Below, piece by piece: positions 1 to 64,000 of a stretch of 64,000 bases of DNA; position 1 is the stretch's first letter; the number at the start of each line of letters is the position of its first letter. Source of the DNA: Ahniella affigens. Its GTDB lineage: Bacteria > Pseudomonadota > Gammaproteobacteria > Xanthomonadales > Ahniellaceae. The stretch spans positions 2,418,001 through 2,482,000 of the forward strand of contig NZ_CP027860.1 of the NCBI RefSeq assembly GCF_003015185.1, written 5' to 3'. Under the pieces are notes generated by a model. That model had not been told where the DNA came from, did not search any database, and saw only the letters and a program-made list of their open reading frames with translations. Position numbers and translations under genes: made by a program.

Positions 1-332
1 TTTCGACGCGGAGCAGCCGCAGCGGATTTGCCAGACGCAGCGCAACGCCCCACTTTGGGCGACGCTTTGGGAGCTTGAAGGTTGGGGGGAAGCCAGGGTG
101 GGACGGATGGCTTGGACTGGCGGTCACTACCGCCTTTGGCGGACTTCTTTCGGCCCGCTCGGTTTGTATTACGACTCATGGCGCCATTCTAGCCAGCCCA
201 CTTCAGAGCACGCAATGCCAACCGCTGCAAGGGCGCCCCGATGGGTCACACGATGTTCAGCGTAACCACATGCAGCGGCACGAGTGCGGGATCACGCCTG
301 TCTTTGCGGTGCGCCAACAACCCCCGAGCCGG
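1..332. other. No recognisable gene
   Basis: Open frames here are short and resemble no family I know. The stretch lies beyond the stop of the reverse-strand HD-GYP gene and may hold the end of a repeat or a 3' untranslated region. I see no clear hairpin followed by a T-run. Confidence 0.5.
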
Positions 333-1526
333 TCAGACGAGCCCCAAGCGCTCCGGAAACACACCATGCGCCCCGCGCTCCAGTGACCGGACAATGTCGC
401 GTGGCACATCAGTAGGGCTTTGATTCAGCAGATCAACCTCCAGAAAGCGCGACCGTGCGCGCTTGCTCGCGTCCGTGAGCACCATGATCCAAGGCTTCAG
501 ACGGCGCGCCGGATTCTGTGCCATGACGACGGCGACCTCGCCAGTCGTGAGCTCGATCAGCGAACCGGTGGGATACACACTGAGGCACTGCATGAACTGC
601 TCGACCAAGTCCTTCTGAAACAAGCGGTCGCCTGCGCGATAGATCTGCTGGAGCGCCTGTTGCGGCGAAATCGCCTGCCGAAACGGTCGGTCACTGGTCA
701 GTGCATCGAACGTATCGATAATGCCGGCAATTCGGCCATACAATGGAATCTGATTGCGCACCAAGCCGTTCGGATAGCCCGAGCCGTCAAAGCGCTCGTG
801 ATGCGTTCGCACCATCGCCTCAATCTGCGGCTCACGAATACTGCTTTGGGACATCAACGCAATGCCTTGCTCGACGTGGTGGCGGAGAATCATCATCTCG
901 CCTTCGCTAAGCAAGCCGACCTTCCGTAGAAGCGCCGTCGGGATGGCGGTCTTGCCAACATCCAAGAGCATCCCGCCAGTAGCCAACGCGACGAGTTCGC
1001 CTTCGCCGAGCCCGAGGTGGCGCCCCAACACGGAGGCCAACAGGCTGTTGTTCATCGCATGCGAAAATTCGTATTCGTCGCGACGCTTCAGCATGCTGAC
1101 CCACAAGTAGGCGTCGGCATGACGGAGAACGCTCTGCACCACCGGCACGATGGCGTCCTGAACTTCAACCAAGCTCAGTTTGCGACCAGACCGGAGGTCG
1201 CCCAGGATACGGGCCGTGATTTCAGCTGTGCGGGCAAACTGCTTTTGCACGCGCGGCAACTCTTCTGCCAGCGCGACTTGGTTGACATGCCGCCGCCGCC
1301 CATCGGTCTGGCCATTGACATCGAAATGATGCAACGGCAAACGACTGCGGTACACATCGACAAAGACATGATCGCAATGCCGGCGCAGCACATCGAGTTC
1401 GCCCGATGTGTCGAGCAGAAACCCTTCCAGCGGAAACGGCAAGCCGAGCCAATCCCGATCCAGACGATGCACAAACATGCCCGGGCGCAGGTAATCGACA
1501 TGGACTTTGCGTTCTTCCAACTGCAC
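333..1526 (-). CDS. HD-GYP domain protein, altered HD pair
   Basis: 397 residues from a GTG start, with a GAGGAA-type ribosome binding site upstream on the reverse strand. The N-terminal ~80 residues match the DUF3391 type that precedes HD-GYP domains in Xanthomonadales and Pseudomonas. The HD-GYP domain covers about residues 140-330 and has H156, the HHExFDGSGYP signature at 242-252, and a DTFDALTSDRPF segment near 271-282. The family normally hydrolyses cyclic di-GMP. Here the metal-binding HD pair reads LLDVGK (L188-D189) instead of LHDIGK, so one metal-ligand histidine is missing. Reduced or absent hydrolase activity with a binding or partner role is an inference. It is a single gene, convergent with nothing visible. 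Confidence 0.88.
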   Translation of the reverse strand: MQLEERKVHVDYLRPGMFVHRLDRDWLGLPFPLEGFLLDTSGELDVLRRHCDHVFVDVYRSRLPLHHFDVNGQTDGRRRHVNQVALAEELPRVQKQFARTAEITARILGDLRSGRKLSLVEVQDAIVPVVQSVLRHADAYLWVSMLKRRDEYEFSHAMNNSLLASVLGRHLGLGEGELVALATGGMLLDVGKTAIPTALLRKVGLLSEGEMMILRHHVEQGIALMSQSSIREPQIEAMVRTHHERFDGSGYPNGLVRNQIPLYGRIAGIIDTFDALTSDRPFRQAISPQQALQQIYRAGDRLFQKDLVEQFMQCLSVYPTGSLIELTTGEVAVVMAQNPARRLKPWIMVLTDASKRARSRFLEVDLLNQSPTDVPRDIVRSLERGAHGVFPERLGLV

Positions 1527-1875
1527 GAATCAGGTTCCTCGCGGACAACAAATGCAGGCTGCCACCCTGTGGGGAGACTCCAACCGGCTGACTGGCCAAA
1601 GCGAACACGATGTCAAACCAAAATCTCAGCGTTCGAGAATGAGTTTGAACATGCAGGGTCGATGTGGTCTGAGCCGGCAAGCCCCGAGCATGCCATGAAG
1701 AAAGTGCCGTTCTGCGGGAATTCGCACGCATCTTCTTCATCTGAAACGAATTTCCCCAGTTGTTCACGAAGTGTTTAGCAACACTTTCAGACCAATCGTT
1801 GCAATAGTCGCGCGTCTCTGATCCGGTCATTCTGGAGTCGGAGGAATCTTCGAACTGGGGTCGCGACCCCGAACG
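1527..1875. other. Intergenic region with 14-bp palindrome
   Basis: No convincing gene. A perfect palindrome GGGGTCGCGACCCC lies at 1857-1870, just past the stop of the reverse-strand kinase gene at 1876. It could form a small stem but has no T-run, so it is not called a terminator. The upstream part (about 1530-1600) must hold the promoter of the HD-GYP gene; I cannot single one out. Confidence 0.4.
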
Positions 1876-4344
1876 CTAGTCTGATCCGACCTGCTCTGAT
1901 GACGGCGATGTGGAAAGAACCGCCGCTGGCACCACCCACTGGGCGATCCAGTCTGACCAGGGTGCAAACCAGAGCAGCACCGGGTTGTCGCCCTGAGTGA
2001 CCCCAAGGCCACGCTCCAAAGCTGCTAAAACCGGCGCAAACCGCGTTTCGGCCAAACCCTCACGACGAGCCCGGGCCAGTTCAGACCGCGCGGAATCGGC
2101 GTCGCCAGATTGCCACGCCTCCAGCGCAAGGAGCAGGTAGCTCAGCCCGGGGAAATTGGCCATGTCGGTCTCGACCCGGGCGCGCATCGCCGGAACGGAA
2201 TAGCTCGAATGCAGTCCCATCAGCCGGACGGCAATATGAGCATCCACCTGATACTCAAACTCGGACACGGCCAAAACCCGGGATAGCCAGTCGGCCGCCT
2301 CTGCGTCCCGCCCCAGCAGTTTCGCCGCCGTCAACGCCATGACGGCATCGCGATGCGCACTGTACACATCGTGTTGCTCGCGCGACCGTCGGTAGCCGAG
2401 CGCTGCTTCATCGAGCAACGCGGCCCAACGCCCGCCCTGCCCGAGCGTCAACAACTGGGCGCTGCGGACAATATCCTCGGTGCTCGGCTCGCGTGTGTTG
2501 GCCGGCGCCTCAAGAATCGCCGTGAACCCTTGACTGGCGGCTTCGAGCTTACCCTCCGAAAAATCGCAGGCCGCCGTCACCCAGAGCCGCCAGATCGGCC
2601 GGTCTTCTGGCAAGCGCGAGATTTCTGGTCGAACCGCCGCGCAGTCGCCCAGCAAGGCACGATCGGCCAGCACCTGCGGAACGCGCCGATCCCGGTAGTG
2701 CGTGAACTGGATTTGCGCCAATTCCTGGCGCGCCAGCTCGCCCTCATTCCGACCAATCGCAATGTGCGACAAACCGTATCGGAGCTTCCAGGCACTCGGC
2801 CGCAATGCCAACGCCGACGCCATGGCGCGGCGGTCGTCCACCACATTGCCCTTGTTGAGGTTGCCCTCCAAAAACAAGGACAGAAAAGGGTTGTCGTGCT
2901 TGTTCAGCAATTCGCGTGCTTCCGCCACATAGGGTTCGGTGCCGGCCACCCCCCGGGCGCCAAGCCAAATAGCGACCATGACCGCCGGAAACGGTTGATC
3001 GGGATGGGTATCGGCGACCGTCTTCATCAACGCGATGGCGCTGTTGCGATCACCTTCGGCATCACGGACAAACGCTTCCCGAATCGACGCTTTCTGCGCG
3101 CCCGTCAGCCCAACGAGATCACGCTCAATCAGCGCATAGCCCGGTTCGATCGTGCGCTCCAGAAACACCCATTCATACCAACCGAACGCAGTGAGCAGCG
3201 CGGTGACCACCAGTGCGCCAGCTGTCACAGAAAGCGCCTGCCGGCGATCCAGCCACTGGCGCCGGACGCGCTCGGTCCAACGCAGCACTTTGGGCTTCGC
3301 GCCGGCCAACCAGCGCGTCAGTTCCGCCGCAAACGCGTTCGCGTCTGGATACCGAATGGCCAGTGACCCCGCCATCGCTGATTCAGCAATCGCTCTGAGC
3401 CACGGATCAGAAATCGCCGCCGCGCTGATCTGCTCAGCCAAAAATCCCGACGTGCTGGAAACGGCGCCGGACTCGCAGCCCGTCACCAGTTCAACCAGGA
3501 TCACCCCGAGCGCATGCACGTCGGCCGCGGGCCCGACGGACTCACCGCGAATCTGCTCCGGTGCCGCATAGCGCGGCGTCAGCATGCGATCTGCTGTGAG
3601 TGTTCGGGCCTGGGTTGGACCATCGTCCAGGCATTTGGCGATACCAAAATCGAGCAGCTTCACCTGACCTTGCTGATCGACCAGAATGTTTGACGGCTTC
3701 AGGTCACGGTGGACAATCTGCCCGGCATGGGCGACGCCGACCACCTCGGCAATCGCCCGGAGCAGGCGCACGCGGGCGCTGAGGTCTAACTCGGCGACCG
3801 CACGATCAAGACTCAGCCCATCGACGCGCTCCATGATCAAGAAGGGTCGGCCCTCGTCCGTGCGCGCCAATCCCAGAAACCGCGCAATTCCGGGATGGAC
3901 GAGCCGCCCCATCGCATCACTTTCGCGGGTGAGGCGCTGATCCAGATTCGGACCCAGCATGTCCGGGCGCACCATTTTGATCGCGACCCGATCATTGGTC
4001 AGAACCGAGCGGGCGGCCAGCACAATCCCCATGCCGCCCTGCCCCAAGATCGATTCCACCTCGTAGTCACCCAACCGCCGTCCGCGCCAGACTTGCTCCA
4101 ACATCTGGGAGCGACGCTGCAGATAGGTGTCACTGTCGAATTCGCGCCGCGTTTCCAGATCGGCGATGACATCGGCTTGCCTGACCGTGGCGGGTTCCGA
4201 TTGGTCCAGCATCCGGACGAGGCTCGCAGCCTGCTCGGGGTCGACCTGCGCGAGTTCCGCAAGAAAATCCGCCCGCTCACCCAGAGGCCGGGCCAGGAGT
4301 GCTGCAAGCTGCTGGTTCAGATCCGCCTCTGGCTGGGTCTGCAT
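1876..4344 (-). CDS. Membrane Ser/Thr protein kinase
   Basis: 822 residues from ATG at 4344, chosen because GGAGG lies about 9-13 bases upstream and because the longer frame up to 4881 only runs antisense to pncC. A Hanks-type kinase domain spans about 93-350: GQGGMG loop at 101-106, Lys123, HRDLKPSN at 212-219, DFG at 232-234 and APE at 261-263, so all catalytic residues are present. One transmembrane segment follows at about 371-395. The C-terminal ~420 residues are alpha-helical and TPR-like, and would lie outside the membrane. This PknB-like arrangement is common in Lysobacterales. The substrate is unknown. A helical stretch at 1-90 precedes the kinase. Confidence 0.9.
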   Translation of the reverse strand: MQTQPEADLNQQLAALLARPLGERADFLAELAQVDPEQAASLVRMLDQSEPATVRQADVIADLETRREFDSDTYLQRRSQMLEQVWRGRRLGDYEVESILGQGGMGIVLAARSVLTNDRVAIKMVRPDMLGPNLDQRLTRESDAMGRLVHPGIARFLGLARTDEGRPFLIMERVDGLSLDRAVAELDLSARVRLLRAIAEVVGVAHAGQIVHRDLKPSNILVDQQGQVKLLDFGIAKCLDDGPTQARTLTADRMLTPRYAAPEQIRGESVGPAADVHALGVILVELVTGCESGAVSSTSGFLAEQISAAAISDPWLRAIAESAMAGSLAIRYPDANAFAAELTRWLAGAKPKVLRWTERVRRQWLDRRQALSVTAGALVVTALLTAFGWYEWVFLERTIEPGYALIERDLVGLTGAQKASIREAFVRDAEGDRNSAIALMKTVADTHPDQPFPAVMVAIWLGARGVAGTEPYVAEARELLNKHDNPFLSLFLEGNLNKGNVVDDRRAMASALALRPSAWKLRYGLSHIAIGRNEGELARQELAQIQFTHYRDRRVPQVLADRALLGDCAAVRPEISRLPEDRPIWRLWVTAACDFSEGKLEAASQGFTAILEAPANTREPSTEDIVRSAQLLTLGQGGRWAALLDEAALGYRRSREQHDVYSAHRDAVMALTAAKLLGRDAEAADWLSRVLAVSEFEYQVDAHIAVRLMGLHSSYSVPAMRARVETDMANFPGLSYLLLALEAWQSGDADSARSELARARREGLAETRFAPVLAALERGLGVTQGDNPVLLWFAPWSDWIAQWVVPAAVLSTSPSSEQVGSD

Positions 4345-4464
4345 CCGCCGTCCGACCTCCGCTTCTGACGATCCTTGTCGTGATTCAGCACTGCATGCAC
4401 TGCCACCCAGGCTGAGCTTACCGGTATTCTGCCGGATTCCGACCCGATGGCGAAGCACCACCCG

Positions 4465-4959
4465 ATGAGCCCCACCGACACCGAATTGCACACCCTGGCC
4501 GATACTCTGGGCGAACGCTGCAAGCGCCAGGGAATGAGCCTGGTTACGGCTGAATCCTGCACCGGCGGCTGGATCGCCAAAGCAGTTACCGAGGTTCCAG
4601 GCAGTTCGGCCTGGTTTGAATGCGGCATGGTGGCCTACAGCTATGAGGCCAAACAGGCGTTGCTTGGCGTTCGGCCGGAAACCCTGATCAAGTGTGGCGC
4701 GGTCAGCGAGGAAACTGTGCTCGAAATGGTTGCCGGCGCGCTGGTACACAGTGGCGCCACACTGGGTGTCGCCGTAACCGGCATCGCTGGGCCATCGGGC
4801 GGAACGCCCGACAAGCCGGTGGGCACGGTCTGGATCGCATGGAAACGCCGCGGCGGCTACCCGCGGGCGGAATGTCATCATTTTGACGGCGATCGCGAAT
4901 CAGTCCGTCGGCAGACGGTGGCAAAAGCCTTAGACGGGCTCATGAATCTTCTGAGCTGA
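4465..4959 (+). CDS. pncC: Nicotinamide-nucleotide amidase (CinA C-terminal type)
   Basis: 164 residues from ATG 4465; an in-frame ATG at 4447 is an alternative and neither has a clear ribosome binding site. The protein is a stand-alone CinA C-terminal domain. It shows the AESCTGG motif, a GVAVTGIAGPSGG segment and a KPVGTVWIA segment, all typical of the deamidase that turns nicotinamide mononucleotide into nicotinate mononucleotide in pyridine nucleotide salvage. Its place directly upstream of recA matches many gammaproteobacteria, where cinA/pncC and recA are neighbours. Confidence 0.93.
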   Translation: MSPTDTELHTLADTLGERCKRQGMSLVTAESCTGGWIAKAVTEVPGSSAWFECGMVAYSYEAKQALLGVRPETLIKCGAVSEETVLEMVAGALVHSGATLGVAVTGIAGPSGGTPDKPVGTVWIAWKRRGGYPRAECHHFDGDRESVRRQTVAKALDGLMNLLS

Positions 4960-5003
4960 AAATCAGAAATTCACCCGATACTTTCACGCTCGCGTGGGAT
5001 AAT

Positions 5004-5074
5004 GTGCTGCTCGCGGGTGCATACCAGGTTTGAGCAGCACTTTAAGATCAACCCGTAATCTGTTGATTTTACAG
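5004..5074 (+). promoter_or_regulatory. pncC-recA spacer: stem-loop and LexA-like dyad
   Basis: The 337-base spacer has a perfect 9-bp inverted repeat, GTGCTGCTC (5004-5012) with GAGCAGCAC (5032-5040), followed by TTT. It may attenuate or terminate pncC transcription. Downstream, CTGT-N7-ACAG at 5060-5074 resembles the gammaproteobacterial LexA box (CTGT-N8-ACAG) but is one base short. A recA gene normally has an SOS box, so this is the best visible candidate and is weak. No lexA or recX gene lies in the window next to recA. Confidence 0.35.
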
Positions 5075-5296
5075 AAGTCTCAACCTGGGTTTTGGCGGTC
5101 TTGGCCGCCTTAAGCCGGCTCTTAGGCCAGACAATGCAGGCGCCGCCGAAGGTCGCGCCCGCTGATCGTGTCTCACTCGATGAGAAGACAAGGCGTCAAA
5201 GTGTCGTCCAGCACCCGCCCCACGCGGCAGCCACGGATGGTTTGTCGCGATTCGGCAATTCTGATTCGAACCAATGCATGACCCAGGAGATTTGAA

Positions 5297-6331
5297 ATGG
5301 ATGACAACAAAAAGCGCGCTCTGACCTCGGCCCTGGCGCAGATCGACAAGCAGTTTGGCAAAGGCACGGTCATGCGCATGGGTGACAAGCAGACCGATGT
5401 CATCGAGGCGGTCTCGACCGGCTCGCTCGGTCTGGACATTGCGCTGGGCATCGGCGGCCTGCCGCGCGGCCGCGTGATCGAGATCTACGGTCCGGAATCG
5501 TCGGGCAAGACCACGCTGACCTTGCAAGTGATTGCGAACTGCCAGCGCTCTGGCGGTACCGCCGCGTTCATCGACGCGGAGCACGCGCTCGATCCAAGCT
5601 ACGCCGAAAAGCTGGGCGTGGATGTGGACAACATGCTCGTCTCGCAGCCGGATACCGGCGAACAGGCACTCGAAGTGGCCGACATGCTGGTGCGCTCCGG
5701 CGCGGTAGACGTGGTGGTCATCGACTCCGTCGCGGCGCTCACGCCCAAAGCCGAAATCGAAGGTGAAATGGGCGACTCGCACGTTGGTTTGCATGCCCGC
5801 CTGATGAGCCAGGCGCTCCGCAAGCTGACGGCGAACATCAAGAAGTCGAACTGCCTGGTCATCTTCATCAATCAGATTCGTATGAAGATCGGCGTGATGT
5901 TCGGCAATCCTGAAACCACCACCGGTGGTAACGCGCTGAAGTTCTACGCCTCGGTGCGTCTCGATATCCGTCGCGTCGGTTCGGTCAAGCGTGGCGAGGA
6001 AGTGATCGGGTCCGAGACGCGCGTCAAGGTTGTCAAGAACAAGGTGGCACCGCCGTTCCGACAAGCCGACTTCGAGATTCTGTACGGCGAAGGGATTTCC
6101 CGCGAAGGCGAAATTGTCGAGATGGGCGTCAATGCGAACCTGATCGACAAGTCCGGCGCCTGGTACAGCTACAACGGTGAGCGCATCGGCCAAGGCAAGG
6201 ACAATGCCCGCACGTTCCTCCGCGAACATCCGGAAATCTCCCGCGATGTCGAGGAGAAGCTGCGCGCCAAACTGCTGATCGCCCGCGGCGGCCCCGCTGC
6301 GGCGACCGCTGATGCAGGCGATGATGACTGA
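5297..6331 (+). CDS. recA: Recombinase A
   Basis: 344 residues, full length for the family. It starts [20 protein letters not shown] and has the Walker A motif GPESSGKT at 65-72, the conserved [17 protein letters not shown] segment that includes DNA-binding loop L2, and an acidic C-terminal tail. It forms ATP-dependent filaments on single-stranded DNA for homologous recombination and LexA cleavage. The ATG at 5297 follows CAGGAG about 9 bases upstream. No recX follows: 230 bases later there is a SPOR-domain gene instead. Confidence 0.99.
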
Positions 6332-6562
6332 TTCGGCGCTGAGCCATATTGGCCTGCAGAAAGGTCGATCCAGCCCCCATTGGCGGTAGATCAATCGACT
6401 CCAGTGACTCATCGCAGATCGGCAGGGGCAGGCGGGCATTGGGCCCCTGCCCCGCTCCTTGGTGCTTGCCCTGCTCCTTTGCCAGCTCCGGACACAAGCA
6501 TCCGTATGGTCACGGGCCCGAAACGAAGTTCGCAGTCAGTCGCAACGATAACGTGCAACTGA

Positions 6563-7285
6563 TTGATTCGGCTGACTCCTGCTAGACTTGCGCCCGTCCA
6601 TTCGGCACGGATTTCTGACTTGTTTGCGCGCGTCCTATTTGTCCTGTTGTTGGCCACCAACCTTGGTCTGGCGGCATGGCTTTGGCTCGCGCCAAAGCCG
6701 AGCGTTGCCGCGTTGCCAGTAACCGACCCAGGTGTGCCGCAGCTGGTATTACTGTCCGAGCAAATGGGTGGCCCCGCTGCGGCGGCCGAAATGGCCGAAG
6801 CGCCCATGGCGCCTACCGATCTGGCACGGCTCTCTTGCACGCAGCTCGGGCCTTTTGGCACGCAGGCAGACCTCCGGCGAACCATGAACGCGCTGACCCC
6901 ACGCGTGGATCGAGTGCAATTCCGCGAAACGCGCACGACCCGTTCACGCGGCTGGTGGGTGTATCTCCCGGCGTTCAAAGATCGCTCCGAAGCCCTGTCA
7001 GCAGCGCGCAACCTGTCGGAAAAAGGCATCCGCGACTATTACGTCGTCACCGCCGGTGACCAACAAAACACGATTTCGCTCGGGCTCTTTCGGGCTAGAG
7101 AAAATGCGGACCGGCGTGTCGCGGAGCTCCAAGGCCTTGGATTTGCCCCATCAATGACCGAACGGACCGACGAGTTGCCGGAATACTGGCTCGAATTTGC
7201 CGTGGTGGCCGGCGCGCCGTTCAATTGGCGCGATGTGGTGCCGGATACCACGGATCTGGTCGCCACACCGATCGAGTGCCGCTAA
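6563..7285 (+). CDS. SPOR-domain membrane protein
   Basis: 240 residues as written from TTG 6563. A second TTG at 6620 sits right before the hydrophobic segment and is equally possible; there is no ATG start. A transmembrane segment (residues ~22-42) anchors a periplasmic part ending in a SPOR-like domain (about 120-210): paired segments with WWVYLPAF, DYYVVTAGDQQNTISLGLF and a final beta strand. SPOR domains bind denuded peptidoglycan glycans at division sites. A cell-envelope role is inferred; the neighbouring mtgA is also a peptidoglycan gene but convergently placed. Confidence 0.75.
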   Translation: MIRLTPARLAPVHSARISDLFARVLFVLLLATNLGLAAWLWLAPKPSVAALPVTDPGVPQLVLLSEQMGGPAAAAEMAEAPMAPTDLARLSCTQLGPFGTQADLRRTMNALTPRVDRVQFRETRTTRSRGWWVYLPAFKDRSEALSAARNLSEKGIRDYYVVTAGDQQNTISLGLFRARENADRRVAELQGLGFAPSMTERTDELPEYWLEFAVVAGAPFNWRDVVPDTTDLVATPIECR

Positions 7286-7402
7286 GGCAGGAACGCGCCC
7301 GTCCGAGCTCGACCAGCGGCAGCACCGTTTTCACTACGCAGCGCGGCTGGGCGCAATGACGCACGGCAAAGTGCGTGTCGCGCGCGCGCTGCTGATGCGC
7401 CG

Positions 7403-8149
7403 CTATTTGCGAACCTTGGCCACCGCACGCGGCTTCAGAATCGGGTCCAAATACGCAGCGCCCCCGAGGTTCGTTGTCTGGCGTTGGATCCAACGCTGCC
7501 TGCTTGCCACGTAAGCAGATGGTGCCGCGACCGAGAACTTCTTGGGATTCGGCAATACGGCGGCGAGCAGCGCAGCCTGGTTCGGCGTCAACCGGCTTGC
7601 CGGACGCTTGAAATACTGCTGCGCGGCCGCCTCCACGCCATACACGCCGGGTCCGAACTCGGCGACATTCAGATAGACCTCCAGGATTCGGCGCTTCGAC
7701 CACAGCAGTTCGATCCACAACGTCAGCCAGGCTTCGGCGCCTTTGCGGACCCAACTCCGGCCCTGCCACAGAAACACGTTCTTGGCGACTTGCTGACTAA
7801 TCGTGCTCGCCCCCCGCATCCGGGCGCGACCACGCTGATTGGAGGCATAGGCTTTCTGGATCGCGCCCAGATCAAAACCATGGTGCTCCGGAAACCGCTG
7901 GTCTTCCGCCGCAACGACGGCAATCGGCATTTCTGGCGTGATCTGGTCCAACGGGACCCAGGTCTGATTCGGCCATTTCCCGGTATCGAGGCGCTCGCCC
8001 AGCATCACGGCGCTGGTTTCGAGCGGCACAAATCGCAGGGTCAGAACGAACACGATGGTCAGACCGACAAACCACAGGCCGAGTTTCAGCAATCGCCAAA
8101 GCCAGAGCCGCCAGCCCTTTCTCTTGGGCTTTTCCTTGGTCGCGCGCAT
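7403..8149 (-). CDS. mtgA: Monofunctional peptidoglycan glycosyltransferase
   Basis: 248 residues from ATG 8149; a longer start at 8197 is possible but adds an unlikely leader. A basic N-terminus is followed by one transmembrane helix (~16-40), then a GT51 domain with the catalytic segment [14 protein letters not shown], the [20 protein letters not shown] motif and [24 protein letters not shown]. There is no penicillin-binding transpeptidase domain, so this is the MtgA type that polymerises lipid II into glycan strands at the inner membrane. Confidence 0.95.
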
Positions 8150-8238
8150 CAGGGCTCGCTCAACGAGGAACTGCGCCGCGCCGTTGCCGATGCGCAATTG
8201 GAGACCAGACTCCAGTGCTGGGGTATTACACTAGGCAG

Positions 8239-9135
8239 ATGACCCAAGATCACGATTGCTTACACCGATTCTTTTTCGAAGACGCCAACGTCCGGGGCGT
8301 CATTGTGCAATTACGCGACACCTGGCAGCAAATCGCCCATCGCGACGACTATCCCACCGAGGTCCGGCAATGGCTTGCGCAGGTTGCGGCGGCCACGGCT
8401 TTGTTTGCCGGCGACGTCAAAGTCGACGGCTCGGTCTCGGTGCATTTGAAGTCCGCGTCAGCGCTGCGACTCGTGTTTGCCGAATGCTCCAGCCAAGGCG
8501 ACATGCGCGGCGTGGCGCGTTGGGACACCTTTGACGCTATTCCCGCCGTACCTGACGATCTTCGCGGCGCCGCAGGCATTCTGGCACTGACGGTGATGCG
8601 CGCGAATGGTGAGCCCAAATGGCAGGGCATGGTGCCGCTGGAGGGCAATAGCCTCGCCGCTGCGTTCGAGTCGTATTTCAACCGCTCCGAACAATTGCCC
8701 ACCTCGCTGTTCTTTGCCTTTGACGGCAAATCCTGTGCCGGCCTGTTGCTGCAAGAGGTTCCGGCCGAGGGCGGTATCGCTCGCGAGCGGGACGCTGCGA
8801 TGTACGAATACGCCCGCACGATGGCCGCGACAATCGAATCTGACGAACTCTTGAATCTAAGCCCCCACGAGATCCTGCGTCGCTTGTTTCACGAAGAGAC
8901 GCTGCGCCTCCTTGACGCCCAACCCATCCGGTTCCAGTGCCGTTGCTCCCGTGACCGGGCGATTGGCATCTTGCGCTCGATCGGTCCGGAGGAAACCGCA
9001 GCCGCACTCGCCGAGTCCGGTGAGCGCGTCACCGTGACCTGCGAGTTCTGCAACGGTCAATACAGTTTTGATGCCATCGATATCCAGCAAATGTTTTCGG
9101 GTCTCGATCAAGACGCCGCGGTGACCCGTCACTGA
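8239..9135 (+). CDS. hslO: Redox-regulated chaperone Hsp33
   Basis: 298 residues from ATG 8239; a TTG at 8215 is less likely. The C-terminal redox switch is intact: CRC at 234-236 and CEFC at 268-271 make the CXC...CXXC zinc site. The N-terminal core (about 1-180) matches Hsp33, with the GDVKVDGSVSVHLK region and a GxxPKWQGMVPLEG segment. The protein is a cytoplasmic holdase switched on by oxidation and unfolding. It is divergent from mtgA with only about 90 bases between the starts, so the two promoters share that spacer. Confidence 0.97.
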   Translation: MTQDHDCLHRFFFEDANVRGVIVQLRDTWQQIAHRDDYPTEVRQWLAQVAAATALFAGDVKVDGSVSVHLKSASALRLVFAECSSQGDMRGVARWDTFDAIPAVPDDLRGAAGILALTVMRANGEPKWQGMVPLEGNSLAAAFESYFNRSEQLPTSLFFAFDGKSCAGLLLQEVPAEGGIARERDAAMYEYARTMAATIESDELLNLSPHEILRRLFHEETLRLLDAQPIRFQCRCSRDRAIGILRSIGPEETAAALAESGERVTVTCEFCNGQYSFDAIDIQQMFSGLDQDAAVTRH

Positions 9136-9186
9136 CGATGCCGATCGCTTGGTATCGCGCCGCCAATCTGAATAGCGGTTCGTATC

Positions 9187-9498
9187 GGAGCGGCTTCAGC
9201 CGCAAACCGATCTCCCGGCGAAATCGATTCGGGCCTGAAGGCCCACTCATCAATCACGCCGTAACGCATTCTCCCTCTCCCACGCGAGTGGGAGAGGGCT
9301 GGGGAGAGGGCTACTTGCGACACTGCGCCGTTGTAAGAATCGCGCACTGTCGCCGACAGTCTGATGCGCGAATCAGCGCACCTTCGGTGCGACCATAGCT
9401 CCAACAAGAGCCAGCCTTCTTGTGGGAGCGGCTTCAGCCGCGAATCAATCTTGCCTCAGCCAGCTTTTTGTGGGAGCGGCTTCAGCCGCGAACCGATC
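9187..9498. repeat. Three REP-like palindromes
   Basis: Three units of GGAGCGGCTTCAGCCGC occur at about 9187-9212, 9421-9448 and 9469-9498, the last two with a TGTG lead. Each forms a GCGGC-TTCA-GCCGC hairpin with a GGAG tag on its 5' side, the layout of REP sequences mobilised by REP-associated tyrosine transposases. The first copy is followed by a different dispersed repeat. No cognate transposase with such ends is in this window; the Y1 elements at 48-60 kb have different ends. Confidence 0.75.
9256..9398 (+). repeat. Dispersed palindromic repeat, copy E1
   Basis: The unit starts with a hairpin of CTCTCCCAC and GTGGGAGAG, continues with a GGGCTGGGGAGAGGGCTACTTGC block and ends with CACCTTCGGTGCGACCA. 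The same unit lies in inverted orientation at 29153-29335, and its core is also within the 5' coding part of the cytochrome gene (38275-38456). It fills the hslO to UPF0158 spacer together with REP-like palindromes. No gene is seen in 9136-9552. Confidence 0.7.
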
Positions 9499-9552
9499 TC
9501 GTGGCAAGAGTGAGTCCAAAACTGCAGACCTTCCGCAAACTCAGGTGCCACG

Positions 9553-10005
9553 CTATTCAAGCTCAAACCCATGGTCGGACGCCCACGCTCGCAACGCTTC
9601 CTGCACCGCTGCGTTGTCAAACGCATACCAAGCATCAAGCAGCCCATGATCGCTCAGCAAGGCCTTGAACCGTTGATAGGCCCCGCGACGCTGGAAGATT
9701 TCCTCAACCCGTGACTCCAGCTTCGGCGCGTTCTGCTCAATGAAGCGATTCACCAGGTAGCGTCCTAGGTCCAGCTCCTTGCGATCCGGGACCGGCACAT
9801 ATTGATCGGGGTCATCCACATCACCCTCGATCGCCTCTTCTTCACCATCATCGAGGCCGATCAGTACGACTTTTCCAGAAGTTCGGGCGACATAGGCGGA
9901 CACCTCGGCAACGGCACTCCCGCTGACCGTATCCAGGGCCAGCTCCAAATCATCCGCAGAAACTTTGATTGGCGGCACAAATCGCTCCAAGCCAAGTGAC
10001 GACAA
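9553..10005 (-). CDS. UPF0158 family protein
   Basis: 150 residues. The sequence fits the UPF0158 family: an N-terminal half ending in an acidic stretch (GLDDGEEEAIEGDVDDP), the YVPVPDRKELDLGRYLVNRFIE segment, and a C-terminal helix pair with YQRFKALLSDHGLLDAWYAFDN. The function is not established. It follows the response regulator gene in the same direction after a 54-base gap and could be cotranscribed. Confidence 0.8.
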   Translation of the reverse strand: MSSLGLERFVPPIKVSADDLELALDTVSGSAVAEVSAYVARTSGKVVLIGLDDGEEEAIEGDVDDPDQYVPVPDRKELDLGRYLVNRFIEQNAPKLESRVEEIFQRRGAYQRFKALLSDHGLLDAWYAFDNAAVQEALRAWASDHGFELE

Positions 10006-10059
10006 ACGTGGTGCAACGCGCTGCTTGAATACGAGCCAAAAACGTCGCCAAAACCGAGG

Positions 10060-10665
10060 CTACAACCACCCCTTCTGCCGCGCGATCCGGTACGCCTCAA
10101 TCCGGTTGTCGACGCCGAGTTTGCCGATTGCTTCCGACAGGTAGTTGCGGACCGTGCCGTGCGACAGATTCAGCTGCGTGGCGATGTCGTTCGCCTGCAT
10201 GCCCTCGCCCGCCAGACGCAGGACTTGGCGCTCACGATCACTCAGCGGATCCGCTTCCGACCACGCGTCCAGTGCCAACTCCGCATCGACCGCCCGGCCG
10301 CCGCGGTGCACCTTTCGAATCGCATCGGCGAGCTTTTCGGCTGGAGAATCCTTCAGGAGATAACCACTCGCACCCGCCTCCAGCGCCCGGCGCAAATAAC
10401 CGGGCCGCGCAAACGTGGTCAGAATGACGATCTTGGTCGGCATGCCGGTGTCACGAACCTTGGCCGCGAGCTCAAGTCCGGTGAGCTTGGGCATTTCGAT
10501 GTCGGTCAGCAGCAAATCCGGGCGCAACCGACGTACCATTTCCCAGGCTTCCTCGCCATCGCCCGCAGAGCCCAGTACTTCCAGATCGGACTCTAGTTTC
10601 AGCAAGGCCGCCAACGCGCCGCGCACCATCGCTTGATCTTCAGCCAACAACACTCGGATCGGCAT
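10060..10665 (-). CDS. NarL/DesR-type response regulator
   Basis: 201 residues: a receiver domain (1-120) with phosphoacceptor Asp55 in LLLTDIEMPKLTG and Lys in GYLLKD, then a LuxR-type helix-turn-helix (about 140-195) with LSDRERQVLRLAGEGMQANDIATQLNLS-type sequence. It starts 2 bases after the stop of the histidine kinase gene and so forms one operon with it. The pair resembles DesK/DesR. The usual ABC-transporter or desaturase target genes are not adjacent. Confidence 0.92.
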   Translation of the reverse strand: MPIRVLLAEDQAMVRGALAALLKLESDLEVLGSAGDGEEAWEMVRRLRPDLLLTDIEMPKLTGLELAAKVRDTGMPTKIVILTTFARPGYLRRALEAGASGYLLKDSPAEKLADAIRKVHRGGRAVDAELALDAWSEADPLSDRERQVLRLAGEGMQANDIATQLNLSHGTVRNYLSEAIGKLGVDNRIEAYRIARQKGWL

Positions 10666-10667
10666 GC

Positions 10668-11837
10668 TTACCTCGACGACACCAGTTTTAAGGCCACACG
10701 CCGGCCTGCCGATTCATCGCCAGACCCGTCGATCGGCACATGCACCACCAGGCGCGTACCGCCGCCCAGGGGCGAATCCAACTCCAATGTACCGCCCACC
10801 GCACTCAGCCGCTCGCGCAAGCCGCGCAAGCCATTTCCAGATTCAGTGACGCCGCCGCGGCCGTCGTCCTCGATTTCCAGGCGCACGAGATCGCCCGCCT
10901 TTTTCATCAGCAAGCGACACCGCCGGGCGTTGGCGTGGCGGATCACGTTCGTGGCGGCCTCGCGCACGACAAAACCGAGGACGCCTTCGATGTCCTGATC
11001 CAGGACAACCGGCTCCGCCTCATATTCGAAATCGACGAGCGCCGCCGACAGCGCAACCTTGATGTTGGCAAGTTCGGCCAGCATTCCCGGTGCGCGCATG
11101 CCGCTGACCGCGCGCCGCACCTCCATCAGGGCTTTGCGGGAGATCCGCTCCACTTCGCGCATCTCGGTCGCTGCCGCAGCGGGATCCCGCTCCGCTAACC
11201 GACTGGCCAACTCGGACTTCAACGTAATCACGGACAGCGTGTGGCCAAGCAGGTCATGCAAGTCCCGACCAATACGCTCACGTTCGGCAACCCGGGCCAT
11301 GTTGGCGAGTTCCTCCTGCGACAGACGCAAAGCCTCGTTGCGGCGGGCGTTGTTGTACCAGATCTTGCAGCCGATCGCCGCCATCAATCCGGGGAACACG
11401 ATGCCAAAGCCCCACACAGTCGTCGGCATGCCAACCAATTGGTAGGTCAGCCAACTGACAGCGGACGTCGCGGCAATGAACGATGCCATGGCCGACCAGC
11501 TCATGTGCGCAACAAGCACCCAGGAGTAAATGAGAAACACCCCTGCCATCAGATTCGCCGGCATCAACGCCAACCCAATCATGTTGATCAGTGCCAGCAC
11601 GACGAGGCGTCGCGCCCCACGCTCCCAATAGAACCGAAAGTACAGAGGCAGAAACAATGCGACAGCGATGCCTGTGAACCACCAGTTGACCTGCGCATTG
11701 CCGCGTGGCATGACCAATGGCAAGAACAGCATCAACAGGTAATTCAACGAGAAGAACGGCATCGCACCCGGTTCGTTGACGGGGGGCAACAGGCGCTGCC
11801 GAATTTGCTTTTCAAGACTGTGCCAAGGGTGCGCCAT
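10668..11837 (-). CDS. DesK-like sensor histidine kinase
   Basis: 389 residues. Five or six transmembrane helices occupy about 30-160. A HisKA_3-type dimerisation domain follows, with His194 in GRDLHDLLGHT, and a HATPase domain (about 285-375) with VREAATNVIRHANARRC (N box) and DDGRGG (G1). There is no periplasmic sensor domain, so the signal is probably sensed in the membrane, as for DesK; this is inference. It is the first gene of the operon with the response regulator. Confidence 0.92.
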   Translation of the reverse strand: MAHPWHSLEKQIRQRLLPPVNEPGAMPFFSLNYLLMLFLPLVMPRGNAQVNWWFTGIAVALFLPLYFRFYWERGARRLVVLALINMIGLALMPANLMAGVFLIYSWVLVAHMSWSAMASFIAATSAVSWLTYQLVGMPTTVWGFGIVFPGLMAAIGCKIWYNNARRNEALRLSQEELANMARVAERERIGRDLHDLLGHTLSVITLKSELASRLAERDPAAAATEMREVERISRKALMEVRRAVSGMRAPGMLAELANIKVALSAALVDFEYEAEPVVLDQDIEGVLGFVVREAATNVIRHANARRCRLLMKKAGDLVRLEIEDDGRGGVTESGNGLRGLRERLSAVGGTLELDSPLGGGTRLVVHVPIDGSGDESAGRRVALKLVSSR

Positions 11838-12010
11838 AGACGTTCCTGCAGTGATTTGGTTTCAGGCAAGCCCGACGGCTGCTCCAAGGCACAGGATACC
11901 GGTCGCCAAAGGAGACACCAATCGCAGGCGCCAAGTCCGAAGGCTGACACCTGTCATTCCAAGTGTGCAGCGCCGTGAGGCGTTGCAAAGTCGCATGTTC
12001 CCGCTAAGGA

Positions 12011-12154
12011 GCCTCTGAACAAGTTCAGAGGCGATGCGGGCCATGGATGGCCCGCCCAGAATCAAACACGCAAGTGGTTGATTCTGGAGCACTGAGTCCG
12101 GACATGTGCCGGACTCAGTGCGGGTCTGAAAGTCCAGGATGGACTGATTCAGAC
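12011..12154 (+). repeat. Five-hairpin repeat, copy A
   Basis: Five consecutive inverted repeats: GCCTCTGAAC/GTTCAGAGGC (12011-12032, 10-bp stem); GCGGGCCAT/ATGGCCCGC (12036-12055); CCAGAATCAA/TTGATTCTGG (12056-12087, inner CAC-GCAA-GTG); CACTGAGTCCGG/CCGGACTCAGTG (12090-12120); and GTCTGAA-AGTCC/GGACT-TTCAGAC (12124-12154). No gene is visible in 11838-12460. The region separates the divergent desK-like operon and aminotransferase gene. Confidence 0.85.
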
Positions 12155-12164
12155 CAGCAAATAC

Positions 12165-12281
12165 TGGCCATGGATGGCCCGCCCAGAATCAAACACGCAA
12201 GTGGTTGATTCTGGAGCACTGAGTCCGGACATGTGCCGGACTCAGTGCGGGTCTGAAAGTCCAGGATGGACTTATTCAGAC
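12165..12281 (+). repeat. Five-hairpin repeat, copy B (lacks hairpin 1)
   Basis: This is a direct repeat of copy A at an offset of 127 bases, identical over about 105 bases (12041-12145 against 12168-12272). It keeps the second to fifth hairpins, the second one shortened. The last stem differs from A only in its bulge (TA instead of GA), so the paired part is unchanged. Confidence 0.85.
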
Positions 12282-12460
12282 AATCCCTAAGGCGACGTTC
12301 CCGCCTCAGGGTTTGCGGATCGCAGAGGTGCTGCAGCGAGCGTTTTCCAGGACACATCGGGCATGAGTTCAGGCTTGGGGGTTACGGCGAAAACGCCCGC
12401 CTGATAGCATGGCAGCTTACTTTTTACTGACTGACCGGGCTTGCCCGGGTGGGAGTTGCT

Positions 12461-13963
12461 ATGAATCTGCTGGAAAAACTGAATGCCATGCGCCAAGCAG
12501 GCGCGGCCGCGCTGACCAAAGGCCTGAGCGATGCGCTGATCACCCAGTTCGCTGCTGGTTACCCAGAGCTGGTCGACGCGATCAACGAGGCGTATGCCCA
12601 GTTCCAGGCCATTTCGGCGGAGATGCCGGACTTGGTCAAGCTGGATGAGCGCGAGCAGATCCGCCAGATTCAGGCGGGCTACATCAATTTCTATCAGGAA
12701 GATGCCGTCAACCCGTACGTTGCCATCGCTGGCCGCGGCCCCTGGGTCGTCACGCTGAAAGGCGCCGTCGTGCACGACTCTGGCGGCTACGGCATGCTGG
12801 GCTTCGGGCACGCTCCGAAGGCGGTCCTGGAAGCGATGTCGCGTCCGCACGTCATGGCGAACGTGATGACCCCGAGCCTATCGCAGCTCCGCTTCGACCG
12901 CGCGCTGCGCGCCGAGATCGGTCAGCGTCGCGGCGGATGCCCCTACAGCAAGTTCCTGTGCCTGAACTCGGGTTCGGAAGCGATGGGCCTCGCTGCCCGG
13001 ATTTCCGACGTCAACGCCAAACTGATGACCGACCTGGGCGGCCGTCATGCCGGCAAGCAGGTCAAGATTGTCGGACTCAAGGGCGCGTTCCACGGCCGTA
13101 CCGACCGTCCGGCCCAGGTCAGCGATTCCAGCCGCAAGACCTACCTGCAGCATTTGGCCACGTTCCGAGGCGCCGATAATCTGCTGACGGCGGTGCCCAA
13201 TGATGTCGACAGCCTGAAGGCCGTATTTGCCGAAGCCGAACGCAACAACTGGTTTATCGAAGCGGTGTTCATTGAGCCGGTGATGGGCGAAGGCAACCCA
13301 GGCGTCGCCACGACGCCCGCGTTCTACCAGGCCGCCCGCGAGCTGACCGAAGCCCATGGCAGCCTCCTGGTGATCGACGCCATTCAGGCTGGCCTCCGCA
13401 CCACCGGCTATCTGTCGATTGTCGATTCGCCGGGCTTCGAGCATTTGAGCGCTCCGGATATCGAGAGTTACTCGAAAGCCATCAATGCCGGCCAATATCC
13501 ATTGTCCGTGCTCGCGGTGTCCGAGAAGGCCGCTGGCCTGTATCGCAAGGGCATCTACGGCAACACGATGACGACCAACCCGCGCGCGATGGACGTCGCG
13601 GTGGCCGTGCTCGAATGTCTCACGCCAGACGTTCGCGCCAACATTGTCAAACGCGGCAAGGAATTCCTGGCCAAGCTTGAACAGCTCGCTAAAGAAGTGC
13701 CGGGCACGATTACCAAGGTGCAAGGCACGGGCCTCTTGTTCTCGGCCGAATTGGCCCCGGACTTCAAGTGCTACGGCGCCGGCAGCACCGAGGAATTCCT
13801 GCGCTACCACGGCTTTGGTGTGATCCACGGCGGCACTAACTCGCTGCGCTTCACCCCGCCGTTCACGATCACCGACGCCGAAGTGGACATGCTGATCGCG
13901 GGTGTGCGCATGGCGTTGCTGGAAGGCCCGCGCATGAAAGCAGAAGTGGCGCAAGCCGCCTGA
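12461..13963 (+). CDS. Class-III PLP aminotransferase
   Basis: 500 residues from ATG 12461 with GGGAG five bases upstream. The fold is class-III (ornithine/lysine type): LNSGSEAMGLAARI cofactor-phosphate loop, FHGRTDRPAQ segment, VIDAIQAGLRTTGYLS in the place of the usual DEVQxGxGRTG, and SYSKAINAGQYPL, where the Lys should bind pyridoxal phosphate. It is longer than acetylornithine aminotransferases (~400). The DAIQ rather than DEVQ motif places it in a divergent subgroup; I cannot name the amino donor. It stands alone and is followed by a strong terminator. Confidence 0.85.
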   Translation: MNLLEKLNAMRQAGAAALTKGLSDALITQFAAGYPELVDAINEAYAQFQAISAEMPDLVKLDEREQIRQIQAGYINFYQEDAVNPYVAIAGRGPWVVTLKGAVVHDSGGYGMLGFGHAPKAVLEAMSRPHVMANVMTPSLSQLRFDRALRAEIGQRRGGCPYSKFLCLNSGSEAMGLAARISDVNAKLMTDLGGRHAGKQVKIVGLKGAFHGRTDRPAQVSDSSRKTYLQHLATFRGADNLLTAVPNDVDSLKAVFAEAERNNWFIEAVFIEPVMGEGNPGVATTPAFYQAARELTEAHGSLLVIDAIQAGLRTTGYLSIVDSPGFEHLSAPDIESYSKAINAGQYPLSVLAVSEKAAGLYRKGIYGNTMTTNPRAMDVAVAVLECLTPDVRANIVKRGKEFLAKLEQLAKEVPGTITKVQGTGLLFSAELAPDFKCYGAGSTEEFLRYHGFGVIHGGTNSLRFTPPFTITDAEVDMLIAGVRMALLEGPRMKAEVAQAA

Positions 13964-13984
13964 TCGATCGTTGTGGCATTACCG

Positions 13985-14011
13985 AAAAAGGCCGGCATTG
14001 CCGGCCTTTTT
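13985..14011. terminator. Bidirectional rho-independent terminator
   Basis: A 12-bp perfect stem, AAAAAGGCCGGC with GCCGGCCTTTTT around an ATT loop. The A-run and T-run make it work for both the aminotransferase (forward) and the convergent putative porin gene (reverse). Confidence 0.92.
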
Positions 14012-14032
14012 CATGCTCAGTACGAGCGCGTG

Positions 14033-15145
14033 TTACCAGCGATACTCCAAATCGAGCAGCAACCGCTCAACGTTTTCCGGCTGGTCGTCTCGGCGCTCCT
14101 GCGAGAATGCAAGCCGCGTCGACAAGCGGTCACTGATGCCATAACCGACCCATGGCAGGCAACCTCGCGAAAAGCTGTGGAACCACCATTCGTCGTCACT
14201 GAATGCCGCGAGCACCGCATCGCGCTGAATGCGCTGGCAGGCCACACCAACCTCCACGCCATTCAACCCCCGGCGATCGCCAAGCACCGCGCTGACGCGA
14301 GCAGCATCGCGGAGATCCCCCTCATCGACGCCCGGCGCGGCCTCGACACCGGTATTGCGGGCGAGATCAAGATCGAATCGAAACGGCCAGTCGAACAGTT
14401 GCCCGCGGGCTCCGAGCTGCAGGTCGACAATCCGATAGTCGCTCCGGAAGACGTTGCCGCCCTGAATCCTTTGGTTCGTGCGGCCCAAACCCTGCACCGC
14501 CAGAACATCGATGTCCGACCAATCCAGATACGCCAGTTGGCCGTGCCACGACCAGTCCATGCCTTCGCGGAAATGCACACCGACTTGAACCGCAGCGAGC
14601 CGGGACTCATCACCGTAAAGGTGATCACCGGCGAAATAGCCTGCGCCGATCGACCATCGATTGAAATCACCAAACGCCTGGCTGTGCAACACGCTGACGC
14701 CGAGCGGACGCAAGTCCGGGTCGAACAACATGGGGCTCAATTCGATCGGCAACGCAGCCTTGCCGATCTGGACGCTGCTGCCTTCGGCAATATTCCAACG
14801 ACCATAAAACTCATCGAGATTCAGATCATCAATGCGCTCGTTGTCCAGATTGATCCGGTTCAGTTCGTTGCCGTCGGAGCCAACGGCGCCTTCAAATGTG
14901 ATGCCCCAATCGAACTGGTTGACCGTGCCCCGCCAACCGCTCCGCAACCGGAGTCGCGCGCGCTCGACGTCGTCCCGGCCAGCGAGATCGGTGACGTGGT
15001 CGTACCACAAGCGCGCGTCGCCCCACCAATCGGCACTCTGTATCGAATTGGCATCCGGGTCTTCCCCAGCAAGCGGATCTTGTGCGATTGCTGACCCCGC
15101 CAGCAGGCCAATCACCAATCCCCAAACCATGTGACGATTCTGCAT
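14033..15145 (-). CDS. Putative outer-membrane porin
   Basis: 370 residues with a signal peptide (cleavage after AIAQ near residue 22) and GGAGA before the ATG at 15145. The mature part is a run of amphipathic beta strands rich in Asp, Trp and Gly, and ends in LLLDLEYRW, an aromatic C-terminus typical of outer-membrane barrels. Segments such as LDEFYGRWNIAEGSSVQIGKAALPIELSPMLFDPDLRP recall the putative-porin/alginate-export type of barrel. It starts 16 bases after the stop of the sensor kinase gene and is the third gene of that operon. Confidence 0.75.
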   Translation of the reverse strand: MQNRHMVWGLVIGLLAGSAIAQDPLAGEDPDANSIQSADWWGDARLWYDHVTDLAGRDDVERARLRLRSGWRGTVNQFDWGITFEGAVGSDGNELNRINLDNERIDDLNLDEFYGRWNIAEGSSVQIGKAALPIELSPMLFDPDLRPLGVSVLHSQAFGDFNRWSIGAGYFAGDHLYGDESRLAAVQVGVHFREGMDWSWHGQLAYLDWSDIDVLAVQGLGRTNQRIQGGNVFRSDYRIVDLQLGARGQLFDWPFRFDLDLARNTGVEAAPGVDEGDLRDAARVSAVLGDRRGLNGVEVGVACQRIQRDAVLAAFSDDEWWFHSFSRGCLPWVGYGISDRLSTRLAFSQERRDDQPENVERLLLDLEYRW

Positions 15146-15161
15146 CGCAGGTCTCCTGTGT

Positions 15162-17873
15162 TTATGCCCGGATACGCGCCAGCGCCTGCCCCAGGTCGGC
15201 GACCGATTGATACCGATCGGCAGCCACTTTGGCGATGCACTTCAGGATCACCGCTTCCAGGTCATCGGGAATATCTGGCCAGTACTCGGATGGCAGGATC
15301 GGTGCCTGATGCATTTGCGCCATGTAGATCTCCATCGTGTTGGCCCCAGTGAACGGCAACTTCCCGCAGAACATTTCGCAAAGCAGCACACCCGTCGCGT
15401 AAATGTCGGCCCGGAAATCCACCTCATCACCCGCCAATTGCTCGGGCGCCGCATAGTTAGGCGTGCCCACAAACATGCCCTGCTGCGTCTGGCCGGGCTC
15501 GCTTCGGCGCGCCGGCCTTGCAATGCCAAAATCCATGAGCTTGGCGTTGCCACTTTGTTCCAGAATCAGATTCTCAGGCTTGATGTCTCGATGCAGCACA
15601 CCGACCTCATGCGCGGCAGCGAGCCCGGCGCAGAGTTGCCGCGCAATGCGCAATCCGGCCGAGAACGGCAAGCGGCCCGCCTCGCGGATCAGGTACCGCA
15701 AGGTCATGCCACGGACGTATTCCATCGAAATATACGGGCGCCCTTCGACTTCGCCAAAGTCGAACGTGCGGAGCACATTCGGGTGCGTGATCTTCCGCGC
15801 GAGCTTGATCTCGATCTTGAGGCGTTCGAGGCTTTCGGCATCCATGAGTCCGGCGCCGCGCAACATCTTCAATGCCACGACGTCGTCGAGCTCCAGGTCA
15901 CGTGCTTTGTAGACCACGCCCATGCCGCCCGAGCCAAGCTGGGACAAAATTTCGTAGCGACCGCCAAACACCACCCCCGACTGCAATTCATCACCGCGCC
16001 GGGTGACCTCTTGCGCTTTCGGGGTGACGACTGTTTCGGACGAGCCCGTACTCGTTACCAACGACGACTGAATGCGCGGGAGTTCGTCCAGCGCTTCAAC
16101 CGGCACGCTCAAGAACGGCCGCGCGCTGATCAAACCATTCTGGGCGCGCGCCTCGGCTTGTACGGCTTCTTTCAGCGCCTCGGCCATGGGTCTTGCCACC
16201 AGCACGCCACCCTCGGCGCTCTCTGACAGCAATCGGTCAAGCTGATACACGGTGCCGCCGCTGGACACGGGGGCAACGCCGCCCGAGACCGACAATTGTC
16301 CCTCCAGGACGTCGCCCTCGTGCAATGCAAAGGCTAACGTGGCTGACAACGAATCGGGAAGCGCGCTGTCACGCCGCAAGTAGCTGGCCGTCCGTAGTGC
16401 TCGCCGCAGCGGCTCGGTCCCGGCAAAACCAAGTACGGCGCGCGTGCCGGTTTGCGCGACCACCGTCGCATCGATCTTGCGCGCTACATCATCGATGGCG
16501 CCCACAAAATCGGCGAGATCCTGCGACCGCTGCTGCACTTGATCGCGGGCAAACGGGCGCGCGAGCGCACGACATTCGATGCCGAGCAGAATACGGGTGA
16601 CCAAGGTCGGCGGCCGGGTTCGGACGGCGGTGGCCAGACCGTGGCTCGGGGTGGCGCGCTCACTCTTTGGTTCGGGCAGGAACCTGGACAGGTTGCTGAC
16701 GTACCCCTCGATATCGCTCTTCTCGCGAAGATCCGACAGCAATCGGTCAAAGCTCTGCGACAGTCGCGCGAGTTCGTCATGACCCTCAACCGCCAACCGC
16801 GTCTGATAGTTGCCAGACGCCGCATCCTCAGCCACCTTGGCCATTTGCTGCACGGGCCGCAAAATGGCCTTCGCGAGCAGGAACGACAAGGGCAGCGCCA
16901 GCAGCAACGACACGATGCCCGCAGCAAGCACAAGATTCAGAATGCGCTGGAAACCAGAATAGGCGCGGTCGGCAGAGGTGAGCAATAGCGCCGAGCCCAA
17001 TTGCGGGCCGGCGTCCGGATCCACAGCGCGCAGCCGCCCGATCCATTTCCCCCCACCAAAACTGAGTTCCAGACGCTCAATGCCTTGTGCCATGTCAACG
17101 GCCTTGGCCGTTGGCGAGTCTGGACTCAGCACCTCAATGAGTTCTTTCACCTCATTCGCGTCCAGCGAACTCGACACGACCTTGATCGGCGTCCCCGGAA
17201 ACAGATACGCAATATCGGCGCCACTGACGTCGCCAATCTTGGTCGCGAATTCCTGGTCAACGTCCTGGGCGATCAGCAGGAATCCGAGCAGATCGTCATC
17301 GCGTTGGATCGGCGTGATCGCCGCTTGCAGCAGCATGTCGCCCTGGCGCCAGAATCCCGAAATCGACTGCACGCCGCTGATTGCCGGCTGGATGAACGGA
17401 TCGGCGCGGAGTGATTCCTGCACCGCCTCCTGCTCGTCGGTTCGGGCGAGCACATTGCCTTCGGCATCAAGGAACATACCGAGTGCGAAGTGGTATTGGC
17501 TTTGGCGCTCGCCCAACAGATCGGCCAGCGACACGGCGCCGGTCGCGAGCGGGTCGAGCACGTCCTCCTCGGATTCAAACAAGCCGGCATCGGTGACCGT
17601 ATCGGTGGAACTCGCAAAATACTGCACGACAGACGGGTCTTCGGCAATGAACGTCACCAGCGTTTGGGTTTGTTCGAGTTGTGCCTGCTTCTGCGCGTCT
17701 TGAACGCCAACCGAGGTGGTCAGCGACTGTTCGACATTCGCGTCGGCGATCTTCCGACCCTGGGTATACGTCACCAGTACCGCGACGGTGATTGCGACCG
17801 TGATCAACCCAGCGCATACCAGAAAAATGCTGGCTGCCAGAGGCAGTCGGAATCTGCGCTTAGTAATTGCCAT
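15162..17873 (-). CDS. Transmembrane sensor Ser/Thr kinase with HAMP
   Basis: 903 residues from ATG 17873 (AAAGGA upstream), overlapping the end of the cupredoxin gene by 14 bases. Order: TM1 ~10-34; periplasmic double-CACHE-like sensor ~40-305; TM2 ~311-334; HAMP ~335-387; a domain at ~424-575 resembling a class-III nucleotide cyclase without its metal-binding aspartates (SATLAFALHEGDVLEGQLS, GTVYQLDRLLSES); and a complete Hanks kinase 640-900 (GSGGMG 647-652, Lys669, HRDIKPEN 761-768, DFG 781-783). It probably phosphorylates Ser/Thr in response to a periplasmic signal. The cyclase-like reading is inference. Confidence 0.88.
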   Translation of the reverse strand: MAITKRRFRLPLAASIFLVCAGLITVAITVAVLVTYTQGRKIADANVEQSLTTSVGVQDAQKQAQLEQTQTLVTFIAEDPSVVQYFASSTDTVTDAGLFESEEDVLDPLATGAVSLADLLGERQSQYHFALGMFLDAEGNVLARTDEQEAVQESLRADPFIQPAISGVQSISGFWRQGDMLLQAAITPIQRDDDLLGFLLIAQDVDQEFATKIGDVSGADIAYLFPGTPIKVVSSSLDANEVKELIEVLSPDSPTAKAVDMAQGIERLELSFGGGKWIGRLRAVDPDAGPQLGSALLLTSADRAYSGFQRILNLVLAAGIVSLLLALPLSFLLAKAILRPVQQMAKVAEDAASGNYQTRLAVEGHDELARLSQSFDRLLSDLREKSDIEGYVSNLSRFLPEPKSERATPSHGLATAVRTRPPTLVTRILLGIECRALARPFARDQVQQRSQDLADFVGAIDDVARKIDATVVAQTGTRAVLGFAGTEPLRRALRTASYLRRDSALPDSLSATLAFALHEGDVLEGQLSVSGGVAPVSSGGTVYQLDRLLSESAEGGVLVARPMAEALKEAVQAEARAQNGLISARPFLSVPVEALDELPRIQSSLVTSTGSSETVVTPKAQEVTRRGDELQSGVVFGGRYEILSQLGSGGMGVVYKARDLELDDVVALKMLRGAGLMDAESLERLKIEIKLARKITHPNVLRTFDFGEVEGRPYISMEYVRGMTLRYLIREAGRLPFSAGLRIARQLCAGLAAAHEVGVLHRDIKPENLILEQSGNAKLMDFGIARPARRSEPGQTQQGMFVGTPNYAAPEQLAGDEVDFRADIYATGVLLCEMFCGKLPFTGANTMEIYMAQMHQAPILPSEYWPDIPDDLEAVILKCIAKVAADRYQSVADLGQALARIRA

Positions 17874-18612
17874 TCGGGGTCCTTTGGTACGGCTTGCCAA
17901 ATTTATTCGCGTGCGGCGGAACCTTGCGCTTGCTCAAGTCGAGTTGCAGCTTTAATTCGCCGGTTTCGCCCACCACGACTTTCTGTCGAAGCGGTGGGGC
18001 CCGATCATGAAACACGATCAACTCGCCTTCTCCCAATGGCAGGCCGCTCAGTTCGAAGCGGCCCTTGGCATCCGCCCGACCATGGAACGGGGTATCCAGC
18101 ACGAGCACGAAACCGTACATGGAATGGTGCACATTGCAATAGACCCGGACGAGCCCAATCCGATCAAATACGTGGCTTTTGCCATCGCCTTTGCCGTACT
18201 GGCCGACGTCGAATGCATTCTCGGTCGATGTCGAAAACACGTTGTGGAGAATCGGGTCCTCATTCGGGAAGCGCACCGTCGTGCCCTGAGGCACAGCCAG
18301 GATCCGGGGCACAAACTGTTTGCGCCGGGTCGTCATGATCGCCGGTTCTGCCTCGGCGGTCACGGCCACCGGCGTCTTTGGCCGGTAATAGATGACCGCG
18401 TCCATCCCTTCGGTCGCACGCAACGCTTGACCGTTGGCGCTCACACTCAGCACGCCCTTCAGCACGCCCGTGCTGGCGGTCGCGCTCGCGGTCGCGCTGG
18501 ACGGTGGCGCCGGCTTGGCGGCCGGCGTGCCGGCTGACGGTGCTGGCGTTACCGCCGCGGCCACGCCGGCGATTCCGACCAACCCGAGCAGGATGGCTAC
18601 TTGCCCTTTCAT
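17860..18612 (-). CDS. Periplasmic cupredoxin-like protein
   Basis: 250 residues from ATG 18612, behind GGGGTGA. The signal peptide runs to about residue 20, followed by an Ala/Pro/Thr-rich linker (21-48). The central domain is plastocyanin-like: His123 in HNVFST, and C159, H162/H163 and M165 in YCNVHHSMYGFVLVLDT form a likely type-1 copper site. The C-terminal part resembles a carboxypeptidase regulatory-like (transthyretin-type) beta domain. Such proteins are often called methylamine-utilisation-like. It is the first gene of an operon with the sensor kinase and the porin. Confidence 0.82.
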   Translation of the reverse strand: MKGQVAILLGLVGIAGVAAAVTPAPSAGTPAAKPAPPSSATASATASTGVLKGVLSVSANGQALRATEGMDAVIYYRPKTPVAVTAEAEPAIMTTRRKQFVPRILAVPQGTTVRFPNEDPILHNVFSTSTENAFDVGQYGKGDGKSHVFDRIGLVRVYCNVHHSMYGFVLVLDTPFHGRADAKGRFELSGLPLGEGELIVFHDRAPPLRQKVVVGETGELKLQLDLSKRKVPPHANKFGKPYQRTPNGNY

Positions 18613-18694
18613 TTGTATCACCCCGGAGTTCTGGTTCTGGCATGATCTTAACGCACTCAACTGCCGCCACCACTGACTTTCGCCAGAGCCCAGC

Positions 18695-18973
18695 ATGTCG
18701 ACCATCCACATTACCCGTAAGCACAAGAAGAACCAAACCGACGCCAAAGCGGCCGTCAACCGAGTCGCCAAGGCCATCGCCCAGAAGTTCGATGTCCAGT
18801 ATGGCTGGGAGGGCGACACGTTGCATTTTGAGCGTAGTGGCGTCAACGGACAGATTGCCCTGGAGCGGGGCAAAGTCACCGTGCAGGCGAAGCTGGGTTT
18901 GCTGTTGTTTGCCATCAAGGGTCCCGTTGAGCAGGCGATTCACGAACACCTGGACCGGGAATTCGGCGATTAA
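18695..18973 (+). CDS. Polyhydroxyalkanoic acid system family protein
   Basis: 92 residues, full length for this small family. It has the typical MSTIHITRKHKK start, a central W-GDTLHFERSGVNGQIAL stretch and LGLLLFAIKGPVEQAIHEHLD. The family is found near PHA granule genes, and its action is not well defined. No other PHA gene is near. It is divergent from the cupredoxin gene with an 82-base spacer. Confidence 0.85.
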   Translation: MSTIHITRKHKKNQTDAKAAVNRVAKAIAQKFDVQYGWEGDTLHFERSGVNGQIALERGKVTVQAKLGLLLFAIKGPVEQAIHEHLDREFGD

Positions 18974-19293
18974 CTTGCGCCCATGACGCGCACCGATGCC
19001 AAGCCAAGGCTCGCCACAAGCTGCCCCAATTTCCCGGTGCCGCCCGCCCCTGTCTTTCGCCAGTACGGTCAAACGTGTTTGCCGCCTAAGCTCGGCGCGG
19101 GCGGTCCGTGCGTAAGCCTGCGGTCAGTTTCCAGGTCTGATGGCAGACAGCGCTCGGGCTGCAATTGCCGAAGTTGCGATGACGTGAAGAGGCGTCGCGC
19201 AATTGCGGCGATTCGTCCAAAGCACCCGCAAATGTGTGGCACCCGGGCACCACAAACGCCCATCCTCTGGGAACAACAACAGGTGGCAGGAAC
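18974..19293. other. Leader/spacer before mobA, no gene seen
   Basis: 320 bases without a convincing gene. A frame that could be read across it has no family likeness. A short imperfect dyad GTGG-CACCCGGGCA-CCAC lies near 19236-19253. The place is right for a molybdenum-cofactor riboswitch, but I cannot trace its structure, so none is called. Confidence 0.4.
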
Positions 19294-19863
19294 ATGACTA
19301 ACACGCAGGTAACAGGCTGTATTCTGGCCGGTGGGCGCGGCCTTCGAATGGGTGGCGCAGACAAGGGCCTGATCAGTTGGCAAGGCAAACCCTTGGCCCA
19401 GCACATGCTCGAACGGTTGGCCCCGCAAGTAGGCAAAACGATCATCGTTGCCAATCGCAACCTGGACCGCTACCAGGCGTTCGGGGTGCGCGTGGTCAGC
19501 GACCAACAGTCTGGCTATCTCGGTCCGATTGCCGGTCTGGCGACCGCCTTGGCGCTTTGCGAGACGCCGTATTTGGTGAGTGTGCCCTGCGACACACCAA
19601 ATTTCCCAACCGATTTGGTCAGCACATTGCTGGCCGGACTGGAATCTGACGAAGCCGACGTCGCGGTAACGTTCGATGGCGAGCAGCGGCAATTCCTGTT
19701 TGCGCTGTATCGACAAGAACTCGCCGATTCCGCCGAATCGGCACTCGCCGCGGGCGAGCGGGCCGTTTGGCGCTGGCACGAAAAGCTGAAACTGACTGAA
19801 GTCCCGTTCCCCAATACACAATCGGCGTTCGCCAACTTCAATTCGCAGAACGATGTGGGTTGA
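19294..19863 (+). CDS. mobA: Molybdenum cofactor guanylyltransferase
   Basis: 189 residues from ATG 19294. The nucleotide-binding signature CILAGGRGLRMGGADKGL is near the N-terminus, LGPIAGLATAL follows, and VPCDTPNFPTDLV holds the metal-binding Asp. MobA attaches GMP to molybdopterin-molybdate to make the guanine dinucleotide cofactor in the cytoplasm. The end overlaps the start of moeA by 11 bases, so translation of the two is probably coupled. Confidence 0.95.
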   Translation: MTNTQVTGCILAGGRGLRMGGADKGLISWQGKPLAQHMLERLAPQVGKTIIVANRNLDRYQAFGVRVVSDQQSGYLGPIAGLATALALCETPYLVSVPCDTPNFPTDLVSTLLAGLESDEADVAVTFDGEQRQFLFALYRQELADSAESALAAGERAVWRWHEKLKLTEVPFPNTQSAFANFNSQNDVG

Positions 19864-21091
19864 TCCGAACGCAGCGCCCCCGAAGCCCATTCCTTATGCG
19901 GAAGCCCGTACTCGCCTAGAGACGCTGGCAGCAGCGTTGCCGCGGCCCGTGGTATCGCGACCGGTCATCGAATGCCTGGGCAGAACGCTCGCCGAGTCGG
20001 TTGCGGCGCCTGCAGCCGTACCGGGCTTCCGTCATTCGGCGATGGACGGCTACGCCTTGCCCGCCACCGCCGCTCCGTTTCAAACGGGTCAAGTCTTCAA
20101 AATAGGTGGCGCGGCTACCGCAGGCCAGGCGACCCCCGTCGTAGCGGCTGACGCGGCGATGGCCGTGGCCACCGGAGGCATGGTTCCGGAAGCGTTTGGC
20201 GCGGTCGTACCCAAGGAACAAGTCCAGGTCACGGGCGATACGCTGGCGCTGTGCGCTGACATCGCCCAAGACGCCAATATCCGCGGCGCCGATGACGATT
20301 TTGCAGCCGGTGATCCGATCGCCACAGCGGGCGACAAGCTGGACGCCGTATTGCTCGCCACGCTGTGCACGGCCGGGGTCCAAACGATCAACGTATGGGA
20401 GCCGCCGCGTGTCGCCATTCTGGTGACAGGCGATGAAATCCAGCCCTTTGGATCAGTGTTGAAGCCCGGTCACCGCATCGACAGCAATGGGCCGTTGTTA
20501 GCCAGCTGGGCGGCCGCATCGGGCTTCACGTTCACTATTGCCGGACCAAGTCGGGACGACCCGGAGCAGCTGCGGGCCCAACTAAGCGCGCTCGCAATGT
20601 CCCATGAACTTTTGATCGTGACCGGCGGCGCATCGGTCGGTCCAGCCGATTTCACACCCAGGCTCTTTGGCGAATTGGGCCAGATCGCGTTTTGGCGCGT
20701 CGCGGTACGTCCTGGCATGCCAGTCGTCGCCGCCCGGATTGGCGACTCCCTGGCACTCGGACTACCAGGCAATCCGGTTGCGGTGGTTGCTGGTTTGTTT
20801 GCGTTTGTCGGGCCGATCATTCGGACCTGGTTCGGGATGCGCGATCCGGAACCAAGCCCGGCCCGACTGGACCGGGCGATTGGCAAATCGCATGCCCGCC
20901 TGGAGTGGCGACGGGGCTACTGGTATGTGGATGCAACGGGCCAGGCCCGCGTCCGGCCCATCGACAAAGTCTCGTCCGGCGCGATGCAGAGCGTGGCCCA
21001 AGCGAACGTCCTGATCGAATTGCGGGCCGAGCAGGAGCACTGGGATTCGGACGCACTTGTCCCCACTCATCGGATTCGAATGGAAATCTGA
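19853..21091 (+). CDS. moeA: Molybdopterin molybdenumtransferase
   Basis: 412 residues, the normal length. It shows the MoeA hallmarks: SAMDGYALP near the N-terminus, AVATGGMVPEAFGAVVPKE, the MoCF-binding stretch ILVTGDEI...DSNGPLL, VTGGASVGPADFT and LPGNPVAVV. It inserts molybdate into adenylylated molybdopterin. It is the second gene in the mobA-moeA-moeB operon. Confidence 0.96.
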   Translation: MWVDPNAAPPKPIPYAEARTRLETLAAALPRPVVSRPVIECLGRTLAESVAAPAAVPGFRHSAMDGYALPATAAPFQTGQVFKIGGAATAGQATPVVAADAAMAVATGGMVPEAFGAVVPKEQVQVTGDTLALCADIAQDANIRGADDDFAAGDPIATAGDKLDAVLLATLCTAGVQTINVWEPPRVAILVTGDEIQPFGSVLKPGHRIDSNGPLLASWAAASGFTFTIAGPSRDDPEQLRAQLSALAMSHELLIVTGGASVGPADFTPRLFGELGQIAFWRVAVRPGMPVVAARIGDSLALGLPGNPVAVVAGLFAFVGPIIRTWFGMRDPEPSPARLDRAIGKSHARLEWRRGYWYVDATGQARVRPIDKVSSGAMQSVAQANVLIELRAEQEHWDSDALVPTHRIRMEI

Positions 21092-21146
21092 TTGCAGTAT
21101 TGACCTGACTCAAGGCGACACACGGCTTCATGGCTATCATGTGTAC

Positions 21147-22265
21147 ATGACAGCACTTGACACCGACACCGACGCCGATCGCCCGAGTCGCATCAGCATC
21201 ACCGAACTCCGGGCCGATCCGGCTCGGTGGCATTTGATCGATATCCGTGAGGCCGCCGAGTGCCAAACCGGCCTGATTGCCGGTAGCGTCGAAGCGCCCC
21301 TGAGTCTTGGCCCTGACGCGGTCTTGGCGGCGGCGGATCACAGCGGTCGAATTGCCAATCTTCTCGTCTGCGCGAGTGGTCGCCGCTGCGAACGTTTGCT
21401 CGCGCAACCCGCATTTTCCGGATTCGCCATACTCGAAGGTGGCGTTCAAGCCTGGACCGCCGCCGGACTGCCATTGACCTCACCAGCGGCGCGGTGCGCC
21501 ATTCCTGCCAGCGACGAGCGCTATCTCCGCCATCACCTGCTGCCCCAGGTCGGGCGCGCCGGTCAGGAGCGCCTGCGCCAGTCCAAAGTCACCGTGATTG
21601 GCGCTGGGGGACTGGGCTCACCGACGTCGCTGTATCTGGCCGCAGCGGGTGTGGGTCATTTACGCCTGATCGATTTCGATCGCGTTGATCGCAGCAACCT
21701 GCAGCGGCAGGTGCTGCACACCGATGCCCGCGTCGGCATGGCCAAAGTCGAATCCGCCAAGCACACACTGACGGCGCTGAACCCGGACATCACCGTCGAA
21801 GCCATTGACGCCCGTCTGAACGCTGACAACGCGGCAGCGCTTCTGGCAGGTGCTGACCTGATCATTGATGGCGCCGACAACTTTCCGACCCGTTATCTGC
21901 TGAATGACACCGCGCTGAGTCTGGGCATTCCCTGGGTCTATGGCGCTGTGCAGGCGTTTGCGGGTCAGGTCGCCGTGTTTACGCCGCATCGCGATGACCA
22001 GGCACCTTGCTACCGCTGCCTGTTTCCCGAGGCGCCAGGCCCCGGCGAAGCGCCGAATTGCGCCGAGGCCGGCGTGCTTGGCGCCCTGCCCGGCTTGATT
22101 GGCAGCCTGCAGGCCACCGAAGCGCTGAAACATCTGATCGGCATCGAGCCCGTGCTCTACGGCACCTTGCTGACGGTCGATGCACTGAGCATGCAATTCC
22201 ACAAGATCCGGCTGACCAAAGATCCGGACTGTGACCATAAAAAAATCAAATCGAGCAAACCATGA
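21147..22265 (+). CDS. moeB: MoeB-type adenylyltransferase with N-terminal rhodanese
   Basis: 372 residues from ATG 21147. Residues ~15-110 are a rhodanese domain with active-site loop CASGRR (C75). Residues ~125-365 are a ThiF/MoeB domain with GAGGLGSP at 152-159, DFDRVDRSNLQRQ, and DGADNFPTRYLLND. It should adenylylate the C-terminus of MoaD and perhaps pass sulfur to it. Of the usual two CXXC zinc pairs, the first is present (CYRC), but the second position reads PDCDH, with one Cys and a His. The rhodanese is N-terminal rather than C-terminal as in MOCS3-like proteins. Confidence 0.9.
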   Translation: MTALDTDTDADRPSRISITELRADPARWHLIDIREAAECQTGLIAGSVEAPLSLGPDAVLAAADHSGRIANLLVCASGRRCERLLAQPAFSGFAILEGGVQAWTAAGLPLTSPAARCAIPASDERYLRHHLLPQVGRAGQERLRQSKVTVIGAGGLGSPTSLYLAAAGVGHLRLIDFDRVDRSNLQRQVLHTDARVGMAKVESAKHTLTALNPDITVEAIDARLNADNAAALLAGADLIIDGADNFPTRYLLNDTALSLGIPWVYGAVQAFAGQVAVFTPHRDDQAPCYRCLFPEAPGPGEAPNCAEAGVLGALPGLIGSLQATEALKHLIGIEPVLYGTLLTVDALSMQFHKIRLTKDPDCDHKKIKSSKP

Positions 22266-23539
22266 GCCTGGACCAATTCCTGCAAGAGGCCGACCGCGCC
22301 GCCCGCCAAGGGCAGTTTGCAGTGGCTGCGCGCCACTACGAGTCGGTGCTGAAAATCGCACCACAGCATAGCCATGCTCACAATTTCTTCGGCCAGGTGG
22401 CGTTTCAAAGGCAAGCGCTCGACGAGGCAAGACAGCATTTCGAACGGGCCAGTAAAGGCCAACCGGCGTTTGCACTGGCCCATGCCAATCTCGGGCGCGT
22501 GTTGAAGCAGCAAGGTTTCTGGCGCGATGCACTCAAGTCGTTGGACGCCGCGATCAAGCTCGAACCGAATGCTTATGCCGTGCATTTTGAGCGCGCCGAA
22601 ATCTATGAGTTCCTGGGCGAGCCCCGAAACGCGGCGCTGAGTTACAACCAGGCACTGATGACCATGCCGGATTCGCTGAACCGGCTATCGGAAATGCAGC
22701 CAAGATTGCAGCACGCGCGCAACATGGTTATGGCTGACCGGCGCGAGCTCGCCGCGTTCATGCTGGCCCGGGTCAACCCCCTCAAGGCCGGGCATTCGGC
22801 CCGTAGTACGCGGCGGATGGACGAAACGTTGGCGATCACCCTGGGCCAGACGCGTTATTATCCGAGCCGCCCGCTGATGTTCCACATCACACGCCTGCCC
22901 TCCATCCCGTTCTTCGATCGCGAGGATTTCGATTGGGCACCGGCGCTGGAAGCCGCAACGCCGTTGGTTCTGGCCGAACTTCACACCCTGTTGAATCACG
23001 ATGCCAGCGGGTTTGAACCATACGTACAGACGGGCGAGGCAGAATCACCGGGTCAGTTCGCGGCGTTGGATCGAAACCTGGATTGGGGAGCGTACTTCCT
23101 TTGGAAGCACGGCAAGAAGATCGAGGCCCATTGCGAACGCTGTCCGAACACCATTGCCGCATTGGAACAGGTGCCGCAGATCAGCATTCGCGATCGCGCG
23201 CCAGCAGTGATGTTCTCGGCACTGAAACCAAAGACCCATATCCCGCCGCACAACGGCGCAACCAATGCGCGACTCACGTGCCACCTGCCGCTGATCATCC
23301 CGCCGGGTTGCGAGTTTCGCGTGGGGGCCGAAGTCCGCGAGTGGCGACTCGGTGAGTTGTTCATGTTCGACGACACCATCGAACACGAAGCCTTCAACCG
23401 CGGCGATCAACTTCGCGTCGTCTTGATTTTCGACGTGTGGCATCCCCACCTGACCCAACTGGAGCGTGAGATCGTGCAGGCAACCCAGGTGGCGATGATG
23501 GATCACTATGGCACCGATGCGCCGCTTGGCGAGTTGTAG
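22262..23539 (+). CDS. TPR protein with aspartyl/asparaginyl beta-hydroxylase domain
   Basis: 425 residues; the ATG overlaps the moeB stop (ATGA). The N-terminal ~150 residues are about four tetratricopeptide repeats. From about 210 on it is an aspartyl/asparaginyl beta-hydroxylase domain: HIPPHNGATNARLTCHLPLIIP contains the iron-binding His and 2-oxoglutarate site region, and MFDDTIEHEAFNRGDQLRVVLIFDVWHP contains the second His and the Arg. It is expected to be a 2-oxoglutarate/Fe(II) oxygenase acting on a protein or peptide. Its link to molybdenum cofactor synthesis is only by operon position. Confidence 0.9.
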   Translation: MSLDQFLQEADRAARQGQFAVAARHYESVLKIAPQHSHAHNFFGQVAFQRQALDEARQHFERASKGQPAFALAHANLGRVLKQQGFWRDALKSLDAAIKLEPNAYAVHFERAEIYEFLGEPRNAALSYNQALMTMPDSLNRLSEMQPRLQHARNMVMADRRELAAFMLARVNPLKAGHSARSTRRMDETLAITLGQTRYYPSRPLMFHITRLPSIPFFDREDFDWAPALEAATPLVLAELHTLLNHDASGFEPYVQTGEAESPGQFAALDRNLDWGAYFLWKHGKKIEAHCERCPNTIAALEQVPQISIRDRAPAVMFSALKPKTHIPPHNGATNARLTCHLPLIIPPGCEFRVGAEVREWRLGELFMFDDTIEHEAFNRGDQLRVVLIFDVWHPHLTQLEREIVQATQVAMMDHYGTDAPLGEL

Positions 23540-23594
23540 CCATCCAAGGATGAATTACCTTGTGCTGTGGCGTCCGCCTGGGATGCTCGGGACC

Positions 23595-23632
23595 CGTCAT
23601 ACCCGCTCCGGATTCAGTCCGGGGTGAGTTTC
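23595..23632. repeat. CCGGA-TTCAG-TCCGG palindromic repeat
   Basis: A short hairpin repeat of the same type as the one at 29432-29460 (TCACCCCGGATCAAGTCCGG). These TCACCCCGGA-like units are common intergenic repeats in this bacterial order. Confidence 0.55.
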
Positions 23633-23642
23633 AACCTAGGGA

Positions 23643-23785
23643 GCATCTGAACAAGTTCAGATGCGATGCGGGCCATGGATGGCCCGTCCAGAATCGGGCA
23701 CGCAAGTGCTTGATTCTGGAGCAACGAGACCGGACACGTGCCGGACTCGTTGCGGGTCTGAAAGTCCAGGATGGACTTAATCACA
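23643..23785 (+). repeat. Five-hairpin repeat, copy C
   Basis: Same layout as copy A. The first stem is GCATCTGAAC/GTTCAGATGC, a C-G to A-T compensatory change. The fourth stem is GCAACGAG.CCGG/CCGG.CTCGTTGC, with two compensatory pairs against copy A and one mismatch. The loops GCAA (third hairpin) and ACACGTG (fourth) are close to those of A. The 3' arm of the last hairpin is decayed. No gene is seen in 23540-23962. Confidence 0.85.
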
Positions 23786-23962
23786 CCCGCCCTAGCAAAT
23801 GGCTGACCGTTGGCACCGTGAGTCCCAAAACGCGTCGGACGCATTCGAGTTGCGTTTTTGCAACCATCGTCAAATTTCCACCAACCCCATGGGCAGGCAA
23901 ACGACGAGCCAGTAAGCTTCCGTCACGCATGTCGCGTACTGTTTACTTGTGGAGACTCCCTG

Positions 23963-24277
23963 ATGTTACGCAAACTCGGCCTAGCCGTGCTGTTCCTGAT
24001 TGCTGCCCCCGTTCATGCTGAATACTCCTTCGAAGTACTGAACAGTACCGACGAAGACATCGTCTCGCTGGAAGCGTCAGAAGACGGTCGCAACTGGGGC
24101 GAATTCGACATTGGCTACGGTATCGAATCGGGCGACAGCCGCACCATGGTGTGGTCGCGGAGCACCGACAATTCTGGCTGCGAGTGGTACTTCCGGGCCA
24201 CATTCAGCGATGACACGACGTCGCGTCCACAGCTGTTTGACTTTTGTGAAGACGACTTAGTTCTGGAATTCGAATAA
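23963..24277 (+). CDS. Small secreted protein, function unknown
   Basis: 104 residues from ATG 23963, with GGAG nine bases upstream. A clear signal peptide (LGLAVLFLIAAPVHA, cleavage near residue 19) is followed by an ~85-residue acidic beta-rich domain with two Cys (in SGCEWYF and FDFCEDD) that could form a disulfide. It ends DDLVLEFE. I recognise no family. It is a single gene between the five-hairpin repeat and the PilZ-like gene. Confidence 0.7.
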   Translation: MLRKLGLAVLFLIAAPVHAEYSFEVLNSTDEDIVSLEASEDGRNWGEFDIGYGIESGDSRTMVWSRSTDNSGCEWYFRATFSDDTTSRPQLFDFCEDDLVLEFE

Positions 24278-24464
24278 CGCGAGCTGCCCCGGGACTCGCC
24301 CTGGCCCCCAGAATCGGGGATCGATTGGCGGGAATCCGGGAGGTTCTGCCAAACACGCCCGTATCCCAAGGCTTGCGTCCGGCGATACACTACGCACCTG
24401 GGCCCCAGCACGCACCGGTTACAACTGCCGCGCTGGGGTCTGGATCGACGATCCGGGAGCGTGG

Positions 24465-26150
24465 ATGAACCCAATTTATCGAAAGCTCAATGAGCGTTTC
24501 CCCGAGCGGGGCGCGCCGACGAAGCAGTCATTCCAGACTGAAGCCCGAGCGTTGAGCCAATGGATCGCGCAATTGCCGCTCGGCAACGCGATGGCCGCTG
24601 CCCGACCGCTGCTGGCGGCGGTCAATGAAATCAACACGCTGAAGATCGATGGCTATCAACGCCTGACGGCGCTCGAGATGTTGCGCGGCCCGATCCAGCA
24701 AATGATCACTCAAGCCGACCGGCAGGTGGTTGGCTCCAGTTTCCCGCTACCAAGTGCCAAGTATCAGCTTGGGCTGCAATCGCGCGATTTTCACGCTGCG
24801 CTGGCGCTTGGCTACACGATGGCCGCATACGAAATCTGCGGCCCTGAGGGCAAAGTCCCGTTCCTGAAAGGCAAACCCGTAGCCATGGCGTTGGGCCGTG
24901 CGATTTCGCATTGGAGCGAGCAATTGTTGCGAGGTTATCTTCTGTACGCCTCGCCGCAATCGGGCGTCTGGAAGTCGATGCATGACCTGATTCGGTTTGC
25001 CCAACTCGTGCAATTGGGCGACAAGGAGTACGACGATCCCTTGCTCGGCAAGGCCACCGTCAGCCCAGAGCTCTGCTACAAGCAGGCGCTGCTGTTTGCG
25101 ATCAGCAACCCGTATCGGCTCAGCCAGCGCGACATGCTCGATGCGTTTGACGCTTGTCGCGTCTGGGCCCAACAAGCGGTGCTGCGACCCGGTGGTGGTG
25201 GCGAGTTCGCGCTGCCACTGGAAGAAGACCGCGGTCCTGGCTATTTGCCGGAAGAGCGCCAGGCCGGTGCGGGCGCGTTGTTGTCCTTTGGTACCGAAGG
25301 CGCCGTCGCTTACCTGGAGCGGGAATTGAGCATGGCGGCGTCGGCGGGCACACCGGTGTCGTTCAAACTCCGCAACGGTAATCCAATCACGCTCGGCCAA
25401 GACTTGATTCGCCGCGCCATGTATTGCTGGAAGCCGGTATTCGACCGCATGCATCAGCGTCTGGCCGCCGGTCACGAGTTGGACACCTTGATTGGCCTGA
25501 CAGCCCTGCACTATCACTTGGCCAACAAAACCGATTTCGAGAGCTTTGTGCGGGACATACGCGGCCCGGGCATCTCGATGAGCGAGCGTGATCGCTCGAC
25601 CACCTGGACCAATTCGACCGCCTCGCTCGACTCCTCCAAACCGGTTGCCACGCGCGCCCGGGTGCTCGATCAGGGGCTCGGTGGTTATCGCCTGGAATGG
25701 AGTTCGGTCTCGGGCGCCAAAGCCCGGATTGGCGAGCTGATTGGACTATCGATTCTCGGCGAGAACGACGAGGACGAAGATCGCGATTGGATGGTCGGCT
25801 CGATTCGCTGGATTCGGTTCGATGCCGATGGCCGCGTTGAGGCAGGTATCGAACTGCTCGCCCGTGAGGCCGTACCGGCAGCCGTCCGCCCAGCCGACCA
25901 GAACGGCGTGTTCAAAACCCCGATGCGCGCGATCGAGCTCGCACCCATGCGCCGCGACGATGCCGCAGTGACAATTGTCGCGCCGAGCATTGGCGATAAG
26001 GCCTACTCGCGCATCGAATTCTCCAAACCCGCCGTGTTGTTCAGCGAACATCACGGCAAAACGCGCGTGCAGACCGACGTGGAAGTGCTGGAAAACACCG
26101 GCGCTTACTTGCGTCTGGCACCCAAGGACGCCCCGAGCCACACCGCATGA
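24465..26150 (+). CDS. PilZ-like domain protein upstream of ispG
   Basis: 561 residues. Most of the protein (1-390) is alpha-helical without a motif I can name ([20 protein letters not shown] near 52-71). The C-terminal part, about 405-490, looks like a PilZ fold: [22 protein letters not shown], then [35 protein letters not shown] role as cyclic di-GMP receptor is inferred, and the canonical RxxxR motif is not obvious. Its TGA overlaps the ATG of ispG, so the two are coupled. Confidence 0.6.
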
Positions 26151-27394
26151 CTGATCCCACCCGTTTTGACGCCGCGCCGGGCCGGCGCCGGGCCAGCGTG
26201 CCTGTGCGCGTTGGCAATACTTGGATTGGCGGATCGCATCCCGTCCACGTGCAGTCGATGACCAATACCGACACGGCCGATGTCGACGCCACCGCCAAGC
26301 AGATTGGGGAACTCTGGCGTGCCGGGTCGGAAGCGGTCCGGGTCACCGTCAACAATCCCGAATCAGCGGCGGCCGTGCCGCGTATTCGCGACAAGCTAGC
26401 CATGAAGGGCATCGACGTACCGATCATTGGTGACTTCCACTACAACGGCCATCAACTCCTGACCAACGAGCCGGCGTGCGCTGAGGCATTGGGCAAATAT
26501 CGGATCAATCCCGGCAATGTGGGCTTTGGGCGCAAGCGCGATGGTCAGTTTGCCGCGATCATCGACATGGCGTTGCGCTACGACAAACCGGTTCGTATTG
26601 GCGTCAACTGGGGCAGTCTCGATCAGGCCATCCTGGCGCAGATGATGGACGACAATCATGCGCGTGCCGAACCTTGGGACGCCAGCGAGGTCATGCGCGA
26701 GGCGGTGATCCGCTCGGCGCTCGACTCCGCTGCGTATGCCGAAACCCTGGGTCTTGGCCGTGACCACATCATCCTCTCGTGCAAAGTCAGTGGCGTGCAG
26801 GACTTGATCGCGGTGTATCGAAGCCTCGCGGCACGCTGCGACTATGCGCTGCATCTGGGCTTGACCGAAGCCGGCATGGGCTCGAAGGGCATTGTCGCCT
26901 CGACCGCAGCATTGTCGATCCTGCTGCAGGAGGGCATCGGCGACACCATTCGCATTTCGTTGACCCCAGAGCCCGGCGAGTCCCGCACCCGCGAGGTGAT
27001 CGTCGCGCAGGAACTCCTCCAAACGATGGGCCTCCGCGCGTTCACGCCGCTCGTCACCGCTTGCCCAGGCTGCGGTCGTACCACGAGTACGTTCTTCCAA
27101 GAACTGGCCAAGAAGGTACAAGACCATGTGCGCGAGCGGATGCCGGAATGGCGGCTCAAGCACCCCGGTGTCGAGAGCTTGTCGCTGGCCGTGATGGGGT
27201 GCATCGTCAACGGCCCCGGCGAATCCAAGCACGCCAATATCGGCATCTCGTTGCCAGGTACGGGCGAGGCGCCCACTGCGCCCGTGTTTGAAGACGGCCA
27301 GAAAACAGTGACCCTGCGCGGCGAACGAATCGGCGAGGAATTCGTCGAGATCATCGAGCGCTACGTCGAACGAACCTACCGGCCGCGCGCCTGA
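26147..27394 (+). CDS. ispG: 4-hydroxy-3-methylbut-2-enyl diphosphate synthase
   Basis: 415 residues. Conserved stretches include [19 protein letters not shown] near the start, the iron-sulfur cysteines in [15 protein letters not shown] and [11 protein letters not shown], and [11 protein letters not shown]. It carries out the penultimate step of the MEP isoprenoid pathway with a [4Fe-4S] cluster. The start ATG overlaps the preceding stop (ATGA). Confidence 0.98.
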
Positions 27395-27544
27395 GTTTGT
27401 CGCCGCGGCGTTCGTCGCGATGCTCATTCACGCACTCACCCGGGCGAATTTCGCGCTTGGAGCGGCTTGTGACGGCCCGGATCAACCCCACACTCACACG
27501 AATCGCCCTATGATTCCGGGCAAGCCTATACCTTGAGGACGTTC

Positions 27545-28729
27545 ATGAGCTCAGTCGCTTCCGCTTTCGCCCCCCTCGCCCGCCTCGACAAAGCCCTTGG
27601 TGCCTTGCGCGATCTCGGGTTGATCAAATCGCAGCCGGAAGAAGCACCGGTGGTCGCGCTGATCAACAAGATCAGTCACCTGGATCAGGACAAGTCGCTG
27701 GCAATCGCCCGCACCTTGTCGCAGGCCACACTGTTCAACGAAGTGGTCCGCGAGCAGATCACTGAGATGGGCATTGGCGAGCGCTACAAGGCCATCACGA
27801 CGGCGTTCGACAGCATTCGCGACGACGCCAAGGCGATGGTCCTGCAAGTGGAAGACGGCAAGATCGACACCATGGAGCGCCTGTCCAACATCTGGATGAA
27901 GATCACGCGCGGCGATATTCCGAGCCGCTTTGAGCGCATCAAGGACACGTATCTCGAAGTCGCCAAGGAATCGAAGGATCAAATCACGCGCGAGCAGACC
28001 ATTCTCGATGCATACCGCGATTTCCGCGGCGCGCTGAAAGAATCGCAAGTGCTCGGCTTGCAACTGCTGAAAAAGGCTGAGGAGATTCTCAGTCAAGCGC
28101 GCCTGGAACTGCAATCTGCGGCAGACGCGGTCAAAGCTCAGGAATTGAACGAAGATCGCGAGTTGGTGGCCCGCTTAGAGCTCGCGCGCGACGACAAGCT
28201 GCGCCAGCTGCAAGACGAGGACAAGCGCTATCAAATCGCGAAAGACCTCGCCGAGAACCTGTCGATCTCTTACAACACGACCGAAGTGATCATGGCTCGC
28301 CTGATGCAGATCACCAACGCAAAGGAACGTGTGTATTCGCAGGCCGTGACGTTCTTCGGTACGAACGAAACCGTGTTCACGGCGCTGTCTGCCTCGTTCA
28401 CGGGCATGCATGGTCTGAACGAATCGACGCAGACACTCGAAGCGATGAAGGCCGGCATGAACAAGAGCCTCGAAACGCTCGGCGAAGTCGGCACCAAGGT
28501 GCTGGAAGAGGCCACCCGCGCGGGTTATGGCCCGACGCTCAAAGCCGACTCCGTCAAGAAGCTCGTTGATGCCGTCGTCAACTTCCAAGAGAAGTCGGTC
28601 ACGATCATCGACGAAATGCGCCAGCTCTCGTCGACGAACGAGCGCGAGATCCAGGCCGCGGTCGAAGACGGCAAGCGCCGCTTGGTCGCCCTGTCGCAAA
28701 CCGCGAACGCCCTGCCCGGCCCGAAGTAA
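27545..28729 (+). CDS. Coiled-coil protein, function unknown
   Basis: 394 residues from ATG 27545 (GAGGA upstream). Nearly all alpha-helical, with long heptad-like stretches at about 150-250 (LKKAEEILSQARLELQSAADAVKAQE...) and 300-390. No signal peptide and no transmembrane helix, so it is cytoplasmic. Regions rich in Lys and Glu alternate with Ala/Leu. I do not recognise the family; a structural or filament-like role is a guess. It has its own spacer after ispG. Confidence 0.65.
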   Translation: MSSVASAFAPLARLDKALGALRDLGLIKSQPEEAPVVALINKISHLDQDKSLAIARTLSQATLFNEVVREQITEMGIGERYKAITTAFDSIRDDAKAMVLQVEDGKIDTMERLSNIWMKITRGDIPSRFERIKDTYLEVAKESKDQITREQTILDAYRDFRGALKESQVLGLQLLKKAEEILSQARLELQSAADAVKAQELNEDRELVARLELARDDKLRQLQDEDKRYQIAKDLAENLSISYNTTEVIMARLMQITNAKERVYSQAVTFFGTNETVFTALSASFTGMHGLNESTQTLEAMKAGMNKSLETLGEVGTKVLEEATRAGYGPTLKADSVKKLVDAVVNFQEKSVTIIDEMRQLSSTNEREIQAAVEDGKRRLVALSQTANALPGPK

Positions 28730-28839
28730 TTGCCGAAAACCTGGGTCTGATCTGGCCGTTTTGCGAGGGTCTCGAAGCAGTCCATACCGGACTTTCTGAG
28801 GCCTCTTAGAATTTTCAGACCCAATTTTCAAAAAGGGGC

Positions 28840-28868
28840 TTGACGCCCCACAGCCAGATCAGCATAAT
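28840..28868 (+). promoter_or_regulatory. Sigma-70 promoter of tRNA-Asn
   Basis: TTGACG (28840-28845), a 17-base spacer and CATAAT (28863-28868). Transcription would start near 28875, a few bases before the tRNA. Confidence 0.75.
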
Positions 28869-28881
28869 TTCGGGCTCACCT

Positions 28882-28957
28882 TCCCCGATAGCTCAGTCGG
28901 TAGAGCAACGGACTGTTAATCCGTGTGTCACTGGTTCGAATCCAGTTCGGGGAGCCA
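28882..28957 (+). tRNA. tRNA-Asn (GUU)
   Basis: 76 bases including an encoded CCA. The acceptor arms TCCCCGA (28882-28888) and TCGGGGA (28947-28953) pair fully; the D-loop has AGCTCAGTCGGTAGAGC; the anticodon loop CTGTTAATC carries GTT; the T arm has GGTTCGAATCC. A terminator follows. Confidence 0.98.
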
Positions 28958-28968
28958 AATTCCAAAAG

Positions 28969-28994
28969 AACCCGCGCCTGTCGCGGGTTTTTTG
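28969..28994 (+). terminator. Terminator after tRNA-Asn
   Basis: Stem AACCCGCG/CGCGGGTT with a 5-base loop, running into seven T. Confidence 0.88.
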
Positions 28995-29152
28995 TTGCCC
29001 GGAACTCGATAAACCAGTCCGTATTGGCAGCCCGCTGTGTCTGCCCCGCCGCCAGCGCACGACCACACGACCACCACGCGCAGTATCCAGATTCCGGTTG
29101 TCCGATCGGCGTGACATCCGCCGATGCCAAACACGCATCGTTGATTGGGAGT

Positions 29153-29335
29153 GATGGTCGCACCGAAGGTGCGCCTATTCGCGCATCAAACTGTCAGCGA
29201 CGATGCGCGAGTCTCACGACGGCACCGTGTGGCAAGTAGCCCTCTCCCCAGCCCTCTCCCACTCGCGTGGGAGAGGGAGCGCTCCCTCCCCCGCGAGCGC
29301 GGGGGAGGGTCGGGGAGGGGGCTACTTGCGATCAG
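29153..29335 (-). repeat. Dispersed palindromic repeat, copy E2
   Basis: Inverted copy of the unit at 9256-9398: it begins TGGTCGCACCGAAGGTGCG and contains the CTCTCCCAC/GTGGGAGAG hairpin. A second, related hairpin (CTCCCCCGC/GCGGGGGAG) is added at about 29281-29310. The rest of 28995-29491 shows no gene; 29432-29460 holds another short palindrome with CCGGA/TCCGG arms. Confidence 0.7.
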
Positions 29336-29491
29336 GACGGGCATTAGTCGTAGATCTACTGAGTAAATAAATCAACGGGTTATCGTGTGTTTGATGAGAG
29401 CATCTGCCGTGTTCGCACAGCAACACCTACCTCACCCCGGATCAAGTCCGGAGTGACGAGAGGTGAACCTATGCGCAGCACTAACGGATCA

Positions 29492-32400
29492 TCACCGCCT
29501 GCAGCGTGGCGATCCGCGCGTCCAGATATCGGTCAGACCACCATCCAACGGATCGCGAAAATTCACGCCTTCGGTCAGTGGGTAACAGCCGACTGACCAG
29601 CCTACCGCCCCAAAATACTCCAACTCATCAGCGTTGTCGGCGTCGTTTGAGCTGACTTTCTGTTGGGCCTTGTTGGCCTTTGCCAAATCTTGGTTGGCAG
29701 AGGCGTAAATCGTTTGACAAAACGGCCCCACTACATCACTCGCGGTCTCGAAGTACGGATGCCGATGCGGGAACCCCGCGACGCTGCCGAAAAATGACGT
29801 GAGACCAGTGACCTTACAGTATTCTGTCTCACTCGAAAGCCCAGTTACTCCCAGACTGACGTTGCCGGCTTCACAATTGATGATGCCGCCTTGCTCGCGA
29901 TTCGAGCGTGGCATTGGCGACAGGTAGTTGATGATCTCTCTCTTGACGTCTTCAACCAGACAGGCATTCATCTCGAACGTGCGCTCAAAATTCCGCGGCT
30001 CGCAAAAGTCGCAGTCGCTGATCTTGTATTCGATATTCGACTGGCCCTTTTGCGTCAGCGCAAAACTGATATCTCCTGCCCCGCGCTCACTGCCTTCAAT
30101 TTTCCAGCCACCCTCGATGTTGTCGCCACAGATCTTTTCCAGACCGCTTTTGAACTTGATTTCCTTGGGTGCGGCACGGATGAAGGTGGTGAATTTACGG
30201 ATTGATTCGTCCTCGGAAGCGGCCTTGTTTGTGTTGCGTTTGATCAGGTGCCGCTTGGTCTCGATCTTCACGTCCTGATCCAGCTTGCTCAGATCACAGT
30301 AGAGCCGCACCTCTTTGTCGACTGGCGCCACCGTCGTGCCGCAGGAGCATGTCGCACTCGCGCGCACCATGTATCGTTCTGGCTTTTCATAGAGATTGCT
30401 GACGGAACGCCCTGTGTCCGACTTGCCATCGCCAAAGGTCCAGCTGATGGTCGGATCCTTGCAATCGCCGTCAATACTGGCCTTGAACTTCAGCTTCGTA
30501 CCTTTGCGATGAATTGGTTCGTCAATCGGATCGGGACTGCCATTGATCAGGACCGTCATCGTTGCCGTTCCGGCCCGTTCTATTCCTGAAACCTCGCACT
30601 GGTTGTCGCCGTCATTCGGCGGCGGTGGCGGCGGGCCGCCACCGCCCCATCCGGCCTTACTAATGCCCGATCCAGCATCGCTGACAATCCGCGAACCATC
30701 TTCGCTGACGGTGCCATAACCCATCGGAACAAACGCCGCCAGATCGTGATCCCACTGGAAGATCGGCAGGCTGCGGCCCGCTGCGAGGCCATCCGTATTG
30801 GGAATGGATACCTGGATCGGCGGGTCAAAACGCGTATTGGTAGGCTGGATCGTCCAACCAATTCCCGCGAACTGCCCGGCCAGTCCAGGCGGCACCATCG
30901 GGAGCCGGTCGGCATGCACGGCGCTAACCACCAACGGGCCGATCCGGCTGCCGTCCGGAAACGTCACACTGTTGGCTCGCACCAACATCTCAAAGCCCTC
31001 AAAGCCAGGCACCGTCAAACGGACATCCTCTGCGCCACCGACCAACACGGTGCGGCTCGTCTCCACCGGCGGCAGATAGATGGGATGCGGCAATCGATTG
31101 GCTTCGCCTTGAATCACGGCCGATTCAAAATGCAACGCCGGATACTCGAACTGCGATCCGCCGCGGGTGAACTGCACGTCTCGCCCATCGACAAACAGGT
31201 CGATCTTGCCGGCCGGTACCTGATCGCTGAATTGAAAGAAGCCAGAGGCGTCCGACAGCGTCGTCAGCGCCGTACGCCCGATGGATAGCCGGACACCTTC
31301 AATGGCGCTCCCGTCGTGATCCATGACGACACCCGACAACGCAGTCGCGGCGTCACGCCGAGCCAAAACCTCGAGTTGAAACCGGACATCGCCAAGCCTG
31401 CTGTCATCGTCACGCACAACGGCAGCGCTGATCAGCAAGGTCCCGGCATCAGCGCCCGTATCGGGACGGGCCGCCGCAATCCCGTTGCGATCGGTATGAG
31501 TGCGAATACGGCGCGCATCGGGCGTCACCACGCCACCGGGCGCGGACGTGGCACGGAACGATCCCGGGCCCGACACCACCTGGAATTCAACGGTCGCATC
31601 CGCAACCGGGTTGTCAGCGGCATCCAACACCTGCACCAGCAATGCTTCCAGGGGCGCGCTCAAGGTCGACACATACTGCGCCCCAGACGCGCCAAACAGA
31701 CCAATCTGATGCGCTTCCCCAACTTCCGCACTGGCCGTGAACACGACGACTTCCGCTTGATCGGGCCGCGACACTTGCACCATGTCGCTACCCGGGCGCG
31801 CATCTTGGCCCAAGCGCAACCAGACCTGCGCCAGTCCCGTCGCGTCGGTCTGAACACTCAGGTTGCGCGCCGGGGTGACACCGTCGGGACGATTGGGTTC
31901 GCTTCCCGATCGAATCGAACCGCTGCCACGAACAATGTCAAAGCGCACGGTCTCATTGGCCATGGGTTCACCCGTGTTGTCAACCGCCTGAACGGTCAAC
32001 GGCTGCGGCAATTCGGCACCAGCAAGCGCTTGCTGGCGATTCCCCGACACCTGCAGCAAGCGCTCGGCGCCCGCGCCACTACGAACGACTCGAATGTCCT
32101 GGCTCCGGCGATTGCCCAGTGCATCGATGGCGCTCACACGCAGTATGTTGGCGCCGACTTCGAGCGGCACATCGGTCGCCAGAAACCCGAGGTTACCGAC
32201 TTGCGCCACCACCACCGAGCCGTTGCTCAGGTTCAAGACCCGCGCTTCCGGGTGGGTGGTGCCCACACGCCCTTCGACGGCGTCGTTCGCGATACCGCGC
32301 ACGTCTACCGTCTGGGTCGACACCACCGCATCTTGCGCTGGCGCGGCGACGGTCAAGACCGGTGCGGTCTGATCGACATAGACGGTGATCTGTTGCGACA

Positions 32401-34009
32401 CGGCGCGACCAAAGGTATCGGTCGCGGTCGCACTGATCAGGTTAGTGCCCTCGTGCAAAAAAAAATTGGGAAAGCTGAACGACCGACCATCCGGCGACAG
32501 GGTCGCCTGTTGCTGGTTGATTTCCACGCGACTGACTGGCGCAGACGTGGAGCCCTGAATCAGAACGGGGCGTTGCACATCACCCGTCAGATTCGCTGCC
32601 GCACCGGGACCAGGTTGTTGCGGATTCACAGGTCCCAGGGTTTCCCAATCGCGAGGCGTATCGATCTGCACGGTCGGTGCCGGCGTCAGCGTGACCTGAA
32701 TCTGCTCTGTTCTGACCACGCCATTCCGGAACTGGACCCGGACCGTGATCTGGTTCGCCCCGGGACTCAACGCGACGGTGTCCAAGTAGTGATAGCGATA
32801 CGCGGGTGGCTTGACCGACCGGTCCAATTCCACCAGCGCGCCTTCGCCATTGATCGTCACATCCTCCACCACGCGGCCATCTTCGAATGCGCGCACCCGC
32901 ACTTCGAGCGTTGCACTCGAGACGACTGCGTTGTCTTGCGGCGAGAGAATTTCAAACTGCTGATCGCGTTCGATATCGATCGTGAAACAGCGCGACAGCA
33001 CGGTCCGCAGCGCTTTCGTGTTGCGGGCTTCAAAACTAAAGCAGTGGTTTCTGAGCGGCCCTTCCGGCACCAGATACGTCAGAACCAAGCTGCCGTCCGG
33101 GCGCGTCTCGACGTTCGGCTCGGGCACCGGCTCGCCATCAACCGACAACGAATAGTCGGCCATCGGGTGACTGCCAGCGTTGAAATGAACGCGAATCAGC
33201 GGCGGCGTGCCAAACGGGATCAGGGCATCATCACTGGCCGGCTCGACACTCAGCAGTTGCGGTGCACCGCCAACCTGGAACCAAATCGCGTTGTACCCCA
33301 AGCCTGGATTGCCGGCCCGATCAAAAACCTCTACGTCAACAAAGTAGCGGTCGTCCGCCAACGGCGCCGCGGGCGTGAACGAGATACTCGAATCCGTTCT
33401 CGTCGCGAGGTCGGTGACATCGGTGTCCTCACTGTAGTTGCCGCCCAGAATGTAGAGACGCGTTCGGTCCGGGTCGATACCAGACCCAAGATCAGAGAAT
33501 TGAATGGTGATGTCTGGCCTCGCGCCAGGGGGCAAGGTCGACTCGTCCAGCGGACTCCGGGCGACTTGGGGCGCGGTAGCAGTCAGGAAATTCCAGCTGT
33601 GCTGATTCGACCCCGCCTCAACCCGCACGAACTGCCGACCTTCTGGATAGGCCGTACCGGGCACATACCGAATGCCCGAGCTCTGAATGTCCGCCTGCGC
33701 GGTCACGTCGATCTCATTGACGAACAGCCGCACGTCACCGGTTGTGATCGCACCAGGGACAAACTGCACCGAAATTTCGGGAATCGCGTCGTGCTTCAAC
33801 TGATCCGCATCGGTCGGCCGGGCCGTTTCCGCAAGAATCGCACTCGCGGACTCGTTCTCGAATCCGGAGCGGAACACGGCATCGGGCGCCACCAGTTTGG
33901 GCACCGGAACGGTGACCGGTACGTCGCTTTCGACCAACCCATGGGCCCATGCCCCCGAAACGGTCGCAAACACCAAGACCACACCAACCACAAGCCGCCT
34001 ACTCAACAT
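29492..34009 (-). CDS. Giant Ig-like repeat surface protein
   Basis: 1505 residues with a signal peptide (cleavage after GAWA, residue ~22) and GGAAGGG before the ATG. The body is a string of bacterial Ig-like domains: Big-type units at about 90-600, two invasin/Big_1-like units (about 650-870), a carboxypeptidase regulatory-like unit (SGVVMDHDGSAIEGVRLSIG), then a Gly/Pro linker (GGGGPPPPPPNDG) and a PKD-like domain (SWTFGDGKSDTG). The last ~200 residues differ: Cys-rich, with VAGFPHRHPYFETASD, which resembles the H.HP...SD core of DUF4329-like domains. VFRSGFE near residue 45 recalls the GFE tag seen at the C-termini of secreted Lysobacterales proteins. It is probably exported and surface- or periplasm-exposed. 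Confidence 0.8.
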   Translation of the reverse strand: MLSRRLVVGVVLVFATVSGAWAHGLVESDVPVTVPVPKLVAPDAVFRSGFENESASAILAETARPTDADQLKHDAIPEISVQFVPGAITTGDVRLFVNEIDVTAQADIQSSGIRYVPGTAYPEGRQFVRVEAGSNQHSWNFLTATAPQVARSPLDESTLPPGARPDITIQFSDLGSGIDPDRTRLYILGGNYSEDTDVTDLATRTDSSISFTPAAPLADDRYFVDVEVFDRAGNPGLGYNAIWFQVGGAPQLLSVEPASDDALIPFGTPPLIRVHFNAGSHPMADYSLSVDGEPVPEPNVETRPDGSLVLTYLVPEGPLRNHCFSFEARNTKALRTVLSRCFTIDIERDQQFEILSPQDNAVVSSATLEVRVRAFEDGRVVEDVTINGEGALVELDRSVKPPAYRYHYLDTVALSPGANQITVRVQFRNGVVRTEQIQVTLTPAPTVQIDTPRDWETLGPVNPQQPGPGAAANLTGDVQRPVLIQGSTSAPVSRVEINQQQATLSPDGRSFSFPNFFLHEGTNLISATATDTFGRAVSQQITVYVDQTAPVLTVAAPAQDAVVSTQTVDVRGIANDAVEGRVGTTHPEARVLNLSNGSVVVAQVGNLGFLATDVPLEVGANILRVSAIDALGNRRSQDIRVVRSGAGAERLLQVSGNRQQALAGAELPQPLTVQAVDNTGEPMANETVRFDIVRGSGSIRSGSEPNRPDGVTPARNLSVQTDATGLAQVWLRLGQDARPGSDMVQVSRPDQAEVVVFTASAEVGEAHQIGLFGASGAQYVSTLSAPLEALLVQVLDAADNPVADATVEFQVVSGPGSFRATSAPGGVVTPDARRIRTHTDRNGIAAARPDTGADAGTLLISAAVVRDDDSRLGDVRFQLEVLARRDAATALSGVVMDHDGSAIEGVRLSIGRTALTTLSDASGFFQFSDQVPAGKIDLFVDGRDVQFTRGGSQFEYPALHFESAVIQGEANRLPHPIYLPPVETSRTVLVGGAEDVRLTVPGFEGFEMLVRANSVTFPDGSRIGPLVVSAVHADRLPMVPPGLAGQFAGIGWTIQPTNTRFDPPIQVSIPNTDGLAAGRSLPIFQWDHDLAAFVPMGYGTVSEDGSRIVSDAGSGISKAGWGGGGPPPPPPNDGDNQCEVSGIERAGTATMTVLINGSPDPIDEPIHRKGTKLKFKASIDGDCKDPTISWTFGDGKSDTGRSVSNLYEKPERYMVRASATCSCGTTVAPVDKEVRLYCDLSKLDQDVKIETKRHLIKRNTNKAASEDESIRKFTTFIRAAPKEIKFKSGLEKICGDNIEGGWKIEGSERGAGDISFALTQKGQSNIEYKISDCDFCEPRNFERTFEMNACLVEDVKREIINYLSPMPRSNREQGGIINCEAGNVSLGVTGLSSETEYCKVTGLTSFFGSVAGFPHRHPYFETASDVVGPFCQTIYASANQDLAKANKAQQKVSSNDADNADELEYFGAVGWSVGCYPLTEGVNFRDPLDGGLTDIWTRGSPRCRR

Positions 34010-34291
34010 GAATTGCCCTTCCGTGATCCAAACGCGCTATCAACAAAATCTGTCCTGAATCCACCAAGACTGGACATCGAACTTGAGCGTTCAGCCTGAC
34101 ATTCCGACCGGCAGCTGACAATGGTACGCGTAAAATCACAGGTTATCCGATCAAGCCACAAGCGGCCCCCGATCAAACTCATACGTGCGCCTTGCCTCGA
34201 CCAGATCGCCAGACTACCGGTGTCATCTTGCCATTTCTGAGCGCCCCATCAAATTCTCGCGTGCGTTCTATCCCTTTGAATAGTTTCAAGG

Positions 34292-34320
34292 TTGAGTGTG
34301 ACCGGACAGTCACGTAACAT
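34292..34320 (+). promoter_or_regulatory. Promoter with dyad in the spacer
   Basis: TTGAGT (34292-34297), 17 bases, TAACAT (34315-34320), 31 bases ahead of the lipoprotein ATG. The spacer contains the inverted repeat GTGAC-N6-GTCAC (34298-34313), a candidate operator. A second dyad TTGAA-TAGT-TTCAA lies upstream at about 34276-34289. The rest of 34010-34351 holds nothing else. Confidence 0.5.
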
Positions 34321-34351
34321 CTAGTGAAGATTGAGTCTGGGGAGACGCAGA

Positions 34352-36373
34352 ATGAACAGGCTTGCAAAGCGGTTGCTGATCAGTGCCCCGATCGCGGTGC
34401 TGGCTGCCTGCAGTGGCAGTGGCAATTCACCCGATCCGGTGGGTACGGCGCCACCGCCTACCCCAGTGGAGTGCACCGGCCAGTGCGCCAACGCGGGCAC
34501 CTTTCTGACGGTCGCCGATGTCCAAAAGATCATCGCTCAGGCCGTCAATGAGGCCGGCGCGCAGAATGCACCCGCCACGATTGCGGTGGTGGATCGCGTC
34601 GGCAACGTGCTCGGCGTGTACCGCATGAACGGCGCCCGCACGCAGGTGACGATCAGCTCTGGCCGCGGCGTTCAAGGCGGCCTCGAAGGCGTCAGCATCA
34701 TCCCAAGTGAGCTGGCGGCGATCTCGAAGGCCGTCACCGGCGCGTTCCTGTCATCCGAAGGCAATGCGTTCTCAACCCGCACCGCCAGCCAGATCGTGCA
34801 GGAGCACTTCAACCCCGGCGAATCGGGCGGCCCAAGCGGCCCCTTGTTTGGCGTGCAGTTCTCGCAATTGCTGTGCTCCGATCTGATCAACCTCCCCGCC
34901 CCGGTGCTGGCTGGCGTGCTGCCCCCTGGCGCGGCAACGACCATTGGCCCGAAAACCTCGCCACTCGGTTTGTCGGCCGATCCGGGCGGCTTTCCGCTCT
35001 ACAAGAACGGCACGCCAGTCGGCGGTATCGGCGTTGCGGCAGACGACACCTACGGCCTCGACCGCAACATCAGCGACTTCGATCGCAATGCCGACGAATA
35101 CATCGCGTGGGCCGGCACGTTTGGCTTTTCGGCACCACAAGATCGCCGCGGTGATCGCATCACGGCGGATGGCAAGACGTTCCGCTTTACCGACGTTGAG
35201 TTCTCCGACCTCGGCCGCGACCCGAGCACTGCACCGGGATTCAGCGGCCTGACCGGCGGTAGCCTGCTCAGCCTGTTCGCGTTCACGAATGGCGCAACGA
35301 TTGTGCCGGGTACCGCGTTTGGCACAGCGGCGTCCGGCATTGCGCCGGCCACGACCGAATACGCTGGGCTCGACGCATTTGTGCTCGTCGATGATCAGGG
35401 CCAACCGCGTTATGCCCCGCGTAGTTCCGGTGTGGCGCAAGGCCTGACCACTGCGGAAGTGCGGCGAATCGTGCAGGAGGCGCTGACGGTCGCGAACCGC
35501 GCGCGCGCACAAATTCGCCGCCCGACCAATTCGCAGGCACGTGTGTCGATTACCGTCGTCGATACCAGCGGCACCGTGCTCGCGCTCGCCCGCACCCGCG
35601 ACGCCCCGATTTTCGGTCTGGATGTAGCGCTGCAGAAGGCGCGCACCGCCAGCTTCATGAGTTTGTCGACCGCCGCCCAGCAGCTCAGCGCGTTACCGCC
35701 AGTGGTGTATCTCTCGCCCACCGGAGCGGCACAACCCGGCTTCTCGATCGCAACGGCCTATGTCGCGCCCACGCGTTCATTCTTCGGCCGAACGGACTTT
35801 CTGGGCGGCGACGGCGCCCCTGCCAGTGCCTCTGGCCCCTTCGCGATCAGCGCCCGCGCGGTGGGCAATATCGCGCGCCCGTTCTTCCCAGATGGCTTGG
35901 ATGGCACGAACAACGGCCCGTTCAGCAAGCCGTTCCCGGCTTGGAGCCCGTTCACCGATGGCCTGCAGTTGGATCTCGCGTACAACCAGATCACACAGAT
36001 TCTGACCGCTTACCTCACCGCCAACGCGAATCCCATTCTCGAACTCCGCCCCGAAGGCACCAATCTCGGCTGTACGCGCTTGGCCTCGGTCAAGAACGGC
36101 ATCCAGATCTTCCCTGGTGGCGTGCCGATCTATCGCGGCGATGTGCTCATCGGCGCTATCGGTGTGTCCGGTGATGGTGTGGACCAGGACGACATGATCG
36201 CCTTTCTCGGCCTGCACAACGCTGCCACCGCGCTGAACAGCGGATTCGGCAACGCGCCACCCGGCATTCGCGCCGACTTGCTCGTGCCCGACAACACACG
36301 CCTCCGCTATGTGCAATGTCCGCAGGCGCCATTCTTGAATTCGACCGAGCAAAACGTCTGCGAGGGTAAGTGA
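34352..36373 (+). CDS. Lipoprotein with two GlcG/HbpS-like domains
   Basis: 673 residues from ATG 34352 behind GGGGAG. The lipobox LAAC ends at Cys20. Two regions match GlcG/HbpS (DUF336) domains: from about 55 (VADVQKIIAQAVNEAG, then IAVVDRVGNVLGVYRM) and from about 368 (TAEVRRIVQEALTVANRARAQ, then ITVVDTSGTVLALAR, LDVALQKARTASFMS). HbpS-type proteins bind heme, and the next two genes encode a barrel and a ten-heme cytochrome, so a heme-related or redox-sensing role on the membrane is inferred. The stop is one base from the next ATG. Confidence 0.78.
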   Translation: MNRLAKRLLISAPIAVLAACSGSGNSPDPVGTAPPPTPVECTGQCANAGTFLTVADVQKIIAQAVNEAGAQNAPATIAVVDRVGNVLGVYRMNGARTQVTISSGRGVQGGLEGVSIIPSELAAISKAVTGAFLSSEGNAFSTRTASQIVQEHFNPGESGGPSGPLFGVQFSQLLCSDLINLPAPVLAGVLPPGAATTIGPKTSPLGLSADPGGFPLYKNGTPVGGIGVAADDTYGLDRNISDFDRNADEYIAWAGTFGFSAPQDRRGDRITADGKTFRFTDVEFSDLGRDPSTAPGFSGLTGGSLLSLFAFTNGATIVPGTAFGTAASGIAPATTEYAGLDAFVLVDDQGQPRYAPRSSGVAQGLTTAEVRRIVQEALTVANRARAQIRRPTNSQARVSITVVDTSGTVLALARTRDAPIFGLDVALQKARTASFMSLSTAAQQLSALPPVVYLSPTGAAQPGFSIATAYVAPTRSFFGRTDFLGGDGAPASASGPFAISARAVGNIARPFFPDGLDGTNNGPFSKPFPAWSPFTDGLQLDLAYNQITQILTAYLTANANPILELRPEGTNLGCTRLASVKNGIQIFPGGVPIYRGDVLIGAIGVSGDGVDQDDMIAFLGLHNAATALNSGFGNAPPGIRADLLVPDNTRLRYVQCPQAPFLNSTEQNVCEGK

Positions 36374-36374
36374 T

Positions 36375-38234
36375 ATGCGTCCGATCTCCACGTTCCGCTC
36401 GCGCCACACCCGTGGCACACCCCGCTGGTCCAAACTCAGTCAGCATGTGGCATTTGGTCTACTGCTGGCCATTGGCGCTGGCAGCAGCCAAGCCATTCCG
36501 ATTGACGACGGCATGGTCAGTTTTGACTTGATCTCGGTGATCGGGCTCGCTGGGCCTTACGATCCTTATGCTTCCGGCATTCCACGCCGTCGTCCGGGTC
36601 ACCCCGCACCCGAGAAGCCGGACTTTCCCGATCGCAACGATGGTGCGATTGAGCCTGCGCCGGCCGATGTCATCGGCGAGTTCGTGCCCGTGCCCGATCG
36701 TTGGCGCATCATGGAAACGCTCGGCGTGAAGTACCCCTGGTACGACCCGTACAACAACAACGTGTATAAGGGCGACAAACCGATTCATGGCGAAGACTGG
36801 TTCCTGAGCCTGATCGGCATCGCCGATACGGTGATCGAGCCGCGCTCGATTCCGGCCCCCACCGGCATCATCTCGTCCGACGACCCGGCGCAAAACGACA
36901 TCTTCTCCGGCATCGATCAAACGATCTTCTCGCAGACCGTGCTCGCCGGCATCGTCTATTACAAAGGCAACACCACGTTCAAGCCGCCAGAATACGAATA
37001 TCGCTTGACGCTTGCTGCAAACTACAACCGCGTCGATGTCGACGACGTCCGCATATTGCAGATCGACCCACGCCTGGGCGACACGCGTGACGATGGCTTC
37101 TTGGCGGTGCAGGAACTCTTTGTTGATAAGCATCTGCGCGACGTCTCCGATCGCTACGATTTCGATGCCGTGCGCTTTGGCATCCAACCCTTCTCGACCG
37201 ACTTCCGCGGGTTCCTGTTTCAAGACCTGCAGTTTGGCGCGCGCCTCTTTGGCAACCGCGACAACAACTTGTGGCAGTACAACCTCGCGTGGTTCCGCCG
37301 CATCGAGAAGGACACGAACTCAGGCCTCAACGACATCGGCGAAGGCCTGCGCGATGACGACATCTTCATCGCAAACGTCTATCACCAGGACTGGCCCGTC
37401 AAAGGCTTCACGTCGCAAGCGACCATCGTCCACAACCGCAATCGCGAAGATGAGTTCTTCTTCGATGAGAATGGCTTTCTCGCGCGCCCCTCGTCGCTCG
37501 GCACCGAAATGCCGCGCGAGTATGACGTCACCTATGTCGGCCTGAACGGCGATGGCCACTTCGGCCGGATCAACCTGACCGCGTCGGGCTACTTCGCGTT
37601 CGGCGACAACGACAACACGTTCACCGGTCGCGACAGCGACATTCAAGCCGGCTTCCTCGCTGCCGAAGCCTCCATGGACTTCGACTGGATCCGCTATCGC
37701 GCCTCCATTGCGTATGCGAGTGGCGACGACAACCCATTCGACGACAAATCGCAAGGCTACGACGCGATCTTCGAAAATCCGATCTTCGCCGGCGCCGACA
37801 CGAGTTACTGGATCCGCCAGAACATCCCGCTGATTGGCGGCGGTGGCGTCGCACTCGCCGGCCGCAACTCGTTGTTGCCGTCACTGCGCTCCTCGCGCGA
37901 ACTCGGCCAATCGAATTTCGAGAACCCCGGTTTGCATCTCGTCGGCCTCGGTGCCGATTTCGACATCACCCCCGAGTCCCGCGTCAGCGTGAACGTCAAC
38001 GAACTCTGGTTCGATGACAGCGCCGTGCTCGAAGTCGCGCGCAACCAAAGCCCGATCGACGAACACATCGGCACCGATCTCTCGCTCGCCTACATCTGGC
38101 GCCCGTACGCCACGCAAAACATCGTGCTCCGCCTGTCCGGCGCCCTGCTCTTTCCGGGCGACGGCATGAAAGATCTCTACGGCGACGACGACACGTACTA
38201 CACCGTACTCGGCAATTTCATCTTCAGCTACTGA
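36375..38234 (+). CDS. Outer-membrane beta-barrel protein
   Basis: 619 residues. An N-terminal signal peptide (hydrophobic ~24-40, cleavage near SSQA) is followed by a Pro/Asp-rich ~150-residue region and then repeated amphipathic strands to the C-terminal VLGNFIFSY, an aromatic end typical of barrels. It is one base from the lipoprotein stop and ten bases from the cytochrome frame. The layout recalls barrel-cytochrome conduits for electron transfer across the outer membrane, without sequence likeness to MtrB that I can see. It may instead be a DUF1302-like barrel. Confidence 0.72.
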   Translation: MRPISTFRSRHTRGTPRWSKLSQHVAFGLLLAIGAGSSQAIPIDDGMVSFDLISVIGLAGPYDPYASGIPRRRPGHPAPEKPDFPDRNDGAIEPAPADVIGEFVPVPDRWRIMETLGVKYPWYDPYNNNVYKGDKPIHGEDWFLSLIGIADTVIEPRSIPAPTGIISSDDPAQNDIFSGIDQTIFSQTVLAGIVYYKGNTTFKPPEYEYRLTLAANYNRVDVDDVRILQIDPRLGDTRDDGFLAVQELFVDKHLRDVSDRYDFDAVRFGIQPFSTDFRGFLFQDLQFGARLFGNRDNNLWQYNLAWFRRIEKDTNSGLNDIGEGLRDDDIFIANVYHQDWPVKGFTSQATIVHNRNREDEFFFDENGFLARPSSLGTEMPREYDVTYVGLNGDGHFGRINLTASGYFAFGDNDNTFTGRDSDIQAGFLAAEASMDFDWIRYRASIAYASGDDNPFDDKSQGYDAIFENPIFAGADTSYWIRQNIPLIGGGGVALAGRNSLLPSLRSSRELGQSNFENPGLHLVGLGADFDITPESRVSVNVNELWFDDSAVLEVARNQSPIDEHIGTDLSLAYIWRPYATQNIVLRLSGALLFPGDGMKDLYGDDDTYYTVLGNFIFSY

Positions 38235-38244
38235 GGACACCCCC

Positions 38245-41200
38245 ATGACTTCGATGCTGAATGCCCCGATTTCGCAAGCAGCCCCCTCCCCAACCCTCCC
38301 CCGCTATCGCGGGAGAGGGAGCCAAACATCCGCCGCTCCCACCTCAGCGCAAGCCCCCACTTCTCCCGCTCCCACGCGAGCAGGAGAGGCCCCCACTTCT
38401 CCCGCTTCCACGCCAGTGGGAGAGGGCCGGGGAGAGGGCTACTTGCCGCAAGCTTCCAGTCGCACCCCAGCACACCTCGATCCCGACTTTCGTCGGGATG
38501 ACGACAACAAAAACCGCCCGCGAACCACCACCCTCGTCATCCCGACGAAAGTCGGGACCCAGAGCAACCTCGCGACCAACCCCCAAAACACCGTCATCCC
38601 GACGAAAGTCGGGACCCAGGGCAATCTGCGAAAGATCCTCGCCATCGCCGCCAGCCTCACATTCACCCTGCTGTCGTTCACCGCAACCAACGCAATCGCC
38701 GCCGAAGAAAAACCCGTCGACCGCACCTACGTCACCGCCCCGGCCGCCCCTGAAAACCAAACCCAAGCCGAAGCCGACGCCAAAAGCGCCGGCTGCGTCA
38801 CCTGCCACACCACCACCGACCGCCACACCATGCACCGCTCCCCAGCGGTCGTGCTCGGCTGCACCGACTGCCACGGCGGCAACGCCACCGTCAAAGCGCC
38901 AGGCGGTGACTTCGAACCCCGCCACGCCGTCGAATACGGCGAGCATGTGCCCAAACACGGCAAGCTCGGCAAACACAAGGACGACCACTTCGGCCACGCG
39001 TCGCCCTTCGACCCGCTGTACCAAAGCGCGATCGACAACGCCCACGTCTTGCCGCGCTACCCGAGCCATTTCCCAAGCAGCGCAAACCCACCGGGCAACT
39101 TCGCCAAGCTCAACAAAGAAGCCCCCGAATTCATCCGCTTCGTCAACCCAGGTGATCTGCGCATTGCGCGCGAAGCCTGCGGTGCCTGCCATCTGCAAAC
39201 CGTGCAAGCCGTCGAACGCAGCCTCATGGCCACCAGCGCCATGCTCTGGGGCGGTGCGAGCTACAATAATGGCATTCTCCCGTACAAGCGCTACATCCTC
39301 GGCGAGAGCTACACCCGCGATTCCGAACCCAACATCGTCAAAGCCCTGATCGCCACCGGCGATGAAAAGATGATGGCCCGCGGCATCCTGCCGCAGCTGT
39401 TCCCACTGCCGGCTTGGGAAGTCATCCCACCCGCCGACATCTTCCGCGTCTTCGAACGCGGCGGCCGCAACATCAACACCACGTTCGCCGAAACCGGCTT
39501 GCCGAACTCCCTCGGCCAGATCCAACGCCTGGAAGAACCCGGCCGCCCCGACCTCAAACAAAGCAACCGCGGCCCCGGCACCGGTCAACGCGTCGCCATT
39601 CCGGTGTTGAACATCCACAAGACCCGCCTGAACGACCCGCACCTGTGGTTCCTCGGCACCAATGACAACCCGGGCGACTTCCGCTCCTCCGGCTGCACCG
39701 CCTGCCACGTTGTCTACGCGAACGACCGCGACCCGCGCCATTCCGCCGGCTACGCGCAATTCGGTAGCACCGGCAGCACGCAGACGATCGACCCAACCAT
39801 CCCGAAGAACGAACCCGGCCACCCACTGAAGCACGAGTTCACCCGCGCCATCCCCACCAGCCAGTGCATGGTGTGCCACATGCATCAGCCGAACATGTTC
39901 ATCAACACCATGCTCGGTTACATCATGTGGGACTACGAGTCCGACGCGCCGTCCATGTGGCCAAAGAAAGAAGCCAAGCCCACGGACGAAGAAATTCGCC
40001 TGATCAACGAGCGCAACCCCGAAGAAGCGGCGATTCGCGGCCTATGGTCCGACCCGAAATTCCTGCACCAGGTCGCCGAGAACAACCCGAACCTCAAGGA
40101 CACGCAATTCGCCGACTATCACGGCCACGGCTGGAACTTCCGCGCCGTGTTCAAGCGTGATCGCGAAGGCACCCTGCTGACCGCCGACAATCAACCCATC
40201 GACGACACTGACCCGAAGAAGTTCGAGAAAGCCGTGCACCTGTCGTCGATCCACGTCGACCTCGGCCTGCAATGCGTGGACTGCCACTTCTCGCAAGATG
40301 CGCACAGCAATGGCCACATCGTTGGCGAAGTCATGGCCGGTGTCGAAATCCAATGCCAGGACTGCCATGGCACACCCGACGCGTATCCGAACCTCTCGAC
40401 CAGTGGGCCGATGGCCAGTCCGAAAGGCAAGCAACTCGCCCTACTCCGCAACCCGGACGGCAAGAAGCGCTTTGAGTGGGTCGATGGCAAGCTGATCCAA
40501 CGCTCCGTCGGCACGCCCGGTTTGGAATGGACCTTGTCGCTGCTGAAAGACACGTCAGACAGCCAGAAGCCGGACTACAACGCCAAAGCCACGCGCGCCC
40601 ACACCGTTTCCAACAACCCGAACAACCAAACCTGGGGCGCCGATGTGCCCAAGGCCGAGCGCGCGCACAACGAAGACAAGATGCTCTGCTACACCTGCCA
40701 CACCTCGTGGACCACGAGCTGCGGCGGCTGCCATCTGCCGATCCAGGCCAACTGGAAGACCCCGCGCAACCACTACGAAGGCGGCGACACGCGCAACTTT
40801 GCGACGTACAACCCACAAGTCGCGCGTGACGACATGTTCCAGCTCGGCATTCATGGCGAGATCAAAGGCAACAAGATCGCACCGGTCCGCTCCAGCTCGG
40901 CGCTCGTCCTCAGTTCGACCAACAGCAATCGCGAACGCATCTACATCCAGCAACCACCGATTGCTGCGTCGGGCTTCTCGTCGCAAGCCTTCGCACCACA
41001 CTACCCGCACACCGAGCGCCGCGGCGAAACCAAGACGTGTACCGATTGCCACTTAAGCGAGCAGAACGACAACAACGCCATCATGGCCCAGTTGCTGCTG
41101 CAAGGCACCGACTTTGTCGACTTCCTCGGCTTCAACGCGTTTGTCGGCGGCGAGAAGTCCATCAGCGCGATCCCAGTCACCGAGTGGGATGAACCGCAAG

Positions 41201-42522
41201 CCGTGATCGGCTCGTACCTGCACCGCTACGCCTACCCCGAGCGCTTTGAGAAACACACCAAGCGCGGCCAGGAACTGCCCGAAGGCTACAACCACAAATC
41301 CAACGCGGCTCAGTGCCTGCAGCATCGCGGCGAATATCTGTTTGTCGCCGAAGGCAGCAAGGGCCTGCGCGTCTATGACATCGCGTCCGTTGCCAACAAA
41401 GGCTTCTCACAACGCATCGTCAGCGCACCGAGCTCCGAACTCGGTCAAGACATCAACGTCGAATCGAAGAACGCCACGTGCGTGGTATTGCCGACCACCC
41501 AGCCCATCCATCCGGCCCGCAATCAAGGCGACCTGATGCGCGTGACCAACATGGAGCAGGCGTTCCTCAGCATCTACAACTACGCGTTTGTGACCGATGC
41601 CGAAGAAGGCCTGATCCTCGTCGACGTCAACACCTTGTCCGACGGCGAGTTCCGCAACAACCACCTCGACCGCGCCCTCACCTGGAACGAAAACGGCGTG
41701 CTGACCGGCGTCCGCCACCTCGCCATTGCCGGCACCTGGTTCTACGCGGCCACGCCCAAGGGCATTGTCGTACTCGACATGACCGAAGCACTCAAGCCCC
41801 GCTACGTCACCACGATTGCCCTCAACGACCCACGCGCGAGCCAAGTCCAGTTCCGCTACCTGTTCGTGACCACCGCGAAAGGACTCGAAGTCGTCGACGT
41901 CACCAAACCCGATGCCCCAAGACTCACCGGCGCTAGCGTCACGCTCGCCAGCGCCCATAAGCTGCACGTCGCCCGCACCTACGCCTACATCGCCAACGGC
42001 GCTGAGGGCATCGCCATCGTCAACGTGACGAAACCCGAGGCGCCCACGCTGTACCAAATGTTCAACGCCAACGGCCAAATCCAGGACGCCCGCGACGTCG
42101 TCGTCGCCAGCACTAACGCCTCCCTCTACGCCTACATCGCCGACGGCACCCACGGCCTAAAAGTCGTCCAACTCTTCTCCCCCGAAACCCAACCCAAGTT
42201 CTACGGCTTCAGCCCACAGCCGAAGCCGCAGCTAATCGCCCACTGGCAAACCCCGTCGCCGGCTTTGTCGCTGAGCCGCGGCTTAGAACGCGATCGTGCG
42301 GTGGATGAGACAGGTGGCCAGATTGCCGTGTTGGGCCGTATTGGCTCCAGACCGTTCACCCATCCGGAGATGGAGCGGTTGTATCTGGACAGCCAGGGCA
42401 AGCCTTGGACCGTGACGGATCAGGTGGAGGGGCCGAATGGGGTGATTTCGAAGCCGTTGGAGTGGAAGGCTAATCGGACGATTGATACTCAACAGGCCAG
42501 TGGCAAGGATGACATCCGATGA
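38245..42522 (+). CDS. Ten-heme cytochrome c with LVIVD propeller
   Basis: 1425 residues from ATG 38245, but the signal peptide core (KILAIAASLTFTLLSFTATNAIAA) only begins at residue 130. Codons ~10-127 are palindromic repeats read in frame. A CTG at 38626, behind CAGGGC, would give a normal signal peptide. I count ten CXXCH motifs (first at C184, second at C206, the rest to about residue 940). From ~1025 on there are about six LVIVD-type propeller blades (LFVAEGSKGLRVYDI, YAYIANGAEGIAIVNV). The protein is likely periplasmic or surface-exposed and carries electrons; the acceptor is unknown. It forms an operon with the lipoprotein and the barrel. Confidence 0.85.
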   Translation: MTSMLNAPISQAAPSPTLPRYRGRGSQTSAAPTSAQAPTSPAPTRAGEAPTSPASTPVGEGRGEGYLPQASSRTPAHLDPDFRRDDDNKNRPRTTTLVIPTKVGTQSNLATNPQNTVIPTKVGTQGNLRKILAIAASLTFTLLSFTATNAIAAEEKPVDRTYVTAPAAPENQTQAEADAKSAGCVTCHTTTDRHTMHRSPAVVLGCTDCHGGNATVKAPGGDFEPRHAVEYGEHVPKHGKLGKHKDDHFGHASPFDPLYQSAIDNAHVLPRYPSHFPSSANPPGNFAKLNKEAPEFIRFVNPGDLRIAREACGACHLQTVQAVERSLMATSAMLWGGASYNNGILPYKRYILGESYTRDSEPNIVKALIATGDEKMMARGILPQLFPLPAWEVIPPADIFRVFERGGRNINTTFAETGLPNSLGQIQRLEEPGRPDLKQSNRGPGTGQRVAIPVLNIHKTRLNDPHLWFLGTNDNPGDFRSSGCTACHVVYANDRDPRHSAGYAQFGSTGSTQTIDPTIPKNEPGHPLKHEFTRAIPTSQCMVCHMHQPNMFINTMLGYIMWDYESDAPSMWPKKEAKPTDEEIRLINERNPEEAAIRGLWSDPKFLHQVAENNPNLKDTQFADYHGHGWNFRAVFKRDREGTLLTADNQPIDDTDPKKFEKAVHLSSIHVDLGLQCVDCHFSQDAHSNGHIVGEVMAGVEIQCQDCHGTPDAYPNLSTSGPMASPKGKQLALLRNPDGKKRFEWVDGKLIQRSVGTPGLEWTLSLLKDTSDSQKPDYNAKATRAHTVSNNPNNQTWGADVPKAERAHNEDKMLCYTCHTSWTTSCGGCHLPIQANWKTPRNHYEGGDTRNFATYNPQVARDDMFQLGIHGEIKGNKIAPVRSSSALVLSSTNSNRERIYIQQPPIAASGFSSQAFAPHYPHTERRGETKTCTDCHLSEQNDNNAIMAQLLLQGTDFVDFLGFNAFVGGEKSISAIPVTEWDEPQAVIGSYLHRYAYPERFEKHTKRGQELPEGYNHKSNAAQCLQHRGEYLFVAEGSKGLRVYDIASVANKGFSQRIVSAPSSELGQDINVESKNATCVVLPTTQPIHPARNQGDLMRVTNMEQAFLSIYNYAFVTDAEEGLILVDVNTLSDGEFRNNHLDRALTWNENGVLTGVRHLAIAGTWFYAATPKGIVVLDMTEALKPRYVTTIALNDPRASQVQFRYLFVTTAKGLEVVDVTKPDAPRLTGASVTLASAHKLHVARTYAYIANGAEGIAIVNVTKPEAPTLYQMFNANGQIQDARDVVVASTNASLYAYIADGTHGLKVVQLFSPETQPKFYGFSPQPKPQLIAHWQTPSPALSLSRGLERDRAVDETGGQIAVLGRIGSRPFTHPEMERLYLDSQGKPWTVTDQVEGPNGVISKPLEWKANRTIDTQQASGKDDIR
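38272..38625. repeat. Palindromic repeats inside the cytochrome frame
   Basis: Units: an E-type block with CTCTCCC-like hairpins (38275-38456); then TCCCGAC-TTTC-GTCGGGA (38481-38498); and two inverted units CCCGAC-GAAA-GTCGGG (38541-38556 and 38598-38613). The reading frame stays open across all of them. Confidence 0.85.
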
Positions 42523-43649
42523 CAAATTCAAACTTAACTACAAGTCACGATACCGAAGCCGCCATTCTGGAGAAGTATCCGATTGAAGATATTGAAGACA
42601 ATCTTGATGATGATTCTGTGCAGGCAGTTAAATACTCAATCTCTAGCTTTGGCGTCGATTATGATACCGAAGGCGCTGTTCGCCGCCTAAAGCGAGGAGA
42701 CATAGCTGTCCCTGACTTTCAGCGGAGCTATGTCTGGAACATTAGTGAAGCGTCTCGCCTTGTCGAATCGCTCCTTCTCGGATTGCCAGTCCCAGGCGTC
42801 TTCCTGGCGGCGGAGCATGAGACAAAGCAACTCCTCGTAATCGATGGACAACAACGGCTTAAGAGCCTATTGTTCTTCTACGAGGGATTCTTCAATCCGA
42901 TCGATGGCGAGACAACTCGCCGAGTGTTTAGCCTCCAGAAAGTCCAGAAACATCTCGAGGGCAAAACTTACGCCACGCTTTCCGAAGAAGAGCGTAGGAC
43001 ACTCGACAATGCTGTAATACATGCAACGGTAGTCAGACAGGACTCACCCGAAAACGATGACACCGGCATGTATCACATTTTCGAGAGACTAAATACCGGC
43101 GGCAGAAAATTAGTGCCTCAGGAAATTCGGACTGCCGTCTATAGGGGGCAACTGATTTCCGCGCTATCGCGCATGAATGCGAATCCTGATTGGCGTGCAA
43201 TTTACGGGCCAAGCAGCCCACGGTTGAAGGACCAGGAGCTCATAACGCGGTATCTTGCCTTCCGAACTGGGTGGCAGTCCTACCAAGCACCAATGACTGA
43301 TTTCATATCCTCATTCTGCAAAAAGAACCAAAACATCGCAGATGCAGATTCTCGATTGCTTGAGCAGGAGTTTTCAGCGGTTATCGCATTGGCACGATCA
43401 TCTCTTGGTGATCGCGCGTTTCGCCCCAAGCGCGCACTGAATGCAGCACTTCTCGAAGCGTTCATGGTTGCATTGTCAAGCCTGATGCAGAGCAACCAAG
43501 GCAGTATTAGTCAAGAGAAGATTGCGAGCTCTTACTCGAAGCTAATCGCTGATCCTGGTTTTATCAGTGCTATTAGCAAATCGACCGCTAACGAGAAGAA
43601 TGTTCAACTGAGATTCCTGCTAGCCAAGCAGTATCTTGAGCAACCATGA
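42519..43649 (+). CDS. DUF262 domain protein
   Basis: 376 residues; its ATG overlaps the cytochrome stop (ATGA). The DUF262 (GmrS-like/ParB-like nuclease) core is clear: IAVPDFQRSYVWN at 62-74 and VIDGQQRLKSLLFFY at 107-121, including the IDGQQR motif. There is no GmrD-type HNH partner domain. Codon use is much more AT-rich than upstream genes, which suggests transfer. It overlaps the following HEPN gene (ATGA). DUF262 proteins often serve in phage defence or modified-DNA restriction; that role is inferred here. Confidence 0.85.
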   Translation: MTNSNLTTSHDTEAAILEKYPIEDIEDNLDDDSVQAVKYSISSFGVDYDTEGAVRRLKRGDIAVPDFQRSYVWNISEASRLVESLLLGLPVPGVFLAAEHETKQLLVIDGQQRLKSLLFFYEGFFNPIDGETTRRVFSLQKVQKHLEGKTYATLSEEERRTLDNAVIHATVVRQDSPENDDTGMYHIFERLNTGGRKLVPQEIRTAVYRGQLISALSRMNANPDWRAIYGPSSPRLKDQELITRYLAFRTGWQSYQAPMTDFISSFCKKNQNIADADSRLLEQEFSAVIALARSSLGDRAFRPKRALNAALLEAFMVALSSLMQSNQGSISQEKIASSYSKLIADPGFISAISKSTANEKNVQLRFLLAKQYLEQP

Positions 43650-44125
43650 TTCGCTCGAATGCAATTAGAGGCAAAGCCGACTCGCTGAAGCGTTTGATAA
43701 CTTCTGTCAAGTCCAACAAGGACCTCCCCGACGAAGTGGTCGGGCATATGGGGCGTTATCTCTGTGTTATCTGCGCAGGATTCATCGAAACAAGTCTCGC
43801 AGAGGTGTTCGCTGACTACGTAACAAAGCGATCCGCAGAGGAGGTAGCCAGCTTTTGTCTCGATACCCTCAGGAAAATCCAGAACCCAAAGGCTTCCCGA
43901 ATTGAGGAGGTGTGCGCGAGATTCGACAAGTCAATTTCAGTGCCACTGAAGCAGTACCTTGATGACGGCGCCGGCGCTCGAAGACTTTCAATCGATTCTG
44001 TAATGAACAATCGGCACCAGATTGCGCATGGGAAACAGAGTTCAATTACAATTGGTCAGGTCGAAACGCATCTCGAAAGGGCAATCGATGTTTTTGTTTT
44101 CATCGAGAATCATTTTCACCTTTAG
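43646..44125 (+). CDS. HEPN-like protein paired with DUF262
   Basis: 159 residues, all-helical. The C-terminal NNRHQIAHG (R123, H128) is the Rx4H motif of HEPN ribonucleases, and the fold resembles the RiboL-PSP-HEPN/MAE_28990 type. It is translationally coupled to the DUF262 gene. Together they look like a two-gene defence or toxin-type module. RNase activity is an inference from the motif. Confidence 0.7.
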   Translation: MIRSNAIRGKADSLKRLITSVKSNKDLPDEVVGHMGRYLCVICAGFIETSLAEVFADYVTKRSAEEVASFCLDTLRKIQNPKASRIEEVCARFDKSISVPLKQYLDDGAGARRLSIDSVMNNRHQIAHGKQSSITIGQVETHLERAIDVFVFIENHFHL

Positions 44126-44187
44126 TCAATCTTTGGTGGAGCACAAGCTCACCGGAGGCCCCGACAATTTCCGGAATCCTGATCTTG

Positions 44188-44227
44188 CCGAAGCTTTCGG
44201 GACACCCTTCATCGGGTGGCTTTTTAA
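44188..44227 (+). terminator. Possible terminator after HEPN gene
   Basis: CACCC-TTCATC-GGGTG followed by GCTTTTT. A short 5-bp stem, so only weakly supported. No gene is seen between 44126 and 44385. Confidence 0.4.
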
Positions 44228-44385
44228 CAACTGCCACGTAGACATACACCGAACGCGAAATTAATGCACACCGTGCCATTCGGAAATCGCTGAGCCAAAT
44301 TTCAGAATCCGAGGACCTAACCAGCCAGTTGATTTGCTGCGACCAAGTTTAGGGAGTTGCAAGACAGCAACGATCGGCTCGGGCA

Positions 44386-45012
44386 CTATGAATTCTGGGC
44401 GCCGTGACCGCGATGCTTTCCTGGAAGACTCGGACACTTAATCGCACGATCGAACCCGATGAGATCAACAACGCTTGAAATGTGCTGAGGCATCACACGC
44501 ATACGGGCACCGATCAGCGCACCGAAAACGGCGTCTGCCAACGCATGACCGCCGAGTTGGTCCTGAACCTCCGAGTGGGCAATTAGATCCATTGTGCAGA
44601 CTAGACGGATATTGGGAAACCGTTCGGAGCAGAGCCTAATCGCCTTCCGTTCGTCAACCACCGCAACAGCTGACTCCTGAGCTGAATACGCGACAGTTGC
44701 GGCTTCGCCGTCGTCAAGGGTATCGGCAGCGACTCCTACCACAAGACTCTCGAACATAGCCAACCCTTCACTTTTGAGCGACACAATGTCGACAAGCCCA
44801 ATTCGAACAAGACCAGCCAGCATGTCTGCATCGCGTCTTGCGTTTGCGTGACAATTCTGAAGTTCATGGGCAGCCAAATCCACTACCACCGCGCGGAAAG
44901 GTAGTGCTTTCAAAATCGCTTCCGCGCAGCCTGTCGCATTCAGATTAATTACGACACTAGTGTCCATTACAACGACTTTGTCGCCATCAGAGAGGGAGCT
45001 TTGGAGCGCCAT
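44386..45012 (-). CDS. PIN-domain protein
   Basis: 208 residues from ATG 45012, overlapping the end of the XRE-ImmA gene by 26 bases. The N-terminal strand VVVMDTSVVINLNA carries the first metal-binding Asp of PIN ribonucleases, and acidic residues follow in HANARRDADML, DDGEAATVAYSA and VVDERKAIRL, consistent with the four-acid site. It is the last gene of a four-gene reverse operon. An ImmA/XRE regulator with a PIN protein is a known toxin-antitoxin-like pairing; the target RNA is unknown. Confidence 0.7.
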   Translation of the reverse strand: MALQSSLSDGDKVVVMDTSVVINLNATGCAEAILKALPFRAVVVDLAAHELQNCHANARRDADMLAGLVRIGLVDIVSLKSEGLAMFESLVVGVAADTLDDGEAATVAYSAQESAVAVVDERKAIRLCSERFPNIRLVCTMDLIAHSEVQDQLGGHALADAVFGALIGARMRVMPQHISSVVDLIGFDRAIKCPSLPGKHRGHGAQNS

Positions 45013-46186
45013 CGGGCTCGTCCTCCAGCATCTCAACATCTTGAAGCATCCCCCTCAACTCAACGCGATCCAAGTTCAGGAGCTGCGCGAGCTGCCCCTC
45101 GCTGAGGAGTTCGCGTCGGTAGGCCTCTGCGGCCAACAGATTAAGGCGAAGCGTCGTTGGGCGATCGGCAGCCCCCTTGTAAAGATCGGGCAACTGCAGA
45201 TCGCCTAGCACTTGCCGCTCTTGCGTATCCGTAATGCCTCCATTCGCTACGAACCAATCCCAGCTTCCCTTCTTGGTTAGACTGAGGTCTTCAAGCCGGC
45301 GCACAATTGCCTCACGCGACACCCCGAAGTAGTGCGCTAAAACGATAACATGCCTGCGGGTTAGTTGCGACGATCCTGCAGTCACCTCACCAAACTTCTG
45401 CTTTATCGCGTTCGCTGGGGTTAGGAACGCAATTCCGAATGCAGTAGCATACCGCTCTTCGCGCGTGTTCCCCAGTTCACTCAGATGCAGTATCTCGGGT
45501 TCCCTGCGAACCGATATGAAATGTCCAAGTTCATGGGCGCCAGACTGGTTACGCCGTGCGCGCGGATGATTGGCATTTAGAAGAATGCAAGCCCCGAGCA
45601 CATCGTCGAACACAAATAGGCCCGACACATTGCCGTCGACACGCCTAACATATACGCGGACCCCGAGTTCCATTTCAAGAAAGGTCACAATATCGTGTAC
45701 CGGCGCCTGACCCAAACCACACCTCTGGCGAAGCTCAGCTGCGTCATGCTCTGCTTGGACCCTGACATCTCCAGGCAAGATCGGACGCTCCGCCGGATAG
45801 TTTCGAGCCCTCTTGACACCCAATAGATTTTCGAGCTCGACCTCCGCGCGCGCGAGATCGGCCAAGATAGCAGTTGCCTGGGCTGCTACTTGGTTGTTAT
45901 CGGTTAGCTTACGAAATCGGGGCGCAAGATCGACATGCACGGCTTCTTGCCTGAGAAGCGCATTTACCGAAGTGCCATAGAGTTTCGCGAATTGTTGAAG
46001 CTCAGCTATTCGGACTCGTCTTTGCCCTCGCTCGATCGCAACTAAGGTAGTTCGAGCGATCGACATAGCGTCAGCAACATCTTTCTGAGTAAGTCTTGCA
46101 ACCTCGCGCGCGATTCGAAGGCGTTCGCCAATCTCTGCGAGCGGCATAGGGTCATGCGTCGTGCCGATCATGACCTTCTGGTCCAT
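44987..46186 (-). CDS. XRE regulator with ImmA/IrrE metallopeptidase
   Basis: 399 residues. A Cro/CI-type helix-turn-helix is at about 16-72 (LRIAREVARLTQKDVADAMSIARTTLVAIERGQRRV), followed by a zinc-peptidase domain with GAHELGHFISVRRE, the HEXXH signature, and a downstream Glu-rich helix (EERYATAFGIAFLTPANAI). Proteins of this build act as antitoxin-like or damage-responsive regulators. It overlaps the QueC-like gene by 19 bases and the PIN gene by 26, so all are one transcript. It may bind the dyad in the operon promoter (48164-48174). Confidence 0.88.
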   Translation of the reverse strand: MDQKVMIGTTHDPMPLAEIGERLRIAREVARLTQKDVADAMSIARTTLVAIERGQRRVRIAELQQFAKLYGTSVNALLRQEAVHVDLAPRFRKLTDNNQVAAQATAILADLARAEVELENLLGVKRARNYPAERPILPGDVRVQAEHDAAELRQRCGLGQAPVHDIVTFLEMELGVRVYVRRVDGNVSGLFVFDDVLGACILLNANHPRARRNQSGAHELGHFISVRREPEILHLSELGNTREERYATAFGIAFLTPANAIKQKFGEVTAGSSQLTRRHVIVLAHYFGVSREAIVRRLEDLSLTKKGSWDWFVANGGITDTQERQVLGDLQLPDLYKGAADRPTTLRLNLLAAEAYRRELLSEGQLAQLLNLDRVELRGMLQDVEMLEDEPDGAPKLPL

Positions 46187-47556
46187 TTCACGATGAACGA
46201 TGACTCACCAAGCGCATCAAGAAATCCATTCCATTCTCGTTTATGCTGAGACAATAGCCGTGCAAGTCGAGCACCAGCCTCGCTCTCAGTGAGCGAAAGT
46301 GCCTTTGCCAACTGTGACGCTGCAAGTTTGATCGTTCCATTGTTCATTTGATCCTCCTGCAGGGCAGATAACTCAGCGAGATGGAGCGTGCCCGCGATCG
46401 CGTATTGATACTGAGCCTTCAACACATGCGTGAATCCGCCTGCCGCTCCTTCATTGAAAGAAGATGCCTTGAGGTTTTCCCAAACGTAAGTATCGGGCCT
46501 TTCGGAGAGACCTGCTGCATGCACGCTCATTCGTCGCAGCTGACATGCGGCGCAGACTCCACATTGTCGCTTCTTGTGCTCAACCGAAACTTGGTAATTT
46601 GGTTGCCAACAAGACCAAGTGGTTGCCCAAGCTGGGCCATCACAGCACTCTTTGACAAAGGAATCGAGGGTTTCTCCCTTTGTATACCAAATCCTCGGAA
46701 ACGCATAGCAAATACGGCGCCCGTACAGCGCGAACAACACCTTCTCCATGCGGGACATAAACATCGGATGGTTTCGATAGTCCTCGTAAGTTTGGCCGAC
46801 TGGGACAAGTGCGGGCCCGAGTGCACCCTGGCCGCTTTCTGGCACAATGATCCTGTTCGCCTGCACGAGGTATGCCGCAAGTCCACTGACCATGGCAAAC
46901 TTGAAACCACGTGACCGAGCAGACGACTCCACAAACTTGGAGTTGGTTCGCTTGACCTTATAGGGTATCGAAGTAAATGGTTGCTTCTCGGTTGACTCCG
47001 GCGAGCAGAAGCGCTTGGTCCCGAGTCTCACGCGCATCATTCTGTCGCCCATCTGCTTGTGCATTAGTCCTGCCACGGCACACGAATCAAGGCCGTCGCT
47101 AAATGGAATCACTGCATCAATGTCGCTCGCTATGGGGATTGGGACTTGTTTCGGCAAGGTGAACGGCGTTCGGCGTGCGATGAATGATAGGCTCCATCGA
47201 TCGCCCGTAACAAAGCACAACGCGTCGTGGAGTGCTCGGCTGACTTCGCTTGCATTCCAACGTTCCGGTTCGTGAACAGGAATTCGGAGTTCGATCTCCC
47301 GCCCCCAATGTTGGACTGGCCGGCGAAAGATGCGATCGCAGAACTCTACGGCGCCCATTACTATGAGCGCGTCGTAAATGATCGGCTCCCACTCTCGTAA
47401 GCAGTAGCTCTCAAGAAGCTCGGTCGTGAAAGTGAGGTTAGTTCCGATATGGCACGGGGTGCGCCCCGCGCGAGGACGAGAGCCGGCGTCAAGGACATCG
47501 ACTGCAAGACTTGCCAGTGGTTTCATGTCTGGGGTCGATTTGTGGCTGGTCTTCAC
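46168..47556 (-). CDS. QueC-like PP-loop enzyme
   Basis: 462 residues from GTG 47556 overlapping the previous stop (GTGA); ATG at 47526 is an alternative. The PP-loop PFSDGLDS is at 151-158. A zinc cluster CGVCAACQLRR (C332, C335, C338, with C316 upstream) matches QueC, which makes 7-cyano-7-deazaguanine. It is about twice the length of housekeeping QueC (~230 residues), with an extra ~140-residue N-terminus and a C-terminal helical part. No other queuosine gene is near. QueC-like proteins are known in Qat and type-IV CBASS defence, which suggests a defence role here by analogy. Confidence 0.75.
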   Translation of the reverse strand: MKTSHKSTPDMKPLASLAVDVLDAGSRPRAGRTPCHIGTNLTFTTELLESYCLREWEPIIYDALIVMGAVEFCDRIFRRPVQHWGREIELRIPVHEPERWNASEVSRALHDALCFVTGDRWSLSFIARRTPFTLPKQVPIPIASDIDAVIPFSDGLDSCAVAGLMHKQMGDRMMRVRLGTKRFCSPESTEKQPFTSIPYKVKRTNSKFVESSARSRGFKFAMVSGLAAYLVQANRIIVPESGQGALGPALVPVGQTYEDYRNHPMFMSRMEKVLFALYGRRICYAFPRIWYTKGETLDSFVKECCDGPAWATTWSCWQPNYQVSVEHKKRQCGVCAACQLRRMSVHAAGLSERPDTYVWENLKASSFNEGAAGGFTHVLKAQYQYAIAGTLHLAELSALQEDQMNNGTIKLAASQLAKALSLTESEAGARLARLLSQHKREWNGFLDALGESSFIVKWTRRS

Positions 47557-48125
47557 AGCGCCACTCCTTCATCAAGACCGACGTGTTTTCTGGCGTGAGA
47601 TGGGCGTTTCACTCTACCTTGTTGCGAAAAAAGCAGCCGAGCTAACGCCCGTCGGTCTCCATCTGCAAGCGCGTTCCAGACTCGTTCCCGAACCTTTCGA
47701 GTAAGGCTGGGCGGAGCCTCGCGAATGTAGTGCTCTTCGATCTGACGATACGTGCGAGCTTCCCAAGCCTCCACGGTTCTCTGAGTGGCTTCAATCATTC
47801 CGATTTCACCACTAAGTCCTTCCTGTACAACCATTGCGGCATGCTCAATCAGGAGCCGTCCTAGCGGGCGGCCCGCAGCAAGGTCCGACAGCGCTTCGAC
47901 CTCTTCAACGCGATCACTTGCAAATAGCCGGTGCTGTGGTTTTAGGAACAGACCGTGAATAGCGACCACCAGAGCGGCAGGCACGTCCTTGCGCCACGTT
48001 TTCTCAAGCGCAGTGAACGCTGCGTCGGCAAGGTCCTCGCGACTGTAGTTCCCATTTTCGGCGAGCTTTGCAAGCTCCCTCCAGTGTCTTGCTAGGGGCA
48101 GACTGCGAAAAGGGCCGTCGCTCAT
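47553..48125 (-). CDS. Helical protein, first gene of the QueC-like operon
   Basis: 190 residues, with an excellent AGGAGGT before ATG 48125. All-helical, with no signal peptide or transmembrane segment; Trp and Arg are frequent (HWRELAKLAENGNYSREDLADAAF, EKTWRKDVPAALVVAIHG). I do not recognise the family. It precedes and overlaps the QueC-like gene, so it is probably a partner of that enzyme. Confidence 0.65.
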   Translation of the reverse strand: MSDGPFRSLPLARHWRELAKLAENGNYSREDLADAAFTALEKTWRKDVPAALVVAIHGLFLKPQHRLFASDRVEEVEALSDLAAGRPLGRLLIEHAAMVVQEGLSGEIGMIEATQRTVEAWEARTYRQIEEHYIREAPPSLTRKVRERVWNALADGDRRALARLLFSQQGRVKRPSHARKHVGLDEGVAL

Positions 48126-48157
48126 GGCACACCTCCTATGTCAGGTATGGTGAACTT

Positions 48158-48186
48158 TTTATCTGACAATGTCAAGTTCTATCCAA
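48158..48186 (-). promoter_or_regulatory. Promoter and operator of the QueC-like operon
   Basis: Read on the reverse strand: TTGGAT (48186-48181), 17 bases, GATAAA (48163-48158). The spacer carries the dyad TGACATTGTCA (48174-48164), well placed for a Cro/CI-type repressor such as the XRE-ImmA protein of the same operon. A second TGACAT half-site lies between the -10 and the start codon, near 48139-48144. Confidence 0.55.
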
Positions 48187-48199
48187 ATGGAGCCACGCA

Positions 48200-48274
48200 G
48201 GACATCGATGGACGCCCCGACAAAGTCAAGAACGACCTTGCCGGACATCGATGGACGCCCCGACAAAGTCAAGA
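48200..48274. repeat. Two 32-bp direct repeats
   Basis: GGACATCGATGGACGCCCCG followed by ACAAAGTCAAGA occurs at 48200-48231 and again at 48243-48274, an 11-base gap apart, just upstream of the operon promoter. With two units and so short a gap this is not a CRISPR array. Confidence 0.8.
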
Positions 48275-48374
48275 GGTTTTTGATCGGGATCTGCATTTTC
48301 TTGAGGTGACTTTGCAGTTTGCGGGCAACACCATCCGTGCCGGATCGGTGTCGCCGGGGATTGATGGATGCGGA

Positions 48375-48423
48375 GCATGCTGGGCGATCAGCGGGCGCCT
48401 ATGTCGCCCGCCGACCAGCATGC
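48375..48423. repeat. Long interrupted hairpin
   Basis: GCATGCTGG (48375-48383) pairs with CCAGCATGC (48415-48423), and inside it GCGGGCG (48391-48397) pairs with CGCCCGC (48405-48411), a 16-bp stem with one internal bulge. No T-run follows. No gene is seen in 48126-48558. Confidence 0.7.
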
Positions 48424-48558
48424 AGTGATTCGTTGAGGGCTGGATGGTCGCGGTTAGGTTGCAGTCCTTGGTTTTGATCTGGTTTCTGGTTGACGACAGT
48501 CGCACTGGTCAGCGGGCAAGGGGTCACGGACATCGATTCGGCGTCTTGGTGGGAAGCC

Positions 48559-48900
48559 TTGGCGGACACCCAACAATTCAGAAATTTCTGACCCCAATCT
48601 CAGATTTCAGCCAATGCGCCGGGTCTGGCGGAATGGCAAGATCACCTGAACTCCCCGCCAAGGAAGGCGATCAGCATGCCGCAAGCGCGCGAACGAACCG
48701 TTCCGACCAACTGCTCAGGCTATTACCACTGCGTCAGCCGCTGTGTCCGGCGGGCTTGGCTCTGTGGCTACGACAAGGTCAACGACAAGAACTACGACTA
48801 TCGCCGCCAGTGGGTTGAGGACCGGCTGATGGCGCTGGCCGAGGCTTATTCAGTCTCGATCTACGCCTATGCCGTCATGAGCAATCATTTGCATGTGGAG
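48559..48900 (+). mobile_element. Y1 element, copy 1 (truncated)
   Basis: Left end GGACACCCAACAATTCAGAA, the conserved ~110-base leader and the first ~74 codons of the transposase (ATG 48676). It stops right after the HUH motif (NHLHV, about 48890), where copy 2 begins. Confidence 0.85.
48676..48897 (+). pseudogene. Y1 transposase fragment (copy 1)
   Basis: Encodes residues 1-74 of the same transposase as copies 3 and 6, including the HUH histidines but not the catalytic Tyr, so it cannot act. Confidence 0.85.
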
Positions 48901-49058
48901 GGACCATACCGGACACCCACCAACTCAGAAATTTCTGACCCAATTTCAGATTTCAGCCAATGCGCCGGGTCTTTGGGATTGGCAAGATCACCTGAACTCC
49001 CCGCCAAGGAAGGCGATCCCCATGCCGCAAGCCCGCGAACGAACCGTTCCGACCAACC
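48901..49058 (+). mobile_element. Y1 element, copy 2 (leader only)
   Basis: Left end and leader, then only 12 codons of transposase from ATG 49021 (MPQARERTVPTN), after which copy 3 begins. It shows that one element inserted into, or recombined with, another near the same site. Confidence 0.8.
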
Positions 49059-50428
49059 GGCCATACAGGACACCCACCAATTCAGAAATTTCTGACCCCA
49101 ATCTCAGATTTCGCCCAATGCGCCGGGTCTTGGGGATTGGCAAGATCCCCTGAACTCCCCGCCAAGGAAGGCGATCACCATGCCGCAATCGCGCGAACGA
49201 ACTGTTCCGATCAACTGCTCGGGCTTTTACCACTGCGTCAGCCGCTGTGTTCGTCGGGCTTGGCTCTGTGGCTACGACAAGGTCAACGACAGGAATTACG
49301 ACTACCGCCGCCAGTGGGTTGAGGACCGGCTGTTCGTGCTGGCCGAGGCCTATTCAGTCTCGATCTACGCCTATGCCGTCATGAGCAATCACCTGCATGT
49401 GGTGGTGAAGGTCGATGCGGTGGCCGCGCAGGATTGGTCCGATGAAGAGGTGGCTCGGCGCTGGTGCCAGGTGTTCCCGGGTTCCGACGATCCGGAGGCA
49501 CAACAGGCGCGTATCTCTAACATCGCTGCAGCGCCGGAGCGGGTGGCAACGTATCGGGATCGCCTGCGCAGTTTGAGTTGGTTTATGCGCAGCCTCGCAG
49601 AACCGGTCGCGCGTCAGGCCAACCAGGAGGACGACTGCACCGGGCGGTTCTGGGAAGGCCGATTCAAAGCCCAGGCCTTAGTTGACGAGCGTGCGTTGCT
49701 GGCGGCCATGGTCTATACCGACTTGAACCCGATTCGGGCAAGGACGACTGAGAAGATCGTCGAATCGAAGCACACTGGCGTTTTCCAACGCATCGTCAAG
49801 ATTCGTGCAAAAGAGTTGCTGCGGTTCCAACCAGTTCGGCCGATCGCAGGCATACCGCAGGAGGCCCTGAGTCTCAGCAACAAGGCCTATTTGCAACTGG
49901 TGGACGACACCGGCCGCCAATGGCACCGGGGCAAGTCTGGCCGAATTGCCACCAGCACGCGATCCATCCTGGCTGAACTCAAGATCGAACCCCACCAATG
50001 GGATGACCAAGTCCGTGGCTTCGGGAAGAGCCGCGTCACCGCAATGGGCGCGTTGGACCGACTCATCGAGTTCGCCCGCGACACGCACCGGCACTGGCTT
50101 GTGGGGTATGGACTGGCGCGCCGGGTTTATTGGAGAGCAATGGCGTTCTGATCGCCACTGGCCCATTCTCGATCATCCACGCGAGGTCCAACTCGAGAGC
50201 GATGAGCTTTGTTGCGTTAACACAGGCCATTCGGTGGGAAATCGTCACGCCCTACTTCGCCGACAGCTGCGCGTCGGGCACTTAGCTGCGGCCCTAGTCT
50301 GCACAGTCTTAGTCCCCTTTGGCAAGCGCGCACTGCAGATTCGACCCGAAGTCTGATCACTCGAATCCCGATCACGGAAACATCGCCGTGCCGCGCGCGG
50401 CCTGGCGAAGTACATGGATGTCCACCAG
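49059..50428 (+). mobile_element. Y1 (HUH) transposon, full copy 3
   Basis: About 1.37 kb. Left end: GGCCATACAGGACACCCACC, then the 14-bp palindrome TCAGAAATTTCTGA (49082-49095). Right end: a hairpin CACGG-N8-CCGTG (50373-50390) and the terminal ACATGGATGTCCACCA (to ~50428). The length agrees within a few bases with copy 6. Subterminal hairpins and no inverted terminal repeats fit single-strand Y1 transposition as in IS200/IS605. Confidence 0.85.
49180..50151 (+). CDS. Y1 (HUH) transposase, full length, copy 3
   Basis: 323 residues. The N-terminal Y1 domain has YHCVSRCVRRAWLCG, HUH histidines H71 and H73 in SNHLHVVV, and candidate nucleophile Tyr179 in AAMVYTDLNPIRA, the pattern of IS200-like and REP-associated tyrosine transposases. 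The C-terminal ~130 residues are basic and helical. It nicks and rejoins single-stranded DNA at the element ends. All residues are intact, and it differs from copy 6 by only scattered substitutions, so it may be active and could act on the shorter copies. Confidence 0.9.
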   Translation: MPQSRERTVPINCSGFYHCVSRCVRRAWLCGYDKVNDRNYDYRRQWVEDRLFVLAEAYSVSIYAYAVMSNHLHVVVKVDAVAAQDWSDEEVARRWCQVFPGSDDPEAQQARISNIAAAPERVATYRDRLRSLSWFMRSLAEPVARQANQEDDCTGRFWEGRFKAQALVDERALLAAMVYTDLNPIRARTTEKIVESKHTGVFQRIVKIRAKELLRFQPVRPIAGIPQEALSLSNKAYLQLVDDTGRQWHRGKSGRIATSTRSILAELKIEPHQWDDQVRGFGKSRVTAMGALDRLIEFARDTHRHWLVGYGLARRVYWRAMAF

Positions 50429-50638
50429 TCTCCGCTCGACCGGAAGAATTGGCTGTTCGCCAGCTCACCCCAAGCCGGTCAACGCGCCGCGAACACAATG
50501 AGCCTCGTGCACAGCGCAAAGGCCACTGGCCATGACCCGATGGCCTACCTCGCCGACATCCTCGAACAAATCCCCGTCACGCCACCTGAGCAAATTGCAG
50601 GGTTACTGCCGCCGGTTTGGAAGCCGGCGCAAGTATGA
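50429..50638 (+). pseudogene. IS66-family transposase remnant
   Basis: About 70 codons in frame: DRKNWLFASSPQAGQRAANTM, then SLVHSAKATGHDPMAYLADILEQIP. This is the C-terminus of an IS66 TnpC transposase, directly after the right end of Y1 copy 3. The rest of the IS is missing, so the Y1 element or a deletion removed it. Confidence 0.8.
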
Positions 50639-50681
50639 GATGAAGCGCGTCGGGAGGTGCGGTGGCTGGAGGCTTACACTC

Positions 50682-50767
50682 GACCGCGAGTCTGCTCACT
50701 CGAATCCCGATCGCGGCAACATCGCCTCGCGATGCAGGTCCGGCGAATTGCTCGGATGTCCACCAAT
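50682..50767 (+). mobile_element. Solo right end of the Y1 element
   Basis: Matches the last ~85 bases of copy 3, including an imperfect CGCGG-N8-CC-CGCG hairpin and the terminal CTCGGATGTCCACCAATTC. No left end or transposase is attached. The remaining bases up to 51021 show no gene except the leader of the following membrane protein gene. Confidence 0.7.
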
Positions 50768-51021
50768 TCACCGCGACTGGTCTTGAGCTGTCAAAAGCTG
50801 CTTAACGAAGTGTCAGGGAAACCGGGGCAAGATCATTCCCGTCCCTGCGAGGGCACAATACCGTGAGACGGACCGGCAGCCAGGGGCGAGTGGCTGTTTA
50901 CGATTATCGCGCCTTGTGGAGCCACCGAAAGTGCTGCTCATTACGCTACTAAACACTTTGTGGTAATAGAGCCATTCGAATCGCGCGAACCAATTCAACG
51001 TCATTTTTGCCTGGAGGAACA

Positions 51022-51864
51022 ATGGATCTCGTTGCATTGCCACAATCGATCAGCAGCTTCCTTGACGCGCTCATCCCCTCACTCTCCCAGGCGGTGTTCC
51101 TCGCCATCTTTCTTCTTTACTTGCTTGGAAAAGACGCTATAGCCAAATTGCTCGAAAAGGCTCTTACCAATATCGGTTCGCCCACAGTCCTTGCGGAGGA
51201 CGCCTTCGTGAGAGAATCAGGCATGTTGAAACTGGTGCCGGTCGCGGTTCTATTCTGCTCACTTCTCGCTGTCGTGTCGTTGGCTCGACTGATCAGCTTT
51301 ATAGGCGATCAACTTCCAGGGCAGCTCTACTATCACCAGCCAGCGTTGATGTTCCAGTCCCTTCCGGCAGATCAGTTGGCTGATTTTTGGTCGCTCTACC
51401 CAGCTGCGAGCGACCCACACACGCTTTATCTGGTGGTAGATCAGCAGATCACACTGCTTGAGGCAAAAACCCAAGGACAGACGAGATTTCCCTGGGCTTA
51501 TCATGAGGAACGATGGGCAAGTTCGAGTGATCGAATTGCGAATGTCAAGTTCTACTTGCTATTAGGACTCGCAGTCTGTGTAGCGAGTTGGAAATTTGGT
51601 TCCAACTGGCAACGAGCGACGAAGCGGTACTTCCTGTCAATCCTTCTGGCAATTCCTATTGCCGGATACTCAGGCGCAATACAGATTGAGGCGCTGCGCC
51701 AGTCTCAGTCCTCAAAATTGAACTTCCTGCTTGCCCACAAAATATCGACAGACAAACAGGCTTCGGAGACACTTGGGGACAAATCCAAGCAGGAGCACTT
51801 TCGAGAAATGGTTCAAGAGTATCTAAATGCTCATGCCGAGCCCGCCTTCAGTATGGGGCAATAG
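51022..51864 (+). CDS. Membrane protein, function unknown
   Basis: 280 residues from ATG 51022, with GGAGGAA eight bases upstream. Four transmembrane segments: about 18-37, 72-95, 176-194 and 206-224, with a ~80-residue soluble loop between the second and third and a basic C-terminal tail. It is AT-richer than the core genes. It lies between two Y1 copies and may be cargo or an older resident gene. I do not recognise it. Confidence 0.6.
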   Translation: MDLVALPQSISSFLDALIPSLSQAVFLAIFLLYLLGKDAIAKLLEKALTNIGSPTVLAEDAFVRESGMLKLVPVAVLFCSLLAVVSLARLISFIGDQLPGQLYYHQPALMFQSLPADQLADFWSLYPAASDPHTLYLVVDQQITLLEAKTQGQTRFPWAYHEERWASSSDRIANVKFYLLLGLAVCVASWKFGSNWQRATKRYFLSILLAIPIAGYSGAIQIEALRQSQSSKLNFLLAHKISTDKQASETLGDKSKQEHFREMVQEYLNAHAEPAFSMGQ

Positions 51865-51908
51865 CCGATCTTCAAAGTGCCACGAACAATGCGCAGAGGA
51901 GCTAGGAG

Positions 51909-52313
51909 GGACCCATACAGGGCACCCAGCAATTCAGAAGTATCTGACCCCAATCTCAGATTTCAGCCAATGTGCCGGGTCTTGCGGAATGGCTAGATCA
52001 CCTGAACTCCCCGCCAAGGAAGGCGATCAGCAAACCGCAAGCCCGCGAACGAACCGTTCCGACCAACTGCTCGGGCTATTACCACTGCGTCAGTCGCTGT
52101 GTCCGTCGGGCCTGGCTATGTGGCTATGACAAAGTCAACGACAAGAATCACGACTACCGCCGCCAGTGGGTTGAGGATCGGCTGATGGCGCTGGCCGAGG
52201 CCTATTCAGTCTCGATCTACGCCTATGCCGTCATGAGCAACCATCTGCATGTGGTAGTGAAGGTCGATGCGGTGGCCGCGCAAGACTGGTCAGATGAAGA
52301 GGTGGCTCGACGC
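51909..52313 (+). mobile_element. Y1 element, copy 4 (truncated)
   Basis: Left end GGACCCATACAGGGCACCCA, leader and the first ~94 codons of the transposase frame, cut off where copy 5 starts. Confidence 0.85.
52032..52312 (+). pseudogene. Y1 transposase fragment without start codon (copy 4)
   Basis: The conserved ATGCCGCAAGC start reads AAACCGCAAGC here, so the start codon is lost. The frame then runs through the HUH motif to EEVARR, followed by the left end of the next copy. Confidence 0.82.
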
Positions 52314-52314
52314 C

Positions 52315-52904
52315 GGCCATACCGGACACCCACCAATTAAGAAATTTCTGACCCCAATCTCAGATTTCAGCCAATGCGTCGGGTCTTGGGGATTGGCAAG
52401 ATCACCTGAACTCCCCGCCAAGGAAGGCGATCAGCATGCCGCAAGCGCGTGAACGAACCGTCCCGACCAACTGCTCAGGCTTTTACCACTGCGTCAGTCG
52501 CTGTGTCCGGCGGGCCTGGCTATGTGGCTACGACAAAGTCAATGACAAGAATTACGACTACCGCCGCCAGTGGGTCGAGGACCGGCTGATGGCGCTGGCC
52601 GAGGCCTATTCAGTCTCGATCTACGCCTATGCCGTCATGAGCAATCATTTGCATGTGGTCGTGAAGGTCGATGCAGTTGCTGCGCAGCATTGGTCGGATG
52701 AAGAGGTAGCTCGGCGTTGGTGCCTGGTGTTCCCGGGTTCCGACGATCCGGAGGCACAACAGGCACGTATCTCCAACATCGCTGCCGCGCCGGAGCGGGT
52801 TGCAACCTATCGGGATCGCCTGCGTAGTTTGAGTTGGTTTATGCGCAGCCTCGCCGAGCCGATTGCCCGACAGACCAATCGCGTTGATTGCGCGGATGTC
52901 CGCA
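52315..52904 (+). mobile_element. Y1 element, copy 5 (internal deletion)
   Basis: Left end and leader, about 147 codons of transposase (ATG 52436), then directly the right terminus GCGCGGATGTCCGC (52891-52904). Both ends are kept while the transposase C-terminus, including the catalytic Tyr, and most of the right arm are gone: a non-autonomous derivative. Confidence 0.8.
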
Positions 52905-52939
52905 GAGCCACGAAGTCCCTCGCCGCGACGCCCGCTTGA
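52436..52939 (+). pseudogene. Y1 transposase fragment (copy 5)
   Basis: 167 codons open; residues 1-147 are transposase, the rest is read through the right end into flanking DNA. No catalytic Tyr. Confidence 0.8.
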
Positions 52940-53155
52940 GCCACCTTTGCCCATGAGGGCCACCCCACCGTGGACGTCCATTTTTTCCCGGGCCGAGCTC
53001 CAAATTGCTGGCACTCGCGCGATCTCCCGTCAATCAATGCGGCCACGACAGGGTGCGACCCCGACCAATCACGGCTCGTTTGCGCGGATTTGCCCCGTGC
53101 GAAGACTGAATGCGCCAGATTCGGTAGAATTTTCGGTTGAGTTTGGAGCGAATCG

Positions 53156-56100
53156 ATGCACAAGTACCTTTTTCCTGCGATTGGATTTCTGGCAACGTTG
53201 CTCAGCCCTGGCTGGACCAATGCCCAGACACCGATGCCACTCCTGGTCGATCGCGCAGGTAACGCTGATACGACAGGCGTCGATACTCATACCGGAACAG
53301 GACGAAGCATCTCTGAGAATGGTCGATTCGTGCTCGCACAGAGCAAGGCGATCAATCTCGCTCCTGGTGTGACTGACCTTAATCTGAGCAGCGATGTGCT
53401 GATACACGACCGAACGAATCAATCTTGGCAATTGGTCAGTCGGCGGATGAACGAACCGGGTCGAACGGCATCCGGTGCATCATTTCCGGCCGATATGACG
53501 CCGGATGGTCGATGGATCCTTTTCCAATCCACTGCAGCCGACATTGTACCAGGCGTGAGTGACAGCAATGGCGTCGCCGATGTTTACTTGTTCGATCGCG
53601 TGAGCGGCCAGTCCGTGTTGGTGTCGCATCGGATCGCAGCGGCAACCGAAACGGGAAATGGCGCTTCCGTTCCCCGGGGGATCAGTCATGACGGTCGGTT
53701 CACGCTGTTTGAATCGAATGCCACGAATCTCGCAACGACTGACACAAATGCTCAGAACGACCTGTTTCTTTATGATCGCGAAACGAACTCGGTCACCTTG
53801 ATCAGCAATGCAGCCGGAACGCCCGGCATCACGGCCAACGGCTATGCGATGTCTGGCGGGTTCAGCGCGGACGGCATGTATGTGGCCTACTTGAGCTTTG
53901 CGACCAATGTCGTTGCGGGCGTGGTTGATAGCAATGGTACCTATGATGCGTTCCTCTGGAATCGGGCAACAGGCATCAGCACCCTAATCTCGCATTCGGC
54001 CGACAACGCCGCGCAAACGGCCAATGGTGCGGTCAGTTCTATTTTCCTCTCAGCCGACGGCAATTTCGCTGCGTACACAAGCGCCGCTACCAATGTCGCT
54101 ACTGGCGTCAGCGACGGTAACGCGGCGTCGGATGTCTATCGATGGAACCGGGTGACCGACACGAACACGTTGGTGTCGGCAGCACATGGAAGTCCAACAG
54201 TCTCGGCAAATCAAGCGTCTCAGGCAGTCTCGATCAGCGACGACGGATCTTGGATTGGCTTCAGCTCTTCTGCCAATGATCTGGTAAGTGATCAGAATCA
54301 CACGGGCGGTACACACTTGTTTGCCCGAGACCTCGCCGGGCTGGCGACACTCGTCGTCTCCCGCGCAAATGACCATCCATCACAAACCTCATCCTCTAAC
54401 TGCACGCTGGTAGATGCGACCAGCGATGGACGGTATTTTCTGTTCGAGAGCTCTGGCACCGACCTCGGCATGGGGATCGTTTACAACGGTACACCGCGCA
54501 CTAATGTCTACCTGTTTGATCGCATCAACGAGACAACCCGTCTAGTCTCACACCGTGCCGGGCTGCCCTTGGAGACCGCCGCCGACGGCATTGGTGCTCG
54601 TGCTGGCTCGGTCACCAATGATGGCCGCTACATTTCTTTCTATTCGTTCTCCGGGCAACTCGTCGCCGATGCCACCGATCCAAGCGGCAAGGCCGATGTG
54701 TTCGTCAAAGACGTTCAGACCGGCGAGCTCTCGCTCGTGAGCCGTAAGAGCTCCTCGGTCGTGACCGCGCCTAGCGCATCTGCCGGCCTATCCGGAATGA
54801 GTGACGATGGCCGATGGGTGCTGTTCAATTCATTCGGCGTGAACGTCGAGAACACGTCTGGCGACGACGCTGGCCCGGACGTGTTCTTGTTCGATCGCGT
54901 TGCGCGCACTACAAAGCTCGTCAGCAGACGATTTGGCAACAGCGGGCAAACCACCAGCGCGAGCAGCTCTTCAGCACTATCCGGCTCGGGCCGTTATGCC
55001 GCTTACGCCACCGACTCGAACGAGGTCATTGCCGGCCTTTCAGACAATAATGCAATGCTCGACACCTACCTGTTCGACCGCGACACGAACTCGGTACAAC
55101 TCGTGTCGACTGCCGCTGGTGCACCCAATATCACGGGAGACGCAGCGACCACGCCCGTTGGATTCAGCAATGACGGCCGCTACTTGCTTCTCAACAGTAA
55201 TGCCAGCAATCTGGTAGCCGGAACGGAAGACAACAATCAAAATTGGGATGTTTTCCTGTTTGATCGCCAGACTGCCACCATGCGCCTCGTGACGCGATCA
55301 ATCACGGGAGCAAGGGCCGCCAACGCGAGTTCGGATGGTCAGGCAATCAGCGCTGATGGTCGTTGGGTGGTGTTCCGATCCGAGGCCACTGACTTGGTTT
55401 CCGGCGTTACCGACTTCGACAATCAGATGGACCTATTCCTGTTTGATGCGAACTCCGGCAGCATCAGCCTGATCTCCCATACACCGGACTTTTCCGCCGC
55501 GAGCTTTGGCGACGTCAAGTTCAGCTCAATGTCGGCAGACGCAAGTCGTATCGCGTTCCTCTCCAATGCCACTGATCTGGTGACAGGGATGATTGACAAT
55601 CCTGAGCTGGACGATCTCTTCTTGTATCAGCGGCAAGATCAATCCATCAAGCTCATCAGTCACGCAGCAGGGCAGCCGCTCCGAGCCGGCAATGAACAAA
55701 CCCTGGCGTCAAGAATGTCCCGTGATGGCCGTTACTTGGCTTACTCTAGCAAGGCGAGCAATCTTGTAGCGGGCATGTCCGATATCAACTTTGCGTCAGA
55801 CGCATTTGTGTACGACTCCCAGACCGACCAGACTCGAATGATTTCTGTATCGCAAAGCAATGCCGCGAGCGCGGCGAATGGTGCAACATCGGTCGTGTCC
55901 ATCAGCCCACTCGGTGATCTGGTTGGTCTCACGAGCGAAGCGACCAATCTAGATCAGGATCTGGATTCGAACAGTACTAGAGATGCCTTTGTCTACTCGC
56001 AGGAAACTGGCGCCATTCGCCTGATTTCCCGACGCCCTGATCGCACAATCCGCGAAACCCAGAACTTTGGCAGCTCCGCTCCGGTGCGGATCGACGTTGA

Positions 56101-56224
56101 GGGTCGGATCCTGATGGTCAGCAGCGGCGAGGAATTGTCGCCAACGATCAACGACGGCAACGGCGCTCAGGATCTGTTTCTCGTTGACGGCCCAACCGTC
56201 CTTCTTACCGACGATTTCGAATAG
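53156..56224 (+). CDS. Secreted TolB/WD40-like propeller protein
   Basis: 1022 residues from ATG 53156 (TTGGAG upstream), with a signal peptide ending near TNAQ (residue 24). The mature part is about 16-17 repeats of ~55 residues, each with an ISxDGRYxxFxSxAxNLV core and a DVFLFDRxTxxxxLVS core, the WD40-like/TolB propeller pattern, so it may form two or three propellers. It ends LLTDDFE, like the GFE-type tails of secreted Lysobacterales proteins. There are no enzyme motifs. The AGCCCC-GT-GGGGCT palindrome at 56235-56248 may end the transcript. It sits between Y1 copies. Confidence 0.78.
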   Translation: MHKYLFPAIGFLATLLSPGWTNAQTPMPLLVDRAGNADTTGVDTHTGTGRSISENGRFVLAQSKAINLAPGVTDLNLSSDVLIHDRTNQSWQLVSRRMNEPGRTASGASFPADMTPDGRWILFQSTAADIVPGVSDSNGVADVYLFDRVSGQSVLVSHRIAAATETGNGASVPRGISHDGRFTLFESNATNLATTDTNAQNDLFLYDRETNSVTLISNAAGTPGITANGYAMSGGFSADGMYVAYLSFATNVVAGVVDSNGTYDAFLWNRATGISTLISHSADNAAQTANGAVSSIFLSADGNFAAYTSAATNVATGVSDGNAASDVYRWNRVTDTNTLVSAAHGSPTVSANQASQAVSISDDGSWIGFSSSANDLVSDQNHTGGTHLFARDLAGLATLVVSRANDHPSQTSSSNCTLVDATSDGRYFLFESSGTDLGMGIVYNGTPRTNVYLFDRINETTRLVSHRAGLPLETAADGIGARAGSVTNDGRYISFYSFSGQLVADATDPSGKADVFVKDVQTGELSLVSRKSSSVVTAPSASAGLSGMSDDGRWVLFNSFGVNVENTSGDDAGPDVFLFDRVARTTKLVSRRFGNSGQTTSASSSSALSGSGRYAAYATDSNEVIAGLSDNNAMLDTYLFDRDTNSVQLVSTAAGAPNITGDAATTPVGFSNDGRYLLLNSNASNLVAGTEDNNQNWDVFLFDRQTATMRLVTRSITGARAANASSDGQAISADGRWVVFRSEATDLVSGVTDFDNQMDLFLFDANSGSISLISHTPDFSAASFGDVKFSSMSADASRIAFLSNATDLVTGMIDNPELDDLFLYQRQDQSIKLISHAAGQPLRAGNEQTLASRMSRDGRYLAYSSKASNLVAGMSDINFASDAFVYDSQTDQTRMISVSQSNAASAANGATSVVSISPLGDLVGLTSEATNLDQDLDSNSTRDAFVYSQETGAIRLISRRPDRTIRETQNFGSSAPVRIDVEGRILMVSSGEELSPTINDGNGAQDLFLVDGPTVLLTDDFE

Positions 56225-56267
56225 AGCGACGACAAGCCCCGTGGGGCTCTACAGTAGGGACCACGCA

Positions 56268-56673
56268 GGACACCCAACAATTCAGAAATTTCTGACCCCA
56301 AACTCAGATTTCGGCCAATGCGCCGGATCTTGGGGATTGGCAAGATCACCGGAACTCCCCGCCAAGGAAGGCGATCAGCATGCCGCAAGCCCGCGAACGA
56401 ACCGTTCCGACCAACTGCTCAGGCTACTACCACTGCGTCAGTCGCTGTGTCCGGCGGGCTTGGCTATGTGGCTATGACAAGGTCAACGACAAGAATTACG
56501 ATTATCGCCGCCAGTGGGTCGAGGACCGGCTGATGGCGCTGGCCGAGGCTTATTCAGTCTCGATCTACGCCTATGCCGTCATGAGCAATCACCTGCATGT
56601 AGTGGTGAAGGTCGATGCGGTGGCCGCGCAGGATTGGTCGGGTGGAGAGGCGACATACATGGATGTCCGCCAA
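56268..56673 (+). mobile_element. Y1 element, internally deleted copy
   Basis: Left end GGACCACGCAGGACACCCAA, leader, transposase codons 1-87 (ATG 56380), and then directly the right end ACATACATGGATGTCCGCCA (to 56673). This is a second, independent internal deletion with another breakpoint than copy 5. Confidence 0.82.
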
Positions 56674-56718
56674 AATGCCGTCAGTCAAGAGACCCGGCCC
56701 CTGCAAAGACAACTTTGA
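56380..56718 (+). pseudogene. Y1 transposase fragment
   Basis: 112 open codons; residues 1-87 match the full transposase including the HUH motif. No catalytic Tyr. It reads through the right end into the neighbouring gene. Confidence 0.82.
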
Positions 56719-57180
56719 TCTCGCCGCCAGAATCGTTGCAGGTCAGTATGGCGAACCTTCGGCGATCGTAGTTAATCACTTGAACAGTCCATGAGTCTCC
56801 GGAATGCGCAAGGCTCAATGAAGCACCCACCCGAAGGTCTGAGAGTGCTTGTTGCACGTAGTCAGCAGGCTTGACTCGCCCGATAGGAAGACGAAGACTC
56901 AGCCATGCATACCGTGGATCACGTTCAACTGATTCTAGCCCACCGTTGTCGTCGCTTGCGGACTCATCGACATGGTTACTTGGTCTCGCACGTTCGTTCG
57001 CTTCACGTAATTTCCGTAGTTCTTCTTCGTAGGCTGTCTCGTCAAAAACGACGCGCTCATCTGAAATCATCTGCAGTATCGAGAGAACCGCGGGCAACTC
57101 ACTAGCACTTACATCTTCGATGTCGACCTCTGCGTCACGATCTGGGAGCCGCCCACTCCAATTACTTGGTCGCCCCGGTA
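56681..57180 (-). pseudogene. Unknown gene interrupted by Y1 insertion
   Basis: About 166 codons ending in a TGA at 56681; the frame continues upstream only into the left end of Y1 copy 6 (from 57181), so the native start appears to be lost. Features: an acidic N-terminal stretch, a charged helix (EEELRKLREANERAR) and a beta-rich C-terminus (VQVINYDRRRFAILTCNDSGGEIKVVFAG). I do not recognise the family. Translation could still begin from a TTG in the element. Confidence 0.55.
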
Positions 57181-58548
57181 GACCATACCGGACACCCAAC
57201 AATTCAGAAATTTCTGACCCCAATCTCAGATTTCAGCCAATGCGCCGGGTTCTGAGGATTGGCAAGATCACCGGAACTCCCCGCCAAGGAAGGCGATCAG
57301 CATGCCGCAAGCGCGCGAACGAACTGTTCCGACCAACTGCTCAGGCTATTACCACTGCGTCAGTCGCTGTGTCCGGCGGGCATGGCTCTGTGGCTATGAC
57401 AAGGTCAATGACAAGAATTACGACTACCGCCGCCAGTGGGTCGAGGATCGGCTGATGGCGCTAGCCGAGGCCTATTCAGTCTCGATCTACGCCTATGCCG
57501 TCATGAGCAATCATCTGCATGTGGTGCTGAAGGTCGATGCGGTGGCCGCGCAGGATTGGTCGGATGAAGAGGTCGCTCGGCGCTGGTGCAGGGTGTTCCC
57601 GGGTTCCGACGATCCGGAGGCACAACAGGCACGTATTTCCAACATCGCGGCCGCGCCGGAACGGGTGGCAACGTATCGGGATCGCCTTCGCAGTCTAAGC
57701 TGGTTCATGCGCAGCCTCGCCGAGCCGATTGCCCGGCAGGCCAACCAGGAGGACGACTGTACCGGGCGGTTCTGGGAAGGCCGATTCAAAGCCCAGGCCT
57801 TAGTTGACGAACGCGCTTTGCTAGCGGCCATGGTTTACACGGACTTGAACCCGATTCGGGCGAAGATGACTGAAAAGATCGTCGAATCGAAGCACACGGG
57901 CGTCTACCAACGCATCGTCAAGATTCGCGCGAAAGAGTTGCTGCGATTCCGACCCGTTCGGCCGATCGCCGGCATGCCGCAAGAGGCCCTGAGTCTGAGT
58001 AACAAGGCCTATCTGCAACTGGTGGACGACACTGGTCGCCAATGGCACCGAGGTAAGTCTAGCCGAATCGCCGCCAGCACCCGATCCATCCTGGCAGAAC
58101 TCAAGATCGAACCCCAGCAATGGGACGACCAAGTCCGTGGCTTCGGGACGCGCCGCGTCACCGCGATGGGCGCGCTGGACCGACTCATCCAGTTCGCGCG
58201 CGATACGCATCGGCATTGGCTGGTGGGATACAGACTGGCACGCCAGGCCTATTGGCAAGCCACGGCTTTCTAACCTTCACCGGTCATTTCTTGATCATCC
58301 ACGCAAGCTCCAACTGGAGTGCACCGAGCACGGCTGCGTTCTCGCAGGCCAGTTCGTGGACTGTCGTCTAGCCCTACTTCGCTGACAGCTGCGAGTCGGG
58401 CATTTCGCTGCGGCCCGAATCTGCACAGTCTTCGCCCCTTTGGCGAGCGCGCACTGCTGACTCGACCACAGGTCTGATCAGTCGAATCTCGATCGCGGGA
58501 ATATCACCGCGCCAAGCCGGCTTGGCAAATTGCACGGATGTCCGCCAA
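57181..58548 (+). mobile_element. Y1 (HUH) transposon, full copy 6
   Basis: About 1.37 kb, the same length as copy 3. Left end GACCATACCGGACACCCAAC with the TCAGAAATTTCTGA palindrome (57204-57217). Right-end hairpin CGCGG-N8-CCGCG (58494-58511), where two pairs differ from copy 3 in a compensatory or pairing-neutral way, then CACGGATGTCCGCCAA. Confidence 0.85.
57302..58273 (+). CDS. Y1 (HUH) transposase, full length, copy 6
   Basis: 323 residues, collinear with the protein at 49180-50151, with H71 and H73 in SNHLHVVL and Tyr179 in MVYTDLNPIRA. Both catalytic motifs are intact, so it may be active. The shared start MPQARERTVPTN and the ~120-base leader are the same in all copies. Between 58549 and 58785 there is no gene. 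Confidence 0.9.
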   Translation: MPQARERTVPTNCSGYYHCVSRCVRRAWLCGYDKVNDKNYDYRRQWVEDRLMALAEAYSVSIYAYAVMSNHLHVVLKVDAVAAQDWSDEEVARRWCRVFPGSDDPEAQQARISNIAAAPERVATYRDRLRSLSWFMRSLAEPIARQANQEDDCTGRFWEGRFKAQALVDERALLAAMVYTDLNPIRAKMTEKIVESKHTGVYQRIVKIRAKELLRFRPVRPIAGMPQEALSLSNKAYLQLVDDTGRQWHRGKSSRIAASTRSILAELKIEPQQWDDQVRGFGTRRVTAMGALDRLIQFARDTHRHWLVGYRLARQAYWQATAF

Positions 58549-58785
58549 TTCCCTTCCGCCATTTCCCCTCGATCATGTCGCTCGCATCCTCGGCGCTCCG
58601 CACACGTCTTGCCGTGTGTTCCTGTGACGCCCCCGATCTGACCGAAATCCCCCCGATCATCGCCTCAATCTGCATCGCTCTGTCAGATTTGGGATGGAGA
58701 CTTGAGATATGGTTCTCGCATGGCGAAGGCTGACCCGGTTACACGGCAGCCGGCCGCGAGCCTCATCTCTGAAAGAGTCGACAAC

Positions 58786-59874
58786 ATGAAAAGTGTGGTG
58801 CTTGTGCTGTGCGGGATTTTGGTATGGCCAGCGTTTGCGGCGGCAAGTGACCCAACTAATGCGCCCTCGTTTTCGTTAACCGCACCGGCGCCAAGCATGA
58901 TCTTGGTGACGCTCGATGATCCACATCATTTGGAGTGGCAGCGCGAACCTCCCATAAGGAAGCGAAGCCGCTTCGTGGCGCAAGGATCGTCGGCACCACC
59001 ATGGTACGAACGTCACGATGCGACACCGGGCACCGACTATCGATACCGAGGTCGCCGCAAGGAAGGCGAGTGGAGCGCGTGGCAAACCATCCACACGCCC
59101 TCCGAAGCGGAGTACCCGCCGGCCACCCCCGTTCTCGTTCTTGCGCAGTTCGAGGGTCGATTTGTTATCAATTTCGAATGGCAAGCTGCGGACAGCATGG
59201 CTGATGGATTTGTCTTAATTCGATGCCGACCAGAGACGCCCTGTGACGTCGCAGGTGTGATGAATCCAGATGAACGACGGTTCCAGCTTGTGACGTGGGA
59301 GGCAGGAACCTATCGGCTCGCTGCGTTCAATTCGCGTGGTTACTCCGCCTTCACGGCAGATACGGCGATGTTAGGCGTCGATGAAGAGATGGAGTCATTT
59401 GACGACAATGAAGTACTTCGTGCCGAGGATAGTCTGATCGCGAAGGACATCACCAAGATCAATAGCGAAGACGTCTACAGCTGTACGACGCCCACCGCAT
59501 TGATGCAGGAAGGATGGGTGTTGGAGGCAGTGCGCGAAGACCGGGACCTTTGGTACGAACCGAATTACTGTGGAACCGGCGGTTGTATTTGGTATGAGTT
59601 TCAGGTGCTAGATGGCTGTTACATGCGAGCTGGAAGCCTTCCAGAACTCTTGCGAACGGCACCCTACAGCAGCAAAGAACCCCGCCCTGGAATCAGGATT
59701 TCGAGTTCTGGTGGAAGTGCCTATAGCGGCGTTTCTCGAATCTATGAGTATGGCGAACTTGTAGCTCAGTTCGACTGGCTCAATTTTGAGCCGCCATTTC
59801 CGGGATTGAAGCCTCCTTTTGACGAGTATGGGACCGTGCAATTCGTCGGTGGCACCGAGTTGTCGCCAGAATGA
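58786..59874 (+). CDS. Secreted protein, function unknown
   Basis: 362 residues from ATG 58786, where a signal peptide begins (MKSVVLVLCGILVWPAFAAA). An upstream in-frame ATG at 58702 would bury it. The mature part has Trp-rich beta segments (YRYRGRRKEGEWSAWQTIH), like a fibronectin-type fold around 110-220, and a Cys-containing region (YSCTTPTAL, NYCGTGGCIWYEF, DGCYMRAGS). I do not recognise the family. It lies between the full Y1 copy and the minimal copy. Confidence 0.65.
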   Translation: MKSVVLVLCGILVWPAFAAASDPTNAPSFSLTAPAPSMILVTLDDPHHLEWQREPPIRKRSRFVAQGSSAPPWYERHDATPGTDYRYRGRRKEGEWSAWQTIHTPSEAEYPPATPVLVLAQFEGRFVINFEWQAADSMADGFVLIRCRPETPCDVAGVMNPDERRFQLVTWEAGTYRLAAFNSRGYSAFTADTAMLGVDEEMESFDDNEVLRAEDSLIAKDITKINSEDVYSCTTPTALMQEGWVLEAVREDRDLWYEPNYCGTGGCIWYEFQVLDGCYMRAGSLPELLRTAPYSSKEPRPGIRISSSGGSAYSGVSRIYEYGELVAQFDWLNFEPPFPGLKPPFDEYGTVQFVGGTELSPE

Positions 59875-59897
59875 GAACGCCGGACCTGCGCAATGAG

Positions 59898-59983
59898 AAC
59901 ATCCTGGACACCCAGCAATTAAGAATTTTCTGACCCCAATCTCACAGACCATGCAGGAGGCAAAATACACGGATGTCCACCAA
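59898..59983 (+). mobile_element. Minimal Y1 derivative (~86 bp)
   Basis: Left end TGGACACCCAGCAATTAAGA with TTTTCTGACCCCAATCTCA, then about 25 bases, then the right end AAATACACGGATGTCCACCAA. Both termini are kept and nothing else, like a miniature element that the full transposase could move in trans. Confidence 0.75.
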
Positions 59984-60053
59984 TCCCACCAAACAACGAT
60001 TTCGAATCTGCTGCCAGGCAGGCGAGACTGGCAGGCGAGACTGAGACCTCGTG

Positions 60054-61415
60054 CTAGTTGTCCCAGGCAATGGCGAATGCCACTGAGTGCTCTGCGACCC
60101 GCCCGGTCACGAACGCCCTTCCGAGCCGACTCGCGGACTCAACGAGATCGAGCAGCGTCTGCTCGCTTCGAGCTCGCAAACCGATATCAACATGGATGAC
60201 GCCAGCACGAAGCAACCACTCAACCAACTCGGCAAACGCGCCAGGGAGCATGCCGCCGGCCGTAATATTGAGATCACCAGGCGGAACGTCAATTTCGACC
60301 GAGAGCGCCGAACGCAATGCGCGCAAAGAATCGGAATAGTTGACGGAGAAGTCGGCGCGCAAACTGCCCGGTCCCGAAATTGCGGCACTGGCGACGTCGA
60401 GACGAAGGCCGCATGGCCCGTTGATCCAACTGGACGCGAACGCATGCAAGCGAAGCGCTGCGGCAACGGTCAGCGAGCCACCGGTGGCGCTCGGCGCGAA
60501 CGTTATGGTCGCATGTTCAACGCCAACATGCCCGTCTACGCTCCAGCCCGGGAATCCATCGTCCTCCTGATGAAATGCGATTGCCGGCATCAATGCCTGC
60601 GCATGCCAGTCCAGTAGCGGTTGCTCGGACAGGTAGATCGCTAGCATAGGCTCGGACGAATCCGCGGGTGACCAAGGCTTGGGGTTGCCTAATATGGCGT
60701 CCGCCACAACCTTCGGTGCCGGACGTGCCGCGGGCGGCAGCCCGCACGATGGAATCGAGATCGCAACCTGCTCTGACCAAGCAGCCAAGTAGCCGCTTTG
60801 AATTTCCGCGATTATGGCGCCGGCCGGAAGAATCGTCTTAAACCAGGAGAAGACATCAGGAAGCGGAAAGCTACGAACGATTGCGCGCATCAGACCCTGA
60901 GCGTTCAGCCAAATGAAGGGAAAGGCCACCTCAGTCGCGAACCGTGAACGATCTGCCATACCCAGCGCATCGACGAATCCTAGTCGGATCAAGATCGGAT
61001 CGGCGCCGTGAGAAAAATCATGTGCGTGGACCACCGCCCGAGCGTTCTGCGGCTCGAGAAAGACTTTCATTCCTGCCAAATCGACGCCCGCGGAGACCGG
61101 TTCGTCACGCAGCAAATACTGAAGTTTATAAATCGGATTGTTCGCATCCGCTCGATCATGAATCCAGATGTTCAGGTCGAGCGAGATCGCTCCGGTTTTC
61201 GGCTCCATACTGAATGCCGCCGGGTCCACATCAAATGATGCGGCGAGACTTCCAAACGGAAGCGCCAAGTTGCGATTCACCCCGTCTAGGGGCGACAGAC
61301 CAAGACGGGTCAGCATTGCGCGAACTGCGACCTCAAGATCGGCGATCCGCAATCCGTAACCCAAGCCGGCGGGACTCTTGCGCTCGAGAAAAGTGTGCAA
61401 TTGATCAAGATCCAT
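60054..61415 (-). CDS. Unrecognised 453-residue protein near LodA-like gene
   Basis: 453 residues with GAGGAG before ATG 61415. No signal peptide. Mixed helix and beta, with several amphipathic beta stretches (ATITFAPSATGGSLTVAAALRLHAF; SLRADFSVNYSDSLRALRSALSVEID) and paired Gly/Pro turns. I recognise no family. It is divergent from the ferritin-like/LodA operon across a ~685-base spacer, so a link to it is only positional. Confidence 0.6.
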   Translation of the reverse strand: MDLDQLHTFLERKSPAGLGYGLRIADLEVAVRAMLTRLGLSPLDGVNRNLALPFGSLAASFDVDPAAFSMEPKTGAISLDLNIWIHDRADANNPIYKLQYLLRDEPVSAGVDLAGMKVFLEPQNARAVVHAHDFSHGADPILIRLGFVDALGMADRSRFATEVAFPFIWLNAQGLMRAIVRSFPLPDVFSWFKTILPAGAIIAEIQSGYLAAWSEQVAISIPSCGLPPAARPAPKVVADAILGNPKPWSPADSSEPMLAIYLSEQPLLDWHAQALMPAIAFHQEDDGFPGWSVDGHVGVEHATITFAPSATGGSLTVAAALRLHAFASSWINGPCGLRLDVASAAISGPGSLRADFSVNYSDSLRALRSALSVEIDVPPGDLNITAGGMLPGAFAELVEWLLRAGVIHVDIGLRARSEQTLLDLVESASRLGRAFVTGRVAEHSVAFAIAWDN

Positions 61416-61588
61416 GACTGTGCTCCTCGCATCGTTAGTGGACGGAATGCGCCATCACGCGTCGCCGCGTTGCTCATTGGCACGCACTGGCAGCCGGTTC
61501 ACGAAGGCGATGCTTCGTGGCGATGACAACGCAGTTGCTTAGTCACATCCCAGTCCACAAAGTGTCGCTTCTAAGCGATCTCTAACGC

Positions 61589-61731
61589 GCCTCCGAAGAA
61601 GTTCAGAGGCTGCAGCGCCGTGGCTGGCCCGCTCGCGGTCGGGAGCGCACCTGCTTCGCTCCAGCGCACTGAATCGGGACAGATGACGGACTCAGTTAGG
61701 GACTGAACTTTCAGGATGGACCAATTCAGCC
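61589..61731 (+). repeat. Five-hairpin repeat, copy D (diverged)
   Basis: First stem GCCTCCGAA/TTCAGAGGC; a middle part with GGCTGGCC; the fourth stem ACTGAATC/GACTCAGT; the last stem CTGAA/TTCAG with the GGATGGA core. The spacing follows copy A, but many loop bases have changed. The rest of 61416-62100 shows no gene; the ferritin-like gene has GGGAGG just upstream of its ATG. Confidence 0.65.
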
Positions 61732-62100
61732 CATTGGCAACAGTTTGCGATCGCGTTCTCGCGTCCTCTCAAAACTGTGCGCCTCGGCTTCTGGTGAGCT
61801 CGTCGCTCGACCATTCGATCGCGGCATCACATTAGGCAGCGAGAACTTTGATCCTCGCGACACTTCATATCGCAAGCCAGCTAGCGGTCTTCGCTGCGGC
61901 GGCTCGACTACTCGGGAGCATGTGCATGACATCCTTGAAAATCATCCATTGGCGATCACCGACTGCATCGCCCGTATGGGTGCCGCTGGACATCCAAACA
62001 CTCGGTGCCGACAACGCCAATTGTCACCATTCGGCGCCTTCAAAAGGCCTGATGGCGTACGCGGTGGGCAGGCTCGCCGCCCCGAATAACGGGAGGCATC

Positions 62101-63528
62101 ATGGCTAAGCGACAACATGCAGGCGTTCCGAGGATCGTTTGGCGGCACGCCCCCTCGGAAAAGCTGGCCGCATACTCCAGGACGAGCGCGCGCAAGATCG
62201 TCGAGACCGAGATGGGCCCCGCACAGGCCCGGATGGTTGCGGCCTTGTTCAAGACCGGGGTGCCGCAGACTGAAGGGGCATCGACACCACGAGAAGACGC
62301 GATCGGTCTGTTGAAGGTCGCCGCGGAGGTAGAACACGCCTTGATGGTCCAGTATCTTTACGCGGCGCAATCCGCCCATGCTGAAGTCGCGGACATCATC
62401 AAGCAAGTGGCCATTCAAGAAATGGGTCACTTGATCACCGTACAGAACCTGCTCCTTGCCCTGACGGGCATCTCGGACGAAGGCCTGCCCGCGTCGCTTC
62501 ATCTTGGGCGAGATGGAATCCGGGTCTCCAGTGAGCAGAACCCCATGCCGCTCGTACTTGAGCCACTCTCAAGAGAATCCCTTGCGAAATACGTTGTTGT
62601 CGAAAGGCCGTTCGAGATTGCTGATCCAACGCTTGCAGCACGCATCGAAAAGCTCGAGGCCCTGCTTGCCAGCAACAGCTTGTCACCAAACCCAGTATTC
62701 GAGATCTATGCAGCCATTCGCTGGATCTTCCAAACCGATGACCAAGCTGATCTCGCTGGACTAGATCTCGGCTCCATGCCGTTCGTTGCTGGCTGGCACT
62801 TGAAAGACGACGATTTCATCCCCCGAGCCATTAGTCTCGATTACGCGAGTCAAGCAGCCGATTGGGGGTCAAAACCCGGGCTGATTGTGATGCCTGCTTC
62901 AACGCGCGAAGAAGCTCTTGCGGCCATCGATGCAATCACTGCGCAAGGAGAAGGCTTGCCCGGCGCCACTGAATCGCACTTTGCCAGCTTCATTTCTGTT
63001 CTCGATCAATTTGAGACCGGGACCATACCGGCGCGCGCACTGGCGCGAACGCCATTTGTGCCGTCACAACCAGATCCAGAAGACCAAACACCGACGCCGA
63101 TCACGAATCCATACAGCGCACTCTGGGCTGAGCTCTTCAACTGCCTCTACGAGCTCATGCTGATCGACATCAGCTGGGCGATCTCGCTGAAGCGCAGCGA
63201 ACCATCACGAAGCGCGATGATTAAGATCGCAATCAATATGATGAGGCGGGTGCTTGGCCCGCTGGCTGACTACATGTCGGCTCGGCCTGTTGACAATGAT
63301 CCAAGCAACATCGCCGGCCCGACCTATGGTTTGTCCGACGAGACCCTGCCGACAACGACTGCCACATTCGCCGCGCGCTACACAAACCTTCGAAGCAGGC
63401 AGAGCCAGTGCATTGCAGCGATTCGTGCCCACCCCGAATTCGCTACAGACGTCACCGGCAAACAGCGACTGTCGCGGATTGAGCAACTTGATACCGAGCG
63501 CGCTCCCAACTTGCCAGAAGGAATCTGA
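62101..63528 (+). CDS. Ferritin-like (VioB/imine-dimer-synthase type) protein
   Basis: 475 residues with GGGAGG before ATG. A ferritin-like four-helix domain starts near residue 65: LLKVAAEVEHALMVQYLYAAQSA, then IQEMGHLITVQNLLLALTG, the two ExxH motifs of the iminophenyl-pyruvate dimer synthase (VioB-like) family. The C-terminal half (about 250-470) is helical and of unknown role. It lies three bases before a LodA/GoxA-type oxidase gene, so it may act in maturing that enzyme or in the same pathway. That is inference. Confidence 0.75.
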   Translation: MAKRQHAGVPRIVWRHAPSEKLAAYSRTSARKIVETEMGPAQARMVAALFKTGVPQTEGASTPREDAIGLLKVAAEVEHALMVQYLYAAQSAHAEVADIIKQVAIQEMGHLITVQNLLLALTGISDEGLPASLHLGRDGIRVSSEQNPMPLVLEPLSRESLAKYVVVERPFEIADPTLAARIEKLEALLASNSLSPNPVFEIYAAIRWIFQTDDQADLAGLDLGSMPFVAGWHLKDDDFIPRAISLDYASQAADWGSKPGLIVMPASTREEALAAIDAITAQGEGLPGATESHFASFISVLDQFETGTIPARALARTPFVPSQPDPEDQTPTPITNPYSALWAELFNCLYELMLIDISWAISLKRSEPSRSAMIKIAINMMRRVLGPLADYMSARPVDNDPSNIAGPTYGLSDETLPTTTATFAARYTNLRSRQSQCIAAIRAHPEFATDVTGKQRLSRIEQLDTERAPNLPEGI

Positions 63529-63530
63529 CC

Positions 63531-64000
63531 ATGCCCTATGCCATCTATCCACCCATCGGCTTTGCTCGCATCGGTAACAGCCCTGACTACTATCTGTCTC
63601 CCGAAGCACCTGGATCTCTTGGGATTCAAGTTCACCCGGACGGATCGGAGACCGAAGTACATGGGTTCAAGGACAACGCGCTTCGCATGAAACGGCGCGC
63701 GGTGCGGTTCCACCTCTTTGAAGTCGATTCCGCAGGTCTGCCAGTGCCGGCGAGTCTGCCAACAGGAACTGTCGTGCATTGGCGGATTTCTGTTGCAAAT
63801 CGAAAGGACTCGGTCCGACGGCCGCCAACCCCTCCGTCAGTGCCACGCAGCATCACAGATGACCCGATGCGACAAGACCGTGCCATGCGGGCATCAGCCG
63901 AACTGGCGGGCGCGCTCGCACCAAGGGCAAGCTTGATCGGCCACTACCAGTCCGAGCCAGTGCTGTTGGGTGAAGTGTTTACCGACGGACATCAACGGCT
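63531..64000 (+). CDS. LodA/GoxA-type CTQ oxidase (partial, runs off window)
   Basis: The first 156 codons, open to the window end. The N-terminus YAIYPPIGFARIGNSPDYYL with a following SPEAPGSLG is the hallmark of LodA/GoxA oxidases, which use a cysteine tryptophylquinone cofactor (lysine epsilon-oxidase or glycine oxidase activity, making hydrogen peroxide). The catalytic Cys/Trp region lies beyond the window. A LodB-type flavoprotein normally matures the enzyme; none is seen yet, but it could follow. Confidence 0.85.
   Translation, partial: MPYAIYPPIGFARIGNSPDYYLSPEAPGSLGIQVHPDGSETEVHGFKDNALRMKRRAVRFHLFEVDSAGLPVPASLPTGTVVHWRISVANRKDSVRRPPTPPSVPRSITDDPMRQDRAMRASAELAGALAPRASLIGHYQSEPVLLGEVFTDGHQR

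Follow-up and report, generated by a model that had tools for sequence, protein, structure and literature searches.

The window analyzed here, a stretch of 64,000 nucleotides from Ahniella affigens, carries several copies of a small, hairpin-rich element, all lying on the plus strand. At positions 12008 to 12286 is a two-module element of 279 bp, in which a 5' terminal hairpin (H1, 12011 to 12032), which includes the left terminal repeat, is followed by two rounds of a series of four hairpins, H2 to H5. In module 1, H2 (12036 to 12055) has the hexaloop AUGGAU, which is of the ANGGAX or Csr/Rsm type; H3 (12056 to 12087) has the GNRA-type loop GCAA; H4 (12089 to 12121) has the loop ACAUGUG; and H5 (12123 to 12155) has the loop AGGAU (A-GGA-X). 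The second module (12163 to 12282) repeats H2 to H5 without H1. The whole is enclosed by a target-site duplication, with CTAA at 12004 to 12007 and again at 12287 to 12290. A sequence-only reading of this DNA had described four stretches, A to D, each with an ordered series of five stems. All four are present and the order of the stems is confirmed, but A and B are tandem modules of one insertion between the two CTAA, and B, which has no first stem, has four stems rather than five. Copy C is a single-module element of 152 bp (23640 to 23791) between CTAG duplications at 23636 to 23639 and 23792 to 23795. Copy D (about 61586 to 61735) is an old, decayed single-module element with worn ends, whose H2 loop has no GGA (GTGGCT) and whose H5 loop is still AGGAU. 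The substitutions that had been reported between A and C are real: stem 1 changes from C-G to A-T, and stem 4 has two compensatory changes, with one unpaired T-to-A change in C as well. The predicted RNA fold of A plus B lies at a z score of about -16 relative to chance on either strand. Beside the A-B element is a pair of genes for a LuxR-type response regulator and a HisKA_3 histidine kinase (10060 to 11837), and a gene at 62101 to 63528 encodes a ferritin-like protein that weakly matches the C-terminal portion of VioB.

The true ends of the element are GGAG...CTCC, and the YTAR duplications lie outside them; the element starts with GGAGCCTCTGAACAAG and finishes with ...TTCAGACCCTCC. Element lengths of 152, 279, 406, 533, and 660 bp correspond to H1 followed by one to five 127-bp modules, and only 3 of 36 elements with recognizable ends have lengths outside this 152+127n series. 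The longest arrays, of about five tandem modules, are found in the same genome at C1:62656-63313 and C1:3397651-3398236. Four copies in this genome (near C1:2293839, 1081991, 2344187, and 1363496) have a REP-like second hairpin (CCCCGGCCTTCGCCGGGG or close to it) inside the H4 loop.

Among the 36 elements with recognizable ends, 28 have identical 4-bp flanks, and of the 27 elements that have YTAR on both sides, the flanks match in 23, where 8.6 would be expected by chance. A YTAR target duplication is typical of the IS5 group. The genome also carries a 1,223-bp IS5 element with 18-bp terminal repeats, GGAGGGTCTGAACAAGTC. The terminal inverted repeats are shared between the two: the right end of the small element, GGAGGGTCTGAATAAGTCC, matches the IS end at nearly every letter, and its left end is the starting sequence given above. 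The transposase of the 1,223-bp IS matches NF033581 with 325.6 bits (cutoff, 140) and also PF01609. The genome has 15 such transposase loci (PF01609), of which 13 have a 344-amino-acid open frame, and 13 of the 15 loci have both IS ends, each with matching YTAR flanks. The small element itself has no coding capacity. From this match of the right end to the IS end, we infer that the IS5 element mobilizes the repeat. Based on ends that match a full IS5, the 4-bp YTAR duplications, the dispersal of the copies, their intergenic sites, and the internal amplification in 127-bp steps, we conclude that the repeat is an IS5-group MITE, that is, a small, non-autonomous, transposase-dependent element of many gammaproteobacteria. 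The earlier suggestion of a mobile structured DNA is thus borne out. In one IS5 transposase frame (L032:1072-2100), an internal ATG lies in the context CAUGGACC / CAGCATGGACC, which is itself an ANGGA motif; should translation in fact begin at this ATG, the transposase mRNA could be a target of CsrA.

A REP element mobilized by a RAYT was considered and is ruled out by the 152-bp multi-hairpin unit, the inverted repeats, and the target duplication. REP/RAYT elements consist of a single short hairpin with the tetranucleotide GTAG and make no target duplication. Window copy A and the copies L308 and L307 have no match in plasmids, and L307 has none in phages.

The four copies first described are a small part of what the genome contains. 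Scoring 40 out of 258 candidates gave at least 103 matches, a number that includes antisense matches to H4, which is palindromic; a contiguous 1.66-Mb stretch has 83 elements or fragments. None of these 83 overlaps a coding sequence, although 81.6% of the stretch is called coding by our own ORF caller, and in two other genomes 1 of 40 elements is inside a called coding sequence. The intergenic position that had been noted in the window therefore holds well beyond it. Between tandem genes, elements in three genomes are in the sense orientation 30 times and in the antisense orientation 32 times, so that there is no orientation bias, and the transcription-related role that had been proposed for the insertion sites is not supported. 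Elements are in convergent gaps 26 times and in divergent gaps 11 times, compared with 97 and 148 background gaps, respectively (P = 0.0006), an excess that arises because promoters are avoided. We found no sign that copies serve neighboring genes, and because orientation relative to genes is random, no copy needs to have such a role.

The element is not confined to this genome. A DNA search of 61 genomes, including that of A. affigens, gave matches in 11, and a strict core pattern was present in 11 of 398 genomes of the order (7 of 98 genera). Carriers among 59 stretches include Thermomonas, Arenimonas, Rhodanobacter, Tahibacter, and MAGs. A covariance model built from 39 sequences (R1) matched at least 117 of the 398 genomes of the order (45 of 98 genera) and at least 53 of 369 genomes of the class (40 of 272 genera); these prevalences and the copy numbers are lower bounds, based on 7 scored candidates per genome in the order and 8 in the class. 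Paired positions covary strongly between genera. The hairpin order H1 to H5 is kept in relatives, but the terminal repeats that their end hairpins follow vary (GGAAGCTCTGA..., GCAGGCTGTTGA..., GAGAGGTTGTGA..., and GGGCAACGCTGA...), and therefore the inner core is carried between ends of different kinds. Tandem modules are also found in G552, where the step is 126 bp, and in G415 (115 bp).

Across genera, it is the structure rather than the sequence that is conserved, as the sequence-only reading had claimed. In an alignment (A2) from which L055 (a single hairpin), L091 (which has lost its ends), and several nearly identical sequences were left out, 28 of 39 pairs are changed on both sides, and covariation is 0.392, compared with 0.139 ± 0.008 for shuffled partners and 0.06 to 0.08 for slid partners. 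Hairpins were then scored by Watson-Crick pairs only, with G-U and A-C mispairs treated alike, and the two kinds of mispair were counted. In 61 loci, nearly all of them one per genome, there are 71 G-U and 19 A-C mispairs; 37 loci have more G-U, 7 have more A-C, and 17 are ties. In 48 further loci, the counts are 53 and 30 (24 loci versus 8, with 16 ties). Pooled, the 109 loci have 124 G-U and 49 A-C, with 61 loci leaning to G-U, 15 leaning to A-C, and 33 ties. Six antisense matches and L236, which has the same sequence as L184, were omitted from the later counts; a few genomes are represented repeatedly among the 109 loci, and one of the 109 (L182) is a copy from the A. affigens genome. The excess is confined to the strand read from H1 to H5, with G-U and A-C changing places on the complement, and this one-strand excess is pointing to RNA.

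In contrast, private changes in the A. affigens genome, which arose after insertion, produce 23 G-U and 26 A-C. Mutation is balanced in these private variants, and a mutational strand bias is therefore rejected as the source of the excess. Variants shared among copies of this genome have 26 G-U and 16 A-C (P = 0.16). Sorted by age, copies of at least 93% identity have 26 G-U versus 9 A-C distinct states, copies of 80 to 93% identity have 35 versus 30, and older copies have 19 versus 22. From these counts by copy age and the balance of private changes, it appears that the spreading lineage has been kept foldable on one strand and that single copies decay freely. Within the genome the H2 loop is kept no better than the stems, and single copies therefore look neutral. 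The H4 loop swaps A..G for G..A between genera (ACATGTG versus GCATGTA), as would be expected if a non-Watson-Crick pair were being maintained, and the H4 loop and the GNRA-type H3 loop are partly conserved.

The high-affinity Csr/Rsm motif is a hexaloop ANGGAX placed directly on a stem, and an N-less A-GGAX variant is weaker, according to the portion of PMC4005645 on binding motifs, from which, with that of PMC4894983, we took the rules for the motif. H2 is a hexaloop A-N-G-G-A-X straight on its stem, and ANGGAX is present in this loop at 86 of 109 loci. In the 106 loci that were parsed for position counts, only the A and the GGA are conserved: A at position 1 (91 loci), G at position 3 (97), G at position 4 (102), and A at position 5 (97). 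Position 2 is T in 50, G in 34, C in 12, and A in 10, and position 6 is T in 76, C in 16, G in 11, and A in 3, so that the free positions of H2 coincide exactly with the N and X of the motif. The H5 loop has GGA at 86 of 109 loci, mostly as AGGAT, AGGAA, or AGGAC. Each module thus has two candidate Csr sites, H2 and H5, and modules are repeated up to five times. The spacing between the GGAs of H2 and H5, about 90 nucleotides, differs widely from the optimum of 18 nucleotides that PMC4894983 quotes for one CsrA dimer, which speaks against the reading as a CsrA ligand.

Since the seed sequences of R1 had GGA loops, there was a risk of circularity, which was tested with a second model (R2) built from H3 and H4 alone (44 sequences) and thus blind to the loops of H2 and H5. 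R2 matched 47 of 326 genomes of the class at an E limit of 0.01, which is looser than the 1e-4 of the R1 searches. Among the best R2 copies from 30 genomes in 22 families (one of them, L352, from A. affigens itself), 24 have ANGGAX in the hairpin just upstream, and 22 have GGA in the H5 loop. By comparison, ANGGAN was found on 2 of 544 hairpin strands outside the elements (6-base gap, at least 7 pairs). H2 was not parsed as ANGGAX in 6 of the 30 loop-blind copies and in 23 of the 109 other loci, and some of these are extraction failures.

The A. affigens genome has three csrA genes. The best CsrA is canonical and reads MLILTRRVGETLMIG...; a second csrA-like gene lies at C2:146851-146997, on a small contig of about 149 kb, and the third at C1:5188337. 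All 53 of the class genomes matched by R1 have csrA, compared with 313 of 369 overall (P = 8e-5; P = 0.002 in near-complete genomes; membership of the 53 was checked by eye), but the association is weak, since genome size and completeness are confounding factors and both csrA and the element may be missing from small genomes. G405, a 75% complete genome matched by R2 only, has no csrA match.

The reading that we favor, at a probability of roughly 60%, is that the element is a MITE mobilized by IS5 that carries as cargo an RNA module predicted to bind CsrA/RsmA. IS5-family transposases would mobilize the MITE in trans. Its cargo would be a hairpin RNA module, read on the H1-to-H5 strand and maintained by selection that acts on the lineage that propagates, as is suggested by the cross-genus covariation together with a one-strand G-U excess that is absent from private changes. 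The processed RNA that had been proposed for this repeat gains some support from the surplus of G-U on one strand and from the conservation of GGA in the loops. The transcript is predicted to bind the translational regulator CsrA/RsmA at two sites per module, with more in arrays. The element may accordingly be described as a possible mobile sponge or docking site for CsrA/RsmA. We infer that its most likely effect would be competition for CsrA when read-through transcribes the copies, and arrays would strengthen this effect. On this evidence the element is best read as probably a selfish one whose RNA would bind CsrA/RsmA. A broader version of the proposal, which we consider tentative and rather doubtful, is that transposable RNA modules, forming one family spread through the class, have evolved to bind CsrA/RsmA, with each insertion adding at least two decoys and transposition re-setting the Csr regulon of the host. 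Such an element might gain by freeing transposase mRNAs, or those of other mobile elements, from repression by CsrA.

The element could instead be an ordinary IS5-derived MITE that has no role as RNA, with hairpins that are DNA palindromes kept by template-switch correction or by the needs of transposition. Its MITE status, the decay of copies after insertion, and the lack of bias in gene orientation all agree with this. However, strand-symmetric DNA processes predict equal numbers of G-U and A-C, which is what the private changes have and the 109 loci do not. Such processes also leave unexplained why a loop should have four fixed and two free letters across 22 families while the stem beneath it is rewritten, and we therefore think this explanation unlikely. 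Somewhat lower still we place a structured RNA with another partner, such as a different RNA-binding protein, the ribosome, or an RNase, in which the GGA loops merely resemble Csr sites. The partial conservation of the H3 and H4 loops is consistent with another partner, as is an H2-H5 spacing less than ideal for binding by a CsrA dimer, but H2 is free to vary just where the Csr/Rsm motif is, at N and X, and H5 most often has the known N-less variant as its loop.

The excess of convergent gaps would also fit a transcription terminator or a stabilizer of mRNA ends from which the flanking genes benefit. This we consider very improbable: avoidance of promoters accounts for that excess, tandem insertions face both ways in nearly equal numbers, and the window copies have no T run after H5.

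In agreement with the sequence-only reading, which knew no named family for the repeat, neither Rfam nor the papers searched gave a match. In the window, only a tRNA reached the Rfam gathering cutoff, and none of the hits at that level belongs to the element; the best score near the element was 20.1 bits for RsmW (cutoff, 52; E = 0.34), which is not significant. A literature search on MITEs, IS5/YTAR, Xanthomonadales repeats, and CsrA with mobile repeats, with few subscription journals in its coverage, found no such element. MITEs are mostly viewed as passive debris, while the cargo of this one matches both the fixed and the free positions of an RNA-protein motif across families. If its transcript binds CsrA, transposition would offer a means of adjusting the dose of a global post-transcriptional regulator, and many intergenic hairpins that lack an explanation in these genomes could be tested as Csr sites.

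IS5 MITEs are already known as a kind, and the new point is the Csr-type loops. Like other IS5-family MITEs, the element has terminal repeats, a 4-bp YTAR duplication, no coding sequence, many dispersed intergenic copies, and a full IS5 in the same genome; unlike them, it has an interior that did not arise from the IS by deletion, and its conserved multi-hairpin core is common to elements with different ends. The BOX elements of Streptococcus pneumoniae are also small, mobile, and modular, with an inner module that can be repeated, but they differ in host phylum, sequence, module, and ends, and we know of no GGA loops in them. A 2024 review of MITEs names MITE-derived small RNAs and, where it does so, gives their targets as unknown. 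The QMITE elements of Coxiella, which are the sources of Cbsr3, Cbsr13, and Cbsr16, are bacterial MITEs that yield small RNAs, but QMITE2 has duplications of 7 to 9 bp, and the account of these RNAs in PMC10969869 gives targets as unknown and states no link to Csr. The 5'tnpA small RNA of Salmonella IS200 is likewise a mobile-element RNA in post-transcriptional regulation, and the authors of PMC12594629 suggest, in their remarks on its GGA motifs, that it be tested with CsrA because of them. As described there, however, it is a processed transposase 5' untranslated region of an IS rather than a MITE in which a hexaloop of the Csr type is conserved. The Csr/Rsm sponges CsrB, RsmY, RsmZ, RsmW, and Xanthomonas RsmU resemble the element in having several A(N)GGAX stem-loops, as set out in the relevant portions of PMC4005645 and PMC7694677, the latter of which derives the RsmA sponge RsmU from an mRNA 3' untranslated region. 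If the present reading is true, relatives of Xanthomonas would have in this element a source of Csr sponges that is mobile, besides the 3'-derived RsmU; the known sponges are single-locus RNAs, in contrast to the element described here, which is a high-copy transposable repeat with a predicted transcript.

What the first reader, a model, noticed from the sequence alone, without database searches (positions are those of the whole stretch)
44386..48186. Four-gene QueC-like / XRE-ImmA / PIN operon with its own operator
Four reverse-strand genes overlap one another: an unknown 190-residue helical protein, a 462-residue QueC-like PP-loop enzyme (PFSDGLDS, CGVCAAC), an XRE-HELGH regulator and a PIN-domain protein. 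A sigma-70-like promoter with a TGACATTGTCA dyad in its spacer sits at the head. Known QueC-like defence contexts are Qat and type-IV CBASS; neither a QatA-like ATPase nor a CD-NTase is present here. The combination of a deazaguanine-type enzyme with a peptidase-regulated toxin module may be a new defence or toxin-antitoxin-like system.
Basis: partly seen in the sequence, partly recalled or inferred. Interest (0 to 1): 0.78.

Follow-up and report, generated by a model that had tools for sequence, protein, structure and literature searches.

The report
QatC-like enzyme wired to toxin operon
A conserved four-gene bacterial operon joins an enzyme of the kind that tags proteins with a modified nucleobase in phage defence to a protease-regulated RNase toxin; it recurs almost unbroken across about 100 genomes and plasmids and looks like an undescribed immune or toxin system.

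Summary
The same four genes (190-aa helical protein, QueC-like enzyme, XRE-ImmA, PIN-like protein) occur in the same order and strand in 98 of 101 loci; the other three end at contig edges. They span Alpha-, Beta- and Gammaproteobacteria, Acidobacteria, Planctomycetes and others. On plasmids, genes 1 and 3 never occur without gene 2, and gene 4 did so once. The operator TTGACATTGTCA lies at a fixed place in 94 of 100 loci and once in this genome. Neighbours are rich in defence genes.

Gene 2 is a full-length QatC relative that lacks QatA, QatD and a recognisable QatB. Unlike QatC it keeps the QueC/Cap9 base-recognition motif (Y-x-D-x-R). Gene 1 varies in its body but starts with a near-invariant M-[S/T]-D-G-P...W, as expected of a protein modified at its N-terminus (compare MGTS in QatB, MGGS in CBASS). 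Genes 3 and 4 are a known type of peptidase/PIN toxin-antitoxin pair.

Best reading: a QatBC-type N-terminal protein-modification module hard-wired to a peptidase-controlled RNase toxin, probably anti-phage. Puzzle: 7 of 43 host genomes lack QueC and show no convincing QueE. Defence and chemistry are untested.

The parts
47553..48125 (-). gene 1: 190-aa helical protein, putative substrate/sensor (QatB-like role)
   Evidence: N-terminal M[S/T]DGP..W in 100 loci, protein-level constraint; AF2 all-helical, pLDDT 88.3; no significant family match for the window protein, scattered weak hits in relatives
48081..48125 (-). conserved N-terminal 15 codons of gene 1 (MSDGPFRSLPLARHW)
   Evidence: D3 and G4 in 100/100, P5 99, W15 95, position 2 S/T/P in 99; synonymous codons vary
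46168..47556 (-). gene 2: QatC-family PP-loop/Zn enzyme
   Evidence: PADLOC QatC 3.5e-32, NCBIfam QatC 119.7 bits, below cutoff 280; AF2 model against QatC 9y01_B Z 29.6, 386 residues aligned
47083..47100 (-). PP-loop S153-D-G-L-D-S158 (SGGxDS in QatC and QueC)
   Evidence: S, G, D, S invariant 99/99; second position D/E/N in 97/99, G once
46774..46788 (-). Y257-E-D259-Y-R261, equivalent of the QueC YPDCR motif
   Evidence: hhalign and HMMER alignments with canonical QueC; D and R 99/99, Y 93/99
46543..46611 (-). Zn site cysteines C316, C332, C335, C338
   Evidence: invariant 99/99
44987..46186 (-). gene 3: XRE HTH + ImmA/IrrE (M78) metallopeptidase, UPF0175-like C-terminus
   Evidence: M78 1e-14, HTH_31 1.1e-11, UPF0175 3e-5; M78 in 21/21 and UPF0175 in 6/21 relatives
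45521..45535 (-). HELGH zinc-peptidase motif
   Evidence: H218, E219, H222 invariant in 21 relatives
44386..45012 (-). gene 4: PIN-domain-like protein (putative RNase toxin)
   Evidence: PDC-S70 3e-6; PF01850 in 8/19 relatives, best 5e-6; conserved D17, S19, N23, E50, D101, E103, D120, E121
48164..48175 (-). operator dyad TTGACATTGTCA
   Evidence: conserved at about -49 in 94/100 loci; single genomic copy
48138..48143 (-). second half-site TGACAT just upstream of the Shine-Dalgarno AGGAGG
   Evidence: sequence; recurrent TGACAT at this place in most of the 100 loci
48197..48274 (-). two 43-bp tandem units, each with an operator-like TTGACTTTGTCGGGG core

Best explanation
An obligate four-gene system, probably an abortive-infection-type phage defence. 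Gene 2, a QatC-bodied PP-loop enzyme that keeps the QueC/Cap9 YxD base-recognition motif, uses ATP to attach a 7-deazaguanine-type carboxylate to the N-terminal amine of the gene 1 protein (Ser2 or Thr2 after Met removal). Gene 3 binds the TTGACATTGTCA operator, represses the operon and neutralises the gene 4 PIN RNase. Infection alters the gene 1/gene 2 complex or its modification state. This makes the ImmA peptidase of gene 3 cleave its own HTH/antitoxin portion, which derepresses the operon and frees the RNase. Shown here: gene co-occurrence, translational coupling, operator conservation, domain identities, catalytic and N-terminal motifs, predicted QatC fold, defence-rich surroundings. Inferred: the protein modification, repression, antitoxin role, proteolytic switch, RNase toxicity and phage defence.
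For: Co-occurrence and order in 98/101 loci, the rest contig-truncated; reverse tests on plasmids 17/17, 25/25 and 25/26; overlapping genes in 96/99, 82/99 and 91/97; correlated divergence of the four proteins, r 0.87-0.92. Gene 2 is QatC over its full length: hhalign 1e-36, VIA Z 29.6. Cluster-2 QatC residues retained (compared with PMC13329287). YxDxR aligned to QueC YPDCR. Gene 1 N-terminus near-invariant at protein level, as in QatB MGTS, where the N-terminal Gly is essential, and CBASS MGGS (PMC13279940). Gene 3/4 architecture matches the predicted COG2856-Xre/PIN three-component toxin-antitoxin systems (PMC2701414) and RosmerTA antitoxins (PMC10440598). Defence families matched around the operon 408, against 12 for control genes.
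Against: No experiment. Gene 1 shows no convincing homology to QatB, and its first acceptor residue is Ser/Thr, not Gly. One relative (L022) has Arg at position 2, where Met removal is unlikely. 7 of 43 host genomes lack canonical QueC; six of these have no QueE match and four no QueD, so CDG may not be available there. An orphan gene 4 persists on a Microvirga plasmid, which is mild evidence against strong toxicity. The trigger and the order of signalling are guesses.
Confidence: 0.5

Rival explanations
1. As above, but the conjugated group is not a 7-deazaguanine: the QatC-type enzyme attaches another carboxylate, or only adenylates the gene 1 N-terminus.
For: 7 of 43 hosts lack QueC; four also lack QueD and show no convincing QueE, yet carry intact systems with the same YPDxR-type motif. 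QatC's reaction is itself unresolved (PMC13279940).
Against: YxDxR, the base-recognition motif, is retained in 93/99 (Y) and 99/99 (D, R). The QueE models also missed two genomes that have QueC, so QueE absence is uncertain. Some hosts may carry inactive systems.
Confidence: 0.22
2. An ordinary XRE-ImmA/PIN toxin-antitoxin module on mobile DNA, with genes 1 and 2 merely supplying the activating signal (for example a stress response) and no role in phage defence.
For: The COG2856-Xre/PIN architecture is known (PMC2701414); the operon is common on plasmids; operator unique to the operon.
Against: Gene 3 subfamily never seen without genes 1 and 2 on plasmids. QatC relatives act in phage defence, and the neighbours are defence genes.
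Confidence: 0.13
3. A divergent subtype of qatABCD that has swapped QatA and QatD for XRE-ImmA and PIN, with gene 1 a shortened QatB.
For: QatC fold and motifs; QatB chains at ranks 4 and 9 of the gene 1 second-look list (Z 4.6 and 4.4); GP-x4-P[LM]-x3-W tail resemblance; weak PADLOC QatB hits in 2/71.
Against: No QatA or QatD in 98 loci; the QatB model matched 10/10 Qat genomes and 0/5 genomes with this system; no MGTS; QatC lost YxD but this clade did not.
Confidence: 0.12
4. Gene 2 is a housekeeping or salvage 7-cyano-7-deazaguanine synthase, as public annotation says.
For: PF06508 match and YxDxR motif.
Against: The host has its own canonical QueC; gene 2 carries the QatC extensions and always sits in this operon.
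Confidence: 0.03

Closest known systems
qatABCD (QatB-QatC core; PMC13279940)
   Same: QatC body including N- and C-terminal extensions, cluster-2 residues and Zn cysteines; a helical partner encoded just upstream with a conserved N-terminus
   Different: No QatA or QatD; partner starts M[S/T]DGP, not MGTS, and has no long disordered N-tail; PP-loop S[D/E/N]GxDS; keeps YxDxR where QatC has STRT; joined to an XRE-ImmA/PIN module
Type IV CBASS Cap9 (N-terminal deazaguanylation of the CD-NTase)
   Same: QueC-family enzyme with a Y-x-D base motif next to a protein with a conserved N-terminus (MGGS there)
   Different: Cap9 is a minimal enzyme of about 185 aa; the partner here is not a CD-NTase; different effector
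RosmerTA and COG2856-Xre/PIN toxin-antitoxin systems (PMC10440598, PMC2701414)
   Same: XRE-ImmA protein and adjacent PIN-like toxin; operon with its own operator
   Different: Two additional obligate genes upstream
[quoted passage not shown]
   Same: PP-loop, YxDxR, four-Cys Zn site
   Different: 462 aa against about 222; N- and C-terminal extensions; not in a queuosine locus

Membership tests
qatABCD | QatC-family enzyme | tested here: met
   below the NCBIfam equivalog cutoff (119.7 of 280 bits), so a distinct clade
qatABCD | QatB partner with N-terminal MGTS | tested here: not met
   M[S/T]DG in 98/100 loci; QatB model NF041924 absent in 5 system genomes, present in 10/10 Qat genomes
qatABCD | gene 1 has the QatB fold | tested here: inconclusive
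   QatB Z 4.6 and 4.4, helical, unrelated rows higher
qatABCD | QatA KAP ATPase and QatD TatD nuclease in the operon | tested here: not met
   No tblastn match in 98 loci and the window; 4/4 in Qat controls
Type IV CBASS | CD-NTase modified by Cap9 | tested here: not met
   Gene 1 is predicted all-helical with no family match and none of the four genes is a CD-NTase; neighbours were not searched specifically for one
Type IV CBASS | YxD base-recognition motif in the QueC-like enzyme | tested here: met
   by alignment with QueC; Cap9 motif taken from PMC13279940 and PMC13329287
Canonical QueC | YPDC(R) motif | tested here: met
   YxDxR, C replaced by Y/F
Canonical QueC | queuosine gene context (queD, queE, queF) | tested here: not met
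   Always in the four-gene operon
Canonical QueC | preQ0 synthesis activity | not testable with these tools
   Needs queC complementation
COG2856-Xre/PIN toxin-antitoxin | XRE fused to M78 peptidase next to PIN gene | tested here: met
COG2856-Xre/PIN toxin-antitoxin | PIN toxicity neutralised by the XRE-ImmA protein | not testable with these tools
   Needs expression assays
RosmerTA | RmrA-type antitoxin | tested here: met
   PADLOC RmrA 9.2e-26
RosmerTA | two-gene RmrT/RmrA module | tested here: not met
   Always four genes

The most novel reading that the evidence does not exclude
A third QueC-family immune system, not a Qat or CBASS variant, in which N-terminal (Ser/Thr) nucleobase conjugation of gene 1 is read by a metallopeptidase repressor that unleashes an RNase. 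In hosts without their own 7-deazaguanine pathway the base might be supplied by the phage itself (speculative; some phages encode such pathways, PMC6884629).
Probability: 0.3. Interest if true: 0.9.

Novelty: new variant of a known kind. Interest (0 to 1): 0.74.

Why it matters
QueC-family enzymes were recently shown to conjugate a nucleobase to a protein in type IV CBASS, while the QatC reaction is unresolved. This clade has the QatC body with the ancestral YxD pocket, so it may be the easier system in which to see the chemistry. It would also link protein-nucleobase conjugation to peptidase-controlled toxin-antitoxin switching, a combination not found in the libraries and papers searched.

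Tried and rejected
Single-sequence pattern scans found no relatives; the alignment-based scan did. A first reading that D259/R261 replaces the QatC T278/T280 pair with a new motif was dropped: D259/R261 belongs to the QueC YPDCR motif. The conserved C-terminus of gene 1 ([D/N][D/E]G[V/P]) was not used as evidence: its Gly codon is GGG/GGA in 90/98 against a GGC-dominated body, so it partly reflects the Shine-Dalgarno of gene 2. Gene 1 to QatB by hhalign is not significant (best P 0.016); Foldseek found no PDB match with E below 0.001. No PDB sequence match for the PIN profile. No phage or viral-contig copies. Paper searches for this gene combination found none; preprints and most subscription papers are not in the library. 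PADLOC dates from 2023, so newer catalogues may already list it.
Full report
Observation. The window (G000:C1:2418001-2482000) holds four overlapping minus-strand genes at 44386-48125. Gene 1 (190 aa) has no significant family match. Gene 2 (462 aa) matches QatC (PADLOC 3.5e-32; NCBIfam 119.7 bits against a cutoff of 280). Gene 3 (399 aa) is an XRE HTH with an M78/ImmA peptidase and a UPF0175-like tail, closest to RmrA among PADLOC models (9.2e-26). Gene 4 is PIN-like: weak in the window protein, supported by 8 of 19 relatives.

Recurrence. tblastn on plasmids found 25 records with close relatives of gene 2. Annotated neighbourhoods show the same four genes, and records without annotation were resolved by tblastn. 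A scan of species genomes with alignment A2 confirmed 209 loci, of which 80 were kept. HMMs for the four families over 101 loci give all four genes in 98, same order and strand; L032, L053 and L077 end at the contig edge in or just after gene 3. A few loci are near-identical strains. Reverse tests on plasmids: gene 1 in 17 of 17 records with gene 2, gene 3 in 25 of 25, after which identity drops from 50% to 32%, gene 4 in 25 of 26. The exception is an orphan gene 4 on a Microvirga plasmid. Genes overlap in 96/99, 82/99 and 91/97 cases, and pairwise divergences correlate at r 0.87-0.92.

Surroundings. Of 116 adjacent genes scanned against PADLOC at E 1e-8, 408 families were matched (AbiE, SoFic, PARIS AriA, Septu PtuA and others), against 12 families for 116 genes from other places in 20 of the host genomes. 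Family counts are not gene counts, because related models overlap, but the contrast is large. Plasmid neighbours include AbiE, Shedu, Lit, Fic and DUF262.

Regulation. TTGACATTGTCA with at most 2 mismatches lies upstream of gene 1 in 94 of 100 loci (58 exact), mostly 47-52 nt from the start, against 0.6 of 100 in shuffles. It occurs once in this genome, at this operon. A TGACAT half-site next to the Shine-Dalgarno recurs. That gene 3 binds it is inferred.

Gene 2. Its AF2 model (pLDDT 89.7) matches QatC over nearly its whole length (9y01_B Z 29.6, 386 aligned), ahead of QueC (11.4) and Cap9 (9.2) (Foldseek 9e-15). Cluster-2 QatC residues listed in PMC13329287 are kept. Two differences from QatC stand out. 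The PP-loop is S[D/E/N]GxDS in 97/99. The QatC STRT segment is replaced by Y-x-D-x-R, which both HMMER and hhalign place on the QueC YPDCR motif, with D and R in 99/99 and Y in 93/99. In Cap9 the Tyr and Asp recognise the deazaguanine (PMC13279940). So gene 2 looks like a QatC body with the ancestral base pocket.

Gene 1. The body is only about 32% identical on average but the N-terminus is M-[S/T]-D-G-P-[H/Y/F]-[R/K]-S-L..W: D3 and G4 in 100 of 100, P5 in 99, W15 in 95, and position 2 small (S/T/P) in 99. The loci were found with gene 2, not with this motif, but the start codon of gene 1 was chosen as the first start followed by xDG, so the 100/100 for D3 and G4 is partly by construction; in alignment A1 the same starts agree with the annotated starts of the plasmid records. 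Synonymous codons vary, so the constraint is on the protein. This is what a protein modified at its N-terminus would show, by analogy with QatB MGTS and CBASS MGGS. The AF2 model is all-helical. QatB appears at ranks 4 and 9 of the second-look list, but with Z below 5, and sequence comparison is not significant, so homology is open.

Substrate puzzle. 36 of 43 host genomes have canonical QueC above cutoff, including this one. Seven do not; of these, four lack QueD, six show no QueE match by three models, and one has only a 22-bit fragment. Their gene 2 keeps YPDxR or YEDxR. QueE models also missed two genomes with QueC, so QueE absence is less certain than QueC absence. Either CDG is not the group transferred, or it comes from elsewhere, or those systems are idle.

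Classification. It is not qatABCD: no QatA or QatD in 98 loci, no QatB by model. It is not type IV CBASS by its gene content. Genes 3 and 4 fit the COG2856-Xre/PIN toxin-antitoxin systems predicted in PMC2701414 and the ImmA/PIN association in PMC10440598. The obligate union of the two halves is the new element. I found no paper describing it, within the limits of an open-access library and a 2023 PADLOC.

Noticed in passing
window 42519-44125 (+): Convergent pair next to the operon: DUF262/GmrSD_N protein (PADLOC NsnA 4.8e-71, PD-T4-2_A 1.8e-51) followed by a RiboL-PSP-HEPN protein (Pfam 4.4e-12), overlapping by 4 nt; a second likely defence unit.
   Followed up: partly
window 48556-52600: Repeats of about 285-300 nt in 3-4 copies at 90-93% identity, containing truncated copies of the start of a Y1-type (REP-associated) transposase whose full copy lies at 49180-50151.
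   Followed up: partly
window 48197-48274 (-): Two 43-bp tandem units upstream of the operator, each with TTGACTTTGTCGGGG, perhaps extra operator copies peculiar to this genome.
   Followed up: partly
L132 6001-6579: Orphan gene 4 on a Microvirga sp. VF16 plasmid with no trace of genes 1-3 within 6 kb.
   Followed up: partly
L016 4392-4974 and L021 4920-6381: Gene 1 of the S. fredii NXT3 copy and gene 2 of the Mesorhizobium huakuii copy are split across two reading frames, by frameshift or sequencing error.
   Followed up: no
window 38245-42522 (+): 1425-aa ORF with many CxxCH-type motifs and an N-terminus that contains repeated VIPTKVGTQ-like segments, suggesting a start further downstream.
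   Followed up: no
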